Shown here: piece after piece, positions 1 to 64,000 of the stretch | How positions within the stretch are numbered: the stretch's first letter is position 1 | Layout: the number at the start of each line of letters is the position of its first letter | Assembly (NCBI GenBank): GCA_902566635.1 | Contig: CACFJP010000006.1 | Span: 1-64,000 of the forward strand | Reading direction: 5' to 3' | Source of the DNA: an uncultured Bacteroidota bacterium | Lineage (GTDB): Bacteria > Bacteroidota > Bacteroidia > Flavobacteriales > Flavobacteriaceae | Length of the DNA stretch: 64,000 nt | Program-made: the position numbers and the translations under genes | The notes under the pieces: model-generated | Seen by the model: only the letters and a program-made list of their open reading frames with translations | Told to the model about the DNA's origin: nothing | Database searches by the model: none

Positions 1-1418
1 ATTTCTGGATAAGCAGAAAAAATCTCAAAATCAGATTGATAATCAAATACAGAAACAGCAGCAATCCAAACCAATCCCAAGAGGCCCATCACAAGGAAAA
101 GACTGCGATTGAGCGCTTTTGACCGAGATGAATTGGAGGCATCCATCAAGCCAATCATCCCCATAACAGCAGCGACAGGAAAACAAAGTTCTAAGATCAC
201 TTGTGCAGAGCTCACTGCCCTGAACTTGTTATAATAAGGTACATAATCAATCAAAAAATGAGTAAGTTGAGTAAGGTGCTTCCCCCATGAAATCAACAGC
301 GAAACAACAATTGAGGATAGTAGAATGAATCGCCAACGCTTGTGCATCAAAAAGAATCCAATCAGCGATAGGAAAAATACTGTGATGCCAATATATGCAG
401 GTGCTTCAACGATGGGCTGGTCACCCCAATATGTACGTGCATATGAAAATACATATTGTGCTGTTTCAGCATCGACAGTTTGTAAAAATTCCGCTAGTTC
501 ACCCGAAGGGTCAGGGCGATCGCCACTTCCACCTCCAGTCAGACGTGGGATTATGAGGTTTAGCGTTTCAACCAAACCATAACTGTATTCAGTGATATAA
601 TCAAATGACAAACCATCACTTGATGACATAGTCTCACCCAACACGTTTTCTTTTAGTGGTGAGTTGCCCCTTGTACTTTCTTTTGCATATTCACTCGTTG
701 CAAGCAGTTGCGTGGCGTTAAAACTAAGTGCCAATAAGGATGCAAAAATCATCGTTAATAATGATTTAATCAGTGATTGATATTTTTGCTTTTGGAACAA
801 TTCGATCGTAAATCCCAGTGCCATTAGACCCACAAGTATCAAGAGGTAATAGGTCATTTGATAATGATTGGCATTGATTTGTAAGGCCATCGCCAGAGTG
901 AGTATAGAAAAACCAAGGATTCGTTTGTTGGAAAACACATGCACCACCCCCAAAACAACCAAAGGCATATAACCAATGGCAAGTGCTTTGGTATTGTGCC
1001 CTACCCCTAAAATAATGAGTAAATAAGTTGAAAATCCAAAAGCCATAGCCCCTGCAATTGCGATTTGAAATTTGGGTGTGAAATACAATAGCAACAGATA
1101 AAAACTGAACATATATAAGAAAAGATAATCAGCGGGTCGAGGTAAAAATCGTATCAACTTGTCCAGTGTTCCTATAAAATCATAAGGATAAATAGAGGTG
1201 ATTTGATAGGTCGGCATTCCACCAAATGCATTGTCAGCCCAATATGGCTCTTCATCATAGTCGGCACGATGCTCTAACACTTGTCGTTGCATCCCTTGAA
1301 ATTGCTGGATATCAGACTGTACGATGACTTTACCACTGAGCAAAGGATAGAAAAAAGCCAAGGATAGCATAGCTAAAAATATGACTGAAAGGAAATGAGG
1401 AATGCTGTTTTTTATCAT
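1..1418 (-). CDS. YfhO-like multispanning membrane protein (3' end truncated by window edge)
   Basis: Not in the ORF track. Reverse-strand reading from ATG at 1418 gives MIKNSIPHFLSVIFLAMLSLAFFYPLLSGKVIVQSDIQQFQGMQRQVLEHRADYDEEPYWADNAFGGMPTYQI..., the typical N-terminus of Bacteroidota YfhO-family proteins, followed by hydrophobic segments. Confidence 0.75.
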   Translation of the reverse strand, partial: MIKNSIPHFLSVIFLAMLSLAFFYPLLSGKVIVQSDIQQFQGMQRQVLEHRADYDEEPYWADNAFGGMPTYQITSIYPYDFIGTLDKLIRFLPRPADYLFLYMFSFYLLLLYFTPKFQIAIAGAMAFGFSTYLLIILGVGHNTKALAIGYMPLVVLGVVHVFSNKRILGFSILTLAMALQINANHYQMTYYLLILVGLMALGFTIELFQKQKYQSLIKSLLTMIFASLLALSFNATQLLATSEYAKESTRGNSPLKENVLGETMSSSDGLSFDYITEYSYGLVETLNLIIPRLTGGGSGDRPDPSGELAEFLQTVDAETAQYVFSYARTYWGDQPIVEAPAYIGITVFFLSLIGFFLMHKRWRFILLSSIVVSLLISWGKHLTQLTHFLIDYVPYYNKFRAVSSAQVILELCFPVAAVMGMIGLMDASNSSRSKALNRSLFLVMGLLGLVWIAAVSVFDYQSDFEIFSAYPE

Positions 1419-1463
1419 CAATCAAGTACTTGAATGTCAAAAATACAATTCTAAGCGTTACTT

Positions 1464-2570
1464 GTGCTAAAGCATTTCTTTATATTTGAGTTGATGAATC
1501 TTTCATGTACGACATTATGTCTTTTTTTACTGTTCGTTTCCTCACTTGTGAGCAGTCAATACACACCAATTATCAACAGTAATCGCCCGGGGTTTACACA
1601 GGGAGCTTTTTCTGTTGGACCAGGTGTTTATCAGCTCGAGTTTGGTGCCTCTTATCGTCAGGATCGATTTGCTTTACTGGCAGATGCAAAAAGCACAGGC
1701 GCAGGATTCACACTCGATCTTCGAACAGGTTTGATTTTGCAAAACCTTGAACTGATTTATCGCGTTGATTATCACAACGACCAACTGTCTTTTAATAACC
1801 CATCAGGAAGGTTGAGCTATAACAGAGCTGGCACAAAAAAGAACACACTTGGGTTTAAACTCCTGCTGTTTGATCCATTTCGAAACTCTGAATGGTATAA
1901 GCCAGACACGAAAAGCTACAAGGCAAATAAAGGGGTTCGAGCTATTGATTTGATTCCGGCGGTATCTCTTTATTTGGGATCTGAATTGAACCTAGGAAAC
2001 ATCTATCCCTATGGAGAACCTTTTTCACCTATTTTTGATTTGATATCTCCCACACTGAAACAAAATCAGATTTCAGGAGAGGTCATGTTGATTACACAAA
2101 ACCATTTTTTAAATAATTTTGTGATTGTAACAAATTGGGGGAGAAGATATTTGGGAAGTGCCAATGAACAAAATTTAATGTCGAGCAGTTTGATGATTCC
2201 CATAAAAAAGAGATTGATGGGTTTTGTAGAACAAATAAGTGTTGATAGCAAGTTATCAACAGATGTATTTTTAACTGCTGGAGCTGTTTATCTTATCAAC
2301 GAAAACATACAGGTGGATGCATTTTTGAGTCATACTTTCAAGAACACTCCAAGCATGTTCGCAGCAGGCATTGGCGTTTCTTATCGCATTGATCGATACA
2401 ACGACAATGGCATCCCACAAGAAATAAAAGAACTTAGAAAACAGCGCAAAAAAAATCGTATCGATCGAAAAATGAACGCTGAAAAAATAAAGGAGTTTAG
2501 TAGTCGTGAACGTGAAAGAAAAAAAGCAGAACGAAAACAAAAAAAAGCATCCAAAAAGAATAAGCAATGA
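1464..2570 (+). CDS. Outer-membrane beta-barrel, transporter/phenol-degradation MetA-like; basic K/R-rich tail
   Basis: Signal-like N-terminus, then 'INSNRPGFTQGAFSVGPGVYQLEFGASYRQDR' typical of this family. Start may be the internal Met at 1494. Confidence 0.6.
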   Translation: MLKHFFIFELMNLSCTTLCLFLLFVSSLVSSQYTPIINSNRPGFTQGAFSVGPGVYQLEFGASYRQDRFALLADAKSTGAGFTLDLRTGLILQNLELIYRVDYHNDQLSFNNPSGRLSYNRAGTKKNTLGFKLLLFDPFRNSEWYKPDTKSYKANKGVRAIDLIPAVSLYLGSELNLGNIYPYGEPFSPIFDLISPTLKQNQISGEVMLITQNHFLNNFVIVTNWGRRYLGSANEQNLMSSSLMIPIKKRLMGFVEQISVDSKLSTDVFLTAGAVYLINENIQVDAFLSHTFKNTPSMFAAGIGVSYRIDRYNDNGIPQEIKELRKQRKKNRIDRKMNAEKIKEFSSRERERKKAERKQKKASKKNKQ

Positions 2571-3700
2571 AGCAGTACAGCCTACATGAGGTAAAGACAA
2601 AAAACGAATACCATGCTTTTTTTACATTCCCCTTTAAACTTTACAAAGGTTGTGATCAATGGGTGCCGCCCATCACCAATGAAGAAAAAGCTATCTTTAA
2701 TCGTGCGAAAAATCCTGTGTTTAAAAATGCTGAAGCCAAGCTTTTTGTCGTAAAAAATCGAAAGCAAATTATTGGTCGTATTGCTGCGTTGATCAACTGG
2801 ATTGAGGTTAAAGAGCAAGCCAAAACTAAGGTGCGTTTTGGCTGGTATGACACAATAGACGATCTTGACGTAAGTCGTATGCTCATCGATGCTGTACATT
2901 CGTGGGGAAAGCAAAAGGGATTGACATATCTTGAAGGGCCAATGGGTTTTTCGAATATGGACAAAGCAGGGGTATTGGTGCAAGGGTACGAATATAAAAA
3001 CACTATGATTACGTGGTATCATTACCCATATCAAAAGAAACACCTTGAAGAATTGGGGCTTGTCAAACAAGCAGAATGGGTCGAGTATCAAATTAAGATA
3101 TTCAAGGCTGAAGATGCTCCTAAAAAGGTCAAGAAATATGCCAAACTCATTTCAAAACGATACGGGCTGAGTGCGCTTGAATTTTCAACTCGAAAAGAGC
3201 TGGTCCCCTACGTCGATAAAATGTTTGACTTACTAAACAAGACTTATAACAACCTGCAGTCTTTTGTGCCCATTCAGCCCTATCAAATTTCGCATTATAA
3301 AGAAAAGTATTTAACGTACATACATCCCAGGTTTATTAAGTGTGTAGCAGACAAATCAGGCAATCTCATTGCATTTGCCATCACCATGCCATCCTTTTCA
3401 GAAGCCTTAAAAAAAGTGAATGGCTCTCTCTACCCATTTGGATTTCTTCACATTATGCGTGCACTTCGAAAAAACAACAGAGCTTCATTTTATTTGATCG
3501 GTATCGATCCAGCCTATCAAAACAAAGGAGTAACAGCAATTTTGTTTGACGCCATCCAAAAAATGTTTAACGCACAAGGGATTACAGATGTGGAAACAAA
3601 TCCTGAACTGGAAGAGAATAATTCGATTCAACTCATGTGGAAAAACTATGAGCATGAACTACACAAGCGTCGTCGTACCTACAAAAGAGATATCAGCTAG
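2567..3700 (+). CDS. Conserved GNAT-like N-acetyltransferase-fold protein
   Basis: 377 aa ORF overlapping the upstream stop (ATGA); C-terminal 'FYLIGIDPAYQNKGVTAILFDAIQKMF...' GNAT-like motif. Confidence 0.6.
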   Translation: MKQYSLHEVKTKNEYHAFFTFPFKLYKGCDQWVPPITNEEKAIFNRAKNPVFKNAEAKLFVVKNRKQIIGRIAALINWIEVKEQAKTKVRFGWYDTIDDLDVSRMLIDAVHSWGKQKGLTYLEGPMGFSNMDKAGVLVQGYEYKNTMITWYHYPYQKKHLEELGLVKQAEWVEYQIKIFKAEDAPKKVKKYAKLISKRYGLSALEFSTRKELVPYVDKMFDLLNKTYNNLQSFVPIQPYQISHYKEKYLTYIHPRFIKCVADKSGNLIAFAITMPSFSEALKKVNGSLYPFGFLHIMRALRKNNRASFYLIGIDPAYQNKGVTAILFDAIQKMFNAQGITDVETNPELEENNSIQLMWKNYEHELHKRRRTYKRDIS

Positions 3701-3723
3701 TTTTTGTTTTTTATTTTTGCCAA

Positions 3724-5094
3724 ATGCTAAATGAAGGGAAAACCATAGTTGCATTGGCTACTGCACCTGGCACAAGTGCCATTGCCATTGTTCGCATGTC
3801 GGGTAATAAAGCCATAAGCATCGCCGATCGTGTCTTTCGATCATTGCATGGCAAAAACCTTGCAAATCAAAAATCACATACCATTCATCTAGGTCATGTT
3901 ATGCAAAACGACAGCACTTTAGATGAGGTACTTCTAAGCTTATTCAAACGACCAAATTCATACACCGGCGAAGATGTTGTTGAGATTTCGTGCCATGGGT
4001 CAATCTATATTCAACAGCAATTGATTCAATTACTGCAAAAAGAAGGTGCACGAATGGCAGAGCCTGGCGAATTTACCCTTCGCGCTTTTATGAACGGGAA
4101 AATGGATTTAACCCAAGCAGAGGCAGTTGCAGACCTCATTGCCAGCGAAGGAGAAACTGCACACAGAGTGGCCATACAGCAACTTCGCGGGGGTATCAGT
4201 AATCAATTGGAAAAACTGCGACAACAACTGATTGACTTTGCATCGTTAGTAGAACTTGAGCTTGATTTTAGCGAAGAGGATGTTGATTTTGCAGATCGAA
4301 ATGCATTGGATAAATTATTACAAGAAGCCCAAGACACGATTAAATCACTTGTCGATTCTTTTAATGTTGGGAATGCCATGAAACAAGGCGTCCCTGTTGC
4401 CATTGCGGGAAAGCCAAATGCTGGAAAATCATCCTTGCTCAACGCACTTTCCCAAGATGAAAAAGCCATAGTTTCTGAAATTGCAGGTACAACACGTGAT
4501 AGCATAGAAGATACTGTAATGATTAATGGGATTCAGTTTAGATTTATAGATACTGCTGGCCTTCGAGAGACTAATGATACCATCGAAGCCTTAGGAGTTG
4601 AAAGGGCCAAAATCAAAATTTCACACGCACAAGTCCTACTCTACGTAGTGGATCCAAAAACAATTACAACTGAAGAAATCATAACAGAGGTCGAAGCACT
4701 ACAGCATCAAAGCCCTTTGGTGTTATTGAACAAGGCAGACCTTAACGACACAAACCAACTAAACAACCAAAGCAAAAGGCTGGGTGATATGGATTCGATC
4801 GTTATCTCAGCTAAAACAGGTGCAGGCTTGGATAAGTTGAAAAAACGTCTGGTGCAGCTTGTGAATCACACCAACTACGATACAATTGTGAGCAATAGTC
4901 GTCATCACAATGAACTCCAACAAACCCTCACAGCGATTTTGACTGTTCGAGAGGGCTTGTTAAGTGGTTTGAGTGGTGATTTGTTAGCAGTTGATTTGCA
5001 AACGGCACTGCATCATTTGGGTATGCTCACAGGATCGATTTCATCTGATGAACTCCTAAGAAATATATTTGCTAATTTTTGTATTGGTAAGTAG
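3724..5094 (+). CDS. mnmE: tRNA uridine-5-carboxymethylaminomethyl(34) synthesis GTPase MnmE
   Basis: N-terminal 'TIVALATAPGTSAIAIVRMSG', G1 'GKPNAGKSSLLNAL', 'GTTRDSIED', 'DTAGLRETND', 'NKAD', and the invariant C-terminal CIGK. Confidence 0.97.
   Translation: MLNEGKTIVALATAPGTSAIAIVRMSGNKAISIADRVFRSLHGKNLANQKSHTIHLGHVMQNDSTLDEVLLSLFKRPNSYTGEDVVEISCHGSIYIQQQLIQLLQKEGARMAEPGEFTLRAFMNGKMDLTQAEAVADLIASEGETAHRVAIQQLRGGISNQLEKLRQQLIDFASLVELELDFSEEDVDFADRNALDKLLQEAQDTIKSLVDSFNVGNAMKQGVPVAIAGKPNAGKSSLLNALSQDEKAIVSEIAGTTRDSIEDTVMINGIQFRFIDTAGLRETNDTIEALGVERAKIKISHAQVLLYVVDPKTITTEEIITEVEALQHQSPLVLLNKADLNDTNQLNNQSKRLGDMDSIVISAKTGAGLDKLKKRLVQLVNHTNYDTIVSNSRHHNELQQTLTAILTVREGLLSGLSGDLLAVDLQTALHHLGMLTGSISSDELLRNIFANFCIGK
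5080..5094 (+). repeat. Putative attL-like direct repeat: 3' end of mnmE, tgtattggtaagtag
   Basis: Read directly; matches 8744-8758 at 14/15 positions (16/19 if extended to 5076-5094 vs 8740-8758). Confidence 0.75.
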
Positions 5095-5346
5095 TTAGGA
5101 CTGTAAACAATAGCCTTCATATAACTATAACGTCAAACAATAAGATTTTTAGCTTTATTTAAGTTAGCACCACCTTTATACAGTTTTAAATTTTAACAAT
5201 AAATAATTTTATCAAATAATTGATTTTGATATTAATAAATTATCAATAAAATCAATAAATAATATATTTTTTTATATTATTCTGATAAATCACTTTAAAT
5301 CGTTGTGTTTTTTTTTATTAAAAACATAATATTTTAAATTTAGTAT

Positions 5347-6801
5347 ATGAATCCTTCAACTTTCTCTGATAAACTTATTGACTTTCCTTACGAACATTAC
5401 AAAAATACATGGGATGAAATGTTTGAACCCAACAACAGAATTAAACCCTCTTACAGATTTTTATATAATTTTTTATCCAAACAGTCCGTTTCGGATATTA
5501 ATAAATTAAAAGAATTTTCTCTAAAATTTTTTATGAACCAAGGAATTACTTTTAACGTATACAGTGACGAACAAAGCATTGAAAAGATTTTTCCATTTGA
5601 TATAATTCCAAGAATTATAATGAATAAAGATTGGGAAATAATTGAAAAAGGCATAATTCAAAGAATTACAGCTCTAAATTTATTCTTGAAAGATATTTAC
5701 AATGAACAATTTATAATCAAAGATAAAGTCTTTCCAATCGAGCTTGTGGCAAATAATCCTTATTTCTTAAACCAAATGCGTGGATTCAAGCCTCCAAAAG
5801 ATATTTATACTCATGTATCAGGTGTTGATATTATTAGAAATAGTAAAGGAGATTTCTACGTATTAGAGGATAATTTAAGAACTCCATCTGGAGTCTGTTA
5901 CATGCTAGAAAATAGACAAATAAGCAGAAGATTGTACCCCTCAATTATGCCAAAGAAAAAAATTAAAGATGTTTCAAATTATCCTCAAATATTATATCAA
6001 CAGCTTGCATCTCTATCAAATAAAAAAAATCCTACAATTGTCCTTCTCACACCAGGCTTGTATAATTCTGCATATTATGAACATTCAACTCTTGCACGGC
6101 TGATGGGTGTTGAACTTGTTGAGGGTCGAGACTTACTTATGGACAACAACAAAGTTTTTATGAAAACCTCCAAAGGACTAGAAAAAGTTGATATAATTTA
6201 CAGAAGAGTTGATGATGATTTTTTAGATCCAATTTCCTTCAATCAGTCAAGCGTTCTAGGAGTTCCTGGGATATTAGAGGCTTATAAAAAGCGAAATGTA
6301 ATCATAACAAATGCACCAGGTACTGGTGTTGCTGATGATAAAGCAAGTTACATATATGTTCCACAAATAATTAAATATTATTTAAATGAAGAACCTATTT
6401 TAAAAAATATTGAAACATATCAACTTGAAAACTCTGAACATTTTGATTATGTAAAAAAGAATATTACAAATCATGTTATTAAAAAAACAGACGGTAGTGG
6501 TGGATATGGAATGTTGATGGGTAATTCAGCAGACGATATTGAAATTAAAAAATATTTTTATAAAATAAAAAAAAATCCATCAAACTTTATTGCTCAACCA
6601 ATTCTAAACCTATCAACTTCTCCTTGTATTTTAAATGAAAGTATGGAGCCTCGGTGTGTAGATTTTCGTCCATACGCAATTTATGGATCTGAAGGAATAA
6701 AGGTATGCCCTGGCGGACTAACCAGAGTTGCACTAAAGAAAAACTCTTTAGTTGTTAATAGTTCACAAGGGGGTGGCAGTAAGGATACATGGGTAATTTG
6801 A
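5347..6801 (+). CDS. Circularly permuted ATP-grasp protein (DUF404/DUF407 type)
   Basis: 'FYVLEDNLRTPSGVCYMLENR', 'NAPGTGVADDKASYIYVPQIIKYYLNEEPIL', 'IKKTDGSGGYGMLMG', 'RPYAIYGSEGIKVCPGGLTRVALKKNSLVVNSSQGGGSKDTWV'. Confidence 0.93.
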   Translation: MNPSTFSDKLIDFPYEHYKNTWDEMFEPNNRIKPSYRFLYNFLSKQSVSDINKLKEFSLKFFMNQGITFNVYSDEQSIEKIFPFDIIPRIIMNKDWEIIEKGIIQRITALNLFLKDIYNEQFIIKDKVFPIELVANNPYFLNQMRGFKPPKDIYTHVSGVDIIRNSKGDFYVLEDNLRTPSGVCYMLENRQISRRLYPSIMPKKKIKDVSNYPQILYQQLASLSNKKNPTIVLLTPGLYNSAYYEHSTLARLMGVELVEGRDLLMDNNKVFMKTSKGLEKVDIIYRRVDDDFLDPISFNQSSVLGVPGILEAYKKRNVIITNAPGTGVADDKASYIYVPQIIKYYLNEEPILKNIETYQLENSEHFDYVKKNITNHVIKKTDGSGGYGMLMGNSADDIEIKKYFYKIKKNPSNFIAQPILNLSTSPCILNESMEPRCVDFRPYAIYGSEGIKVCPGGLTRVALKKNSLVVNSSQGGGSKDTWVI

Positions 6802-6805
6802 ATAA

Positions 6806-7741
6806 ATGTTAAGTAGAGTTGCTAATAATTTGTTTTGGATGGATCGCTATATGGAAAGGTCTTATGGCTTATTGAATTTAATTATAACAAACTATAATTC
6901 AACACTTGATTCTGGAGATTACAGTAGCTGGAATGGAATTCTGAAAACTTACATGAATATTGATAGCTTGGAAGATTTATATGAGTATGATGATGCAATT
7001 TCAATAATTGATTTTATGTTATTCGATAAACTAAATCCAAATACGTTGATTAATATTATAAAAAAGTCGAGGGAAAACGCTAGAGGAGTTCAAGAGCATA
7101 TTTCCAAAGAGGTTTGGCTCTCTTCAAATAAATTCTATCTAAATATTTCTGACAGATTAATACGGAAAAAATTTAGACGTTCAGATCCGATTGTTTTTCT
7201 TGAAGATTTATTGAATTTCAATTTGATGTATTACAGCAATGCTGATTTGACTCAAGAGAGAGGAAATGCTTTTGGATTTATGAATTTAGGTAAGTATTAT
7301 GAAAGAACTTTGCAAAGTGTTGATTTTCTTAGCTATCGTTTTAATGACTTGACAAAAAATGATTATACATTACAAGAAAGAGTTTTCTGGAAAAATCTTT
7401 TACAATCTATTGGGGGATACCAAATTTATTTAAAGACATACAAATCAATTTTTAATGTTAATAATATTGTCGAACTAATTTCATTAAATGAATTTTTCCC
7501 TAGATCTATAAAATACTCTTTAAGAAAATTATCTGTTCATGTTAGTTTACTTAATAAATACAACAATAAAATAGATAATGAGTTACTTTTTCATGTAAAA
7601 AAACTTGATAATTATGTTGGTTATTCGTCTATAGAGTCCATAAATGAGATTGAGTTAGGAACATTTTTAGAAAAAATAAAATCTGATTTAAATCATATTT
7701 ATTCATTAATAACAAAAACATATTTCTCTCAATTATATTAA
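6806..7741 (+). CDS. Alpha-E domain-containing protein (DUF403)
   Basis: N-terminal 'MLSRVANNLFWMDRYMERSYGLLNLI' and 'SRENARGVQEHISKEVWLSSNKFY'; starts 4 bp after the ATP-grasp stop. Confidence 0.92.
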   Translation: MLSRVANNLFWMDRYMERSYGLLNLIITNYNSTLDSGDYSSWNGILKTYMNIDSLEDLYEYDDAISIIDFMLFDKLNPNTLINIIKKSRENARGVQEHISKEVWLSSNKFYLNISDRLIRKKFRRSDPIVFLEDLLNFNLMYYSNADLTQERGNAFGFMNLGKYYERTLQSVDFLSYRFNDLTKNDYTLQERVFWKNLLQSIGGYQIYLKTYKSIFNVNNIVELISLNEFFPRSIKYSLRKLSVHVSLLNKYNNKIDNELLFHVKKLDNYVGYSSIESINEIELGTFLEKIKSDLNHIYSLITKTYFSQLY

Positions 7742-7743
7742 AT

Positions 7744-8697
7744 ATGTCGAAACTTTATTTAAGTCACATTACATCTTTTTCATACTCAAATTTTGTAGTT
7801 GAAAGTTCAAATCAAATTATTTTATACCCATACAATGATACCAATCAACAAGTCATTTCACATTCCTTGAAAATTACTGGAAATCCAAATATTTATACAA
7901 ATTTTGATTGGTATGGAAATAAAGTTGGTTTTTTTAACTATTTGTTACCACACAAAAATCTTTCTATCGAATCTGAGGCTGAAATTTTAGTCAAGAAAGT
8001 TGAATTACCAAAAAATGAACTTAATATAAAAGAATCTTGGAATCAAATTAATAAACTCAAATCTGAAAGCATTGATTTTTTTGAATTTACTCACTGCGCT
8101 GATAATGTAAATAAAAAAGCAAAAAAAGCTTTGAAGGAAATGGATCTTAAAAATTTATCTCCTTTTGAATTGGTTTTAAAACTTAATAAATACGTGTATG
8201 AAAATTTTAAATACAAAAAAGGAGTCACCAAAGTCGATACAAGTGTAGATAAAGTTTGGGAGCTAGGTCTAGGTGTTTGCCAAGATTTCACAAATGTTAT
8301 GTTACAGTTATGTCGTTTATCAAATATTCCATCAAGGTATGTAAGTGGTTATGTTTGTAGTTCTGAAAGAATAAGAGGCGACGGAGCCACACATTCTTGG
8401 GTTGAAGTGTTTATACCAAACCATGGATGGTTAGGTATTGATCCAACCAATAATTGTATTTGTCAAGACCTGCACGTTAAAATTGGAATTGGTAGAAATT
8501 ACAATGATTGCGCTCCAGTAAAAGGGGTCTATAAAGGAAATGAAGAGCAAAAAATGGATGTTAAAGTTAATTTATCAACAAAAAAATTGATTGTCAAACA
8601 AACTAAATCTGTTTGGGATGAGAAAACAATTGAAAAAGAGGATGTAAATAGCTATCAAAAAAATCTTGAAATGATACAACAGCAACAACAACAATAA
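7744..8697 (+). CDS. Transglutaminase-like cysteine protease-fold protein with polyQ tail
   Basis: Catalytic-type motifs 'LGLGVCQDFTNVMLQLCRLSNIPSRYVSGYV', 'THSWVEVFIPNHGWLGIDPTNN'; N-terminal transglutaminase domain; C-terminal QQQQQQQ. Confidence 0.93.
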   Translation: MSKLYLSHITSFSYSNFVVESSNQIILYPYNDTNQQVISHSLKITGNPNIYTNFDWYGNKVGFFNYLLPHKNLSIESEAEILVKKVELPKNELNIKESWNQINKLKSESIDFFEFTHCADNVNKKAKKALKEMDLKNLSPFELVLKLNKYVYENFKYKKGVTKVDTSVDKVWELGLGVCQDFTNVMLQLCRLSNIPSRYVSGYVCSSERIRGDGATHSWVEVFIPNHGWLGIDPTNNCICQDLHVKIGIGRNYNDCAPVKGVYKGNEEQKMDVKVNLSTKKLIVKQTKSVWDEKTIEKEDVNSYQKNLEMIQQQQQQ

Positions 8698-8743
8698 AGT
8701 TTTTACCATACTATTGGTTCATTTAGAAATGAATTGCACTTAC

Positions 8744-8758
8744 TGTATCGGTAAGTAG
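8744..8758 (+). repeat. Putative attR-like direct repeat: orphan mnmE 3' end, tgtatcggtaagtag
   Basis: Encodes CIGK-stop in one frame but lies outside any gene; 14/15 match to 5080-5094. Confidence 0.75.
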
Positions 8759-8770
8759 ACCATCAAATTA

Positions 8771-8801
8771 AAAAAAGCCAGGAGACAAACCTGGCTTTTT
8801 T
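8771..8801. terminator. Bidirectional rho-independent terminator
   Basis: Perfect inverted repeat aaaaaagccagg-agacaaa-cctggctttttt between convergent genes. Confidence 0.85.
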
Positions 8802-8821
8802 TTTAAAGATTTAAACATATA

Positions 8822-9967
8822 TTAATTAGGAATTCCAGTTCCAGTTTTGTAGGGAGCCCAATTTGCATGTGCACACTTCCAACCTTGGTCGGTTGCAATC
8901 CAAACAGAAGATGCACGTGTACTGTAAGCAACTTCCTCACTTGAATCAGTAAATGTATAAGAACCAGATGCGTAAAAAGTTAAAATAGCTGTCCTCATAT
9001 CAGGGGAAAAATGAGTTTTAAAATCTCGTAAATCAAATGAATTCCAAGTATAGTTTTGGTCTTGAGCAATGTTATCAGTTGAGAAGTTATAAAAATCCCC
9101 CAAATTGGAATCACCAGTCACCAAGTCGAAATCGTCAGAAATATATTTTGAAAAATCTTCAACGTTACCCTCAAGAATAGCATTTTGCATATTTTTTTGA
9201 GCTTCAATTAGACCATTACTTACGTCAGATTCGTTCACTTTTCTCCAATACACGGGCAAATTATATTGATAGGGAGATGAAGATGTTGCATAGTCAAAAG
9301 CTTTCAACTGATAGTCCAAAGCCATTTCATAATCACCTTTCATAGCAGCAATCTCTGCCCTTGAGTCAAGGGAGTTTGGTCCATTATGCAATTTTTCTAA
9401 TTTATCTAATGAAGCAAATGCTGCATCATAATCTGGACCATCACCTATTTCGCCATAAGCATGTGCATAAGCTAACATATTATATGCAGAAGCAGCATTG
9501 GCAGGAAAGTTTGTAGCAAAATTTGAATACGTGCTCCAATCCTCTGTACTTGTCGATAACCAATTGATTAATGGACTGTTAGGAAAATCTGCAAGCGCTT
9601 TGTCATAAGTTGATGTCCAGTCGTCTTCTTCAGTTGTAGTCGCAACCAAAAGGTCATACCATGCCTTTTCTTCGAGGCTTAACTTGCTTACATTTACTTC
9701 AGACAGCTTTGCTTTTCTTGAACCAAAATCTTGATTCCCAGAAGCAGCAGCAGCCAGAACTAGTTTTGCACACTCACACTTTTTATCTGAAATCATTACA
9801 GCTTTGGCCATTCCAACTGCAACCGATTGCTCGATATTGACAAGGTGAGATATTGCTTGATTAATAATTTTTGCGGATTCTGACTTACATTCTGAATCAG
9901 ATATCCACTCTTGTGCATTTACAGAAAACATCAACACAAGAGAAAATAAAGTGGTTTGTAATTTCAT
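8822..9967 (-). CDS. Secreted hypothetical protein, helical-repeat region plus SnoaL/NTF2-like C-terminus
   Basis: Signal peptide MKLQTTLFSLVLMFSVNAQ; C-terminal 'NLIEAQKNMQNAILEGNVEDFSKYISDDFDLVTGD...' and '...ASSVWIATDQGWKCAHANWAPY' NTF2-like pattern. Confidence 0.55.
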   Translation of the reverse strand: MKLQTTLFSLVLMFSVNAQEWISDSECKSESAKIINQAISHLVNIEQSVAVGMAKAVMISDKKCECAKLVLAAAASGNQDFGSRKAKLSEVNVSKLSLEEKAWYDLLVATTTEEDDWTSTYDKALADFPNSPLINWLSTSTEDWSTYSNFATNFPANAASAYNMLAYAHAYGEIGDGPDYDAAFASLDKLEKLHNGPNSLDSRAEIAAMKGDYEMALDYQLKAFDYATSSSPYQYNLPVYWRKVNESDVSNGLIEAQKNMQNAILEGNVEDFSKYISDDFDLVTGDSNLGDFYNFSTDNIAQDQNYTWNSFDLRDFKTHFSPDMRTAILTFYASGSYTFTDSSEEVAYSTRASSVWIATDQGWKCAHANWAPYKTGTGIPN

Positions 9968-10003
9968 TTTTGTTTCATTTTAGTTTATCTAAAATAAAAA
10001 AAA

Positions 10004-10690
10004 TTAATGTTTCAACACTCGTCTTGTCACCCACTCTTTATTGTCTTTGCGATACAATTTAATAATGTACATCCCATTATTGATAGTCCCTAAATCAACA
10101 CTTGAATTATTTGTTTTCATCAACTGTTTTCCAGTAAGGTCATACACATGAATTTTCGAAATAATCTCTTGGTTTGTGTAAACAAATCCTTGTGTAGGAT
10201 TTGGATATACAAAAAAATCAACAGTATTTTTAAACTCTACATTCAAACCAGGGTCAGTTGATCGAGTGTAACTAAATCCACCACCCTCACCGCTTTGACC
10301 TCCACCACTAGTCCAATCAGTAATTTTGATATCAATATAGATATTTTCAGTAACAAGGTGCAATACCATGTCCTTTTCAACAGCATTTTTTGGTTTTGAA
10401 GTTCCTCTAAATGTAGAAAAGGTTAAAGACCCAATACTGGATGTAGTTCCAAAGGCCCATCTGGTATCATCTGGACTAGTATATTTTGACGAATCTGATT
10501 CAGTTTTAGCATTATAAAGTTGTCCTCCGTCTTTTCCTCTGGTTAACCATACTAAATCAGTAATCCTGTCTTGTGAACTTTCAAGTGATGGGTCAGCATC
10601 ATCCTCCTTTGTAAATGTAATTGGAGGTCCATCCCAAACAGTTTGAGAAAAACATAGTAAAGGGGTGAGTAAGAGTAAAATATATTTCAT
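10004..10690 (-). CDS. Secreted T9SS type A sorting domain-containing protein
   Basis: Signal peptide; C-terminal 'FFVYPNPTQGFVYTNQEIISKIHVYDLTGKQLMKTN...GMYIIKLYRKDNKEWVTRRVLKH'. Confidence 0.8.
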   Translation of the reverse strand: MKYILLLLTPLLCFSQTVWDGPPITFTKEDDADPSLESSQDRITDLVWLTRGKDGGQLYNAKTESDSSKYTSPDDTRWAFGTTSSIGSLTFSTFRGTSKPKNAVEKDMVLHLVTENIYIDIKITDWTSGGGQSGEGGGFSYTRSTDPGLNVEFKNTVDFFVYPNPTQGFVYTNQEIISKIHVYDLTGKQLMKTNNSSVDLGTINNGMYIIKLYRKDNKEWVTRRVLKH

Positions 10691-10777
10691 AACAACAGAA
10701 TTTATTTTTTAAAGATACAATTCTTACGATAATTGCATCTTTCTTCGAATAGAAACACCTATTTTTGGAAAAAAAAG

Positions 10778-11518
10778 ATGCGATTTCTTCTGCTCTTTAC
10801 ATTATTCATGTGCAGTATTACGCATGCGCAAACGATTTTAAATTCAGAATCGTTATTGAATCAATCCAGTAGTAAAATAAAAACACAAATCAATCTATCT
10901 TTATACTGGGAATCAGGAAATGAAAATACTTTTACTTCTTTTAATCAAATACTAATAGGGACAAAAAAAAAACGTCAGCTCTGGCGACTCATAGTGGGCC
11001 ACGACTATGAGGATGATGAGGGTAAAATAGTTGCGAATGACTGGAGTGCACAGCTTCGCTTAAACTACTTTGTCAGTGATAATAACTCAATCTATGGATT
11101 TATTCAGACACAAAACATTAAGGTGTTGCAAATGAACCATCGTCAACTTGTTGGAGGTGGCTATCGTCATTCATTGTTCAATAACGATAGTCAGTACGTC
11201 GATCTTGCGGCTGGATTGTTTTATGAGGATGAAAAATACCCACATATTCAAACACACAAATATCGATTCAATATAAATATGTTTTTGCGTGTCAAACTCC
11301 TTGAAAAATTTTATTTTAATTGTGTAACCTACTTTCAAGTCAACACAAAAGATGTAAACGATATCCGGTTTTTTGTTGAGCCTAAAATCAATTTTGAACA
11401 AAAAAAATTCGCATTTTCCATTGGCGCACAAAACAGATATAATTCATCCCCATATTTACAAAATAAAAAGAATGATCTCTTGTCCCGAATTGCATTAACA
11501 ATTAACCTATTTGAATAA
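10778..11518 (+). CDS. Outer-membrane protein, DUF481-like
   Basis: Signal peptide from the Met at 10778 (MRFLLLFTLFMCSITHAQ); 'INLSLYWESGNENTFTSFNQ' beta-barrel-type sequence. Annotated start 10733 is likely too long. Confidence 0.5.
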   Translation: MRFLLLFTLFMCSITHAQTILNSESLLNQSSSKIKTQINLSLYWESGNENTFTSFNQILIGTKKKRQLWRLIVGHDYEDDEGKIVANDWSAQLRLNYFVSDNNSIYGFIQTQNIKVLQMNHRQLVGGGYRHSLFNNDSQYVDLAAGLFYEDEKYPHIQTHKYRFNINMFLRVKLLEKFYFNCVTYFQVNTKDVNDIRFFVEPKINFEQKKFAFSIGAQNRYNSSPYLQNKKNDLLSRIALTINLFE

Positions 11519-11528
11519 TGCGAGTATA

Positions 11529-11768
11529 ATGAGGAAGTTTATTTTTTTAATTATTATGAATCTATTATTTAGCTGTAACATTGATGACAATTGCGGCGAA
11601 ATAATCGATAAAGTTATTGATGACAATCGATTCTTGCTTGTTATCAGATTTGATAGCGGTGGTGGAACAAATCAAGGGGATTTTGACGGAGAATTGGTAG
11701 ATGACATTGAAGTAAATGAAGAAATATTTTCAAGCTTCGAGGAAGGGGACAACTACTGTGTCGAATAA
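11529..11768 (+). CDS. Small lipoprotein, acidic, unknown function
   Basis: MRKFIFLIIMNLLFSCNIDDN... with lipobox-like LFSC; starts just after the upstream stop. Confidence 0.5.
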   Translation: MRKFIFLIIMNLLFSCNIDDNCGEIIDKVIDDNRFLLVIRFDSGGGTNQGDFDGELVDDIEVNEEIFSSFEEGDNYCVE

Positions 11769-12146
11769 CTAGTGTTTAGCCATTTGTCCAGGTTTGAGTT
11801 CTTGCCCTTTTCGAACATACTGACAACAAGTTGGAAGTCCATCATAAACCTTATCACTTGTAATGTGGTGTTCAGTGTCATGACCTTTAGCAGCAATCTG
11901 CTTTTCGATTGTATTTATGTCTGTTTTTAATCCATTGTAAATCAAACGCAATTGTCCAGAAGAATTATCCCAAGATGCATATTTAACACCTTCCACTGAA
12001 AAAGCCGCTTTTTCAATTCGCTTTTTACACATACCACAGTTGCCTAAAACTTCAATGCTTTTCTTTTCGTATTTTGATGAAGTTTCTTGTGCATAAGAAA
12101 GTAGTGACAAGCTTATAAATATAAAAAGAAAAATAGACTTCTTCAT
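11769..12146 (-). CDS. Secreted heavy-metal-associated (HMA) domain protein
   Basis: Signal peptide; 'KKSIEVLGNCGMCKKRIEKAAFSVEGVKYASWD' CxxC HMA motif. Confidence 0.8.
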   Translation of the reverse strand: MKKSIFLFIFISLSLLSYAQETSSKYEKKSIEVLGNCGMCKKRIEKAAFSVEGVKYASWDNSSGQLRLIYNGLKTDINTIEKQIAAKGHDTEHHITSDKVYDGLPTCCQYVRKGQELKPGQMAKH

Positions 12147-12155
12147 GTTTCAAAC

Positions 12156-14357
12156 TTACAAATTATATCGCAAACCTACATATAACATACGTCCATAGAC
12201 AGGGGCGTACACAAGGCTCGAATCAAAAGACGATGAAAAGGGTTGATCAGCAGACAAAATAGGTTGTGATTGTTTGTAATTGGTGAGGTTTTCACCTCCA
12301 GTGTAGATTTCAAAATTAGGTTTTGGGATATAGGTAATCTGTGCGTTTATCAATCCAAAAGCACCACTCTCAAAGCCATTTGGGTGTTGGATGGTTACAG
12401 GTATGCGCTGAGGACCTGTGTGGTGATATGTTGCATCTGCTCTCAACTGATCCCCTACATATCCGAGATTCAAAAAATACCGCTGTTTTGGTTGTAAAGG
12501 CTTTTGCTTTTTTGCGGCAACATAATCAGTCTGTACATCATAAAACTTACAGGAAAAACGAGCGTCTATCATTCTAAACAAACGTGCGTCCAACCCAAAC
12601 TGTAAACTGTTTGCATAGCTATCACCATCAAGGTTATAAAATGATACTTGCCCTGGTGTTTCCCAATCGACAACAACCTGATTGACAAATGATGTTCGAA
12701 ATAAATCTAGATTAACATTCAGTGGAATTGAACCGATTTGAAAGCCTTTCAAATAACTCACGCCATAGTTCCACGCATGCTCTGGGAGTAACCCATAATG
12801 ATGGCCTTGCAGTTCAGGAATAAGTATCGTTCTGGCAGAGCCAAACAGTTTTTGATTTTCGGCAAATACAGCCGCTACTCTACGCCCACTACCCATTGAA
12901 AATCGTAAACTAGAGGTGTCAGTAAAAGCATAACGCAAATGAGCACGATGGGTAATAAAACTGCCAATATGATTGTGATAATCAAAGCGAATACCCAACA
13001 CCATGCGAAGTCGCTCAAGGCTGTCATAACTGTACTCAAAAAAAGCACCCACTGAACTATCAGCTCTGTTAGTTGATTGCACATCTACTTTTTCATCATA
13101 GTGGTCATATGCGAACTGTAGTCCTGTCTTAAATTTATGAAGTGTGTTGCTCAGTACGGAGTTAAATATCATATTTGAAAACATACTCTTATGGCGAATA
13201 TCATATGCTCGCAAACCATAATATGACTGCTGATTATGGTCGCTGTAAGACAACTGAACGCCAAAGCTTTGATATGGCAATTCAGGAAAAACATAACCAA
13301 TTTTGAGCGAAGTTTCATATCGCTTTGTCAGCATCTCACTCCCCCAGACTGCTGTTGTGTTTTTATGTATTTTTGGATAATAGGATGTTTGCCCAAAAAG
13401 TTTATTGTCATGAAGCATTCTGATATTAAAAAAAGACACCCAACCCTTTTCCGTATTTAGGTACTGAAAGCGGGTGAGGATATTCAATTGATCGGAAATA
13501 GGCATATCCAAAAAATTATCATCATTTTTATCATTTCTCTCAATGAGTTCATTATAATGCACAAATAAATTTGCAGACCACTTATTAGACAAATTCGCTT
13601 TTGTATGAACATTCAACTCATTTCTGCTTTCAAAAGAACGAAAAAGATTGAGGAACAATCGTTCACTTGATAAAGGTTTTTTTAATTCAGAATTAATTTG
13701 ACCAGTCATGCTTTCATAACCATTTATCACACTTCCAGCGCCTTTGGTGATTTGCAGGCTTTCGATCCATGTGCCAGGAGTAAAACTCAAACCATACACC
13801 TGAGATGCTCCTCTTATCGTAGGTATGTTTTCTTCTGTAAAAAGTAAATAAGGGCTGGGTAAACCCATCATTTTCAATTGCTTAACTCCAGTGAGCGCAT
13901 TGTCAAAATTTACATCAATGGCTGGGTTGGTTTCAAAACTTTCAGAAAGATTGCAACAGGCAGCTTTTAGGAGTTCATCGCTACTGACATTCAAAACGTT
14001 TTGTGCAGACAGAAAAGACAATTGACTAGTTTTTTTTCGTTCAGAAACAATGACTTCGTCAAGGTTTGCACCATCTTTACGCTTTAAAATGTGGATGATT
14101 ATTTTTGAGTTTTGTATGCTGAGGGTGTCGGAAGAAAAACCGACGTAAGAGATCACCAATTGAGAATCGGAGGGTAGTTTTTGCATCGAAAATTTACCAT
14201 CGATATCAGTAACAGTCCCCTTATTTGTTGCAAGCCAATACACATTAGCACCTGGCAGCGGGTTACTTTCATCATCCCCAAAAACAGTGCCTGAGAAAAC
14301 ATCTTGCGCTTGCACAATACAGCAACCAAAAAAGAGAAAAAATAGTCTAAATAACAC
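12156..14357 (-). CDS. TonB-dependent receptor with carboxypeptidase-like (CarboxypepD_reg) N-domain
   Basis: 'GTVFGDDESNPLPGANVYWLATNKGTVTDIDGKFSMQKLP', plug 'VKQLKMMGLPSPYLLFTEENIPTIRGASQVYGLSFTPGTWIESLQITKGAGSVINGYESMTGQIN'. Confidence 0.9.
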   Translation of the reverse strand: MLFRLFFLFFGCCIVQAQDVFSGTVFGDDESNPLPGANVYWLATNKGTVTDIDGKFSMQKLPSDSQLVISYVGFSSDTLSIQNSKIIIHILKRKDGANLDEVIVSERKKTSQLSFLSAQNVLNVSSDELLKAACCNLSESFETNPAIDVNFDNALTGVKQLKMMGLPSPYLLFTEENIPTIRGASQVYGLSFTPGTWIESLQITKGAGSVINGYESMTGQINSELKKPLSSERLFLNLFRSFESRNELNVHTKANLSNKWSANLFVHYNELIERNDKNDDNFLDMPISDQLNILTRFQYLNTEKGWVSFFNIRMLHDNKLFGQTSYYPKIHKNTTAVWGSEMLTKRYETSLKIGYVFPELPYQSFGVQLSYSDHNQQSYYGLRAYDIRHKSMFSNMIFNSVLSNTLHKFKTGLQFAYDHYDEKVDVQSTNRADSSVGAFFEYSYDSLERLRMVLGIRFDYHNHIGSFITHRAHLRYAFTDTSSLRFSMGSGRRVAAVFAENQKLFGSARTILIPELQGHHYGLLPEHAWNYGVSYLKGFQIGSIPLNVNLDLFRTSFVNQVVVDWETPGQVSFYNLDGDSYANSLQFGLDARLFRMIDARFSCKFYDVQTDYVAAKKQKPLQPKQRYFLNLGYVGDQLRADATYHHTGPQRIPVTIQHPNGFESGAFGLINAQITYIPKPNFEIYTGGENLTNYKQSQPILSADQPFSSSFDSSLVYAPVYGRMLYVGLRYNL

Positions 14358-14412
14358 AGACGCAATTTAATACAATCATCTTACACAAAAAAAATTAACT
14401 TAGTAATTATAA

Positions 14413-16257
14413 ATGAGTAAAAAGAAAAAAATAAATAGCGATTCACCCATTGATTTGGTTGCTGACTTTTACAGTCAAAAAAAGTTGAATATTGATGAAG
14501 TTGTAAGGGTCAAAAAAGCAAGCATACAGGCTGTTGCCAACTACAGCCTTACGCCATACACAGGTAGTTTTGGGTTTGAACAACGAAAACACTTGCTCAA
14601 CAGAACCATGGTGGGTTTGTGCAAAAGGCACTTGGATGATATAGAAAACTTAGATTTACAGCAGTCTCTTGACCTCATTTTGACGCCTGAGCTTTTTGAT
14701 GAACCTGTAAACAATTATTATCATCAGTTATCAGACTCAGATTATAAAGACATATACACCTCTGATGATGTGCCCCCGGGTGAGCAATTCATCAATCGAG
14801 CATATGCTGATAATGATTTGGAAGAGTTGGAGCAATTTGGACATGAACGATACACTGCAATGATCTCATGGATCAATCAGCGCATATACAAACAAGAGAC
14901 TTCAATTCACTGGAAGCTTTTTGTTTTTCTTCACAATTTGGTACCTACTCGTTGTTTTGAGTTGGGACACAAGGCTGCATTTTTATACATCAAACTTCTA
15001 TTTGAGTCCTGTTTTGACAGTTATAAAGATTTTATTTATGATGTTACTCTCGACCCCTCAATGCTAGATTTTCTCAACCTCGCCTTGAGCCAAAAGGATA
15101 CACCAGATGAAAATTATGCTCGTGAAGTCCAAGAGTTGTTTACTGTTGGGAAAAGACCTTTTGCGAAATTTACTGAAAAAGATGTACGAGAAATTGCAAG
15201 AGCACTCGTTGGTTGGACTTATGATTACGAAAAATTGGTGTTTAGTGAAGGGACAGACCCACACGTCTTTTTCGAAGGCTATAACCACGATACAGGCGAC
15301 AAGGAATTTTCCTCATTTTACAACAATCAAACGATCCGTGGGAAGTCGGGTGATGATGGTCAGCAAGAGTTACAAGAGGTTGTCGATATGCTATTCAATA
15401 CCGAAGAGTCAGGTATATACTTGTGCCGACGACTCTATCAGTTTTTTGTTTATCCTGTGCTAACACCTGAAATTGAATCCCAAATCATAGCACCTCTAGC
15501 ACAAGTATTTAAGGATAATGATCACTCTCTCACCGCTGTTTTGCGTGAGCTGCTTGGTAGCGAGCACTTTTTCGACGCTGCAATACCAAATAGCATAATC
15601 AAATCTCCAATTGAGTATAATATGGGTATGCTGAAAGAACTACAAATTACATCTGGTTATCGTACATACTGGGATGGCAATGAAGTGCAGTATGAACAAT
15701 TTAATCCCAATCACCCTGCTTTCTTGGAGCAAGAGATCAATCAAACAACACTCGCCTATAACCTTTTTGGGCAAAACCTGCATTGGAGCAACTATAACCA
15801 AGGGATGCAACTGTTTACTCCACCTAATGTTTCTGGGTGGCCTGCGTTTTACCAAGAGCCGGTTTATGATATGTTTTGGATCAACTCATCGACGATCAAA
15901 TCGAGAAAGCAAGCTGCTCATTGGTTTCGATGGGGGCTTTGGCTTTACAGCTACGAAGATGAAGGAGTGAACCTGAAGTACAACTTGCACAACTATTTGA
16001 GTACGTATCGAAATCCTGCCAATTTTGAAGATTTTTTTAATGAGTTTAACGAGCGCCTTTGTGGAGCCCCATACGATAGTTCCACATATGAAATGCTAAA
16101 AAATGAGCTGCTTGGCAATATGAACGAAATGCACTGGGAGGAGTACATCAATGCCTATTTGGATGACCCTTCTAAAGAAAATCTAAGCTCGATTCAATGG
16201 CGGTTTGATAATTTATTGTTTCAGTTTTTTGAACTTTCAGTTTATCACATACACTAA
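14413..16257 (+). CDS. DUF1800 family protein
   Basis: 'FEQRKHLLNRTMVG...', 'DENYAREVQELFTVGK', 'FTEKDVREIARALVGW', 'FTPPNVSGWP'. Confidence 0.9.
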   Translation: MSKKKKINSDSPIDLVADFYSQKKLNIDEVVRVKKASIQAVANYSLTPYTGSFGFEQRKHLLNRTMVGLCKRHLDDIENLDLQQSLDLILTPELFDEPVNNYYHQLSDSDYKDIYTSDDVPPGEQFINRAYADNDLEELEQFGHERYTAMISWINQRIYKQETSIHWKLFVFLHNLVPTRCFELGHKAAFLYIKLLFESCFDSYKDFIYDVTLDPSMLDFLNLALSQKDTPDENYAREVQELFTVGKRPFAKFTEKDVREIARALVGWTYDYEKLVFSEGTDPHVFFEGYNHDTGDKEFSSFYNNQTIRGKSGDDGQQELQEVVDMLFNTEESGIYLCRRLYQFFVYPVLTPEIESQIIAPLAQVFKDNDHSLTAVLRELLGSEHFFDAAIPNSIIKSPIEYNMGMLKELQITSGYRTYWDGNEVQYEQFNPNHPAFLEQEINQTTLAYNLFGQNLHWSNYNQGMQLFTPPNVSGWPAFYQEPVYDMFWINSSTIKSRKQAAHWFRWGLWLYSYEDEGVNLKYNLHNYLSTYRNPANFEDFFNEFNERLCGAPYDSSTYEMLKNELLGNMNEMHWEEYINAYLDDPSKENLSSIQWRFDNLLFQFFELSVYHIH

Positions 16258-16260
16258 GTT

Positions 16261-17790
16261 ATGAAGAGAAGGTCATTTTTACATAAACTCAGTCATGCAG
16301 CAGCAGCACCAATCGTGTTGCCAAACATACTACATCACGCACTGGCGCAGCAATCAGGGTCATTTCTGTCAAACACAAACGAACCTGGTCGGATATTGGT
16401 CCTCATCAAATTGGATGGAGGAAATGATGGTCTCAACACTGTTATTCCACTCAATCAACTTAGTGAGCTTCAGCAAGCAAGACCACATGTGATGCTGCCA
16501 GACGAGTCCATTATCGATCTTGGAAACGCTTCTTTGGGACTACACCCCGAACTGTCAGGTTTTAAAAGTCTCTATGACGAACAACGTCTTAAAATCATAC
16601 AAAATGTAGGTTACGAACAACCCGATTTTTCTCATTTTCGTTCGATGGATATTTGGCAAAGCGCATCAGATTCTGAAGAATTTTTAAACTCGGGATGGAT
16701 TGGTCGCTTTATCGAATCCGAACATCCAGACTGGCCAACAGCCTACCCAAACCAGAATTACCCAGATCCATTATCAATCGAATTGGGTGGAGGTGGTTCG
16801 TCAATACTCTTTACTGGGAACCAGTCTTTTACAAGTTATTTGACAACAAATCCAGATGGTTTTCACGAGGATATTCTTTTTAACCCAAATGCAGTATACC
16901 CTGATAATAATGTGGGTGTAAAATTGCGATATATCGATCTTGTCAAACATCAGTCTAACGAATATGCGAGCACCGTCAAATCTGCTTATGAAAAGTCTTC
17001 GCTTGCACATGTCTTCGAGGAGAGTGATTTTGGAGAGCAGTTTGATATCATGACTCGTCTGATTTTGGGTGGTTTAAACACTCGGATATATATGGTCACG
17101 CTGGGTGGTTTTGACACACATGACACCCAAGTCGATCAATCGGACCACACCAAAGGAGAGCATGCATACCTATTGAAAGAGCTCAACGATAATGTGTTAA
17201 AGTTTTTTCAAAACCTTGATGAAGCCGGCAGAAGTGATGATGTATTGTGTATGACGTTCTCTGAATTTGGACGAACAATTGTCTCCAATGGCTCAAGAGG
17301 AACAGATCATGGTACAGCTGCACCCCTATTCATCTTTGGCAACAGAATCAATTCTGAAGTCATGGGTGAAAACCCTGTGGTTCCAAAAGGAGTTCGATGG
17401 GAAGACAACCTCGAATCAGAATTTGATTATAGATCGATATATGCTACAGTGATTGATCAATGGCTAAACACGAATGACGGTAAATCAGAGTCCGTACTTA
17501 GACAACAGTTTGACCAATTTGAACTCCTACGTTCAGACAACGATGCTGACAGATGGATTTTATTCCCAAACCCTATAATTGATGTTTTCAAAATTGGCGT
17601 TCCCAAAAAGGTTTCCAGTTTTTACTATCAAATTTACGACCTGAATGGTAGACGATACGATGAAGGTAATGCGACTTTAAGCCCATCAAAAGTGCATCCT
17701 ATTTCAACAGATAATTTACAGAAAGGATATTATCTAATTAACATTCGCTATCAAAATGGAAATAAGGTTTTGAAATTTTATAAACAATAG
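16261..17790 (+). CDS. DUF1501 family protein with T9SS C-terminal sorting domain
   Basis: 'MKRRSFLHKLSHAAAAPIVLPN', 'LVLIKLDGGNDGLNTVIPL', 'VTLGGFDTHDTQ', 'FSEFGRTIVSNGSRGTDHGTAAPLFIFG'; C-terminal sorting-domain-like sequence. Confidence 0.92.
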   Translation: MKRRSFLHKLSHAAAAPIVLPNILHHALAQQSGSFLSNTNEPGRILVLIKLDGGNDGLNTVIPLNQLSELQQARPHVMLPDESIIDLGNASLGLHPELSGFKSLYDEQRLKIIQNVGYEQPDFSHFRSMDIWQSASDSEEFLNSGWIGRFIESEHPDWPTAYPNQNYPDPLSIELGGGGSSILFTGNQSFTSYLTTNPDGFHEDILFNPNAVYPDNNVGVKLRYIDLVKHQSNEYASTVKSAYEKSSLAHVFEESDFGEQFDIMTRLILGGLNTRIYMVTLGGFDTHDTQVDQSDHTKGEHAYLLKELNDNVLKFFQNLDEAGRSDDVLCMTFSEFGRTIVSNGSRGTDHGTAAPLFIFGNRINSEVMGENPVVPKGVRWEDNLESEFDYRSIYATVIDQWLNTNDGKSESVLRQQFDQFELLRSDNDADRWILFPNPIIDVFKIGVPKKVSSFYYQIYDLNGRRYDEGNATLSPSKVHPISTDNLQKGYYLINIRYQNGNKVLKFYKQ

Positions 17791-17842
17791 CATTTTCCTA
17801 AATTGTTTTTTTTATAACTTTATTACCAATAATTGTTATAAA

Positions 17843-18916
17843 ATGAACAAAATTGCAGTCTTTGGTCTAGGTAAAGTTGGCACGTTGGTGGGGATATTGT
17901 TAAGCGAACAGTTTTCGGTAATAGGTTATGACATCCATCCACCCTACTATGAAATAGAATTGCCATTTGAGTACAAAATCCTCGACATCGGAAAGGTCAA
18001 TAACATCAAACATGCCTTGGAGAAAGTTGATGTAGTGGTTTCTGCGCTGCCCTATTTTTTGAACAAACATATTGCCGAAATCGCACACCGAAAAGGAGTT
18101 CATTATTTCGATTTGACAGAAGATGTGAGCACCATGCGACACATAGAGTCGCTTTCTAATCAATCAATATCTGTTTTGGCGCCACAATGTGGTTTAGCCC
18201 CTGGGTTTATTGGTATCGTTGGTGGCGATCTAGCGCGTCAATTTGATGAGCTTAGAGACATTGAGTTGCGAGTGGGAGCTTTGCCACGATATCCAAATGG
18301 TCAGCTCGCATATTCTTTTACATGGTCACCAACAGGCGTGATTAATGAGTACCTCAATGATGCAGAAGCAATCCATAATGGCAATCGAAAAAATGTACCT
18401 TCATTAGAGGGCTTTGAATATATGAACATCGAAGGGCAAGAATATGAAGCCTTCACAACCTCGGGTGGTCTTGGGACTATGTGCTCGACCTATGAGGGTA
18501 AGGTCGATACCCTTAACTACAAAACCATTCGATACCCAGGGCATGGAAAACTCATGCGTTTTTTGATGTATGAAATGGTGATGAAAGAAGATTTGAGACA
18601 GCTCGAAAAAATCTTGACAAATGCCAAGCCTCCAGTCGAGGAGGATCTCGTTCATGTCTATGCTGTTGTTGAGGGAAAAATAGATGGTGAAATGTGTAGA
18701 AAAGAGTTTTTTCAGACCTATTTTCCAATCGAAATCCATGGGAAACTTTGGAGAGCCATATCCTGGACAACTGCAGCATCAATCGCAGCAGTAGTCGAAT
18801 TGGTTGCTGCTTCGAAAATACTGCAAAAAGGATTTATCAAACAAGAAATGATTCCTTTATCTGATTTTTATGCAACTGTAAATGGTGCCTTGTTACAACC
18901 GAAACCACTATCATGA
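17843..18916 (+). CDS. Saccharopine dehydrogenase family protein
   Basis: N-terminal Rossmann 'MNKIAVFGLGKVGTLVGILLSEQFSVIGYDI'; 'LAPQCGLAPGFIGIVGGDLA', 'TSGGLGTMCSTYEGKVDTLNYKTIRYPGH'. Confidence 0.88.
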   Translation: MNKIAVFGLGKVGTLVGILLSEQFSVIGYDIHPPYYEIELPFEYKILDIGKVNNIKHALEKVDVVVSALPYFLNKHIAEIAHRKGVHYFDLTEDVSTMRHIESLSNQSISVLAPQCGLAPGFIGIVGGDLARQFDELRDIELRVGALPRYPNGQLAYSFTWSPTGVINEYLNDAEAIHNGNRKNVPSLEGFEYMNIEGQEYEAFTTSGGLGTMCSTYEGKVDTLNYKTIRYPGHGKLMRFLMYEMVMKEDLRQLEKILTNAKPPVEEDLVHVYAVVEGKIDGEMCRKEFFQTYFPIEIHGKLWRAISWTTAASIAAVVELVAASKILQKGFIKQEMIPLSDFYATVNGALLQPKPLS

Positions 18917-19833
18917 ATTTCTCTGACAACACACCACTCGATAAAATACTTAATGGGTTATTTATCCCCTACGCCGAGCGAGTGCCATATGTAAAAACCA
19001 TCACAACTGCGATGAAATCCATCGGGATAATTTCGAAACAAGAGGACATTGTTAATGACCATATTGCATTTAGGACTTTGGGTGTTCCAAAACTCGGTAT
19101 TGCCTCATTTGAAAAGATTTTTTTACACCACGGCTACAACAAACAAGACCATTATTTTTTTCCAAAAAAGAAATTGGATGCCTACTGGTATAAACCACCT
19201 CATGATTACTATCCTCGTGTTTTTATCAGCGAATTAAAAGTGAATGAACTCTCAACAACTGCGCAAGACATTATCCAGAGTTACACCAAATATATTGAAA
19301 AAGACCCCATAGTTGAAATTAACTTGGATGATGCTGAAGCAGTCGTTGATTTTCTTCATCAAGCACTTTGGAAATTGCCAAGCCTAATCGATTACAAAAC
19401 ACTGCTAAAGGAGTCTGAATATGGGGCGTGGGTGATTTATAATCGTTATTATTTAAACCATTACACCATTAGCATACATGAGTTGCCATCTCCTTACAAT
19501 AATCTAGAATTTTTTAACAAATTCTTAAAATCGATTGGTGTGATCCTCAACGATGCTGGTGGTGAAATCAAAACAAGTCAAGACAAATTACTTCGCCAAA
19601 GCAGTACGATAGCACAGTCTGTTGAATCATCTTTTAAAAATGACGAAACTGCTGAAATTGCAGGCAGCTATATAGAATTTGCCGAACGCTTGCCTCTTCC
19701 AGCATATGCAAATCTTTCAACGGAAAAACTGACCAACGCACATCGCCGTGAGGGGTTTGAAACAGATAATGCCGACAAGATTTTTGAAAGCACTTTTAGC
19801 AATCAAATCAAGAAGAATTTGAAGTCCTATTGA
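18913..19833 (+). CDS. DUF1338 family protein (2-oxoadipate dioxygenase/decarboxylase-like, HglS/YdcJ family)
   Basis: 'DHIAFRTLG...', 'HYTISIHELPSPYNNLEFFNKFLKSIGVILNDAGGEIKTSQDKLLRQSSTIAQ', 'GSYIEFAERLPLP'; overlaps the upstream stop by 4 bp. Confidence 0.85.
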   Translation: MNFSDNTPLDKILNGLFIPYAERVPYVKTITTAMKSIGIISKQEDIVNDHIAFRTLGVPKLGIASFEKIFLHHGYNKQDHYFFPKKKLDAYWYKPPHDYYPRVFISELKVNELSTTAQDIIQSYTKYIEKDPIVEINLDDAEAVVDFLHQALWKLPSLIDYKTLLKESEYGAWVIYNRYYLNHYTISIHELPSPYNNLEFFNKFLKSIGVILNDAGGEIKTSQDKLLRQSSTIAQSVESSFKNDETAEIAGSYIEFAERLPLPAYANLSTEKLTNAHRREGFETDNADKIFESTFSNQIKKNLKSY

Positions 19834-20948
19834 AGCGCTTTTTGATAAATATCGATATATGAGGGAATGATTTTTTGAATATCGAATTCCTTAGCTCTTT
19901 CAAAAGCAGCGCCTTTGAATTGGGCTAACTTATTGTCGTCGCTCAACAATTCTATCGCAAAATCTGCCATTATATCTACTTCTCTATGAGGAGTTAAAAT
20001 TCCTGATACGTTGTTTTCCACAACCTCAGGAATGCCCCCTTCATTTGTAGCAATCACAGGTGTTCGTGCAGCCATTGCCTCGAGAGCTGCAAGCCCAAAG
20101 CTTTCTTTTTGAGATGGGAGAAGGAACAAGTCGGACGAGCAAAGGATTTTATACACATCATTTGACTTACCCACAAAATCAACAACATCAGACAATCCAA
20201 GTTCTTTGGTATATTCCTCTGCCGATTGCCTATCAGGGCCATCTCCGACTAAAATCAAGCGTGATTTGACCTTTTTATTCACTTTCGCAAACACATATAG
20301 GACATCTTGCACACGCTTAACTGGTCTAAAATTACTGACATGCGTAACCAAACGTTCATCAGGTTTTACAAGTTGTTCTCTCGAGCATGTATTTCGTAAA
20401 TGCTCATATTTTTGGATATCAATAAAATTGGGAACCACATCAATTTCCATTTTAACATCAAAGATATCCTTGGTATCATACTTCAAACTTTTGGAAACAC
20501 ATGTGACAACATCAGAGTTGTTGATACTGAATGTTACAGCAGGCTTATAAAATGGATGACTTCCAACCAGTGTGATGTCAGACCCATGAAGTGTTGTCAC
20601 AATTGGAGTGTTAATTTGCAATTCTGCAAGCATCTGTTTTGCCATAAAGGCTGCATATGCATGAGGTATTGCGTAGTGCGCATGTAAGAGATCAATTTTA
20701 TGAAGCCTAACCATATCAACAAGAGCACTGGATAAGGCTAATTCGTAGGGTTGGTAGTGAAACAGGGGATAATTTGGCACATGAACTTCATGAAAGTGTA
20801 TTCGCTCCAAATCTGTGTCTAAACGAACAGGCTTTTTATATGCCATAAAATGAACGTGGTGCCCTCTTTTGGACAACTCAATTCCGAGTTCAGTAGCAAC
20901 AACTCCACTACCACCAAAAGTTGGGTAACATATAATTCCAATTCGCAT
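19827..20948 (-). CDS. bshA: N-acetyl-alpha-D-glucosaminyl L-malate synthase BshA
   Basis: 'MRIGIICYPTFGGSGVVATELGIELSKRGHHVHFM', 'HAHYAIPHAYAA', GT4 'LPSQKESFGLAALEAMAARTPVIATNEGGIPEVV'. Confidence 0.95.
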   Translation of the reverse strand: MRIGIICYPTFGGSGVVATELGIELSKRGHHVHFMAYKKPVRLDTDLERIHFHEVHVPNYPLFHYQPYELALSSALVDMVRLHKIDLLHAHYAIPHAYAAFMAKQMLAELQINTPIVTTLHGSDITLVGSHPFYKPAVTFSINNSDVVTCVSKSLKYDTKDIFDVKMEIDVVPNFIDIQKYEHLRNTCSREQLVKPDERLVTHVSNFRPVKRVQDVLYVFAKVNKKVKSRLILVGDGPDRQSAEEYTKELGLSDVVDFVGKSNDVYKILCSSDLFLLPSQKESFGLAALEAMAARTPVIATNEGGIPEVVENNVSGILTPHREVDIMADFAIELLSDDNKLAQFKGAAFERAKEFDIQKIIPSYIDIYQKALQ

Positions 20949-20950
20949 AG

Positions 20951-23833
20951 CTATTTAATAATTGCATTATATATGACACGCTGTATTTCTGAGCGCAGGT
21001 TTGTGTCAATCAATTTTGTGTTATTCATGGTAGGATAAGTTCGATTTGATAAAAATACATAAACCAAGTCATGGTCTGGATCTGCCCAAGCAAATGTCCC
21101 TGTAAAACCTGAGTGACCAAAACTATCATTAGAGGTACATAAACAGGTTGGGCCTGGGTCTTCAAACTGCTGTTTGTCAAATCCTATACCTCTTCTATTG
21201 TTCTCACTTTTATAGTATCTCCTGTTAAAATGGCTGATTGTAGAGGGCAAAAAAAATTGTTGTCCACCATATGAACCACCCTGGATAAACATTTGCATCA
21301 CCTTTGCAACATCATTGGCATTGCTAAACAACCCAGCATGACCACCAACACCATTTTGCATGGCTGCTCCCATGTCATGCACATAGCCTTGAATTTCAGT
21401 ATGTCGATAATAATCATCGATTTCAGATGGTACGATCTGATCAACATTAACTTCGTTTAAAGGTAAATAGCCTAAAGATGATGCTCCAATTGGTTGATAG
21501 TATTCTTTTTCGACGAGCATATCCATTCTCTGACCATAACGACCCTCAATATATTCTTTAAACATATAAAAAGGTAAATCGCTGTATTTATAATAAATAG
21601 AATCTAATAAAGGGCTATCAACAATCTCTTCTTTCATTTCCTCTTGGTATTTAGTGCGCAAATACAAATCATCTGTCACTTGTACTTTATGTCTCTTTTT
21701 TTGTTTTTTACGATAAAGTTTCTTGCTTGGAATATCTGAGTTGTCACGCAAGGTATTTCGATAAAAAGGCAACCAGGGCTGAATGCCAGCATGATGAGAA
21801 AGCAAGGATTGGAAATTCATTTCTGCTTTGTTCGATTCACTATACCCCCCCAACAGGCTTGAAATTGGCGTTGTCAGAAACAAAGAATCCCTTTCGTGCT
21901 CCCTCATTGCCAAAGGAACAGAAGCCAAAATTTTTGTCACTGATGCCAAATCATATCGATGAAACCACTGTATAGGTGTTTGTTTTGCATATCGCATATG
22001 ACCAAACGACTTGTGATAGATCACCTTTCCTGATTTTGCAATCAAAATTTGCATGCCAGGGGCAATACTATCCTTGATGGCTTGATTTGCCATCTCATCA
22101 ATGTTTTGCAACACCTTCTCATCCATCCCAACCTGATAGGGATGACCATATGAAAGACGCTCCAATGGCTTGATATCCAAACCACTACCCTGAGCATAAG
22201 ACCCAATCGGGACTGGAAGCTTTCCATTTGCACCTAGTCCCCCAAAAACCAACTGAGCAGCTTTGGACTGAAATATTGAACCATTTTGATACGCAAGCAC
22301 AACAGATTCACAAGCATCTAATGGGAGTTTTAATAGACTATATGGATTAGCAAAAGTCACCAAATTCACCTTTGTTTGCGCACACAGTTCTTTGAGCTTT
22401 TCAATCACTTCTTGACTCAGTTTGTGTTTGACAAAAGGCGAATGGTCTGGTTGGTGCAAGCCAACGATTATATGTGTATAATCTGTATGATTCGCCAACA
22501 TTTCAGTTAGACTCAACTCCTCGATTGATGTATAATGTCTCATTCTTTCAAGAAAATAATCACCTGTGGCCTCGCCTATTTTTACATATGCAATGTTTGT
22601 ATTTTCGAATTGCTGGATGGGAAGTATTTGATTTTTGTTTTGGATCACTGTTAGAGACGCCTCTGCCAGTTGGTGGTTGAGTTTGGCTGCATCAGAAGTC
22701 TCAATATCTTGAAATAAAGAATCGCCAAGGACCAATTTTGATTTATGCAGTTTTGCATCAAACTTTGCATTGAGAATTTTTTTGACTGAATGTGCCAAAC
22801 GCTTTTCAGCAATTGCCCCCGAGATGAAAGCATTGCGAATATCCTCAAATGCAATTGGCAAATCGTCTGGAATTAAAAGCAAATCTGCTCCTGCCAAAAA
22901 CGAACCCAGTGATGATGATTGTTTTCCACTGTAATCTGAAACACCTTTCATATTTAAAGCATCAGTGACGACTAAACCATCAAACCCAAATTCTTTAACC
23001 AATAAATCATGTATGATTGAAGAGGATAAAGATGAAGGCAATCCCTTGGTTTGTTCTAGCGTAGGCACCTCCAAATGACCTACCATCACAGAAAAAACAC
23101 CTTCATTGATAAGTGTTTTGAAGGGGTATAACTCGGTTTTATTCAGATGGTTTATATCATGATTCACCAAAGGCAGCGTATGATGCGAATCTGTTGAGGT
23201 GTTGCCATGACCAGGAAAGTGTTTGATGCTTGTCATAAGCCCCCCATCTTGCATCCCTCGAATAAGCATGCCCCCTTTTTGGCTAACCAACTTTGGGTCT
23301 GAACCAAATGAACGCAACCCTATCACAGGGTTTTTGGAATTGGTATTAACATCAACAACAGGACTGAAATTGAGATGAACCCCTACGCGCCTTTGACGAT
23401 TGGCCATCGACTGACCAAGCTGATAGAGAAGACTATCGTTTTGAATCGCCCCCAAGGTCATTTGAAAAGGAAAAGGCGAAACATCACTGATGCGCATCGC
23501 CATCCCCCACTCTGCGTCCATTGCAATCAGTAGTGGAACTGAACTTTTATTTTGGAATTCGTTTGTCAAACGCACTTGCTCTGCTATTGTCCCCTTTGAA
23601 AAAATGATTCCGCCGAGATGATACTTTTCGATAGCAGAAGTGGCTGTTTGATAGTGATTTTGATCTCCTTGTGAGAAAACCATCGTCATAAACAATTGCC
23701 CTATTTTTTGCTCTAAAGTCAACGACTGATAAGTGCTGTCAACCCAGTTCTGTTTTGATTGTGCAAAAAGTAGGTTCGTCATTAAAATCGTGAGCAATAT
23801 TTGCTTGTAACAAATCATATGATAAAAGTACAA
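20951..23833 (-). CDS. Bifunctional secreted protein: GH3 (NagZ-type) N-terminal + serine beta-lactamase-like C-terminal domains
   Basis: 'SIKHFPGHGNTSTDSHHTLPLV' and 'VVTDALNMKGVSDY' (GH3/NagZ); later 'YDLASVTKILASVPLAM' SxxK motif and 'GHSGFTGTFAWADPDHDLVYVFLSNR'. Confidence 0.92.
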   Translation of the reverse strand: MYFYHMICYKQILLTILMTNLLFAQSKQNWVDSTYQSLTLEQKIGQLFMTMVFSQGDQNHYQTATSAIEKYHLGGIIFSKGTIAEQVRLTNEFQNKSSVPLLIAMDAEWGMAMRISDVSPFPFQMTLGAIQNDSLLYQLGQSMANRQRRVGVHLNFSPVVDVNTNSKNPVIGLRSFGSDPKLVSQKGGMLIRGMQDGGLMTSIKHFPGHGNTSTDSHHTLPLVNHDINHLNKTELYPFKTLINEGVFSVMVGHLEVPTLEQTKGLPSSLSSSIIHDLLVKEFGFDGLVVTDALNMKGVSDYSGKQSSSLGSFLAGADLLLIPDDLPIAFEDIRNAFISGAIAEKRLAHSVKKILNAKFDAKLHKSKLVLGDSLFQDIETSDAAKLNHQLAEASLTVIQNKNQILPIQQFENTNIAYVKIGEATGDYFLERMRHYTSIEELSLTEMLANHTDYTHIIVGLHQPDHSPFVKHKLSQEVIEKLKELCAQTKVNLVTFANPYSLLKLPLDACESVVLAYQNGSIFQSKAAQLVFGGLGANGKLPVPIGSYAQGSGLDIKPLERLSYGHPYQVGMDEKVLQNIDEMANQAIKDSIAPGMQILIAKSGKVIYHKSFGHMRYAKQTPIQWFHRYDLASVTKILASVPLAMREHERDSLFLTTPISSLLGGYSESNKAEMNFQSLLSHHAGIQPWLPFYRNTLRDNSDIPSKKLYRKKQKKRHKVQVTDDLYLRTKYQEEMKEEIVDSPLLDSIYYKYSDLPFYMFKEYIEGRYGQRMDMLVEKEYYQPIGASSLGYLPLNEVNVDQIVPSEIDDYYRHTEIQGYVHDMGAAMQNGVGGHAGLFSNANDVAKVMQMFIQGGSYGGQQFFLPSTISHFNRRYYKSENNRRGIGFDKQQFEDPGPTCLCTSNDSFGHSGFTGTFAWADPDHDLVYVFLSNRTYPTMNNTKLIDTNLRSEIQRVIYNAIIK

Positions 23834-23836
23834 AAG

Positions 23837-24319
23837 CTAAAAATAACGAGAGTGCCAGCTCTGTTCAGCACTCGTTTCCCAGTGGCTTTCAAATTCAGCC
23901 TTGGTGGTCACAAGATGATTAAAAACTGTAGTACTAGGAAGGATTTGACCAGACTTACTCATTTTTTTAAATACCTTAATATCAACAACCCGGATTGTTC
24001 CATCTTGACTGTAATGCACATTCATTTTGTCGAGCAAACGCACTGATAATGATTGTTCGAGAGCTTGAATAAAATGAACCGATTTGTCAATCGAACACCC
24101 AGTCGCTTGCTGATTGGCTTCATCAAGAGAAAAGACAATAAATTGTTGATAAGGGATACAATATCCAGCTGAGAGGGATGCACCATGGGCCGTCCAATCG
24201 GTCAAAAATTGTTGAATGTCAGACTGTAGTCGCACCATTTCCGAATCAGTAAACCTGCGGCTTGAGGGATATATCCAAATCTGAGAGTGATCGGGAAGCT
24301 GAGAAAAGGGCACGACCAT
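23837..24319 (-). CDS. Conserved Bacteroidota hypothetical protein (often labelled 'ABC transporter ATPase')
   Basis: Met at 24319 gives MVVPFSQLPDHSQIWIYPSSRRFTDSEMV...; track start 24424 overlaps the upstream gene. Confidence 0.65.
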   Translation of the reverse strand: MVVPFSQLPDHSQIWIYPSSRRFTDSEMVRLQSDIQQFLTDWTAHGASLSAGYCIPYQQFIVFSLDEANQQATGCSIDKSVHFIQALEQSLSVRLLDKMNVHYSQDGTIRVVDIKVFKKMSKSGQILPSTTVFNHLVTTKAEFESHWETSAEQSWHSRYF

Positions 24320-24321
24320 AA

Positions 24322-25125
24322 TTAGAGCGATTCTGTTTGCGCCAACAACTGTGCGACATCCAACACTGCAACTTTCCCTTCTTTCCCTTTGTTTTTCACA
24401 CCATCGTGAAGCATCGTGTTGCAAAAGGGACAGCCTGCTGCAATGATTTCAGGTTTTGTGTCTAAGGCCTGCTCGGTACGTTCGATGTTCACCTCTTTAT
24501 CGCCCTTTTCGGCATCTTTAAACATTTGCGCGCCACCTGCCCCACAACAAAGTCCTTTTTCTTTACAACTCTTCATTTCGACCAACTTTACATTGAGCTT
24601 TTCGATGAGGGCTCGTGGTGCCTCATACTCTTTGTTGGCTCTTCCCAAATAACATGGGTCATGAAACGTAATTTTTTTGCCTTTGTAAGTGGTTTTGGTA
24701 TCAACTTTCAAGCGCCCTTCCTCGATTAATTGATGAAGAAACTGTGTGTGATGTAAGACTTCATAATGCCCACCCAATACTGGGTATTCATTTTTTAAAG
24801 TGTTAAAACAGTGGGGACAAGCAGTAACGATTTTTTTTACTTCATACCCATTGAGCACTTTTATATTGGTAGATGCTTGCATTTGAAACAAAAACTCATT
24901 ACCAGAACGCTTAGCTGGGTCGCCATTACAGCTTTCTTCAGGTCCCAAAACTGCAAATGAGACCTTGGCATCTTGTAATAGTTCGACAAAAGCTTTTGTA
25001 ATCTTTTTCGATCGATCATCAAAGCTCCCTGCACAACCAACCCAAAACAAAACTTCAGGCGTCTCGCCTTTTTGGGTCATTTCGGCCATGGTTTGCACAG
25101 TTTTAGTCGTATTGTCCATCATCAA
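24322..25125 (-). CDS. (Fe-S)-binding protein with two CCG domains (HdrB/GlcF-like)
   Basis: 'VLFWVGCAGSFDDRSKKITKAF', 'TACPHCFNTLKNEYP', 'HDPCYLGRANKEYEAPR', 'CCGAGGAQMF', 'AAGCPFCNTML'. Confidence 0.93.
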   Translation of the reverse strand: MMMDNTTKTVQTMAEMTQKGETPEVLFWVGCAGSFDDRSKKITKAFVELLQDAKVSFAVLGPEESCNGDPAKRSGNEFLFQMQASTNIKVLNGYEVKKIVTACPHCFNTLKNEYPVLGGHYEVLHHTQFLHQLIEEGRLKVDTKTTYKGKKITFHDPCYLGRANKEYEAPRALIEKLNVKLVEMKSCKEKGLCCGAGGAQMFKDAEKGDKEVNIERTEQALDTKPEIIAAGCPFCNTMLHDGVKNKGKEGKVAVLDVAQLLAQTESL

Positions 25126-25549
25126 AAACTTGAATTGTAACCTCTTTGTCTATGAGGTCAGTAAATTTACCATTATATCGTGTAGCCTTTACCAAGTGAT
25201 TGTCGATCCAGTGATAATTCCCACCTCTAGGTTTTCCCATCAATAAACTATGATATTTAAAACCATTAGTATTCAACCACTCCACTGTAACTGCTCGGTG
25301 ATCTTCTGTTCGAGAAGTGAAAAAACAAATGACATGACCTTCATCATACCAGCGATTTAAGGTTTCTAATGCATCTGAATAGAGCGTAGCTGTTACCATT
25401 CTCTCTGGCTCTTCATTTGGAATGTCATCGCAAATCGTCCCATCGATATCAATTAGATAATTTTTAATGCCCTCAGGTAAAACGGGACTTACGTGTTCTC
25501 CTTCTTCTATTTTTTTGTTTAGTAGCTTATCTACGTCTTTTTTTTCCAT
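25103..25549 (-). CDS. HAD-like phosphatase-fold protein
   Basis: 'YLIDIDGTICDD' motif I and 'ICFFTSR' motif II. Confidence 0.7.
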   Translation of the reverse strand: MEKKDVDKLLNKKIEEGEHVSPVLPEGIKNYLIDIDGTICDDIPNEEPERMVTATLYSDALETLNRWYDEGHVICFFTSRTEDHRAVTVEWLNTNGFKYHSLLMGKPRGGNYHWIDNHLVKATRYNGKFTDLIDKEVTIQVFDDGQYD

Positions 25550-25557
25550 GATAATTT

Positions 25558-26874
25558 TTATTCATTAATCCAATTAATCCGATCTTGTTGGTTGAAGGGC
25601 CAAGGTGCGCCGTTGTTTTCAATGTTTGTCATCATTGTATTCAACTCAGAAGGAGCAGATGACTGCTCCATCACTAAATATTGTCGCATGTCCATTATAA
25701 TTGACAATGGGTCAATTGAGATGGGACAAGCCTCAACGCAGGCGTTACAGGTTGTACAAGCCCATAATTCTTCTCGTGATATATGATGATCAAGTAAAGT
25801 CTTATCATCAACTTCTTGGCCTCGATCAAGTTGTTTGCCCACTTGTTCTAATCTGTCACGTGTGTCCATCATGATTTTACGTGGAGACAATTTTTTTCCT
25901 GTTTGATTGGCTGGACATACGTCTGTACATCTGCCACATTCTGTGCAACTGTAGGCATTCATCAGCTGTATACGATTCAAATCTTTTACATCTGCAGCAC
26001 CAAAACTGATTGGTTCACCCTCAACTGCTGGTGAAGCATAGGGATCAGCACTTGGATCCATCATCAACTTTACCTCTTTGGCAACTACCTCTGAATGTGA
26101 AAATCGGCCTAGAGGATTAAGGTTGGCATAAAATGTATTGGGAAATGCAAGAATAATATGCAAGTGTTTGGAGTAATACAGATAATTTAAAAATGCCAAA
26201 ATACCTAAGATATGAAGCCACCAACTCGTGCGCTCAATCATCACTACATTGGTATATGACATCCCATCAAAAAGAGGTGTGAGTAAACCACTAATGGGAA
26301 AATGGCCTGCTTGTAAATAATAAGATTGAGCCTCAGGGTGATGTTGCAACCAGTAGTCAGAGGCATTCATCGTTAAAAATAAAAACATCAACACAAGTTC
26401 GATGTAAAGGATATAATCGGCATCCTTTTTTGGCCAACCTTTCATTTCAGGTTTTAAAAAACGTCGAATACGCATGATGTTTCTTCTGATCCAAAAAGCA
26501 GAAACAGCAATAATAACCAACAAAGCAAAAATCTCAAATGTGGCGATTAACACATCGTATGTGCTTCCCAAATAGGGGGAAAAGATGCGATGGGTTCCCA
26601 AAAATCCATCGACTATAATTTCAAGCAGCTCGATATTTATGACAATAAAACCAACATAAACGATGATGTGTAAAAAACCTGTAGTTGGCCGTACTGTCAT
26701 CTTCGATTGTCCCAAGGCAACGCGAGCCATATGCTTCCATCGTTTCGATTTTTGATCAGAACGATTTATTTTTTGCCCAAGCTTGATGTTGCGAATAATA
26801 CGCCGAACGTTTCTAATGAACATGCCAATAGCAACAAAGAAAACAATCGCGAAAATAATACTGCTCAGGTACAC
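25558..26874 (-). CDS. Membrane-bound 4Fe-4S ferredoxin-type oxidoreductase (HdrC/NarI-like fusion)
   Basis: N-terminal TM helices; 'CTECGRCTDVCPANQTGKKLSPRKI' and 'CTTCNACVEACPISIDPLSII'. Confidence 0.9.
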   Translation of the reverse strand: MYLSSIIFAIVFFVAIGMFIRNVRRIIRNIKLGQKINRSDQKSKRWKHMARVALGQSKMTVRPTTGFLHIIVYVGFIVINIELLEIIVDGFLGTHRIFSPYLGSTYDVLIATFEIFALLVIIAVSAFWIRRNIMRIRRFLKPEMKGWPKKDADYILYIELVLMFLFLTMNASDYWLQHHPEAQSYYLQAGHFPISGLLTPLFDGMSYTNVVMIERTSWWLHILGILAFLNYLYYSKHLHIILAFPNTFYANLNPLGRFSHSEVVAKEVKLMMDPSADPYASPAVEGEPISFGAADVKDLNRIQLMNAYSCTECGRCTDVCPANQTGKKLSPRKIMMDTRDRLEQVGKQLDRGQEVDDKTLLDHHISREELWACTTCNACVEACPISIDPLSIIMDMRQYLVMEQSSAPSELNTMMTNIENNGAPWPFNQQDRINWINE

Positions 26875-26886
26875 TTTATTCGATTT

Positions 26887-27834
26887 CTATTCGGTTTGTA
26901 AATCTGATGGTTTGTATTTGACTTGTTTTTTTCCAAATAATGAAAAATGCACATATCGTTTAGGGTTGAGACGCATGTCTTCCAGAAGCAGTTGGATCTG
27001 CTTATTCGTTTGCTCGAGTGATTGGTGCAAATCGTCTTTAGTGACAAGTTGTCCAAGTGACCCCTCTCCTCTTTCAATACGATCAAGGATTTGAGATAAA
27101 TTTGACACTGCAGAACCTAAATCGTAAAAAGTAACTCCAAGATTCGCATCCTTGAGGGTAGAAGATACAACAGACAAATCGTCCGTAAGTTCAGCAAGAT
27201 TATCAATTGTTTGGTTTAATGCGCCATCCTCTGCAAGTGAGTTATCTATAGTTTCACTAATCGATCGAAAATTGGAAATTGTAGTGTTGAGGTTTGCAAT
27301 AGAAGTTTGTATCTCTAGCTGAGCGTCATTGTTAAAAACATTGTTTACAGTAATCAAAACAGAGTCAGCATGAGTGATCATACTCTCAATTTTTTCTTGT
27401 AATGGGGTTAATTTATCATTAACCAATTCAGAGAGGCCTGGGGCAATTAGGCCTTGCAAAGTGTCTCCTGATATTGCACGATCAGCACCATCAAAACTAG
27501 GATCAACAGCCAAAGATTTTCCGCCCAGCAAACCGGCTTCGTAGATTTTTGCCAAACTGTTTTTCGAAAATTCATACTTTTTTTCTACACGAAAACGAAC
27601 AACAATTCGCTGATTGTCAGAGAGTAAAGAGACTTCATCAATTGTACCAACTTGAAATCCTTGAATGGTTACAGCAGTTCCTGGCACAAGACCCTCAGCG
27701 TTGTCATAGACAGCATAAAAGATATTGTCACGCACAAACACATCATTTGATTTTAAGTAATTAAAACCAACAAAAAACAAAGAAAAGCCAGCGATGGCAA
27801 AAATGGCTGTTTTGATTTCTTTTGACAAATTCAC
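26887..27834 (-). CDS. MlaD/MCE family protein
   Basis: Single N-terminal TM then 'NIFYAVYDNAEGLVPGTAVTIQGFQVGTIDEVSLL' MCE domain; coiled-coil C-terminus. Confidence 0.9.
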   Translation of the reverse strand: MNLSKEIKTAIFAIAGFSLFFVGFNYLKSNDVFVRDNIFYAVYDNAEGLVPGTAVTIQGFQVGTIDEVSLLSDNQRIVVRFRVEKKYEFSKNSLAKIYEAGLLGGKSLAVDPSFDGADRAISGDTLQGLIAPGLSELVNDKLTPLQEKIESMITHADSVLITVNNVFNNDAQLEIQTSIANLNTTISNFRSISETIDNSLAEDGALNQTIDNLAELTDDLSVVSSTLKDANLGVTFYDLGSAVSNLSQILDRIERGEGSLGQLVTKDDLHQSLEQTNKQIQLLLEDMRLNPKRYVHFSLFGKKQVKYKPSDLQTE

Positions 27835-27890
27835 GCTTCAATTCTTATGCCATAAAAATACGCATATAATTTAGGGTACAAAATATGGGT

Positions 27891-28979
27891 TCAATTTCTT
27901 TTCAACGCATTGTTAAGAGGAACAATTTCCTCTCCCTCAAAGGCAACAACAAAACTACCATTGTATCCTTTTTCTATTGCACGTTTTTGAAGATTTTTTG
28001 CTTGTTCATAACTGCTCGCATTACCCATAAAATATTTGTATAAACTGCCAGTTTTTACTCGTTTGATGGGAGACAATCCTTTAAAGTTAATTGACTTTGG
28101 TTCTACCGCTGTTTTGCTAGCCGAAATTTGCACTCTAAAAACATAGTCGGATGTTGTGCTTTCTTCGGCTGAATCTACACTGTTATCTTCGAAAACAACA
28201 TCCTCTTGCAAATCCGATTGAAGTTGATTTTTATAAGTGATAATTGCCTTTGCAATGGCTTCACTCATTTCAGTTTGACCTCTCTTTGAGTTGAGATATG
28301 CGCCTTCAATCTTGTTTGTCAAAAAACCAAGTTCAACCAATACACTAGGCATATATGTATTTCGCAAAACCAAAAACCCTGCTTGCTTAACTGTTCTATT
28401 TTTCCGCTTTAAGTTTCGAACAAAACTCTGCTGTATGGTATTGGCCGCTTGAATACTTTGATCCAAATAGGTTTCTTGCATCAGCACTAAGCTTATGACA
28501 GATTCTGGGTTGTTAGGGTCAAAACCATCATAATTTTTTTCGTAGTCCTCTTCGAGAAAAATAACAGAGTTTTCTTTCTGCGCAATTCTAAAATTTCGAT
28601 CATTTTCATGAAGACCCAACACAAAAGTTCCTGCCCCATAGGCATTGGAGGTATGCGCATCACAATGGATAGAGACAAACAAATCTGCTTTTGCAGTATT
28701 GGCAATATCTGCACGTTTATTCAATGGAATAAATACATCACTTTTTCTAGTGTAAATGATGTTGATATCAGATTTTTTTTTCAGAATGGCACCGATTTTG
28801 AGTGTAACGTTTAAAGCAATATGCTTTTCGTAGTACTGATTTCCACGGTTTCCCGAATCTTTACCACCGTGGCCAGCATCGAGTACGACAGTAAAAGTAT
28901 CATTGCTTTTTGATTCCTGTGCATACAAGCAAGTTATCGATAGAATCAAGAGGATAAAAACGATAGAAATATGACGCAT
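27891..28979 (-). CDS. N-acetylmuramoyl-L-alanine amidase
   Basis: 'FTVVLDAGHGGKDSGNRGNQYYEKHIALNVTLKIG', 'FVSIHCDAH', 'PSVLVELGFLTN'. Met at 28979 precedes the signal peptide; the longer track start (29051) is unlikely. Confidence 0.93.
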   Translation of the reverse strand: MRHISIVFILLILSITCLYAQESKSNDTFTVVLDAGHGGKDSGNRGNQYYEKHIALNVTLKIGAILKKKSDINIIYTRKSDVFIPLNKRADIANTAKADLFVSIHCDAHTSNAYGAGTFVLGLHENDRNFRIAQKENSVIFLEEDYEKNYDGFDPNNPESVISLVLMQETYLDQSIQAANTIQQSFVRNLKRKNRTVKQAGFLVLRNTYMPSVLVELGFLTNKIEGAYLNSKRGQTEMSEAIAKAIITYKNQLQSDLQEDVVFEDNSVDSAEESTTSDYVFRVQISASKTAVEPKSINFKGLSPIKRVKTGSLYKYFMGNASSYEQAKNLQKRAIEKGYNGSFVVAFEGEEIVPLNNALKRN

Positions 28980-31652
28980 CCTTCCCAAAAAAATAGTCGT
29001 ATTTTTGAATTCTACAAAAAGGGGCTTTTGACAAAAGTAAGACATATTCATTCATTTCAGCTCTTTCCCACATTGACAGTCGTATTATTGTCTTTTTTTT
29101 GTGCATCTGGACAGGAGCAGTCTCTCACAAAAACAGAAAAAGACTCTATTGCAACAAACGACACCATCCCTCAAAATAAAGCAATGCTGTTGGACCAAAT
29201 TAAACGGAATGCACTAGGAACCATTACGATTAATCGAGCAAAAAAGACCATGACGCTCTATGATGAAGCAGAGCTTTATTATCAAAACATAGAGTTGAAG
29301 GCAGGACAAATCGATTTGGATTACAACACCAATATTGTTTTTGCTAGGCCAATCATCGATAGCACTGGTCAGTATATTCAATATCCATCATTCAAACAAG
29401 GTAGTGATGAGGTTTTTCCAGATTCACTAAAATTTAATTTTAATAATAAAAAGGCTGTGATATGGAATTCTAAAAGTCAGCAGCAAGGGATGAATGTTTT
29501 GGCAGAGACCACAAAAAAGGAAAATGACTCGGTCTATTACATCAAAAATGCACGTATTACAACCTCGGAGGATGTAGAAAATCCAGATTATTTTGTTCGC
29601 ATTCGCAAAGGGAAGTTTGTACCACAAAAAAAAATTATTGCCAGCGGAAACCAGCTTTATATTGCTGATGTACCCACCCCTGTTTTTTTACCATTTGCCT
29701 ATTTTCCAATGACGAAAGACAGAGAAAGTGGTGTTATTTTTCCGACCATAGGCGAAAACTTTAAGCGAGGATATTTTATGCAAAATGGAGGTTATTACAT
29801 TGCAGCAAGCGATTATTTTGACATGGCATTATTGGGTGATTATTACACCAATGGCAGCTATGGTTTTCGTGTCGAGTCGAACTACAATGTCAAATATAAA
29901 TTTAGGGGAAATCTCTCGTTTCGTTTTGAAAATCTGATTAGTGGAGAAAGAGGATTTCCAGGCTATAGCAAAAGTAATATATACAACCTTCGATGGTCCC
30001 ATAGTAAAGATTCTAAATCCAATCCAAACAGTCGATTTTCAGCGTCTGTAAACCTGGGAAGTAGCACCTATTTTAGAGAATCCCTAAATCAAATCAACAC
30101 TGGAAATTTTTTGAATAATACCTTATCATCATCTGTTTCCTATGCAAGAACTTTTCCGAAATATCCCTCTGTAAATCTTTCACTTTCAGCATCTCATAGC
30201 CAGAACACAAGAACTCAAACAATAAACATGACACTGCCAACTTTTCAAGCGAATATGGAACGAATTTATCCTTTCGCAAAACGTACTGGGTCAAAGAAAG
30301 GTATCATTCAGAACATCAATTTTCAATACAGTGTTAGAGGGGAGAATCGGTTGGAAATGAAGGATGAAGAATTTTTAGCACCTGGGATGTTTGATAATGC
30401 AAAATCAGGTTTTAAACATCAAATCCCAATCAATACATCGTTCAAAGTGGCAAAACACTTTAACTTTTCTGTTGGGGGAAACTATGAAGACACTTGGGTA
30501 TTCGAAACAATTAAGAAAAATGACTATGATCCAAAGCTCGAAAGTGTTGCTGCGCAAGATACGATTCGAGGGTTTGATCGATTCAACAAATACAATTATA
30601 GTGCGGGGGTGAGTACAACTCTTTATGGGATATTTGATTTTAAGGAAGACTCAAAAATCAAGTCTATACGTCACGTTATCAATGCAAATGTCAGTTACAA
30701 CGATTCGCCTAGTTTTGAAAAATACTATGATGAATATATCATCGATGCCAATGGAAATACTCGTGATTACACACGTTTTGAAACGAGTTTGTATGGGCAA
30801 CCTGGAATAAATAAATCTAGGTCAATGAATTTTGCTTTGCGAAACACGATTGAAGCAAAAGTAAGAGACCCTGATACTTTAGCAACAGAACCCAAAAAGA
30901 TTAAAATTTTAAACAATCTAAATTTTTCTACTAGTTTTAACTTTGAGGCAGATTCACTTCGTTGGAGTCCAGTTAGAATGTCAACAGTCATACCCCTTTT
31001 AGACAACAAGCTAAATATTAATTTGGGAGCGACTTTTGACCCTTATGGTATCGATGATAATGGAAGTAGAATCAACACCCTAAACATCAATAATGGAGGG
31101 GGTATGTTTCGAATGACCAGCGCAAACATGAATTGGGGATATAAATTTTCAAGTGATTCCAAGTCAAAAGACGATTCTTCCTCAAATAATGACTCGAGTA
31201 ACAATAATGATTTGTTTGGTGGAAGTCAAGATTTCAGCGACCGTAGGTTTACAGCAGAAAAAAGTAGCACGCAGGTAAATGGCCAAGATGATGAAGAGCA
31301 AAACTCATTTTATCGCACAAAAATACCATGGAGCTTCAATCTTAGGCACAGCTTGACCTATTCAAATGCAAAGAAAAACCGCGACATTTCAAACAATTCT
31401 CTAATGGTCTCTGGATCAGTTGGGCTGACACCCAAGTGGGATGTGGGGGTTTCAACTGGTTATGACTTTAAAAATAAAGGAATTACTTATACCAACTTTC
31501 GAATTGAAAGAGACTTGGATAGTTGGGTCATGAACTTGGCCTGGACACCATTCGGAAATCGACAGTCATGGTACTTTTTTATTGGTGTTAGAAGTGGGTT
31601 TTTAAGTGATTTAAAATATGAGAAGCGAAGAGAACCAGATAGAAAATTATAA
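28971..31652 (+). CDS. LptD/OstA-like outer-membrane LPS assembly protein
   Basis: 'QIDLDYNTNIVFARPIIDSTGQYIQYPSFKQGSDEVFPDSLKFNFNNKKAVIWNSKSQQQGM...' OstA-like, then large beta-barrel. True start may be TTG at 29028. Confidence 0.85.
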   Translation: MTHPSQKNSRIFEFYKKGLLTKVRHIHSFQLFPTLTVVLLSFFCASGQEQSLTKTEKDSIATNDTIPQNKAMLLDQIKRNALGTITINRAKKTMTLYDEAELYYQNIELKAGQIDLDYNTNIVFARPIIDSTGQYIQYPSFKQGSDEVFPDSLKFNFNNKKAVIWNSKSQQQGMNVLAETTKKENDSVYYIKNARITTSEDVENPDYFVRIRKGKFVPQKKIIASGNQLYIADVPTPVFLPFAYFPMTKDRESGVIFPTIGENFKRGYFMQNGGYYIAASDYFDMALLGDYYTNGSYGFRVESNYNVKYKFRGNLSFRFENLISGERGFPGYSKSNIYNLRWSHSKDSKSNPNSRFSASVNLGSSTYFRESLNQINTGNFLNNTLSSSVSYARTFPKYPSVNLSLSASHSQNTRTQTINMTLPTFQANMERIYPFAKRTGSKKGIIQNINFQYSVRGENRLEMKDEEFLAPGMFDNAKSGFKHQIPINTSFKVAKHFNFSVGGNYEDTWVFETIKKNDYDPKLESVAAQDTIRGFDRFNKYNYSAGVSTTLYGIFDFKEDSKIKSIRHVINANVSYNDSPSFEKYYDEYIIDANGNTRDYTRFETSLYGQPGINKSRSMNFALRNTIEAKVRDPDTLATEPKKIKILNNLNFSTSFNFEADSLRWSPVRMSTVIPLLDNKLNINLGATFDPYGIDDNGSRINTLNINNGGGMFRMTSANMNWGYKFSSDSKSKDDSSSNNDSSNNNDLFGGSQDFSDRRFTAEKSSTQVNGQDDEEQNSFYRTKIPWSFNLRHSLTYSNAKKNRDISNNSLMVSGSVGLTPKWDVGVSTGYDFKNKGITYTNFRIERDLDSWVMNLAWTPFGNRQSWYFFIGVRSGFLSDLKYEKRREPDRKL

Positions 31653-31661
31653 TAAATAGAT

Positions 31662-32042
31662 ATGAAAAAAGTGATTAAAACAACAGAAGCACCTTCACCA
31701 ATAGGTCCATATAATCAAGCCATTTTGGTTGACAACACACTTTATGCAAGTGGACAGATTGCACTGGATCCAAAAACGATGGAGCTAGTCAATGAGAACA
31801 TTCAAGTAGAAACTACCCAAGTGATGAAAAACTTATCAGAAGTACTTAAAACAGCAGGGATGGCGTTTGCCAATGTTGTAAAAACAACCATTTATCTAGC
31901 AGACATGGGAGATTTCTCCCTAGTAAACGAAGTATATGGAGGTTATTTTAACGATGATGATGCGCCAGCAAGGGAGACCGTTCAAGTCGCACAGTTGCCC
32001 AAAAATGTTCGCGTCGAGATATCTGTGATTGCGATCCTTTAG
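31662..32042 (+). CDS. RidA family protein (Rid deaminase)
   Basis: 'PSPIGPYNQAILVDNTLYASGQIALDP' and 'ARETVQVAQLPKNVRVEISVIA'. Confidence 0.95.
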   Translation: MKKVIKTTEAPSPIGPYNQAILVDNTLYASGQIALDPKTMELVNENIQVETTQVMKNLSEVLKTAGMAFANVVKTTIYLADMGDFSLVNEVYGGYFNDDDAPARETVQVAQLPKNVRVEISVIAIL

Positions 32043-32890
32043 CTTTCGGATTTATGATAGGAAACAAGTCCTTCGATAGGTTTTTTCAAAATCCTACCCA
32101 TTTTTAAGCCACGAGAAATAAGCTGTGACTCAAGTTCTGTATTCAAATAATAAGCGATTGAACCTATAAAATGAATAGGTAACTCTTTTGCATTATCGAA
32201 TTGTAAAATTTGATTATCAATAAACAATCCTAACCCTTTATTGATAAGAGCATGAGCGTATGGTTCATTTTTGTTGACAATCAAAAACCTGGCAAATGTT
32301 GCCAGATAAGTGTTGGGGTTTGCTTTTTTGTAGAGGTTGGTTTTGATTTCCTCTGCTCCCAAATCAAATTCTTCCGCAAATAATTTGGCTAAAGGTTTGG
32401 GAATTTTGTTAAAATAATAATCCCTGAGCAACTGTCTTCCAAAATAATTGCCGCTTGCGTCATCCATTAAGATATAACCTAGCGATGTGATTTTTTGATG
32501 AACAGTCTCACCATCAAAAAAACTACAATTAGAACCTGTGCCAAGAATACAAACGATACTTGAATCCCCTTGGTCAGTGATTGCATAAACAGCAGCAAAG
32601 GTATCTTCCTTGACAGAAATAGATGCGTTTTGAAAGATACTTTTTAAAACATCTCCCATCAATTTTCGCGGTGGCTCTGTACCACAACCGGCGCCATAAA
32701 AGTAGATGGAGTCAATCTCTTTTCTAACGCGATATAAATCGTAATTATTTATGATTCGCTCTTCAATGATTGCTTCTGTCAGCACCTGAGGATTTAAGCC
32801 AAGGGTATGCGTCTCTAGCAAAATATTGTTTGAATCATCAATAGCGATCCAATCGGTTTTTGTTGACCCACTATCAATAATAAGTTTCAT
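32039..32890 (-). CDS. BadF/BadG-type N-acetylglucosamine kinase-like ATPase
   Basis: 'LIIDSGSTKTDWIAID', 'ILGTGSNCSFFDG', 'LMDDASGNYFGRQLLRDYY'. Confidence 0.85.
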   Translation of the reverse strand: MKLIIDSGSTKTDWIAIDDSNNILLETHTLGLNPQVLTEAIIEERIINNYDLYRVRKEIDSIYFYGAGCGTEPPRKLMGDVLKSIFQNASISVKEDTFAAVYAITDQGDSSIVCILGTGSNCSFFDGETVHQKITSLGYILMDDASGNYFGRQLLRDYYFNKIPKPLAKLFAEEFDLGAEEIKTNLYKKANPNTYLATFARFLIVNKNEPYAHALINKGLGLFIDNQILQFDNAKELPIHFIGSIAYYLNTELESQLISRGLKMGRILKKPIEGLVSYHKSES

Positions 32891-32904
32891 AGATTGAGAT
32901 TAGA

Positions 32905-33921
<1,017 letters not shown>

Positions 33922-33934
33922 TTAATTAATAAAT

Positions 33935-34921
33935 TTAAAGTGTCATAATGTCTGAAACTCTGATGAGTTCACGTTTGATTTCTGATTTTCCTTTGATGGC
34001 TTTGTTGAGTGGAGTTAAGATAATTTCCCCATTTTGAATACCTACCATCTGGCCACTCACACCATCGATTATACACTCGACAGCTTTGAGACCCATGCGA
34101 CTTGCCAAAACCCGATCAAAACAAGATGGTATACCACCCCGCTGAATATGACCTAATACAGAAACTCTAACCTCATAGTCAGGCATATTCTGTTCAACGT
34201 GTTCTGCAAGTTCAAATACATTTTTACCAATCTTATCACCCTCTGCAACAACGACAATGCTTGAGGATTTTCCTGATTTTTTACTCCTCTTCAATGACTC
34301 TAATAAGCGATCAAGACCAAGGTTTTCTTCAGGGATTAAGATTTCCTCTGCGCCAGCTCCTATCCCAACATTTAAAGCAATATGACCTGCATCTCGTCCC
34401 ATGACCTCAACAAAAAACAATCGATTGTGTGAAATCGCTGTATCTCTGATTTTGTCAATCGCCTCAACAACTGTATTCAGAGCTGTATCATAGCCTATGG
34501 TATGGGAGGTGCCATAGATGTCATTGTCAATTGTTCCTGGGACACCAATGACTGGAATCTTGTGCTCTTGTTCAAAAAACATTCCTCCAGTAAAGCTACC
34601 ATCACCTCCAATGACGATCAAAGCATCTACGTTGTGCTTTTTGAGGTTTTCATAAGCTTTTTGCCTACCCTTTTTGTCATGAAAATCTAGTGATCTAGCA
34701 GATTTAAGTTTTGTGCCACCCTTGTTAATGATGTTGTTTACACTTCTTGGGTTTAATGGGCGAATATCACCTTCAATCAAGCCTTGGTATCCACGATATA
34801 CACCAGAGCATTCTAGATTGAAGTGAGAGCAGCTGCGAACAACAGATCGTATCGCAGCGTTCATTCCCGGAGCATCTCCCCCAGAAGTCAGTACAGCAAT
34901 ATGTTTAGGCTTTACAGGCAT
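33935..34921 (-). CDS. pfkA: 6-phosphofructokinase
   Basis: 'IAVLTSGGDAPGMNAAIRSVV', 'IGGDGSFTGG', 'VPGTIDNDIYGT', 'VLGHIQRGGIPSCFDR'. Confidence 0.98.
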   Translation of the reverse strand: MPVKPKHIAVLTSGGDAPGMNAAIRSVVRSCSHFNLECSGVYRGYQGLIEGDIRPLNPRSVNNIINKGGTKLKSARSLDFHDKKGRQKAYENLKKHNVDALIVIGGDGSFTGGMFFEQEHKIPVIGVPGTIDNDIYGTSHTIGYDTALNTVVEAIDKIRDTAISHNRLFFVEVMGRDAGHIALNVGIGAGAEEILIPEENLGLDRLLESLKRSKKSGKSSSIVVVAEGDKIGKNVFELAEHVEQNMPDYEVRVSVLGHIQRGGIPSCFDRVLASRMGLKAVECIIDGVSGQMVGIQNGEIILTPLNKAIKGKSEIKRELIRVSDIMTL

Positions 34922-35031
34922 TATAGAATGGCGAAATTACAAACTATATTTCTGAAATCATTGATATTATTAGAAATTGAAGATTAAAAAATTAAAGTGC
35001 TGAAAATCGTATTTAAAATCAACATTTTTCA

Positions 35032-38000
35032 TTAAATCGTGTTCTTTTTTACAATCTTCTTAATCAAAGATTTAAAATCATCGAATTCTACCTGGTATGA
35101 TAGACCAACGCCCTGCGTATATCCTAACTCATCCCCAAAGTATTGAAATTCATTTTCTCTGTTGAAGATACGTGCACGAAGCGCACCATCTTTACTCAAT
35201 AAAAACTCGATCGTAACATCCCCAACAATGATTGTTTCTTCAACACCCCCAAATGGAACGCCGAGTTTGCCATTGATCAGTAAACGATCTGATACTTTGG
35301 TAACCAATGTCAAACCCAGTCGATCGCGTGTTCTTGCGATTGATTCGGAGTTACGATCACCTTGCAAATAATTTAGTCCAAGTTTAAGTTTCTCCTCATC
35401 TCCAGAAAATATAGATTCAAAAACGCCTGATGCTTTTTGAAAAAGGTTATTCGTTAATGCTTGTGCTGTTATGGCTGAAAGTGATAAATCGCTGATAAAA
35501 ACGCCTTGCGACAACAAGGATATGGCTTGGATTTGCCTGCGCTCTTCATCATCGAGTTTATAGGCAAGGTCGTTTCGAACATTTGCAGATGTATTTGGGA
35601 AATCGATCGTAAAGCTAGGTGCTTCAAGTTGCATTATACTACCGGTTAAATTAATTTTTACATCCGTTGGGATTTTTCTATTCAGTCCTGGATTTTCCAG
35701 CAAAATAGCTGGGTTTGCACCACCAGGCACTTCATAAATGGCTTGTAAATTCAATTGAGCATCCAGTGGATTACCATTCCATAATATAGTTCCTCCTGGC
35801 TCAAGTCGAAATTCTTTTTCTAAGATGCCAAAATTTTTGAATTGATAGATTCCGTTTAAAGCAATAAAATCCCCAAACACGTTAAAATTTCCATCAGTGT
35901 TTATTTCCATCAGAATACTTCCAACACCGGAGCCTCGAAGTGTACTTCCCGTGTCGCTGTCAAATAAAAGCTCTAATTCGGCATCTTGTGTAATTGACAA
36001 ATCAAAATTAAGTGTCAAACCCTTTATCAAACTGGGAGAACTTGTTTCATTGTTATCATTTTGAGTTGCTTTTTTATCAACAAATTTTAGATATGAAACA
36101 TCCTCAATACTGCCTCTGTTATCAACTGCAATAACAATGTTTGTTCCCTCTGCCGAGCTGCCATCAAGGTCAAAAGTCAGAGATTGGGATGGTCCATGAA
36201 TACGCGCATTTCCATTGAAAAACGCCTTCCCATAATAGTTATTATCATAACTATCGTCTGTGTCGAGAATGAGAAAGTTTGGACTTGTAAAATTCATGTC
36301 CAAGTTGAAAAACTTGAAGTTTTGATGAAGAACTGTTCCGTCAAAAGAAGCCGAGGTCGAATTAATTCTATCGATCAATGTCGTTTGCTCAAACGTAAAA
36401 GATGTTGGATTTACCTTTACCCTCGACCCAACTACAAGACTATATCCTACATTTAAGTAAGGAACAGAAAATTCAAACCCATCCAAAAACAACTCCCCTT
36501 GCAACATCGGCTGACTCCATTTGCCATCAATGGAGATAGAGCCGTCAACCTGTCCCAGTATATCTGTCATTGCATTTCCAATCAACTGATCGAGGATAGC
36601 TGCTGGAAACGACTGAAAAGTGGCATTTAGGTTAAGGTTATTCTCACTTTCAGAGGAAATCAGACCCTCTACTGAGCTTGTCATAAATCCATCATCGATA
36701 GTGTTGAACGATAATTGATATGCGTCTTGTTCTTCATTAGAGCTCAGCGAAACAAGTGCATCTCCCAACATTACGTTGTTGAATGTCATAGAGTCAATTT
36801 TCACATCGGCCTCTCCTCCAAACTTATCGTTATCAAAAGTAATATCCAAAGTCCCGTTAGTTATTCCACTGATACTTCTCTTTGGTTTTGGTAAAATAAA
36901 GTCAGAGAGATTTATATTTTCAAAAAGTATATTTAATCGTTGTGATGCTTGTTGATAAAATGAAAAATGAAGTGCTGATTCATTATTTGAAAAAACAGTT
37001 GAGCCAATCTCAAAACCCTGTTTTGTTAACAGTAATTTACTCGTTCTGGTATCGAGGTGATTGATCTTCCATTGCTTTGACTGAAAAGCAATTGTTGATG
37101 GTTGTATGCCAAACTCTAACTCTTGCTTTTCATTGAGTGTAGCAAAAAAATTCAACTCGCTACTAAATGAATTGTTTTCAAATTCCGCTCTAAAGTGCAG
37201 TTTGTCATCAAATACCGAATTGATCAACCAGAACTGTTCCAAGTTAAAGTTTTCTCCGTTGACCTGACTAATTTGAAGGTTGGTTTTGTAAAAAGGATTG
37301 ACATTGTCTATTGTAAAACGAACTTCTGAAAAGTAGTTGTTCTTAAAACGAATTTTAGGTATATCGATCTGAAAAAATGTATAATTCGGGTCAGCGGTGA
37401 GCTTGCCACGGAAAAAAGAATCATCAGGGATTGTAATTTGTTCTAGAAAAGCGCCGGAAAACTTCTCTTTTAAGTTGATGTTAAAATTCATAAAAGAGGA
37501 TTGATCTACTTCGATTGACTGATAATTGGAAAAATAACTTCCAAAAGAATTGCGAAGCATTTTTTCCACATCCAACAATTCAAATCTGCCATAAATCAAA
37601 CCACTTATAAAATCAATGGATTGAAAATTAAAAAAGCGTAAATCTTTATTCACTCTTGACTGAATTGTAAAGTCTTTAAACGAATATAGCTGATCATCAA
37701 CATTGATTTGTACAGAATTTGCCTTGATATCGCCAATGAATTCATTTAGTTGATTTCCAAGATTTACAATTTCAAAGTTTCCAGAAAAATCTCTTTCCTT
37801 TTTAAAAGTAGAAGGGAAAATGCTTTTGAGTTTTAGCTGATTCACATCTGCAAATACTGACAATTTATGAAGGGAGTCATTTGCATTAAACTCACCCTCC
37901 ATCTGTATTTTTGCTTCACTATCTCTTATATCAACAGAGCCAAGAATTTGTCCATTTTTTGCATCGAGGTTTACTGCAATAGTATCAAGTTTGATGTCTT

Positions 38001-39354
38001 GAAAGGTAAAAGAGGAAAAATACCCACTTAATTCTGTATCAAGCTGATTGAGTTGAAGACCCTTTCCTTTTACAACAAATGAAAAGTCACTAACACCCAT
38101 AGTATTTTGCTTTAGTAAACCACCCATATCAAATTGATTTCCACGAACCCTTCCATCGTAATATAAATGCGATTGAGAATCTTTTTTTAGAAAACCAACA
38201 TCAACATCCAACAGACCAAATGAGGTGTAGAGCGCCATATCAACCTTATGATTGGAGAAGTGACGAGCAATCTCTCCAGTCATTTTTGAGGTTCCCAAAT
38301 GTTGTAGAAAATCAACTTTTGATTGCTCCAAAGTAGGCATAAATGCTAGGATGTCTTTTGGGTTAATAATCAACTCATCTATGACTAGTTTAGAAGTGTT
38401 TTCTGAATTGTTGAAAGAAAGTGATCCTGACAAATTACTGTCTGGAAGAGCAAGCCGAAAAGAGTCCAATGAAAACTTGTTAGGTGTTCCAGAAAAAGTA
38501 AGTTCGTCTATAAGAAAGCTATCCGGACCTGAAATGTTTGGAACAAAAGAACGAATATCCTCCACTCCAATGGTAGACTCAAGTGCATTAGCATCAATAA
38601 AAATATCATTGAATGAATCTTGTATCCCAGCTGCTGGAAAGAGCATAGAAAGATTAGCATTGACCTGTGAGTTTGGAGTGGTAATATTTAATTTTTCAAG
38701 TTTGGCTGCCCCTGAAACTATTGAAAATGAAGCATTGGAATGAATGATATCCAAAGCATAACCCTCAGCAAATAGACTCATTTCTTCAATAACTCCCGAA
38801 AAATCAGCGCTTTTGGAAGAAATGTCGATGAGTTTCGCATTGATATTGGAAATGATTTGATAATTAGAATCGATATCATTTTCGTCAAGGAATTGAAGCC
38901 TGCTTTCATTGAGTTTGACTTGACTAGCACTAAACTTCGCACCTTTTGAGAAATTTAATTTTTCTAAAAAAATTTGGAAGTTGGATAGGCTTTCATCTAT
39001 ATATTTAACATGATTCAGCAAAAAAGAATCTACAGTAACTTCGCCCAAATAGATGTCATTATTGATTAGACCACCAAAGTGTCGAGACTCAATTTCGAGG
39101 TGATTCACAAAAATCAAGGTATCATTTTTGTGATCTTTTATGAGCAAGTCTTCAAATGAGCTTATGCCAATAGGATTCATAAAAAAGGAGCGAATCGAGA
39201 GGTCAACATCAAAATCATTGATGAGTTTGTTTTTTAACCACGAATTCAAAGCAGATTGACCAATTGGAGAATAAAATATGATAAATGTGAGTATGGTAAG
39301 ACCAATACTCAAGAGTGTAATTTTTTTTGTGGTACGCAAGTGTTTTTGGGTCAA
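35032..39354 (-). CDS. Translocation/assembly module TamB domain-containing protein
   Basis: 1440 aa AsmA/TamB-like protein; C-terminal 'LNGIYQFKNFGILEKEFRLEPGGTILWNGNPLDAQLNLQAIYEV...' DUF490 signature. Confidence 0.92.
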   Translation of the reverse strand: MTQKHLRTTKKITLLSIGLTILTFIIFYSPIGQSALNSWLKNKLINDFDVDLSIRSFFMNPIGISSFEDLLIKDHKNDTLIFVNHLEIESRHFGGLINNDIYLGEVTVDSFLLNHVKYIDESLSNFQIFLEKLNFSKGAKFSASQVKLNESRLQFLDENDIDSNYQIISNINAKLIDISSKSADFSGVIEEMSLFAEGYALDIIHSNASFSIVSGAAKLEKLNITTPNSQVNANLSMLFPAAGIQDSFNDIFIDANALESTIGVEDIRSFVPNISGPDSFLIDELTFSGTPNKFSLDSFRLALPDSNLSGSLSFNNSENTSKLVIDELIINPKDILAFMPTLEQSKVDFLQHLGTSKMTGEIARHFSNHKVDMALYTSFGLLDVDVGFLKKDSQSHLYYDGRVRGNQFDMGGLLKQNTMGVSDFSFVVKGKGLQLNQLDTELSGYFSSFTFQDIKLDTIAVNLDAKNGQILGSVDIRDSEAKIQMEGEFNANDSLHKLSVFADVNQLKLKSIFPSTFKKERDFSGNFEIVNLGNQLNEFIGDIKANSVQINVDDQLYSFKDFTIQSRVNKDLRFFNFQSIDFISGLIYGRFELLDVEKMLRNSFGSYFSNYQSIEVDQSSFMNFNINLKEKFSGAFLEQITIPDDSFFRGKLTADPNYTFFQIDIPKIRFKNNYFSEVRFTIDNVNPFYKTNLQISQVNGENFNLEQFWLINSVFDDKLHFRAEFENNSFSSELNFFATLNEKQELEFGIQPSTIAFQSKQWKINHLDTRTSKLLLTKQGFEIGSTVFSNNESALHFSFYQQASQRLNILFENINLSDFILPKPKRSISGITNGTLDITFDNDKFGGEADVKIDSMTFNNVMLGDALVSLSSNEEQDAYQLSFNTIDDGFMTSSVEGLISSESENNLNLNATFQSFPAAILDQLIGNAMTDILGQVDGSISIDGKWSQPMLQGELFLDGFEFSVPYLNVGYSLVVGSRVKVNPTSFTFEQTTLIDRINSTSASFDGTVLHQNFKFFNLDMNFTSPNFLILDTDDSYDNNYYGKAFFNGNARIHGPSQSLTFDLDGSSAEGTNIVIAVDNRGSIEDVSYLKFVDKKATQNDNNETSSPSLIKGLTLNFDLSITQDAELELLFDSDTGSTLRGSGVGSILMEINTDGNFNVFGDFIALNGIYQFKNFGILEKEFRLEPGGTILWNGNPLDAQLNLQAIYEVPGGANPAILLENPGLNRKIPTDVKINLTGSIMQLEAPSFTIDFPNTSANVRNDLAYKLDDEERRQIQAISLLSQGVFISDLSLSAITAQALTNNLFQKASGVFESIFSGDEEKLKLGLNYLQGDRNSESIARTRDRLGLTLVTKVSDRLLINGKLGVPFGGVEETIIVGDVTIEFLLSKDGALRARIFNRENEFQYFGDELGYTQGVGLSYQVEFDDFKSLIKKIVKKNTI

Positions 39355-39389
39355 ATCAATGTGTTAACTTTGTGCATAAAACAAGAATC

Positions 39390-40382
39390 ATGCCTGTCAT
39401 ACTAGGGATAGAATCATCATGCGACGACACTGCAGCAGCTGTACTCGTTGACGGGCATATTCGATCGAATATAATATCCAGTCAAAAAGTTCACAAACAA
39501 TACGGGGGTGTTGTCCCCGAATTGGCTGCTCGTGCCCACCTGCAAAATATCATTCCAGTAGTCGACCAAGCACTTCGTACAGCAAATATCGATAAAAAAG
39601 AGGTAAATGCAGTAGCATACACTTTAGGGCCAGGACTTATTGGTTCGCTGTTGGTCGGAAATTCTTTTGCAAAATCATTTGCACTCTCATTGGATGTGCC
39701 ATTGATAGAAGTCAATCATATGCAAGCGCATTTGCTTGTTCACTTTGAAAAATCCATTCCAAATCCATCATTTCCATTCTTAGGACTTACTGTTTCGGGG
39801 GGTCATACACAGTTGGTTTTAGTCAGCAGTCCAAACCAAATGGAAGTCATTGGGCAGACACTAGATGATGCTGTGGGTGAGGCCTTTGACAAGGTTGGTA
39901 AAATGATTGGACTACCCTATCCTGCTGGGCCATTTATCGACAAATATGCACAAAATGGAAAAGCAAACATTCCATTTCCAATACCAAAGGTTTCAGCCCT
40001 GAATTTTAGTTTTAGTGGATTTAAAACCAGTGTTTTGTATCATCTGAGAAAACAACAGGAACTGGATGAACATTATATTCAAAATCATAGAAATGATTTA
40101 TGTGCTTCTGTACAACACACTCTTGTTAATATCTTGATGGAAAAACTTGAAAAAGCAGTCAACAAAACAGGGATTAAAAAGATTGTCATTGGTGGAGGTG
40201 TTTCAGCAAATACTGGACTTCGAAAGGTATTGTCAAAAAAAATGGATTGGAATATTTTTATCCCACCTTTGGCCTTCACAACAGACAATGCAGCGATGAT
40301 TGCAGTCGCTGGTTACTTCAAATATCAAAACAATACATTTGGCGCATTGGATCGACAATCGCAATCTAGAATGCCATTGTAA
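39390..40382 (+). CDS. tsaD: tRNA threonylcarbamoyladenosine biosynthesis protein TsaD
   Basis: 'VILGIESSCDDTAAAVL', 'VNHMQAHLLVH', 'SGGHTQLV'. Start at MPVILGIESS; track start 39327 likely too early. Confidence 0.97.
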   Translation: MPVILGIESSCDDTAAAVLVDGHIRSNIISSQKVHKQYGGVVPELAARAHLQNIIPVVDQALRTANIDKKEVNAVAYTLGPGLIGSLLVGNSFAKSFALSLDVPLIEVNHMQAHLLVHFEKSIPNPSFPFLGLTVSGGHTQLVLVSSPNQMEVIGQTLDDAVGEAFDKVGKMIGLPYPAGPFIDKYAQNGKANIPFPIPKVSALNFSFSGFKTSVLYHLRKQQELDEHYIQNHRNDLCASVQHTLVNILMEKLEKAVNKTGIKKIVIGGGVSANTGLRKVLSKKMDWNIFIPPLAFTTDNAAMIAVAGYFKYQNNTFGALDRQSQSRMPL

Positions 40383-41083
40383 TGGAACAGTTTTATATTC
40401 CCACATTAACAAAAGAAGACAAAGAAATTCATTTCGATAAAATTGAAAGCAAGCATTTACACAAAGTTTTAAGAAAAAAAATCGGAGATGGAATTACAAT
40501 TGTCAATGGTGTTGGGTATAGATTCGAGGGAACATTGACATCAGTCCACGACAAACAATGTACAGCAGTTGTCAATCAATGCGAAAAGATCACTTCAGAT
40601 CCTTATCACTTACACTTGTACATTGCCCCTACAAAAAGTAATGATCGTATGGAATGGTTTGTTGAGAAAGCTACCGAAATTGGCGTTCATGCCATCACAC
40701 CAATCATTTGTCAGCGAAGTGAACGAAAAGTAGTTAAGCGAGAACGCTTACATAAAATCGCTATTGCTGCCATGAAACAGTCTTTAGGTGCTTATCTACC
40801 AATGATTCATCCTTTTTGCGACTTTTTCACTGCTTTGAAGCAATTGGAGGGCAAAGCTTTTATCGCACACTGTGAAGACACAGAAAAAGTGATCTTGGAT
40901 AGTCAAGTGTTGGCTCATAAATCAATATCTATTTTTATAGGTCCAGAGGGTGATTTTAGTACTGAAGAAATCAAAGCCGCAGCTGATGAAAATGTCACTG
41001 CCATCACTTTTGGAACAAAACGAATGCGTACTGAGACTGCAGGAATTATCGCCTGTCATAGTGTTTCACAATTATATATGTAA
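40382..41083 (+). CDS. rsmE: 16S rRNA (uracil(1498)-N(3))-methyltransferase RsmE
   Basis: 'HLHKVLRKKIGDGITIVNG', 'IFIGPEGDFSTEEI', 'RMRTETAGIIA'. Confidence 0.95.
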   Translation: MEQFYIPTLTKEDKEIHFDKIESKHLHKVLRKKIGDGITIVNGVGYRFEGTLTSVHDKQCTAVVNQCEKITSDPYHLHLYIAPTKSNDRMEWFVEKATEIGVHAITPIICQRSERKVVKRERLHKIAIAAMKQSLGAYLPMIHPFCDFFTALKQLEGKAFIAHCEDTEKVILDSQVLAHKSISIFIGPEGDFSTEEIKAAADENVTAITFGTKRMRTETAGIIACHSVSQLYM

Positions 41084-41101
41084 AAAACTTATCTTTAGAC
41101 T

Positions 41102-42181
41102 ATGAATCCAAAAGAATTGACCAAAGCAATTGTCAAAGCCTTTCTCATAATTGTACTTCTGATAGGGCTATTTGAGGTCACTGTTTCCATACAATCAGTT
41201 GTTTCCTACATTATAATTGCAGCAGTCGTGTCACTCATTGGGCGACCTATAACGCTGCTTTTAAAGAAAATTAAATTTAGTAACACATTATCCTCGGTAA
41301 CAACAATTGCAATATTGATGATGACATTTTTTGGTATTGCACGTTTATTATTTCCTGTGATTTTTGAACAAGCGAAAAACCTTTCCCTCCTCAATGTGAC
41401 TGCCTTTGAGGCTACTGCCACACAACTTATCGGTGAACTCAGTCTATATCTAAGTGGATACGGAATTAACTTACAGAGTTGGGTAGATCGAAGCTTGGCT
41501 GAGTTTGATTACAGCTTTCTACCAAACTTCATAAATACAATCTTAAATGGACTCAGTGGGTTTACAATTGGTGTATTTTCAGTCATTTTTATATCGTTTT
41601 TCTTTTTAAAAGACAGTGGTTTATTAGAGAAAATGGTCATGGTTTTTATAGCTGACAAAAACATTTCAAGAGTTGAAAAGTCAATACTTTCAATTAAAAA
41701 TTTATTATCGAGATATTTCATCGGACTGCTCATACAGGTTACTGTTTTGTTCTTCATCTATACTATTATCTTGTTAATAATCGGTATACCAAATGCAGTA
41801 ACAATATCACTGGTATGTGCACTGCTAAATATTATTCCGTTTTTAGGACCAATCATCGGTTCTTTTTTAATGGTTTTTTTAACCATGACAAGTCATCTCG
41901 ATGCCAGTTTTGCAACTGAAACTCTTCCCAAGACCATCTATGTATTTATTGGATTTGCAATTGGTCAGTTGATTGATAATTTTCTGACGCAGCCTTTTGT
42001 TTTTTCTGCGTCTATCAAATCACATCCACTCGAAATATTTATTGTGATTCTTAGTGGAGGTCTATTGTTTGGTCCCTTGGGAATGATCATTGCTGTACCA
42101 TCCTACACATCTTTAAAAGTGATTTTTAAAGAATTTTATGCGCATAATAAAATTGTGAAAGCATTAACCAAAGACATTTAA
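41102..42181 (+). CDS. AI-2E family transporter
   Basis: Multi-TM; 'LLNIIPFLGPIIGSFLMV', 'SGGLLFGPLGMIIAVP'. Confidence 0.92.
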   Translation: MNPKELTKAIVKAFLIIVLLIGLFEVTVSIQSVVSYIIIAAVVSLIGRPITLLLKKIKFSNTLSSVTTIAILMMTFFGIARLLFPVIFEQAKNLSLLNVTAFEATATQLIGELSLYLSGYGINLQSWVDRSLAEFDYSFLPNFINTILNGLSGFTIGVFSVIFISFFFLKDSGLLEKMVMVFIADKNISRVEKSILSIKNLLSRYFIGLLIQVTVLFFIYTIILLIIGIPNAVTISLVCALLNIIPFLGPIIGSFLMVFLTMTSHLDASFATETLPKTIYVFIGFAIGQLIDNFLTQPFVFSASIKSHPLEIFIVILSGGLLFGPLGMIIAVPSYTSLKVIFKEFYAHNKIVKALTKDI

Positions 42182-42183
42182 AT

Positions 42184-42498
42184 ATGATATTATCCAATAC
42201 TGAAACCGTTGCAAACCAAACTATTACAGAAACATTAGGAATTGCTAGAGGAAGCACTGTCAGGAGTAGAAATATCGGACGAGATATTTTTGCAAGCCTC
42301 AAGAACATAGTTGGAGGTGAAATTGAAGAATACACAAAGCTTCAAGCAGATGCTAGAGAACAGGCCCTTCAACGAATGATAAGTGACGCAAAAAAACTTG
42401 ATGCAGATGCGATAGTGAATGTTCGATTCACTACGTCTGTTGTTGCGCAAGGTGCCTCTGAAATGTTGGCATATGGAACAGCTGTTAAACTAAAATAG
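42184..42498 (+). CDS. YbjQ family protein
   Basis: 'ETVANQTITETLGIARGSTVRSRNIGRDIFASLKNIVGGEIEEYTKLQADAREQALQRMISDAKKLDADAIVNVRF'. Confidence 0.95.
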   Translation: MILSNTETVANQTITETLGIARGSTVRSRNIGRDIFASLKNIVGGEIEEYTKLQADAREQALQRMISDAKKLDADAIVNVRFTTSVVAQGASEMLAYGTAVKLK

Positions 42499-42603
42499 AT
42501 GTTCTTTTTCTTTTATTTGGCGGTTGGAATTGTATTGATTGTGTTGGCAATCACAAAATATAATCAGGGTCAAAATGATGACTTTGACAAGCGTAACAAT
42601 TGA
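42499..42603 (+). CDS. Small single-TM protein (34 aa)
   Basis: ATG at 42499: MFFFFYLAVGIVLIVLAITKYNQGQNDDFDKRNN*, directly abutting the ybjQ-like gene. Confidence 0.4.
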   Translation: MFFFFYLAVGIVLIVLAITKYNQGQNDDFDKRNN

Positions 42604-42669
42604 GTAGGCAAATTTGTTGTCGGTTTTCGGCTGATAATGTATTTTTGCGACCGATTTAGTTTCGACTTA

Positions 42670-42753
42670 GGAGAGGTGCCAGAGTGGTAATGGAGCAGAT
42701 TGCTAATCTGTCAACGCGAAAGTGTTGCCTGGGTTCGAATCCCAGTCTCTCCG
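42670..42753 (+). tRNA. tRNA-Ser (GCT)
   Basis: ggagagg acceptor pairing tctctcc; long variable arm; anticodon loop ttGCTaa; T-loop ggttcgaatcc. Confidence 0.95.
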
Positions 42754-42795
42754 CTAAAATCCTTGCAAGTTACTGATTTGCAATGGTATTTATCC

Positions 42796-42869
42796 GGTCG
42801 CGTAGCTCAGCTGGATAGAGCATCTGCCTTCTAAGCAGACGGTCATAGGTTCGAATCCTATCGCGATCA
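42796..42869 (+). tRNA. tRNA-Arg (TCT)
   Basis: ggtcgcg/cgcgatc acceptor; anticodon loop ctTCTaa; T-arm ataggttcgaatcctat. Confidence 0.95.
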
Positions 42870-42888
42870 CGAATAAATAATACAAATG

Positions 42889-42923
42889 AAAAAAAAACGC
42901 CACTCTTGCTTGAGCGTTTTTTT
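42889..42923. terminator. Rho-independent terminator after tRNA genes
   Basis: aaaaaaacgc...gcgttttttt inverted repeat downstream of tRNA-Arg. Confidence 0.65.
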
Positions 42924-42988
42924 GTTTTTGGGTATTTTAAAGCGAAGTATTGGAGGAACGTATTGTTGCCTGTATGGTTTAAATACAC

Positions 42989-44077
42989 CTAACGTAATGA
43001 GACCACTGCTCTAAAACCAGTATGCAAACTTCCTGTATCTGGAGTGGTTTTCATACGCATACTGTTTCTGTAGCCACTGCAATAACTCTCGTGACATAAA
43101 AAACTACCCCCTCTGCTTATTCTTTTCAGTGCATAAGGCTCGTTGGAGTCATAGCTTGTCTTGGGTCCTTGTGGGTTGTGGGTTGTTTTACCAGCTAAGG
43201 TTTTATAGTAATCTTCGTGGTATAAATCAGCGCACCATTCCCATACATTACCTGCAATATCATATAAACCATAGTTATTTGGCTGGTAGCTTTGTACAGG
43301 TGCTGTAAAATAATACCCATCTCTCTTATCATTTCTGAAGGGAAAAGCACCTTCCCACGTATTGGCTTTTGGTTTTCCAGAACGTAAGTCTTCATTTCCC
43401 CATGCATATACTGCATCAGTAAGTCCGCCTCTACTGGCATACTCCCACTCGGCTTCCGTTGGTAATCGTTTGCCTACCCAATCGCAATAGGCAACTGCAT
43501 CAAACCAACTGACATGTACTACAGGGTGATTATCTTTCCCTACGATACTGCTGCCTGGGCCTTCAGGCTGCCTCCAATTGGCGCCTTGTCTCCATTGCCA
43601 CCATTGGCTAACATCAAGTAGAGATACAGGCTTATCTGTAGGTACAAAAACCAGTGATGCTGGTGCCAATTGACTCGCATCAGGTTTTGGAGTTCCTGGA
43701 GGTAATTCTTTTTTTATTTCTTCCCAGTCTACGGCTTTTTCTGCAGTAGTCAAATAACCTGTTGCTTCTACAAAAGCAGAAAACTGTGCGTTGGTTACCT
43801 CATGGACATCCATCCAAAAGGAGTCAACAACCACCATATGCTTTGGATACTCATCTCGCCAAGCCTGATCATCATCTCCTCCCATAGAAAACCTGCCACC
43901 TGGAATAAGTACCATCTCCTTTAAATTCACATCAAGTTTCTCATGCGATGTTATGCTAACTGATGAACTAAAACGACTTTGCGTGGGGGTACAACTATGG
44001 CCAGCGGTTTGGGGTGGTTTGGGGGTTTGTTGGCAGCCGATAGCAATTATTAAAATCAATATGTTACGGATATTCAT
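42989..44077 (-). CDS. Formylglycine-generating enzyme (SUMF1/FGE) family, probable lipoprotein, both catalytic cysteines present
   Basis: 'LIIAIGCQQ' lipobox-like; 'VLIPGGRFSMGGDDDQAWRDEYPKH', 'ISRGGSFLCHESYCSGYRNSMRMKTTPDTGSLHTGFRAV' matches the FGE GGSxxCHxSYC active site. Confidence 0.9.
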   Translation of the reverse strand: MNIRNILILIIAIGCQQTPKPPQTAGHSCTPTQSRFSSSVSITSHEKLDVNLKEMVLIPGGRFSMGGDDDQAWRDEYPKHMVVVDSFWMDVHEVTNAQFSAFVEATGYLTTAEKAVDWEEIKKELPPGTPKPDASQLAPASLVFVPTDKPVSLLDVSQWWQWRQGANWRQPEGPGSSIVGKDNHPVVHVSWFDAVAYCDWVGKRLPTEAEWEYASRGGLTDAVYAWGNEDLRSGKPKANTWEGAFPFRNDKRDGYYFTAPVQSYQPNNYGLYDIAGNVWEWCADLYHEDYYKTLAGKTTHNPQGPKTSYDSNEPYALKRISRGGSFLCHESYCSGYRNSMRMKTTPDTGSLHTGFRAVVSLR

Positions 44078-44099
44078 ATTAAGTAAGAAATATAACCAA

Positions 44100-45779
44100 T
44101 TAAGCCTTTATAACTTTTTTGGTTTCTTGCATACCATCGGCTTGGAGTGTTACAACATACAAGCCATGAGGTAATGATACCATATCTATAGCAGCATAAC
44201 CTAGTTGCATATCCAATATACCCGATTTTATAAGCCCACCATTTGGGTTGTATATGTCGTATTTTACTTGCGAGTTATTTGTAATTGGGTTAACAAAAAG
44301 CTTGTCATAAACCGGATTGGGATAAGCGGCCCAAAAAGTTTCATTATTGGAAGTATTATTACTTAGAGAATAACATGTTGAATCCACATAATGACTTGGC
44401 TTTATAATATCTTGGATTTTCTTAGCAGAAAAACTTTCATTATTGGTTTGATCGAAAAAAGCATTATCAACGACTGCATTTTCAGCTCCTAAAAAGTCTT
44501 GCATCAGAGTGGCAAATACTTGTCTGTAGTCGTGTTGAACTGTTTTGATCTGCCAATTGTTATTACTTGTGGCTTCAGTCAGATCTACATTTATTCCTGA
44601 AACACCTCCCTGTACTGGTTTCCCAAACACAAACATAGGGGCAATCTCACCATGGTCTGTACCTAAGTTGCCATTTTGCTTTGCTTTGCGACCAAACTCA
44701 GAAAATGTTATGCCAATGATATCATCTCCAATAGAATCTGAGTTTACATCCTTAACAAATGCATCAACAGCTGTGGAGACTTCATTTAGAAGTTCAGAGT
44801 GGCGACCATTAATATCCCCAGAACCCTGATTTTGAGCATTATGAGTATCAAAGCCTCCAATAGTAACCATGTAAACTTTCGTTTCGATCCCACCTCTGAT
44901 TAATCGTGCTACAGTCTTCAACTGATTTGCTAAATCTGTATCCGGATAAGCTGCTAAATTATTAGATCCAGGAGCATTAAATGCATTTTGTATTGACTGA
45001 GAATAAATATTTGCACTTGCATCAGTATCAACTACGTATTGTAATTCAGCTCCATAATGGGAATTATTTGGAATATTTGATGGTGGTTGACCTGAAAGCC
45101 CATTTAAAACTGTGTAAAAATTCTCAGAATCTTGTCCTTCAATATTCATAGCTATACCATCTTCATGTTCAGCATGAAATCCAAGCCAGGTATTGCTTGA
45201 ACCCAACTGAATTCCAAGCGGAAAATTAGATGGTAACAAATTAGAGTAGGCCTCTTCCATAAACCTGCCCATCCAACCACTATCTTTGCCATTATTCCAG
45301 CTATTTCCATCATTTCCAGTAGACCATAAATCAATTGAAGCGAAATGACTTTTATTAGCACTTGGATAGCCAACAGACTGTAAAATCCTCAACATTCCGG
45401 ACTGATAAAGTCCTTTAAATCCTGAATTATGTTGTCCTTCTAATAATGCTGGATGAAACATCAATTGTTGGTTTGATGGCAATAAAGTGTCTACTGCCTG
45501 ATCCGAAAAATTAACATCAGGAATATATATATCTGGGCGTAAAACAGAACTATAATATCCATAATTGTCATAAGGAATCAAAGTGTTAAGGCCATCATTA
45601 CCACCCCTCAGTTCAATCAAAACCAATTTTCGTGATGAAACATCACAATTCATGGTTGAATTAGCTAATTTTAGTGCTGCCCCAACTTCAAATGGTAAAA
45701 GTCCCAAAGCAGATGCTGTAGATGAAAGTTTAACAAATTCTCTTCTTTTCATTTTACATAAGTTGAAATTCTGAAGCAT
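44100..45779 (-). CDS. DUF1501 family protein with T9SS C-terminal sorting domain
   Basis: 'LVLIELRGGNDGLNTLIPYDNYG', 'VTIGGFDTHNAQ', 'FSEFGRKAKQNGNLGTDHGEIAPMFVFG', C-terminal 'AAYPNPVYDKLFVN...HGLYVVTLQADGMQETKKVIKA'. Confidence 0.92.
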   Translation of the reverse strand: MLQNFNLCKMKRREFVKLSSTASALGLLPFEVGAALKLANSTMNCDVSSRKLVLIELRGGNDGLNTLIPYDNYGYYSSVLRPDIYIPDVNFSDQAVDTLLPSNQQLMFHPALLEGQHNSGFKGLYQSGMLRILQSVGYPSANKSHFASIDLWSTGNDGNSWNNGKDSGWMGRFMEEAYSNLLPSNFPLGIQLGSSNTWLGFHAEHEDGIAMNIEGQDSENFYTVLNGLSGQPPSNIPNNSHYGAELQYVVDTDASANIYSQSIQNAFNAPGSNNLAAYPDTDLANQLKTVARLIRGGIETKVYMVTIGGFDTHNAQNQGSGDINGRHSELLNEVSTAVDAFVKDVNSDSIGDDIIGITFSEFGRKAKQNGNLGTDHGEIAPMFVFGKPVQGGVSGINVDLTEATSNNNWQIKTVQHDYRQVFATLMQDFLGAENAVVDNAFFDQTNNESFSAKKIQDIIKPSHYVDSTCYSLSNNTSNNETFWAAYPNPVYDKLFVNPITNNSQVKYDIYNPNGGLIKSGILDMQLGYAAIDMVSLPHGLYVVTLQADGMQETKKVIKA

Positions 45780-47568
45780 TAATCATTTTTGGAATTAATC
45801 CGTCTTGACCAGCTAATCTATTTTTAATTGTTACCAAAGCGTTTTCAGAATCAGTTGAATTTCCATTTTTGTAAGCATTCCATGTATCATACCAAACATA
45901 ATTTGGTTCATTATCATGAATTAAAAACTTTACAAAGTAAGAAACCCTGGAACTATCTATTAATTCACAATAGAGGATTTCTGAAAGTTCTTCAACAATT
46001 TTATTAGCATCAAAAGGGTCTGTTACTATATTTTCAAGAAAATTTACAGGGTCAAAGGAAGTCCAAATTCTCTGATAATATTGTCCGCCGTTTTGTGTAG
46101 TTTGGACTCCAATTATTTTATTAATACCATTACCAAAATTATCATTGTAATCTTGACCTATAAATGAAAGTATTGTATTGTACCTTGCTACAATATTATT
46201 GGGGTTAAACCAAGCTTTATCATAGGCTGGAGGCTGATAATCACCAGGATATCCAGCTACAGTTGCCGGAGCAAATGGAGTCATGCCAGTTGAGGAAAAA
46301 AATGAATTATGCAAAAATGCATTCCAAAAAATGTAATATCTAAAGTTTTCATTTGATGTATTATATCCACTTCCTTGTGGAGTCTGCGTGGTATTGGGAT
46401 CTGGCAAAACTACCCCTAATATTTGAATTAATTCATTTACAAATTGTAAAGGGTTTTTTATTATGGATCCAATGTTTTCATTAGTAGAATCTGTGTCATC
46501 TAAATCAAAAAAATGTTTAGATTTAAGAAGTGTTTTAAGAACCTCAAGGAGGTTATATCCATTTGACTGCAATTGTTGTGCTAATGGGGTGATGATATCG
46601 TCTTCCACTTCTTGATCCCACTCGCTTCGAACAAACATTCTATACAGCTTACGAATATAGTTTTTTGCGGTTTCGATTTTATTAAAAATCATATCAACAA
46701 AATCATCTAATTCGGATTCTATCGAGGATGTTGTATTTCCACCTGATATTGTTTGATTATTAAAAGCATAACTAAACGTTTTGTCTCCTGTATCATGTAC
46801 ATTAGTTTTAATATAACCTTTAGGAATACCTGAGGGATAATGAGGGGTTTTTACTGTATCAGCATCATAATTATTTCTATTGTTCTTGAACTTAATCCCC
46901 GAAAAAACTCTTGCAGCTTGAACTACATCATGTTCAGTGTAATTTGTATAATCACCATCACTTACCTGTTCCCCTTTGCCAATAGTAAACAACTCTAAAA
47001 ATTCCCTTGCATAATTTTCATTAGGGTTGTTTTTATTATTATCAGAATTATCTAAATAGTAAAGCATAGAATTGTCAAAGGTGATTTTTCTGGCAAGGTC
47101 TTTTATACTTTTATCAGAATAAAATTGAAGTAGGTTGACATAATCAAAAAAATGAGCTGATTTTCCAGAACCATCATCTTTCGATATTGTAAATGTTGTA
47201 AATAAAAACCAAGTTAACTTATCAAGTAATGTGTTTTGGCTGATGCAATTATACCACCACCAGCCTGCAACTAAACTCCTTTTTCGTACTTGACCACATG
47301 GGTATGCACTATTGGACCAATTTCCTGAATTTAACCAAAATCCGTCTTGTGCACCAGGACACTGAGAGAAATTACCATTTGTTACAGGGTCGTTAGGCCA
47401 TAGCATTGTATGAGTGTGAGGAGATGATATTATGGTTAAAATTTCATCAGCCGTTTTTCCAACATATTGATCTAAGTCTGACTTTGAATAATGGAAACAT
47501 GCTCTACGCAATAAATGTTTTGTTAGCCTTAAGTCTAGATGTTGTGTATGTTCATTCAATGACGCCAT
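45754..47568 (-). CDS. DUF1800 family protein
   Basis: 'LTKHLLRRACFHYSKSDLDQYVG', 'NENYAREFLELFTIGKG', 'YTEHDVVQAARVFSG', 'FAPATVAGYPGDYQPP'. Confidence 0.88.
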   Translation of the reverse strand: MASLNEHTQHLDLRLTKHLLRRACFHYSKSDLDQYVGKTADEILTIISSPHTHTMLWPNDPVTNGNFSQCPGAQDGFWLNSGNWSNSAYPCGQVRKRSLVAGWWWYNCISQNTLLDKLTWFLFTTFTISKDDGSGKSAHFFDYVNLLQFYSDKSIKDLARKITFDNSMLYYLDNSDNNKNNPNENYAREFLELFTIGKGEQVSDGDYTNYTEHDVVQAARVFSGIKFKNNRNNYDADTVKTPHYPSGIPKGYIKTNVHDTGDKTFSYAFNNQTISGGNTTSSIESELDDFVDMIFNKIETAKNYIRKLYRMFVRSEWDQEVEDDIITPLAQQLQSNGYNLLEVLKTLLKSKHFFDLDDTDSTNENIGSIIKNPLQFVNELIQILGVVLPDPNTTQTPQGSGYNTSNENFRYYIFWNAFLHNSFFSSTGMTPFAPATVAGYPGDYQPPAYDKAWFNPNNIVARYNTILSFIGQDYNDNFGNGINKIIGVQTTQNGGQYYQRIWTSFDPVNFLENIVTDPFDANKIVEELSEILYCELIDSSRVSYFVKFLIHDNEPNYVWYDTWNAYKNGNSTDSENALVTIKNRLAGQDGLIPKMINASEFQLM

Positions 47569-47583
47569 ATGTCTTCAAAGATA

Positions 47584-49983
47584 TCACTTTTTAATAATAC
47601 TTATTACACGTGAGTTTTGTTTTTTAAATTTTAAGAAATAAACTCCATTTGCAAAAGAGGATAGGTCAATTGTGTTACCATAACCTCTTGAAATAGTTAT
47701 TCCATTAACATCAAAGACTCTATATTCTACATTATTTTCAGAAGATAACTTTACGATTCCATTTGTTGGGTTGGGGTAAACGAAAATTTCTTCTTTGAAA
47801 ACCGTTTTATTGGTTAGGGTAAGTGCATTAACAATATCGAAATTTTCTTCTGGAACCCAGTCGATTCCAGGTGTCCAAACATTACTTTGGTCGATTGCGC
47901 CAATATCAGGTAAGTTACCTACACCCGTTTGTGGCACCAATTCATTAAGAGTTTTAAGTTCCGTAGGAGAGATATATACTGAGTTTGTTGGGGCTGAACC
48001 CTTGTCAATTAAAACATCGCTACTTGGCACATAATTAGCAATGGTTTTATTATTTGAATTATTATATGTTATGATGGAAGTTACATCAGATTTATAAGAA
48101 ATACCTGTTCGAGTTGCAGTGAGTTGGTCAATATTATCCATTGATATGCCACTACCTATTCCAGAAAAAATGTCCCCATCACTTCCAACGCACTCACGCC
48201 AACTATCATTACTGCCATTCTGATCGCTATCAAACATGATATAGCCCTTAGAGCCAATTGGCATTGGAGCATTATTAGACAACTGAAATTGTGTACTGCT
48301 ACGATGTGAGCCTATTCGTTCGGCAAGGTTGTTATAGAGCCACGTGTGATTATTTGAGCAATCTTCAGCTAAAATGATTATGTCATTTCGGTTATTGATA
48401 GTGTTTATAACAGTGTTGTTGGCAATGATTTGGTTGTTTCCCTTGATCATTAGTCCCATGGTATTATCTGCAATGTTGTGATGCATAATTCCAAAGCTTC
48501 CTGCTTCTTCAGCATTACCTCCAGGAGCGTCATATCGAAAAGCATATTTTTCGGTATCATAGACAAAATTATGATGAACAACAGAATTTTTGACTGTAAT
48601 TTTTGTTCCTTGAAAAACAGCCCCATCAGATTGTGCAAGACCTGTATTTGAAACTATATTGTAAGAAAATATAGATGCTTCTCCTGGCCATACTGTTGCA
48701 GATGCTCCTGTATTGTAAATTTCATTATTAGAAAATTCATTTTTGTAACCAACCACATTGATAGTAACCATTAAGCCGTCTAGCTGTGTTGCTGACCAAT
48801 CTATATTTTTAAAATATGAGTTGAGCACCTTGTTGTGATCTCCCTTTATAATTAAACCTTCGCCCTCAGAATTGATAAATAAGCAACCTTCAATGGTGCT
48901 GTTATGAACTTCTTTTGTTCCCGATGAGCCCAATATTGTTGGAGCTGCACCTTGAAGTTCACCAAGCATTCTTCTTGAATAAGAAGGATAATAGAAATTG
49001 CAAGCTGAAATGTTCAAATAATTAGAGTTATCTGCTTTAAATGTAGTTGCAAAAAATGTAAGTCCTTCAATAGTAATATGGCTACTGTTGTCGATAAGTA
49101 TTGAGTAGTCACGAACTTTTCCACGGACGGAAGTATTGTTTAAATCGACACCATTTTGAGGTAATACGTAAAGCATTTCATTGTCTTGATCTAAAAACCA
49201 TTCATTTTGAACATCTATGAGTTCTTTTTTGCCTTCGAAAAAGAAATAATGATGTTTGGTTTTGAATGAGTTACCAAAATTTCCTTCATATTCAATAAGA
49301 TCGTTTCCATTTTGAATGGTATGATGATCGGTGATTCGTTTGGTAAAGGTTTTAAAGGACCCAACATTTAAAATTCCGATGCTATTTGTAAGATCAATTG
49401 TGCCAGGATCTTTTTTACTCTCGTCGATATACAGCTGACCATCTTGACTTGTGTTTTCATGTCCTTCTGCCCAACTGTGTTTATCAAAAATATAAAGAGT
49501 TTTGCCATTTTCATCCTCAGCATCCATATCAAACTGTGCATTTGGCCATCTGGCCATAACCATTTGTTCGTTACCAACAAAAAGCTGAGTAATTTGGTCA
49601 TCAATGCCATTCACTACTTTAATGGATGAATTTGCATTGTCATCATTCCATTGGCCTTCTATAGCAATGGTTCCATCAATTATTACAGTCTCCCCATCAA
49701 AACTTTTAATCAATGTGGGTGATGAATTCGAAGATGTAAAGTTATCAATTGAGATTTGTTCGTGATATACACCTGCTCTAATGATGACTGTGTCGCCCGC
49801 ATCTATTTCGCTTATGGCTTTTCCGATTGTTTCGAACGGGGAATCAATAGAGCCATTTCCAGTGTTATCATTTCCAACCGAATTGGAAACATAATAAGTG
49901 GTCTGCCCAAGAGTATTAATGTGAAAAATAAAAAACAGAGTTATAAACAGCCTAATCCTATATTTTTTTAAAATCTCAATCAT
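47584..49983 (-). CDS. Secreted right-handed parallel beta-helix protein with T9SS sorting domain (putative carbohydrate-active enzyme)
   Basis: 'TYYVSNSVGNDNTGNGSIDSPFETIGKAISEIDAGDTVIIRAGVYHEQI', 'LFVGNEQMVMARWPN', repeated NxI/NxV coils, C-terminal 'VYPNPTNGIVKLSSENNVEYRVFDVNG...'. Confidence 0.82.
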   Translation of the reverse strand: MIEILKKYRIRLFITLFFIFHINTLGQTTYYVSNSVGNDNTGNGSIDSPFETIGKAISEIDAGDTVIIRAGVYHEQISIDNFTSSNSSPTLIKSFDGETVIIDGTIAIEGQWNDDNANSSIKVVNGIDDQITQLFVGNEQMVMARWPNAQFDMDAEDENGKTLYIFDKHSWAEGHENTSQDGQLYIDESKKDPGTIDLTNSIGILNVGSFKTFTKRITDHHTIQNGNDLIEYEGNFGNSFKTKHHYFFFEGKKELIDVQNEWFLDQDNEMLYVLPQNGVDLNNTSVRGKVRDYSILIDNSSHITIEGLTFFATTFKADNSNYLNISACNFYYPSYSRRMLGELQGAAPTILGSSGTKEVHNSTIEGCLFINSEGEGLIIKGDHNKVLNSYFKNIDWSATQLDGLMVTINVVGYKNEFSNNEIYNTGASATVWPGEASIFSYNIVSNTGLAQSDGAVFQGTKITVKNSVVHHNFVYDTEKYAFRYDAPGGNAEEAGSFGIMHHNIADNTMGLMIKGNNQIIANNTVINTINNRNDIIILAEDCSNNHTWLYNNLAERIGSHRSSTQFQLSNNAPMPIGSKGYIMFDSDQNGSNDSWRECVGSDGDIFSGIGSGISMDNIDQLTATRTGISYKSDVTSIITYNNSNNKTIANYVPSSDVLIDKGSAPTNSVYISPTELKTLNELVPQTGVGNLPDIGAIDQSNVWTPGIDWVPEENFDIVNALTLTNKTVFKEEIFVYPNPTNGIVKLSSENNVEYRVFDVNGITISRGYGNTIDLSSFANGVYFLKFKKQNSRVISIIKK

Positions 49984-49991
49984 ATCAATTT

Positions 49992-50348
49992 CTATTCTAG
50001 TTTAAACACTTGTTCCAATTCCATCCACTTTTCGCCATCTTTTGCCCACGGAAGAGCTTGTTGGTAATTCCACATAAGTTTTTCCCATTTCTGAACTTTT
50101 GGATTAACAGCATCCATTTTAGCTTTTTTGACTTTATTGAAAGTCTCATCAACTTCCATAATCATAAACAATCTATTACCAACAAGGTAGATCTCCATAT
50201 CTACAATTCCAGCCACTTTAATGCTCTTAGTTATTTCAGGCCATGCGTTACCTTTTGCATGATATTCTTTGTATTCTTCAATTAACTTATTGTCATCTTT
50301 AAGATCACACGAATAGCAAAATCGTTTTGTTTTCATATTTATCGACAA
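49992..50348 (-). CDS. L-rhamnose/L-fucose mutarotase family (DUF718)
   Basis: 'RFCYSCDLKDDNKLIEEYKEYHAKGNAWPEITKSIKVAGIVDMEIYLVGNRLFMIMEVDETF'. Confidence 0.88.
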   Translation of the reverse strand: MSINMKTKRFCYSCDLKDDNKLIEEYKEYHAKGNAWPEITKSIKVAGIVDMEIYLVGNRLFMIMEVDETFNKVKKAKMDAVNPKVQKWEKLMWNYQQALPWAKDGEKWMELEQVFKLE

Positions 50349-51671
50349 TTAAGCCTTACTCCTTTTAGTTGTAATGTAGCCATACGTTGCTACAACCGCT
50401 AAGCAGATCAATGGTAAAATAAACGAGAACTTAACCTCTGGAATAAATCCTATGATATTCAAATCAGCAAATCCATCTCCTCCCCAATCTAGTATCCATC
50501 CTTGCGCTACAGGCATTAATGCGCCACCAACGATTGCCATAACTAATCCAGCAGAACCAATTTTAGATTCATCTCCCATACCTTCAAGGGCAATGCCGTA
50601 AATAGTTGGGAACATTATTGACATAAAAATGGATATTGAAACTAATGAAATTAGACCTAACATTCCTGGAAGCAAAATAGCTCCTGCACTACAAATTACA
50701 CCTCCTATCCCAAAAAGCATTAGCATTTTTGAAGGATTTATGTTTTTCATCAATGCGGTACCTATCCAACGACCAATTAGGAATGATATCATCGCCGCAA
50801 TATTATAATTTGTAGCAGTAAGATTAGAAACTGAACTTTCATTTAGGTTATCTACATATTGAAAAATATAGGTCCAACACATAATCTGTGCACCTACATA
50901 AAAGGCTTGTGTTATTACTCCAAAAAGATAGTTACGATTCGCAAACAGCTTGTTAAATGATTCATATACTGACATTTTATCTTCAGCTGCAGTTTTTGGC
51001 ATCTTTGTAAATAAAATTATGAGCATAATTAATAAGACCAAAATTCCTAGCCCGATGTAAGGAATACTAATTATCCCCAAATCATTTTCTCTAATAGCTG
51101 CCAGTTCTAGTCCAGATAAAGCATTATAGGCTTCAGTTGTATAGTCGTCAGACCTTAAAGCGCCTATGACAAATACCTGCGCAATAATCATTCCCGTTAA
51201 AGACCCAATTGGATTGAACGCCTGAGCTAAGTTTAATCTTCTTGTAGAGGTTTCTTTATCTCCCAATGATAAAATTAATGGATTTGAAGTGGTTTCTAAA
51301 AAAGCTAATCCACATGTAATTACCCAAAGTGATATTAAAAAGAAAGCGAATTCTTCGAAAGCTGCCGCAGGATAAAACAAAAAAGAACCAATGGCATAAA
51401 ATATCAACCCTAAAATAATTCCAGATTTATAGCTATATTTTCTTATAAACAAAGCTGCTGGTAGAGCCATAAAGAAGTATCCAAAATAAAATGCAAACTG
51501 AACTAAAGATGCCTGTACGTTTGAAAGCTCTGGCATTACCTTTTTAAACGCAGAAACCATTGGATTTGTTAAATCATTGGCAATTCCCCACAAAGCAAAT
51601 AGGGAGGTAATAATTATAAATGGAAAAAGTAACTCTTTTCTAACGACTGGGATTTTTGCTATTTTATTCAT
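50349..51671 (-). CDS. fucP: L-fucose:H+ symporter permease
   Basis: 'PFIIITSLFALWGIANDLTNPMVSAFKKVMPELSNVQASLVQFAFYFGYFFMALPAALFIRKYSYKSGIILGL'. Confidence 0.93.
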   Translation of the reverse strand: MNKIAKIPVVRKELLFPFIIITSLFALWGIANDLTNPMVSAFKKVMPELSNVQASLVQFAFYFGYFFMALPAALFIRKYSYKSGIILGLIFYAIGSFLFYPAAAFEEFAFFLISLWVITCGLAFLETTSNPLILSLGDKETSTRRLNLAQAFNPIGSLTGMIIAQVFVIGALRSDDYTTEAYNALSGLELAAIRENDLGIISIPYIGLGILVLLIMLIILFTKMPKTAAEDKMSVYESFNKLFANRNYLFGVITQAFYVGAQIMCWTYIFQYVDNLNESSVSNLTATNYNIAAMISFLIGRWIGTALMKNINPSKMLMLFGIGGVICSAGAILLPGMLGLISLVSISIFMSIMFPTIYGIALEGMGDESKIGSAGLVMAIVGGALMPVAQGWILDWGGDGFADLNIIGFIPEVKFSFILPLICLAVVATYGYITTKRSKA

Positions 51672-51755
51672 TTTATACCAATATCAATATTCGCAAATTA
51701 GTCAAACAACCAGATGATAATGAACTCATTTGTAACATATAGTACAACAAAAGTT

Positions 51756-52547
51756 CTACTCTGTCAAAAGAGATCTATCTAAATGTACATAACCACCATC
51801 ACAAAACAAAAACTGTCCAGTTGTATGTGAGGACTTATTTGAAATTGTGAATAATGCAGTGTGTGCAATTTCATCTGTTGTAGTCATTCTATTTTCTAAT
51901 GGAATTTTATTTATGATAGATTTTAATTTCTCTTCGCCGTTCTCCAAAGTTTTAATCCAAGCAGCATAAGCGGGGGTAAAACTTTCGGCAATGATTATTG
52001 CATTAACTCGAATTCCGGCTTTGATTAAATCTACAGCCCATTCTCTAGTTAATCCTAAAACACCCCCTTTAGACGCGGCATATCCCGAAGTTCCTCCCTG
52101 ACCTGTAAGACCAACTTTTGAACCAATATTTAAAATGTTTCCTTTTGAAGATTTTAAATAAGGTAGCGCATGTTTTACGACTAAAAAATAACTCACTAAA
52201 TTAAGTTTCAACGACCACATAAAATCTTCGTATGAAGCATTTAAACCAACGCCGTCATTAACACCAACATTGTTGATTACCACATCAATTCTTCCATACT
52301 TTTTAGCAATAGTATTCACTGCATTTTCTATCTGGTCTGGATCTGTCACATCAGTTTTACAAAATGTAGCATTAATTCCTTTTTTCTGAATTTCTTCAAC
52401 ATATTCAAAACCTCTATCATTTCTGTCAATAATTGCAGGAATAGCTCCTTCATTAACCAAATGTCCTAACATCGTTTCGCCTATACTTCCCTTAATTCCG
52501 GCAGCACCAGAAATTACTACTACTTTATCTTTTAATTCTAAATCCAT
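51756..52547 (-). CDS. SDR family oxidoreductase, probable L-fucose dehydrogenase
   Basis: 'VVVISGAAGIKGSIG', 'VINNVGVNDG', 'SGYAASKGGVLGLTREWAVDL', 'TGQFLFCDGGYVHLDRSL'; next to a lactonase and fucP. Confidence 0.8.
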   Translation of the reverse strand: MDLELKDKVVVISGAAGIKGSIGETMLGHLVNEGAIPAIIDRNDRGFEYVEEIQKKGINATFCKTDVTDPDQIENAVNTIAKKYGRIDVVINNVGVNDGVGLNASYEDFMWSLKLNLVSYFLVVKHALPYLKSSKGNILNIGSKVGLTGQGGTSGYAASKGGVLGLTREWAVDLIKAGIRVNAIIIAESFTPAYAAWIKTLENGEEKLKSIINKIPLENRMTTTDEIAHTALFTISNKSSHTTGQFLFCDGGYVHLDRSLLTE

Positions 52548-52556
52548 CGTAAATAT

Positions 52557-53387
52557 TTATTTTAAGTTGTAAAATTTAGCGGCATTTCCACCCATAATAG
52601 CATCTTGCTGTTCTTGACTAAGGTCTGAAATAAAATCTGTAACTAAAGCCTTTACGGTAGAATAGTTGCCGGCAACCAAACATACAGGCCAATCTGAACC
52701 ATACATAACTCTACCTGCTCCAAAAGATTCTAATACCAACTTCATGTAAGGATGAACTAGTTCTGGGGTCCAGGTCTTATAATCTGCTTCTGTGATCATA
52801 CCGGAAATTTTGCAGTATACTTTTTGGTTTTTAGCAATTTCTCGCATCATAACCGCCCAACCTTCAAAAAAGCCATCTTTTATGTAAGGTTTTGCTATAT
52901 GATCTATCACAAATTTTTGGTTAGGAAACTTCTTTACTAATTCTAAAGCTGCTCCTAGTTGATGTGGAAAGATTAGAATATCGTAGCACAAATCATACTT
53001 ACCAAGAAGCTCTATTCCATTCAAAAATTCTGGACGTAGCATAAAATTATGATCTTGCTCTTCCTGAACTACATGCCTAAAACCTTTAACTACATCATAC
53101 TTTTTATACTTTAATAAATCTTCTTCGATAGATTCAGATCGAAGATCTACCCAACCTACAACACCTTTAATAAAGTTGTTATTTTCTGCAAGAGAAATTA
53201 AAAAATCGGTTTCTTCCGTAGTTTGATCTGCTTGAACAGCTACACAAGCATCTACTCCATTTTCATCAAATACTTTTTGTAAATCATCACTTAGAAAATC
53301 GCGTCTGATTACAGACATTTCATCATCTATCCACGAGTGTTTTTCAGCTTCATAATTCCAAAAATGTTGATGTGAATCTATAATCAT
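52557..53387 (-). CDS. Amidohydrolase family, probable L-fuconolactonase
   Basis: 'IIDSHQHFWNYEAEKHSWIDDEMSVIRRDFL', 'VVGWVDLRSE', 'VIDHIAKPYI', 'MYGSDWPVC'. Confidence 0.88.
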   Translation of the reverse strand: MIIDSHQHFWNYEAEKHSWIDDEMSVIRRDFLSDDLQKVFDENGVDACVAVQADQTTEETDFLISLAENNNFIKGVVGWVDLRSESIEEDLLKYKKYDVVKGFRHVVQEEQDHNFMLRPEFLNGIELLGKYDLCYDILIFPHQLGAALELVKKFPNQKFVIDHIAKPYIKDGFFEGWAVMMREIAKNQKVYCKISGMITEADYKTWTPELVHPYMKLVLESFGAGRVMYGSDWPVCLVAGNYSTVKALVTDFISDLSQEQQDAIMGGNAAKFYNLK

Positions 53388-53432
53388 ATCCTTTTTTTAT
53401 ATTTAAATTGTATTTTTTTAGGCTTTAATGTT

Positions 53433-54872
53433 TTAACACTTTATAAAATCATTCAATGCTTCTTTCATACCATTCTTAGTAATTGCTTTTAAGCTTGTAG
53501 TAACTTCCTCAAGCAAACCACTGAATTGAGTTAAATCAATTCCCCAGAATTCTAAATTCTGCAAAGTTGCTTTTGTAACAGCTTTTACATCTGATGCTCT
53601 CCATTGAGCAGCAAAGAAATCTAATACAGACTGATCGTCTTTTAGAGGGATATTTACTCCATTTCTGTCTCCATCATAGAAAGCAATTAAGGCAGCTAAT
53701 GAGAACAATAAGCGCTTTGGAAATGCATTTTCTCTTTTGATATATTCTAAAACGGAGGGCAAAACACGTGTTTTATATTTAGATATTGAGTTTAAAGAAA
53801 TGCTAAGCAAATCATGTTCTAAATATGGATTTCTAAATCTTTCTAAGACAGCATTTGAAAATTGAATTAACTCTTGCTCTGGCAAATCAAGAGTAGGGCA
53901 TATTTCTTCAAAAATAGCATCCTTTATAAACTTACCAACAACTTCATCTTCTAGGGATTCACGAACTTTATCAATTCCATATAAATAGCTTACAGGAACC
54001 AAACTTGTATGGGCTCCATTTAAAATACGAACCTTACGGGTTCTGTAAGGCTCCATATTATTTGTGAAGACTATGTTTAAACCACAGGGTTTAGCAGGAA
54101 TTTCATTTTTCACTGAGTCTGGTGCCTCAATCACCCACAAGTGGAATTGCTCTCCCTCAACAACTAAATTATCTATGTAACCCAATTCTTTTGTAATAGT
54201 ATCCATTTTATCTCTAGGGTATCCAGGTACAATACGATCTACGAGTGTATTACAAAAAATATTATTATTATTTATCCAAGAAATAAAGTCTTTACCTAGA
54301 TTCCAATCAATGGCATATTGAAGTACAATCTTCTTTAAATTGTCTCCGTTTCTATCAATCAATTCACAAGGCATTACAATCATTCCTTTTTCTGAAGCTC
54401 CGTAAAAAAAATGGAATCTTTTGAACAACAATGCTGTTAATTTTCCAGGAAAGCTTGCTTGAGGAGCATCTTCTAGTTTGTCTTTAGGGTTATAACAAAT
54501 ACCAGCTTCAGTTGTATTTGAAATCACAAATCTGAGATTCGGGTTCTCAGCATTTGCTAAATACGCATCATAATCTTCATAGGGATTGATTCCCCTTTTT
54601 ATACAATCAACAACTTTTCGTTCGCTTAAAACTTTGCCATTTTTAATTCCGTTCATGTATAAGGTATATAAACCATCTTGATCATTAAGTGTTTTTATTA
54701 AGCCATTAGCTATTGGCTGAACAACCACTGTACCAGCATCAAAATTGGCATGATGGTTCATTTCATGTATCATCCAATTGGCAAAAGCTCTTAAAAAATT
54801 ACCTTCACCAAACTGCAAAATTCTTTCAGTATATGAATCAGCCTGGAATGTGCTTCTATTAAGGGCGTTCAT
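53433..54872 (-). CDS. uxaB: Tagaturonate reductase (UxaB-like; mannitol dehydrogenase superfamily)
   Basis: 'RILQFGEGNFLRAFANWMIHEMN', 'FVISNTTEAGICY', 'KVRILNGAHTSLVPVSYL'. Confidence 0.9.
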   Translation of the reverse strand: MNALNRSTFQADSYTERILQFGEGNFLRAFANWMIHEMNHHANFDAGTVVVQPIANGLIKTLNDQDGLYTLYMNGIKNGKVLSERKVVDCIKRGINPYEDYDAYLANAENPNLRFVISNTTEAGICYNPKDKLEDAPQASFPGKLTALLFKRFHFFYGASEKGMIVMPCELIDRNGDNLKKIVLQYAIDWNLGKDFISWINNNNIFCNTLVDRIVPGYPRDKMDTITKELGYIDNLVVEGEQFHLWVIEAPDSVKNEIPAKPCGLNIVFTNNMEPYRTRKVRILNGAHTSLVPVSYLYGIDKVRESLEDEVVGKFIKDAIFEEICPTLDLPEQELIQFSNAVLERFRNPYLEHDLLSISLNSISKYKTRVLPSVLEYIKRENAFPKRLLFSLAALIAFYDGDRNGVNIPLKDDQSVLDFFAAQWRASDVKAVTKATLQNLEFWGIDLTQFSGLLEEVTTSLKAITKNGMKEALNDFIKC

Positions 54873-54899
54873 ATTTATGCATTTTTCTTCAATTTTCGT

Positions 54900-56552
54900 C
54901 TACAAAGACACTCCTCTTTTCCAAGGAATAAAATCGTTATTCCCTTGTTTCATTGCCTTTGATGAAACCTTTCCACTAGCCACAGCTATGATATACTCCA
55001 AAATCTTTTCTCCCATACTTTCAATGGTTTCTTCGCCACTTATCACTGTTCCTGCATTAATGTCAATTATGTCATTCATGCGATTGTAGAGATCTGTATT
55101 ACTTGACAATTTTAGTACTGGGGTAATAGGATTTCCCGTCGGAGTTCCCAATCCGGTAGTAAACACGGTAATATTGCAACCAGAACCAGCAAGTCCTGTT
55201 GTACTTTCTACATCATTACCTGGCGTACACAATAAATTCAATCCTGGTTTTTTAACTTGTTCTGTGTAATCCAGAACATCAACAATTGGAGAAGTTCCAC
55301 CTTTTTTAGCGGCTCCTGCCGATTTCATAGCATCAGTAATTAAACCATCTTTAATATTTCCAGGAGAAGGATTGCTTTCAAAACCAGAACCAACTGCTAC
55401 AGCTGCTGCTGAATAGGCACGCATAATTTTGTAAAACTTTCGAGCGGATAGCTTGGTTTCACATCTGTTAATAATTTCTTGTTCAACACCATTTAACTCT
55501 GGGAATTCAGATAATACAGGCGAACCACCTAATGCAACCAACAGATCAGAGCAATAACCTAGAGCTGGATTTGCAGAAATACCTGAAAACCCATCCGATC
55601 CTCCACATTCCAAGCCTAATACCAGTTTGCCTAAAGGCGCTGGTTTTCTTACTATCTTATTGGCTTCAACCAATCCTAAAAAAGTGCGCTTTACTGCTTC
55701 TTCTATGAGCTTTCTTTCACTATCCATCTTTTGTTGCTCTAAGATGTAAACGGGTTTCTTAAAATTTTGATCAAAATCGTTCAATGATTTTTGCATCATT
55801 TCAACTTGAGCATTCTGACAACCCAAACTTAAAATTGTAGCTCCTGCAACATTAGGATTTGTGATATATCCAGCTAATAACTGGCATAACACTTCAGCAT
55901 CTTTGCGAGTACCTCCACATCCACCGTCGTGTTTTAAAAACTTAATACCATCTACATTTGGAAATAGTCTATTTTTAAAGATTTCTTCTGCCGTATTTAT
56001 TATTGGTGTATTTAAAATTTCATCTAAAGTAGCACCTGCTTTATACTGCTCAATCAAGGCATCTGTGTTAACTGCAAAGTCCTTTGCGGTTTGATACCCT
56101 AACTTTTCAGAGAGTGCAGCTTCCATAACGTCTAAATTCCTGTTCTCACAGAAAGTCAATGGAATTACCAGCCAAAAGTTAGCTGTTCCTACTTTGCCAT
56201 CTGATCTATGATAGCCATCAAATGTACGTCCATCAAATTTTGAAATATCCGGGGTAACCCAATTGTAATTTTTATTTTTTTCTGTATACTCAGCCGATGA
56301 ATGCTTTACATTAAAAGTAGTAATTGCACTGCCTGCTTTAATTGGCTGGATAGCCTTTCCAATTAGCAATCCATACATAAATATTTCATCATCTACTGCA
56401 AAATCGTTTAAAGCGAATTTATGCTTCTGCTTAATGTCCTCTTTCAAGACAACTTTTTGCTTACCTATTTTTGTAAAAAGCCCTTTTTCTAGATTGGTTA
56501 TTGCAACAATTACATTGTCTCTTGGGTCTATTTGTAAATAGTTTTTCTGCAT
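54900..56552 (-). CDS. uxaA: Altronate dehydratase family protein (UxaA-like, SAF + catalytic domains)
   Basis: 'TFDGYHRSDGKVGTANFWLVIPLTFCENRN', 'LKHDGGCGG', 'LGLECGGSDGFSGISANPALGYCSDLL', 'GSGCNITVFTTGLGTPTGNPITPVLKLSSN'. Confidence 0.92.
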   Translation of the reverse strand: MQKNYLQIDPRDNVIVAITNLEKGLFTKIGKQKVVLKEDIKQKHKFALNDFAVDDEIFMYGLLIGKAIQPIKAGSAITTFNVKHSSAEYTEKNKNYNWVTPDISKFDGRTFDGYHRSDGKVGTANFWLVIPLTFCENRNLDVMEAALSEKLGYQTAKDFAVNTDALIEQYKAGATLDEILNTPIINTAEEIFKNRLFPNVDGIKFLKHDGGCGGTRKDAEVLCQLLAGYITNPNVAGATILSLGCQNAQVEMMQKSLNDFDQNFKKPVYILEQQKMDSERKLIEEAVKRTFLGLVEANKIVRKPAPLGKLVLGLECGGSDGFSGISANPALGYCSDLLVALGGSPVLSEFPELNGVEQEIINRCETKLSARKFYKIMRAYSAAAVAVGSGFESNPSPGNIKDGLITDAMKSAGAAKKGGTSPIVDVLDYTEQVKKPGLNLLCTPGNDVESTTGLAGSGCNITVFTTGLGTPTGNPITPVLKLSSNTDLYNRMNDIIDINAGTVISGEETIESMGEKILEYIIAVASGKVSSKAMKQGNNDFIPWKRGVSL

Positions 56553-56553
56553 C

Positions 56554-56769
56554 TTATCTCCTGAAAGGTTTAATAATATCTTGTACTTTCCTTACATACA
56601 TTTTCAATTCAGCAAAATCTTCATCTATTCCGAAATTAGCTAATGAAACTGCTACATTAGATTCGCCATAACTACATACCAAATCAAAATTTGTGGCCTG
56701 TGAAAATATTAAAAGCCCTATGGGCGCTAACCGTAGCATAATGTCTCCAATTGTCACAACTCTACCAAT
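56554..56769 (-). pseudogene. N-terminal remnant of a PfkB-family sugar kinase (2-keto-3-deoxygluconate kinase-like)
   Basis: Reading '(RV)VTIGDIMLRLAPIGLLIFSQATNFDLVCSYGESNVAVSLANFGIDEDF' matches a KdgK N-terminus, but stops about 67 aa in after unrelated residues; no ATG start at the expected place. Confidence 0.75.
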
Positions 56770-56790
56770 CTAATTTTTATTTATTTAAAT

Positions 56791-57804
56791 TTATGAATTA
56801 AAATTTACAGTTGCTTTCATCACACCTGATTCTGGATCCAACCAACTGTCAAAATCCTCTATCATTTCTGTAAGCGAAACGTTATGAGTGATAAATGACT
56901 CTGTTGGAAATTGATTTATTACACTAATTACGTACTCAAAATCCTCAATATTAGCATTTCGGCTACATATTAAAGTCATTTCTTTAGCATGCACTTTTGG
57001 ATGCATATAAGTTAACTCTCCCTTATACAAACCAACTAATACAAATCTTCCTCCATGCGACATATAATCCGGACATGACTCTAAAGCATATTTATTTCCT
57101 GAAGCGTCGAAAACAGCATCACACAAGTCTCCATTAGTAATTTCTATTACTTGTTTAATAGTACTGTCTCCAGCTTTCAAAATATAATCTACTCCAATTT
57201 GATCTTTAGCAAATTTCAAACGTTTTTCGTTCGTATCTATTGCAATGACTTTAGCTCCGGAAATTTGTGCTAATTTAATTATGCCAATTCCAATTGGTCC
57301 ACAACCAACTACTGCTATAGTTTCTCCAGCTAAAATATTAGATCTCCTCAGGGCATGAGCACCAATTGCTAATGGTTCTACTATTGCCATTTGGTCGTTT
57401 GACAAGTGGTTTGCTGACAACAAAATATCTACTGGAACAGAAATTTGCTCCTGCATTCCACCATCATCATGAACACCTAAAACGGAAATATTTGTGCAAC
57501 AGTTTGTTTTACCTTTTCTACAAGCAATACACTGACCACAACTTATATAAGGCACAACTATAACCTTATCTCCTTTCTTGATACCTTTTTCATTTTCGCC
57601 AATTTCTAAAACTTCTGAGGCTAACTCATGCCCTAAAATTCTCGGATAGGTAAAAAATGCCTGATTCCCGGCATAAGCATGTAAATCGGTACCACAAATT
57701 CCAACCATATTAATTTTTAATAAGGCTTCATTTTCTTTTCTAACTGGCGCTTCTTTCTCTTTTAATAGAAACTCTCCAGGTTTTTCACAAACTATATATT
57801 TCAT
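56791..57804 (-). CDS. Zinc-dependent medium-chain alcohol/sugar dehydrogenase
   Basis: 'GICGTDLHAYAGNQAFFTYPRILGHELASEVLEIG', 'CIACRKGKTNCCTNISVLGVHDDGG', 'VVGCGPIGIGIIKLAQ'. Confidence 0.9.
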   Translation of the reverse strand: MKYIVCEKPGEFLLKEKEAPVRKENEALLKINMVGICGTDLHAYAGNQAFFTYPRILGHELASEVLEIGENEKGIKKGDKVIVVPYISCGQCIACRKGKTNCCTNISVLGVHDDGGMQEQISVPVDILLSANHLSNDQMAIVEPLAIGAHALRRSNILAGETIAVVGCGPIGIGIIKLAQISGAKVIAIDTNEKRLKFAKDQIGVDYILKAGDSTIKQVIEITNGDLCDAVFDASGNKYALESCPDYMSHGGRFVLVGLYKGELTYMHPKVHAKEMTLICSRNANIEDFEYVISVINQFPTESFITHNVSLTEMIEDFDSWLDPESGVMKATVNFNS

Positions 57805-57828
57805 TGCTAAAAATTGCTATGTATTTTT

Positions 57829-59451
57829 TTAATATACAAGTCTGCCATCTATTTCAATTCTAAACGCATTGGCAATATCGTTAATTCCTTGTGTAGGAAA
57901 TTCAATAATCAAACCTTCTTTAGTTTGATTCCAATGAACAACTTCATTTGTGGAAATCAGTGAAATTTTTGAAATACCACCTGTAGCTATTTTTTCATCC
58001 TTGTTTAGACATTTAATGGTATAAGTTCCTGATTCTGGATTTCCTAAAACAATAGCAAACAACTTGGTATTGTCTTTACTTCTTGTAAACCTAACATCAG
58101 CTGCTCCTAATTCTCTAAAAGTCCAACGATAGGATTTTTTACGTTCAACATATTTAAGCATTTCGGTGGTACCCTCAGATGAAACCTTCCATTTTCTAGT
58201 TCCATATATAGCTTCTCCATTTGTATTCAACCAAGTACCAATTCCCTTCATTATTTCAATTTCTTGAGGGTCGATAGAACCATCGCCTATTGGAGTTAAA
58301 GACATCAACATTATTCCACCTCTGCTGACCATATCAATTAGACTTCGTATATGATAAGGCGCTTTATCTTTATAATTCTTATTATTAACATATGACCACG
58401 GATAACTAATTGCCCTGTCCGATAGCCAATACCCTTCTGGTTTCTCTTCCATATCACGACAATTCTCGTAGCAACGCAAGCCAAAACCTAAAGGGAAATT
58501 CCAAACTTTACTGCTTGGTAATTTGTTACAAACCACTACTTCATCACCATCTATTCCTTTTAAATTGTAATAGTCTTGAAATATATTTACTATGGTATCC
58601 TGTGGAACTTCGTCCTTTTTTATTGAGCTAGACAAACCATCAAACCAAAGTACATCTGGGCGATATTTGTTAATTACCTCACGAACTTTATTAGCCCATT
58701 CAGCAGCAAAATTTTCTTTTGATTCAGTTTGAGGATTACGATAAATCCAATCATTTTCCTCATCATAAATATCCCAAATTTTACGCTCTTCTGCTGTATG
58801 ATCTTTACTAAACATATAACCATAACTTCTTGCCATATGGAATGTTGCCAATAACTTCATATCTGTTTTTCTGACCTCCATAGCAATTTCACCATAAATA
58901 TCTCTTTTTGGGCCCGCATCCATTGAATCCCATTTGGTGTATTTAGAGTCCCATAAACAAAAACCATCATGATGCGCTAGACAAATTCCACCAAATTTAG
59001 CACCTCCATTTTTCATTATTGACACCCATTCTTGTGCATCAAACTTTGGGGCATTAAAAATTGGTAAAAAATCTTTGTATCCAAAATCTTCAATTGGACC
59101 ATACTTTTTTTCATGATACTTTTTTACTCCCTTTCTATCCACTCCATTAGGGGAATACAACTCCTTTACATAATCAGGTCCACCATGTGCTGGTACAGAA
59201 TAAATTCCCCAATGCGTGTACATTCCAAATTTGGCATCAATTATCCATTCAGGAATTGACTCTTTAATCAATTCATTCCATAGTGGTGATTTTGGTATAT
59301 TCCAGTCTTTGCCATTTGTTTTTTCAATTTCTTGAGCAACTACAGAAGAATCATTGAGCGTCAGGAATGCTAGTAATACAACTGAACTAAGGGTTCTAAT
59401 ACTCATTTGATTTAGTTTAAATTCTATATTTAAATTTTCAATAATTTTCAA
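57829..59451 (-). CDS. GH29 alpha-L-fucosidase
   Basis: 'WIIDAKFGMYTHWGIYSVPAHGG', 'GICLAHHDGFCLWDSKYTKWDSMDAGPKRDIYGE', 'DVLWFDG', 'LIDMVSRGGIMLMSLTPIGDGSI'. Confidence 0.93.
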   Translation of the reverse strand: MKIIENLNIEFKLNQMSIRTLSSVVLLAFLTLNDSSVVAQEIEKTNGKDWNIPKSPLWNELIKESIPEWIIDAKFGMYTHWGIYSVPAHGGPDYVKELYSPNGVDRKGVKKYHEKKYGPIEDFGYKDFLPIFNAPKFDAQEWVSIMKNGGAKFGGICLAHHDGFCLWDSKYTKWDSMDAGPKRDIYGEIAMEVRKTDMKLLATFHMARSYGYMFSKDHTAEERKIWDIYDEENDWIYRNPQTESKENFAAEWANKVREVINKYRPDVLWFDGLSSSIKKDEVPQDTIVNIFQDYYNLKGIDGDEVVVCNKLPSSKVWNFPLGFGLRCYENCRDMEEKPEGYWLSDRAISYPWSYVNNKNYKDKAPYHIRSLIDMVSRGGIMLMSLTPIGDGSIDPQEIEIMKGIGTWLNTNGEAIYGTRKWKVSSEGTTEMLKYVERKKSYRWTFRELGAADVRFTRSKDNTKLFAIVLGNPESGTYTIKCLNKDEKIATGGISKISLISTNEVVHWNQTKEGLIIEFPTQGINDIANAFRIEIDGRLVY

Positions 59452-59573
59452 AATTTAATTATCTCAATTGAAACAATTACTAACATAAATTCTGCAATAT
59501 TTTTTTAACTTGTATTATTTGTGTTATTCATTGTAAAATATAACCTTGTGTTAAGAAATTATGATATTTAATT

Positions 59574-61190
59574 TTGATGAATTCTAAAAGAACTTTAAAA
59601 ATGTCTACATATAAATATAATCTTTTATTGACAATCGTTTTTACAACATCGATTTTCAGTCAGCAAACTTATCAACCAAATTGGGAATCTATAGATAAAA
59701 GAGAAAATCCACAATGGTTTAGCAATGCCAAATTTGGAATATTTATTCACTGGGGATTATACTCCGTCCCTGGTTTCACTAATAAAGGTACTTATGCCGA
59801 GTGGTATTGGAATGCTTTAAATGAAGACCCCAATACAGCTAAAAAAAGTCGGAGAGAAAGACATTTTGCGATAACAAAATTCCACAATGAAAATTATGGG
59901 AGTGATTATCCTTATTCAAATTTCAAAGATGGGTTTAAGGCAGAATTATTCAACCCAGACGAATGGGCAAATATTTTTAAACGCTCAGGTGCAAAATATG
60001 TAGTATTGACTTCAAAGCATCATGATGGGTATTGTTTATTTCCAAGTACTGAGGCCAGTGAAAGCTATGGAATGGCTTGGAATTCAGTAGAATCTGGACC
60101 AAAAAGAGATTTGGTGGGCGACTTAACATCTGCAGTGAAAAATGCGGGGTTAAAAATGGGTTTGTATTATTCTATTTGGGATTGGTACAATCCATATTGG
60201 CCCAAAGAGCAACAGTCGATTTTGAGTAAAGGCAGCATGGCTGTTAACTTTAAAGATGGTAATTCAAAAAATAACAAATTTTCTAATGAAGAAATCCAAA
60301 CTGCTCAAAAGGGTTTAGATAAATATATCGATAAGGTAATGCTGCCTCAGTTAAAGCAAATTGTGACCAATTATGAACCAGCATTGTTATTTTCAGATGG
60401 AGATTGGTGGATGGATTACAAAAAATGGAGAACTTTACCGTTTTTATCTTGGGCATTGAATAATGCACCCAACAAAGAAGAGTTGGTTTTTAATGACAGA
60501 TGGGGAAAAGTAAGAGGTAAACATGGTGGGTATTACACCACAGAATATGGCTCTGGTTTTGCTGATGGTACTACACCCTGGGAAGAAAACAGAGGAATCG
60601 GTATGTCTTTTGGCATTAATCGTATTGAAAATATCGATGATTATCGAACTGGTAAGGAACTTATATTTATGCTGGTCGATATTGTGAGTAGAGGTGGTAA
60701 TTTGTTGTTGAACATTGGTCCAAATGCCGATGGAACCATTCCGGTAATTATGCAACAACGTTTAATTGAAATTGGCAACTGGCTTTCTGTTTATGGTGAA
60801 GGAATTTATGACACTAAACAATGGATAAAGGACGCTCAATGGAGCTCAGGAATAATTCCATCTTTTACGAAAAATGATTTTCATGCTGGGTTTCCTATTT
60901 ATGAAATGACAATTAATCCAAAGAAAGGAAATGCTGTTAAAGAATTTTGGTTTACTAAGAAGGGAAACAATTTGTACGCTTTTGCTCCCGAATGGCCAAA
61001 AAACATAAATATTTTAATTGAAGATGTTAAAACAACAATTAAGACAGAAGTAAAACTAATGGGTTGTGAAAAATCATTACCATACACTGAAACAAACAAC
61101 GGTATCGTAATAGATATTTCATCAATTAACATTCATGATTTAAAATCCCAATATGTGTTTGGGTTTAAAGTATCAAATATCACAGAATAA
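59574..61190 (+). CDS. GH29 alpha-L-fucosidase
   Basis: 'WFSNAKFGIFIHWGLYSVPGFTNKGTYAEWYW', 'YVVLTSKHHDGYCLFPS', 'LLFSDGDWWMDYKKW', 'DIVSRGGNLLLNIGPNADGTIP'. Start may be the Met at 59601. Confidence 0.95.
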   Translation: MMNSKRTLKMSTYKYNLLLTIVFTTSIFSQQTYQPNWESIDKRENPQWFSNAKFGIFIHWGLYSVPGFTNKGTYAEWYWNALNEDPNTAKKSRRERHFAITKFHNENYGSDYPYSNFKDGFKAELFNPDEWANIFKRSGAKYVVLTSKHHDGYCLFPSTEASESYGMAWNSVESGPKRDLVGDLTSAVKNAGLKMGLYYSIWDWYNPYWPKEQQSILSKGSMAVNFKDGNSKNNKFSNEEIQTAQKGLDKYIDKVMLPQLKQIVTNYEPALLFSDGDWWMDYKKWRTLPFLSWALNNAPNKEELVFNDRWGKVRGKHGGYYTTEYGSGFADGTTPWEENRGIGMSFGINRIENIDDYRTGKELIFMLVDIVSRGGNLLLNIGPNADGTIPVIMQQRLIEIGNWLSVYGEGIYDTKQWIKDAQWSSGIIPSFTKNDFHAGFPIYEMTINPKKGNAVKEFWFTKKGNNLYAFAPEWPKNINILIEDVKTTIKTEVKLMGCEKSLPYTETNNGIVIDISSINIHDLKSQYVFGFKVSNITE

Positions 61191-61208
61191 CTTCTCATCT
61201 AACAAAAG

Positions 61209-63692
61209 GTGAAAATTCAACCATTTATCAAACTATTTATTTTAGTTGGAGTATTATTAATTTCTTCAAACCTCAGTGCTCAAAAAAAATATTATGTTTC
61301 TAATGAGTCCAATGGGAAGCACCAATATAGTACTATCCATCAAGCTCTAAGCTCAGTCGACAAACAGATAAAGAGTAGCGGATACCCTAAACAAGGAATT
61401 GAGATTATAATTAAAGATGGAACATATAAAATTGACAAACCCATCAGGATAACAAAAAATTTAAGTGGCACTAACAAAAATCCTTTGGTTATCAAAGCTG
61501 AAAACCCAAACAGTGTTCGATTTTTTGGGGGACATATTTTAGATTTAAATGAGTTTAAAAATTTTAATCCCAAAAAGTCACCTTTTCAGTTGGTTGATGA
61601 AAAAGCTGCAAGAAAAATCAAAGTATTAGATTTAAAAAAGACTTCGATCAAGAAATCGGATTTAGGAGACTTTGTAAAACACGGTTATGGTTTTGAAAAA
61701 AATCCATATTACACAACTCCCGCAATGCTTTGGGTTGATCATCAAAGAATGCATTTGTCACGATGGCCAAATGTTAATGAAGATAATGAGTATTATGATA
61801 ACATCAATCAATTTAATGGCAGATTTAAAGATGTATTTATAAAAGGAGCCGTTTCTTTAACAAATGTGATTGACAAAGGCCAAAAAAAACAAAATAAGTG
61901 GTATTCAAATAAAGAGTTTTTAGAAAATGGTGGCGGAACCTTTGAAGTAGCTTTTGACCGTGGTAGTCAATGGAACTTTTACAAAAAAAACGACGAAAAG
62001 ATTTGGCTAGATGGTGTCTTATCAGCTTCATGGGAATGGGAATACACAAAAATTAAATCTATTGAAAATAGAAGATTTAAATTGGCTTCAGGTTCAAACA
62101 GGGGATTAGGTTTTTTCAGGAAAGTAACTCATTTTCATTTTGAAAATATTCCTGAAGAATTGGACACTGAGGGAGAGTATTTTATTGACAGACAACGCAT
62201 GCTGCTGTACTTCTACCCTCCTTATGATGTGAAAGAAAAAACAATTACTTTATCTACTCTAGAACAAAACATGTTTCATATTGTAGGAGCTTCTAACATT
62301 AAGATTGAAGGTCTTGTTTTAGAATCTGGCAGAGGAAACGCAATTTTTATTAATTTTCTTAAGTTCGGTGGTGAAATAAAATCCAAAAGCAGTAACATTC
62401 TTATAGAAAACTGTATCATTAGAAACTTTAATCAATGGGGAGTTATTATTCAAAATTCACAAAACTCAACAGTAAACAACTGCGACATTTATAATATGGG
62501 GGCTGGGGGTGTGAAACTTGGAATTGAAAAAAAGAGTTTTACCCAAGTGAAAGAAAACAATTTGGTTACCAACTGTAAAATATACGAGATTGCATTTGAT
62601 CAAAAATCTCAAGTGCCAGCAATTACTCTTTCAGGAAACGGAAACTCAGCTAGAAATAACGAAATATATAACACGCCACATTTTGCTGTTAAAATGAAAT
62701 ATGCCAATAATTGTGTGACAGAAAAAAATTATATCCACGATTTACCAAAATACCATCATTTTGATGGCGGCGCTGTTTACTTGGCAACTGGAAATCAGTT
62801 TTTCAATAGAGGAAATAAAATAGCACATAATTACTTCGAAAATATTTCCACAAACGGAGCTTATCTAGATAACTATACTATGGGAAATTATGTGTACGGA
62901 AATGTGTTTTATAATGTTGGGAATGGCACAAAAGGATCAAAAAATGCAGCTATTTACATTCATGGTGGTGGACAAAATGTAGTGAGCAACAACATTGCAA
63001 TCAACTGCCCATTTGCGTACAAAACAGGATCGCATATTATCAAAGCTTTTAACACTACAAATTACTTAAACTCTTGGTACAACGATGCTATAAATTACTT
63101 TTACAACAGTAGTAAGTTGTATGCAGATTTTACACAACAATATCCAGAAATAAAAGAGTTAATCTATAAATTACATGAATCTCCGAAAGTTATTTTAGAT
63201 CATGTTTCCAATCAATCTCTTAAGAAGATTTCTTCGAAGAAAAATAGAAAGTCGCAATTGGATATGTATGATTTAAAAGGGGCGAATTCATTTTTCTTTA
63301 AAGACACAAATAACATTGAATGGATGAATTGGTTTGAGATCAGATATCAATCATCAACTTTTAAAAATAATATTTACACTTTCAGTTCTGATGAATTTCT
63401 TCCAGATTTTGAAGGAAATGACAAGGGGGCAAAGGGCGCCTTTAAACTTGGAAACGAAAGTGGCGTATTTTTAATGGCTCCATACAAGTTAAAAGTAAGA
63501 TCCAAAATCAAAAAGATTTCAAATCATCGCGTTGTAAACAACCATTATCTAAAAGATTTTCCATTGAATATTAGAGGAAACTCTCAATCATATGGATTGG
63601 AGTTAAATTCTATTTTGAGCTTCCCTGACATTCCTAATTTTAATGACATTAACCTAAAAGAAATCGGAATCAATACCATTAGCAAAGATTAA
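61209..63692 (+). CDS. Secreted right-handed parallel beta-helix protein (putative fucan-active enzyme), GTG start
   Basis: GTG-initiated signal peptide; 'KKYYVSNESNGKHQYSTIHQAL', 'MLWVDHQRMHLSRWPNVNEDNEYYD', repeated beta-helix coils 'NILIENCIIRNFNQWGVIIQNSQNSTVNNCDIYNMGAGGVKLG'. Confidence 0.85.
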   Translation: MKIQPFIKLFILVGVLLISSNLSAQKKYYVSNESNGKHQYSTIHQALSSVDKQIKSSGYPKQGIEIIIKDGTYKIDKPIRITKNLSGTNKNPLVIKAENPNSVRFFGGHILDLNEFKNFNPKKSPFQLVDEKAARKIKVLDLKKTSIKKSDLGDFVKHGYGFEKNPYYTTPAMLWVDHQRMHLSRWPNVNEDNEYYDNINQFNGRFKDVFIKGAVSLTNVIDKGQKKQNKWYSNKEFLENGGGTFEVAFDRGSQWNFYKKNDEKIWLDGVLSASWEWEYTKIKSIENRRFKLASGSNRGLGFFRKVTHFHFENIPEELDTEGEYFIDRQRMLLYFYPPYDVKEKTITLSTLEQNMFHIVGASNIKIEGLVLESGRGNAIFINFLKFGGEIKSKSSNILIENCIIRNFNQWGVIIQNSQNSTVNNCDIYNMGAGGVKLGIEKKSFTQVKENNLVTNCKIYEIAFDQKSQVPAITLSGNGNSARNNEIYNTPHFAVKMKYANNCVTEKNYIHDLPKYHHFDGGAVYLATGNQFFNRGNKIAHNYFENISTNGAYLDNYTMGNYVYGNVFYNVGNGTKGSKNAAIYIHGGGQNVVSNNIAINCPFAYKTGSHIIKAFNTTNYLNSWYNDAINYFYNSSKLYADFTQQYPEIKELIYKLHESPKVILDHVSNQSLKKISSKKNRKSQLDMYDLKGANSFFFKDTNNIEWMNWFEIRYQSSTFKNNIYTFSSDEFLPDFEGNDKGAKGAFKLGNESGVFLMAPYKLKVRSKIKKISNHRVVNNHYLKDFPLNIRGNSQSYGLELNSILSFPDIPNFNDINLKEIGINTISKD

Positions 63693-63693
63693 T

Positions 63694-64000
63694 ATGGGCT
63701 TAATTACTAAAACCAAGCGAATCAATTTTCTCATTCTTTTAATGGGTTTTGTTTTTACTGGTTTTTCTCAAAATTTAGATGTAAAAAAAATTACTTCTGT
63801 AGAGGAAAGCTTTGACAAAATGAAGTGGTTTCAGCAAGCGAGATTTGGTATGTTTATTCATTATGGGTTGTATTCAGGATTGGAGGGATATTGGAAAAAT
63901 AAACCTGTAAAGGGGATTGGAGAGTGGATTTTAAAACATGCAGAAATACCTGTTAAAGAGTACCAACAATTGGCACAAAACTTCAATCCAGTGCAATTAA
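63694..64000 (+). CDS. GH29 alpha-L-fucosidase (truncated by window end)
   Basis: MGLITKTKRINFLILLMGFVFTGFSQ...KMKWFQQARFGMFIHYGLYSGLEGYWKNKPVKGIGEWILKHAEIPVKEYQQLAQNFNP; not in the ORF track. Confidence 0.88.
   Translation, partial: MGLITKTKRINFLILLMGFVFTGFSQNLDVKKITSVEESFDKMKWFQQARFGMFIHYGLYSGLEGYWKNKPVKGIGEWILKHAEIPVKEYQQLAQNFNPVQL

Follow-up and report, generated by a model that had tools for sequence, protein, structure and literature searches.

We found that a 64,000-nucleotide stretch of DNA from an uncultured member of the Flavobacteriaceae (hereafter the window) encodes a formylglycine-generating enzyme (FGE), P0001, a member of a known family with an unexpected predicted location. 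A catalytic, envelope-anchored enzyme was favored by its sequence and predicted fold as well as by genome content and comparative data, and we consider it quite probable that P0001 is a copper- and O2-dependent FGE that leaves the cytoplasm through Sec, carries a lipid anchor at Cys15, faces the periplasm and matures exported sulfatases. A preliminary description of this DNA had proposed a catalytic, envelope-anchored FGE for exported sulfatases, and these lines of evidence supported that proposal as a prediction.

P0001 is a full-length FGE with both active-site cysteines

The FGE gene occupies positions 42989-44077 on the minus strand and, from an ATG start, encodes 362 amino acids. The open reading frame coincided exactly with that in the preliminary description, which had given no strand and had assigned it to a probable lipoprotein FGE with a complete cysteine pair, and both residues, Cys328 and Cys333, were present. 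Domain and structure-database matches identified the product. Its catalytic domain (residues 52-358; 43004..43924, minus strand) scored 277.5 bits with the Pfam family FGE-sulfatase (PF03781; cut-off 23.3) and covered profile positions 2-254 of 255. P0001 contains RGGSFLCHESYCSGYRNSMR, which holds Cys328 and Cys333, as well as PDTGSLHTGFRAV, and in an alignment of 62 relatives the two cysteines and the surrounding active-site loop GGSFLCHESYC (43079..43111, minus strand) were invariant. Upon comparison with solved structures, the top match was the T. curvata FGE (6s07; E 9e-84), the human and S. coelicolor FGEs gave 1e-71 to 1e-75 (human about 5e-75), and human SUMF2 and PorK gave 1e-45 and about 1e-28, respectively. 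The AF2 model (mean pLDDT 90.6) agreed with this: its first 26 PDB matches were all human, S. coelicolor or T. curvata FGE, with TM-scores by target length of up to 0.92, while PorK ranked 30th at 0.48. Among the NCBIfam models, GldK scored 153.9 bits, below its 350-bit cut-off, and SenA, EgtB and PvdO scored 105.5, 104.2 and 92.5 bits against equivalog cut-offs of 360-500; with GldJ included, P0001 stayed below the cut-offs of all five equivalog models. Judged by its sequence, P0001 is a full-length FGE with both predicted copper-binding cysteines.

The genome encodes many exported Cys-type sulfatases

The FGE gene closes a minus-strand run that extends from 59451 down to 42989. A DUF1501 gene (44100..45779, minus strand), whose product carries a T9SS sorting tail, lies 22 bp upstream and is overlapped by a DUF1800 gene (45754..47568, minus strand), this DUF1501-DUF1800 pair (44100-47568) sitting directly upstream of the FGE gene. 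The rest of the run (47584..59451, minus strand) encodes a T9SS-tail protein, a mutarotase, an MFS transporter, an SDR, an amidohydrolase, a mannitol dehydrogenase, a member of the altronate/galactarate dehydratase family, a zinc alcohol dehydrogenase and a GH29 fucosidase, and a divergent GH29 alpha-L-fucosidase gene follows on the plus strand (59574..61190). The fucose cluster that had been reported beside the FGE was thus confirmed, with two GH29 fucosidases inside the window and a third just beyond it, together with the transporter, the mutarotase and the sugar-acid genes; GldL/GldM-like genes were not found among these DUF1501, DUF1800 and fucose neighbors. This neighborhood fits the use of a fucose-rich sulfated glycan. 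A link of the FGE to sulfated fucan, as suggested earlier, may be drawn from these fucose and fucosidase neighbors.

No sulfatase lies within the 64-kb window, as had been stated before, and a check downstream revealed seven in one run (contig positions 66785-78062), beginning 2.8 kb past the window end. Sulfatases, whose absence from the genome the preliminary description had named as evidence against its reading, were plentiful: PF00884 gave 28 matches in 27 genes of the 1.375-Mb assembly, and all 27 sulfatases were Cys-type, with the motif C-x-(P/A)-x-R, and bore an N-terminal hydrophobic export signal, six of them being lipoprotein-like. The other PF03781 genes of the genome were only GldK, which lies on contig C3 adjoining GldL/GldM-like genes, and GldJ. 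Searches of the assembled genome, to which statements of absence refer, detected neither an anSME (TIGR03942; E 0.001) nor a SPASM-domain enzyme (E 0.01); as the assembly is 63.6% complete, another maturase could be missing from it.

P0001 begins with a predicted lipoprotein signal

Export calls were made from hydropathy and a lipobox pattern. P0001 starts with a putative lipoprotein signal peptide (residues 1-15, MNIRNILILIIAIGC; 44033..44077, minus strand), whose lipobox AIGC (44033-44044), already noted as lipobox-like in the preliminary description, ends at Cys15, after which a 40-residue linker leads to the domain. The hydrophobic stretch and Cys15 were position-conserved in relatives, with a cysteine at this position in 48 of the 62 aligned proteins and the lipobox retained in near relatives. 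Upon comparing the N-terminal 54 codons with those of the nearest relative, we obtained a dN of 0.37 and a dS of 2.3, with synonymous changes otherwise saturated, indicating that this segment is very probably translated and under purifying selection. An internal ATG is present at codon 55, and a start there, which would leave the catalytic domain intact, could yield a cytosolic form. An acidic stretch after the lipobox cysteine is known from surface lipoproteins of Bacteroidota. No such stretch was found downstream of Cys15 in P0001, so that the enzyme most simply would face the periplasm, lipidation, location and orientation all being predicted from the sequence.

FGEs with predicted export signals are widespread in Bacteroidota

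Distinct Bacteroidota relatives of P0001 almost all shared these features: the cysteine pair was present in 90 of 91, the sole exception being cut by a contig end, a strongly hydrophobic N-terminal segment in 87, and a lipobox, by a crude pattern, in at least 73. Signal and lipobox were retained across the Bacteroidota FGEs despite a variable linker sequence. By these sequence features, an exported FGE with the cysteine pair is the usual catalytic FGE form in Bacteroidota and is not special to the window organism. By the same features, exported FGEs with the pair are present in Planctomycetota, Verrucomicrobiota and Calditrichota too, where many relatives begin with a signal or membrane segment. 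Cytosolic FGEs outside Bacteroidota lack a hydrophobic N-terminus. Exported Cys-pair FGEs often adjoin exported sulfatases. Adjacent FGE/sulfatase pairs were, in the raw count, exported/exported in 40 cases, cytosolic/cytosolic in 3, cytosolic/exported in 3 and exported/cytosolic in 1; with three borderline signals (L092, L108, L120) re-read by eye, the counts became 42, 4, 1 and 0. In Paracoccus versutus, a cytosolic-looking FGE adjoins an exported sulfatase. Export was clustered in a quick 156-FGE tree, where this label required 3 changes compared to 17.3 in shuffles. The match of compartments between FGE and sulfatase is largely phylogenetic, with few independent transitions behind it, so that its p-value calls for caution.

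In a 2015 paper, the FGE of prokaryotes was described as residing in the cytosol (PMC4505483), and in the open-access literature we found no paper that names a catalytic FGE of bacteria as a lipoprotein or as periplasmic, or that names the exported clade. Sulfatases have been matured by co-expressing the FGE of F. agariphila (PMC8511951), showing that catalytic FGEs of Bacteroidota are already in use.

FGE and sulfatases co-occur in the family, with exceptions

We surveyed 301 genomes of the window's family, 138 with and 163 without a P0001-type FGE. None of the 138 FGE-positive genomes was free of sulfatases, compared to 60 of the 163 FGE-negative ones, and at least three sulfatase matches, counted up to a maximum of seven in each genome, were present in 122 and 51 genomes of the two groups, respectively. 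At E <= 1e-60, no anSME was detected in any of the 301.

There were, however, 36 FGE-negative genomes with at least seven sulfatase matches (G002, G017, G032, G085, G171, G182, G215, G221, G239, G248 and 26 more; sulfatase loci L214-L232). In eleven of them the sulfatase active sites were read, and every one contained a cysteine. No catalytic FGE was detected in the 36, where the PF03781 genes that were read proved to be GldK, GldJ or proteins without the cysteine pair; SPASM-domain enzymes scored above the cut-off in two (G240, G250), with marginal matches in three more. Hence, the family seems to have a further route by which Cys-type sulfatases can mature, which tempers the claim of FGE as the only route in the window organism. 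A third system of sulfatase maturation in prokaryotes has been put forward for E. coli (Benjdia 2007, according to PMC6315715 and PMC6189696), and the 36 genomes are natural places to seek it.

Among sulfatase-rich genomes without a catalytic FGE, we also observed FGE-like lipoproteins (L184, L185 and L186) that score 154-164 bits with P0001 and have F or Y at the position of the first catalytic cysteine (GGSFMFDQALE and similar). One genome of the same genus as the window organism (G194, 78% complete) had three sulfatase matches and no P0001-type FGE at E 1e-40.

An N-terminal cysteine arm resembles the sulfatase motif

Within the otherwise variable linker lies a conserved island, the N-terminal arm SCTPTQSRF (residues 28-36; 43970..43996, minus strand), which resembles the sulfatase motif CxPxR and which in relatives of P0001 takes the form [C/S]C-x-x-[ILV]-P-[SAN]-R-F. 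The pattern C-x(1-5)-P-x-R occurred in 36 of 91 linkers compared to 0.8 in shuffles (maximum 4 in 500), an excess that is inflated by relatedness, and SCTPTQSRF itself matches only a looser form of it. Related CC..R arms were found in cytosolic FGEs of Bacillota, Actinomycetota, Alphaproteobacteria and a haloarchaeon, three cytosolic arms being the exact FGE substrate consensus (CSPSR, CAPHR and CSPSR); arm-bearing loci, cytosolic and exported, include L279, L280, L281, L285, L286, L264, L269, L274 and L120. Such an arm was present in 9 of 19 cytosolic FGEs, namely in all nine with an HxSYC/HxSWC loop and in none of the ten others, and the two groups may represent two old subfamilies. Specificity of the arm to exported FGEs was ruled out by these nine and by the finding that more than half of the exported FGEs lack it, from which it also follows that the arm is not essential to export. 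In Mucilaginibacter-type FGEs (L047, L055, L059, L158 and similar), a near-fixed CCESNIPxRF arm sits in a variable linker. The AF2 model of P0001, where residues 21-40 have a pLDDT of 52-54, showed no static docking of the arm, and a model of a Bacillus FGE (mean pLDDT 65.9) was too poor for use.

Discussion

In the mechanism that we propose, Sec would export the FGE, and a lipid at Cys15 would anchor it with its domain facing the periplasm. There it would act on sulfatases that leave the Sec channel still unfolded, oxidizing the cysteine of their C-x-(P/A)-x-R motif prior to folding or to transfer to the outer membrane or the cell surface; human FGE works in much the same way in the endoplasmic reticulum (ER). 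Copper loading, catalysis, lipidation, orientation and timing are what we infer for P0001 in this scheme.

Several other explanations need to be weighed against it. P0001 could be a non-catalytic structural lipoprotein with an FGE fold, as Bacteroidota do use such proteins structurally, PorK (without both cysteines; PMC12421860), GldK and GldJ among them, and some relatives carry FGE-fold lipoproteins that lack the pair (L184-L186). This we regard as highly improbable, given the invariant cysteines and loop, the far better scores with FGE than with PorK in both sequence and fold, the separate GldK and GldJ of the genome, and the tracking of sulfatases by FGE across the 301 genomes; a GldK-like role was rejected on the cysteine pair, the score and synteny.

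A catalytic P0001 might also act in the cytoplasm, either through a start at the codon-55 ATG or by meeting its substrates before its own export. The retention of signal and lipobox next to a varying linker, the purifying selection on the N-terminal codons and the observation that cytosolic FGEs outside Bacteroidota simply do without a hydrophobic N-terminus render cytoplasmic action rather unlikely, even though the domain is complete from Met55, Paracoccus versutus pairs a cytosolic-looking FGE with an exported sulfatase, and the prokaryotic enzyme has been placed in the cytosol (PMC4505483). Finally, the FGE may be active and serve only some of the sulfatases, with another system maturing most of them. 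The 36 sulfatase-rich relatives, without a detected catalytic FGE and nearly all without a SPASM radical-SAM enzyme, and the third system proposed for E. coli are in line with such a division, which appears unlikely in view of the strong co-occurrence of FGE and sulfatases.

The N-terminal arm led us to a more tentative extension of the envelope-anchored FGE model. Each FGE turnover ends in a sulfenate whose reduction takes two electrons, and the physiological reductant is not known (PMC12123546). The N-terminal extension of human FGE, with Cys50 and Cys52, is reported to be required for biological activity and ER retention, yet was dispensable in vitro in one study (PMC4505483). Arm variants that resemble the substrate motif are SCTPTQSRF in P0001, CCxxxIPxRF in relatives, and CSPSR or CAPHR in some cytosolic FGEs. 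We can imagine, as a speculative possibility, that envelope FGEs form a widespread clade and give bacteria an ER-like route for activating sulfatases outside the cytoplasm. In this picture, the substrate-mimicking cysteine arm of many FGEs would be a tethered thiol that docks only briefly at the copper site, reducing the post-turnover sulfenate or helping copper loading, and would so supply the physiological reductant. A tethered thiol may be one reading of the arm, with copper loading and a pseudosubstrate as others.

If the FGE form that predominates in sulfatase-rich Bacteroidota does act in the envelope, formylglycine would be made where O2 and copper are available and sulfatases are still unfolded, in parallel to the eukaryotic ER. 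This would account for the ability of aerobic degraders of algal polysaccharides to run exported Cys-type sulfatases by the dozen in the absence of anSME, and it would matter for the expression of such sulfatases. It would also raise the question of how an oxidizing compartment supplies reductant for each turnover, for which the substrate-like arm is a candidate.

Among known systems, the FGEs of T. curvata and S. coelicolor (6s07, 6xtq, 6muj, 2q17) share the domain, fold and loop of P0001 at 41-47% identity in the fold comparison, the sequence GGSFLCHESYC being identical in T. curvata; prokaryotic FGEs of this type are described as cytosolic, whereas P0001 opens with a predicted lipoprotein signal followed by a 40-residue linker. 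PorK/GldK and GldJ, lipoproteins of the T9SS and gliding machinery, have the FGE fold and come from the same phylum, yet unlike P0001 they lack both cysteines and carry large insertions. The radical-SAM enzyme anSME yields the same product, formylglycine, and is an unrelated cytosolic enzyme. Human FGE (SUMF1; 1y1e, 1z70, 5ssz) has a catalytic cysteine pair and a cysteine-bearing N-terminal extension, as P0001 does, and is exported and matures exported sulfatases (PMC4505483), as P0001 is predicted to do, but it is ER-luminal and retained through ERp44 rather than lipid-anchored.
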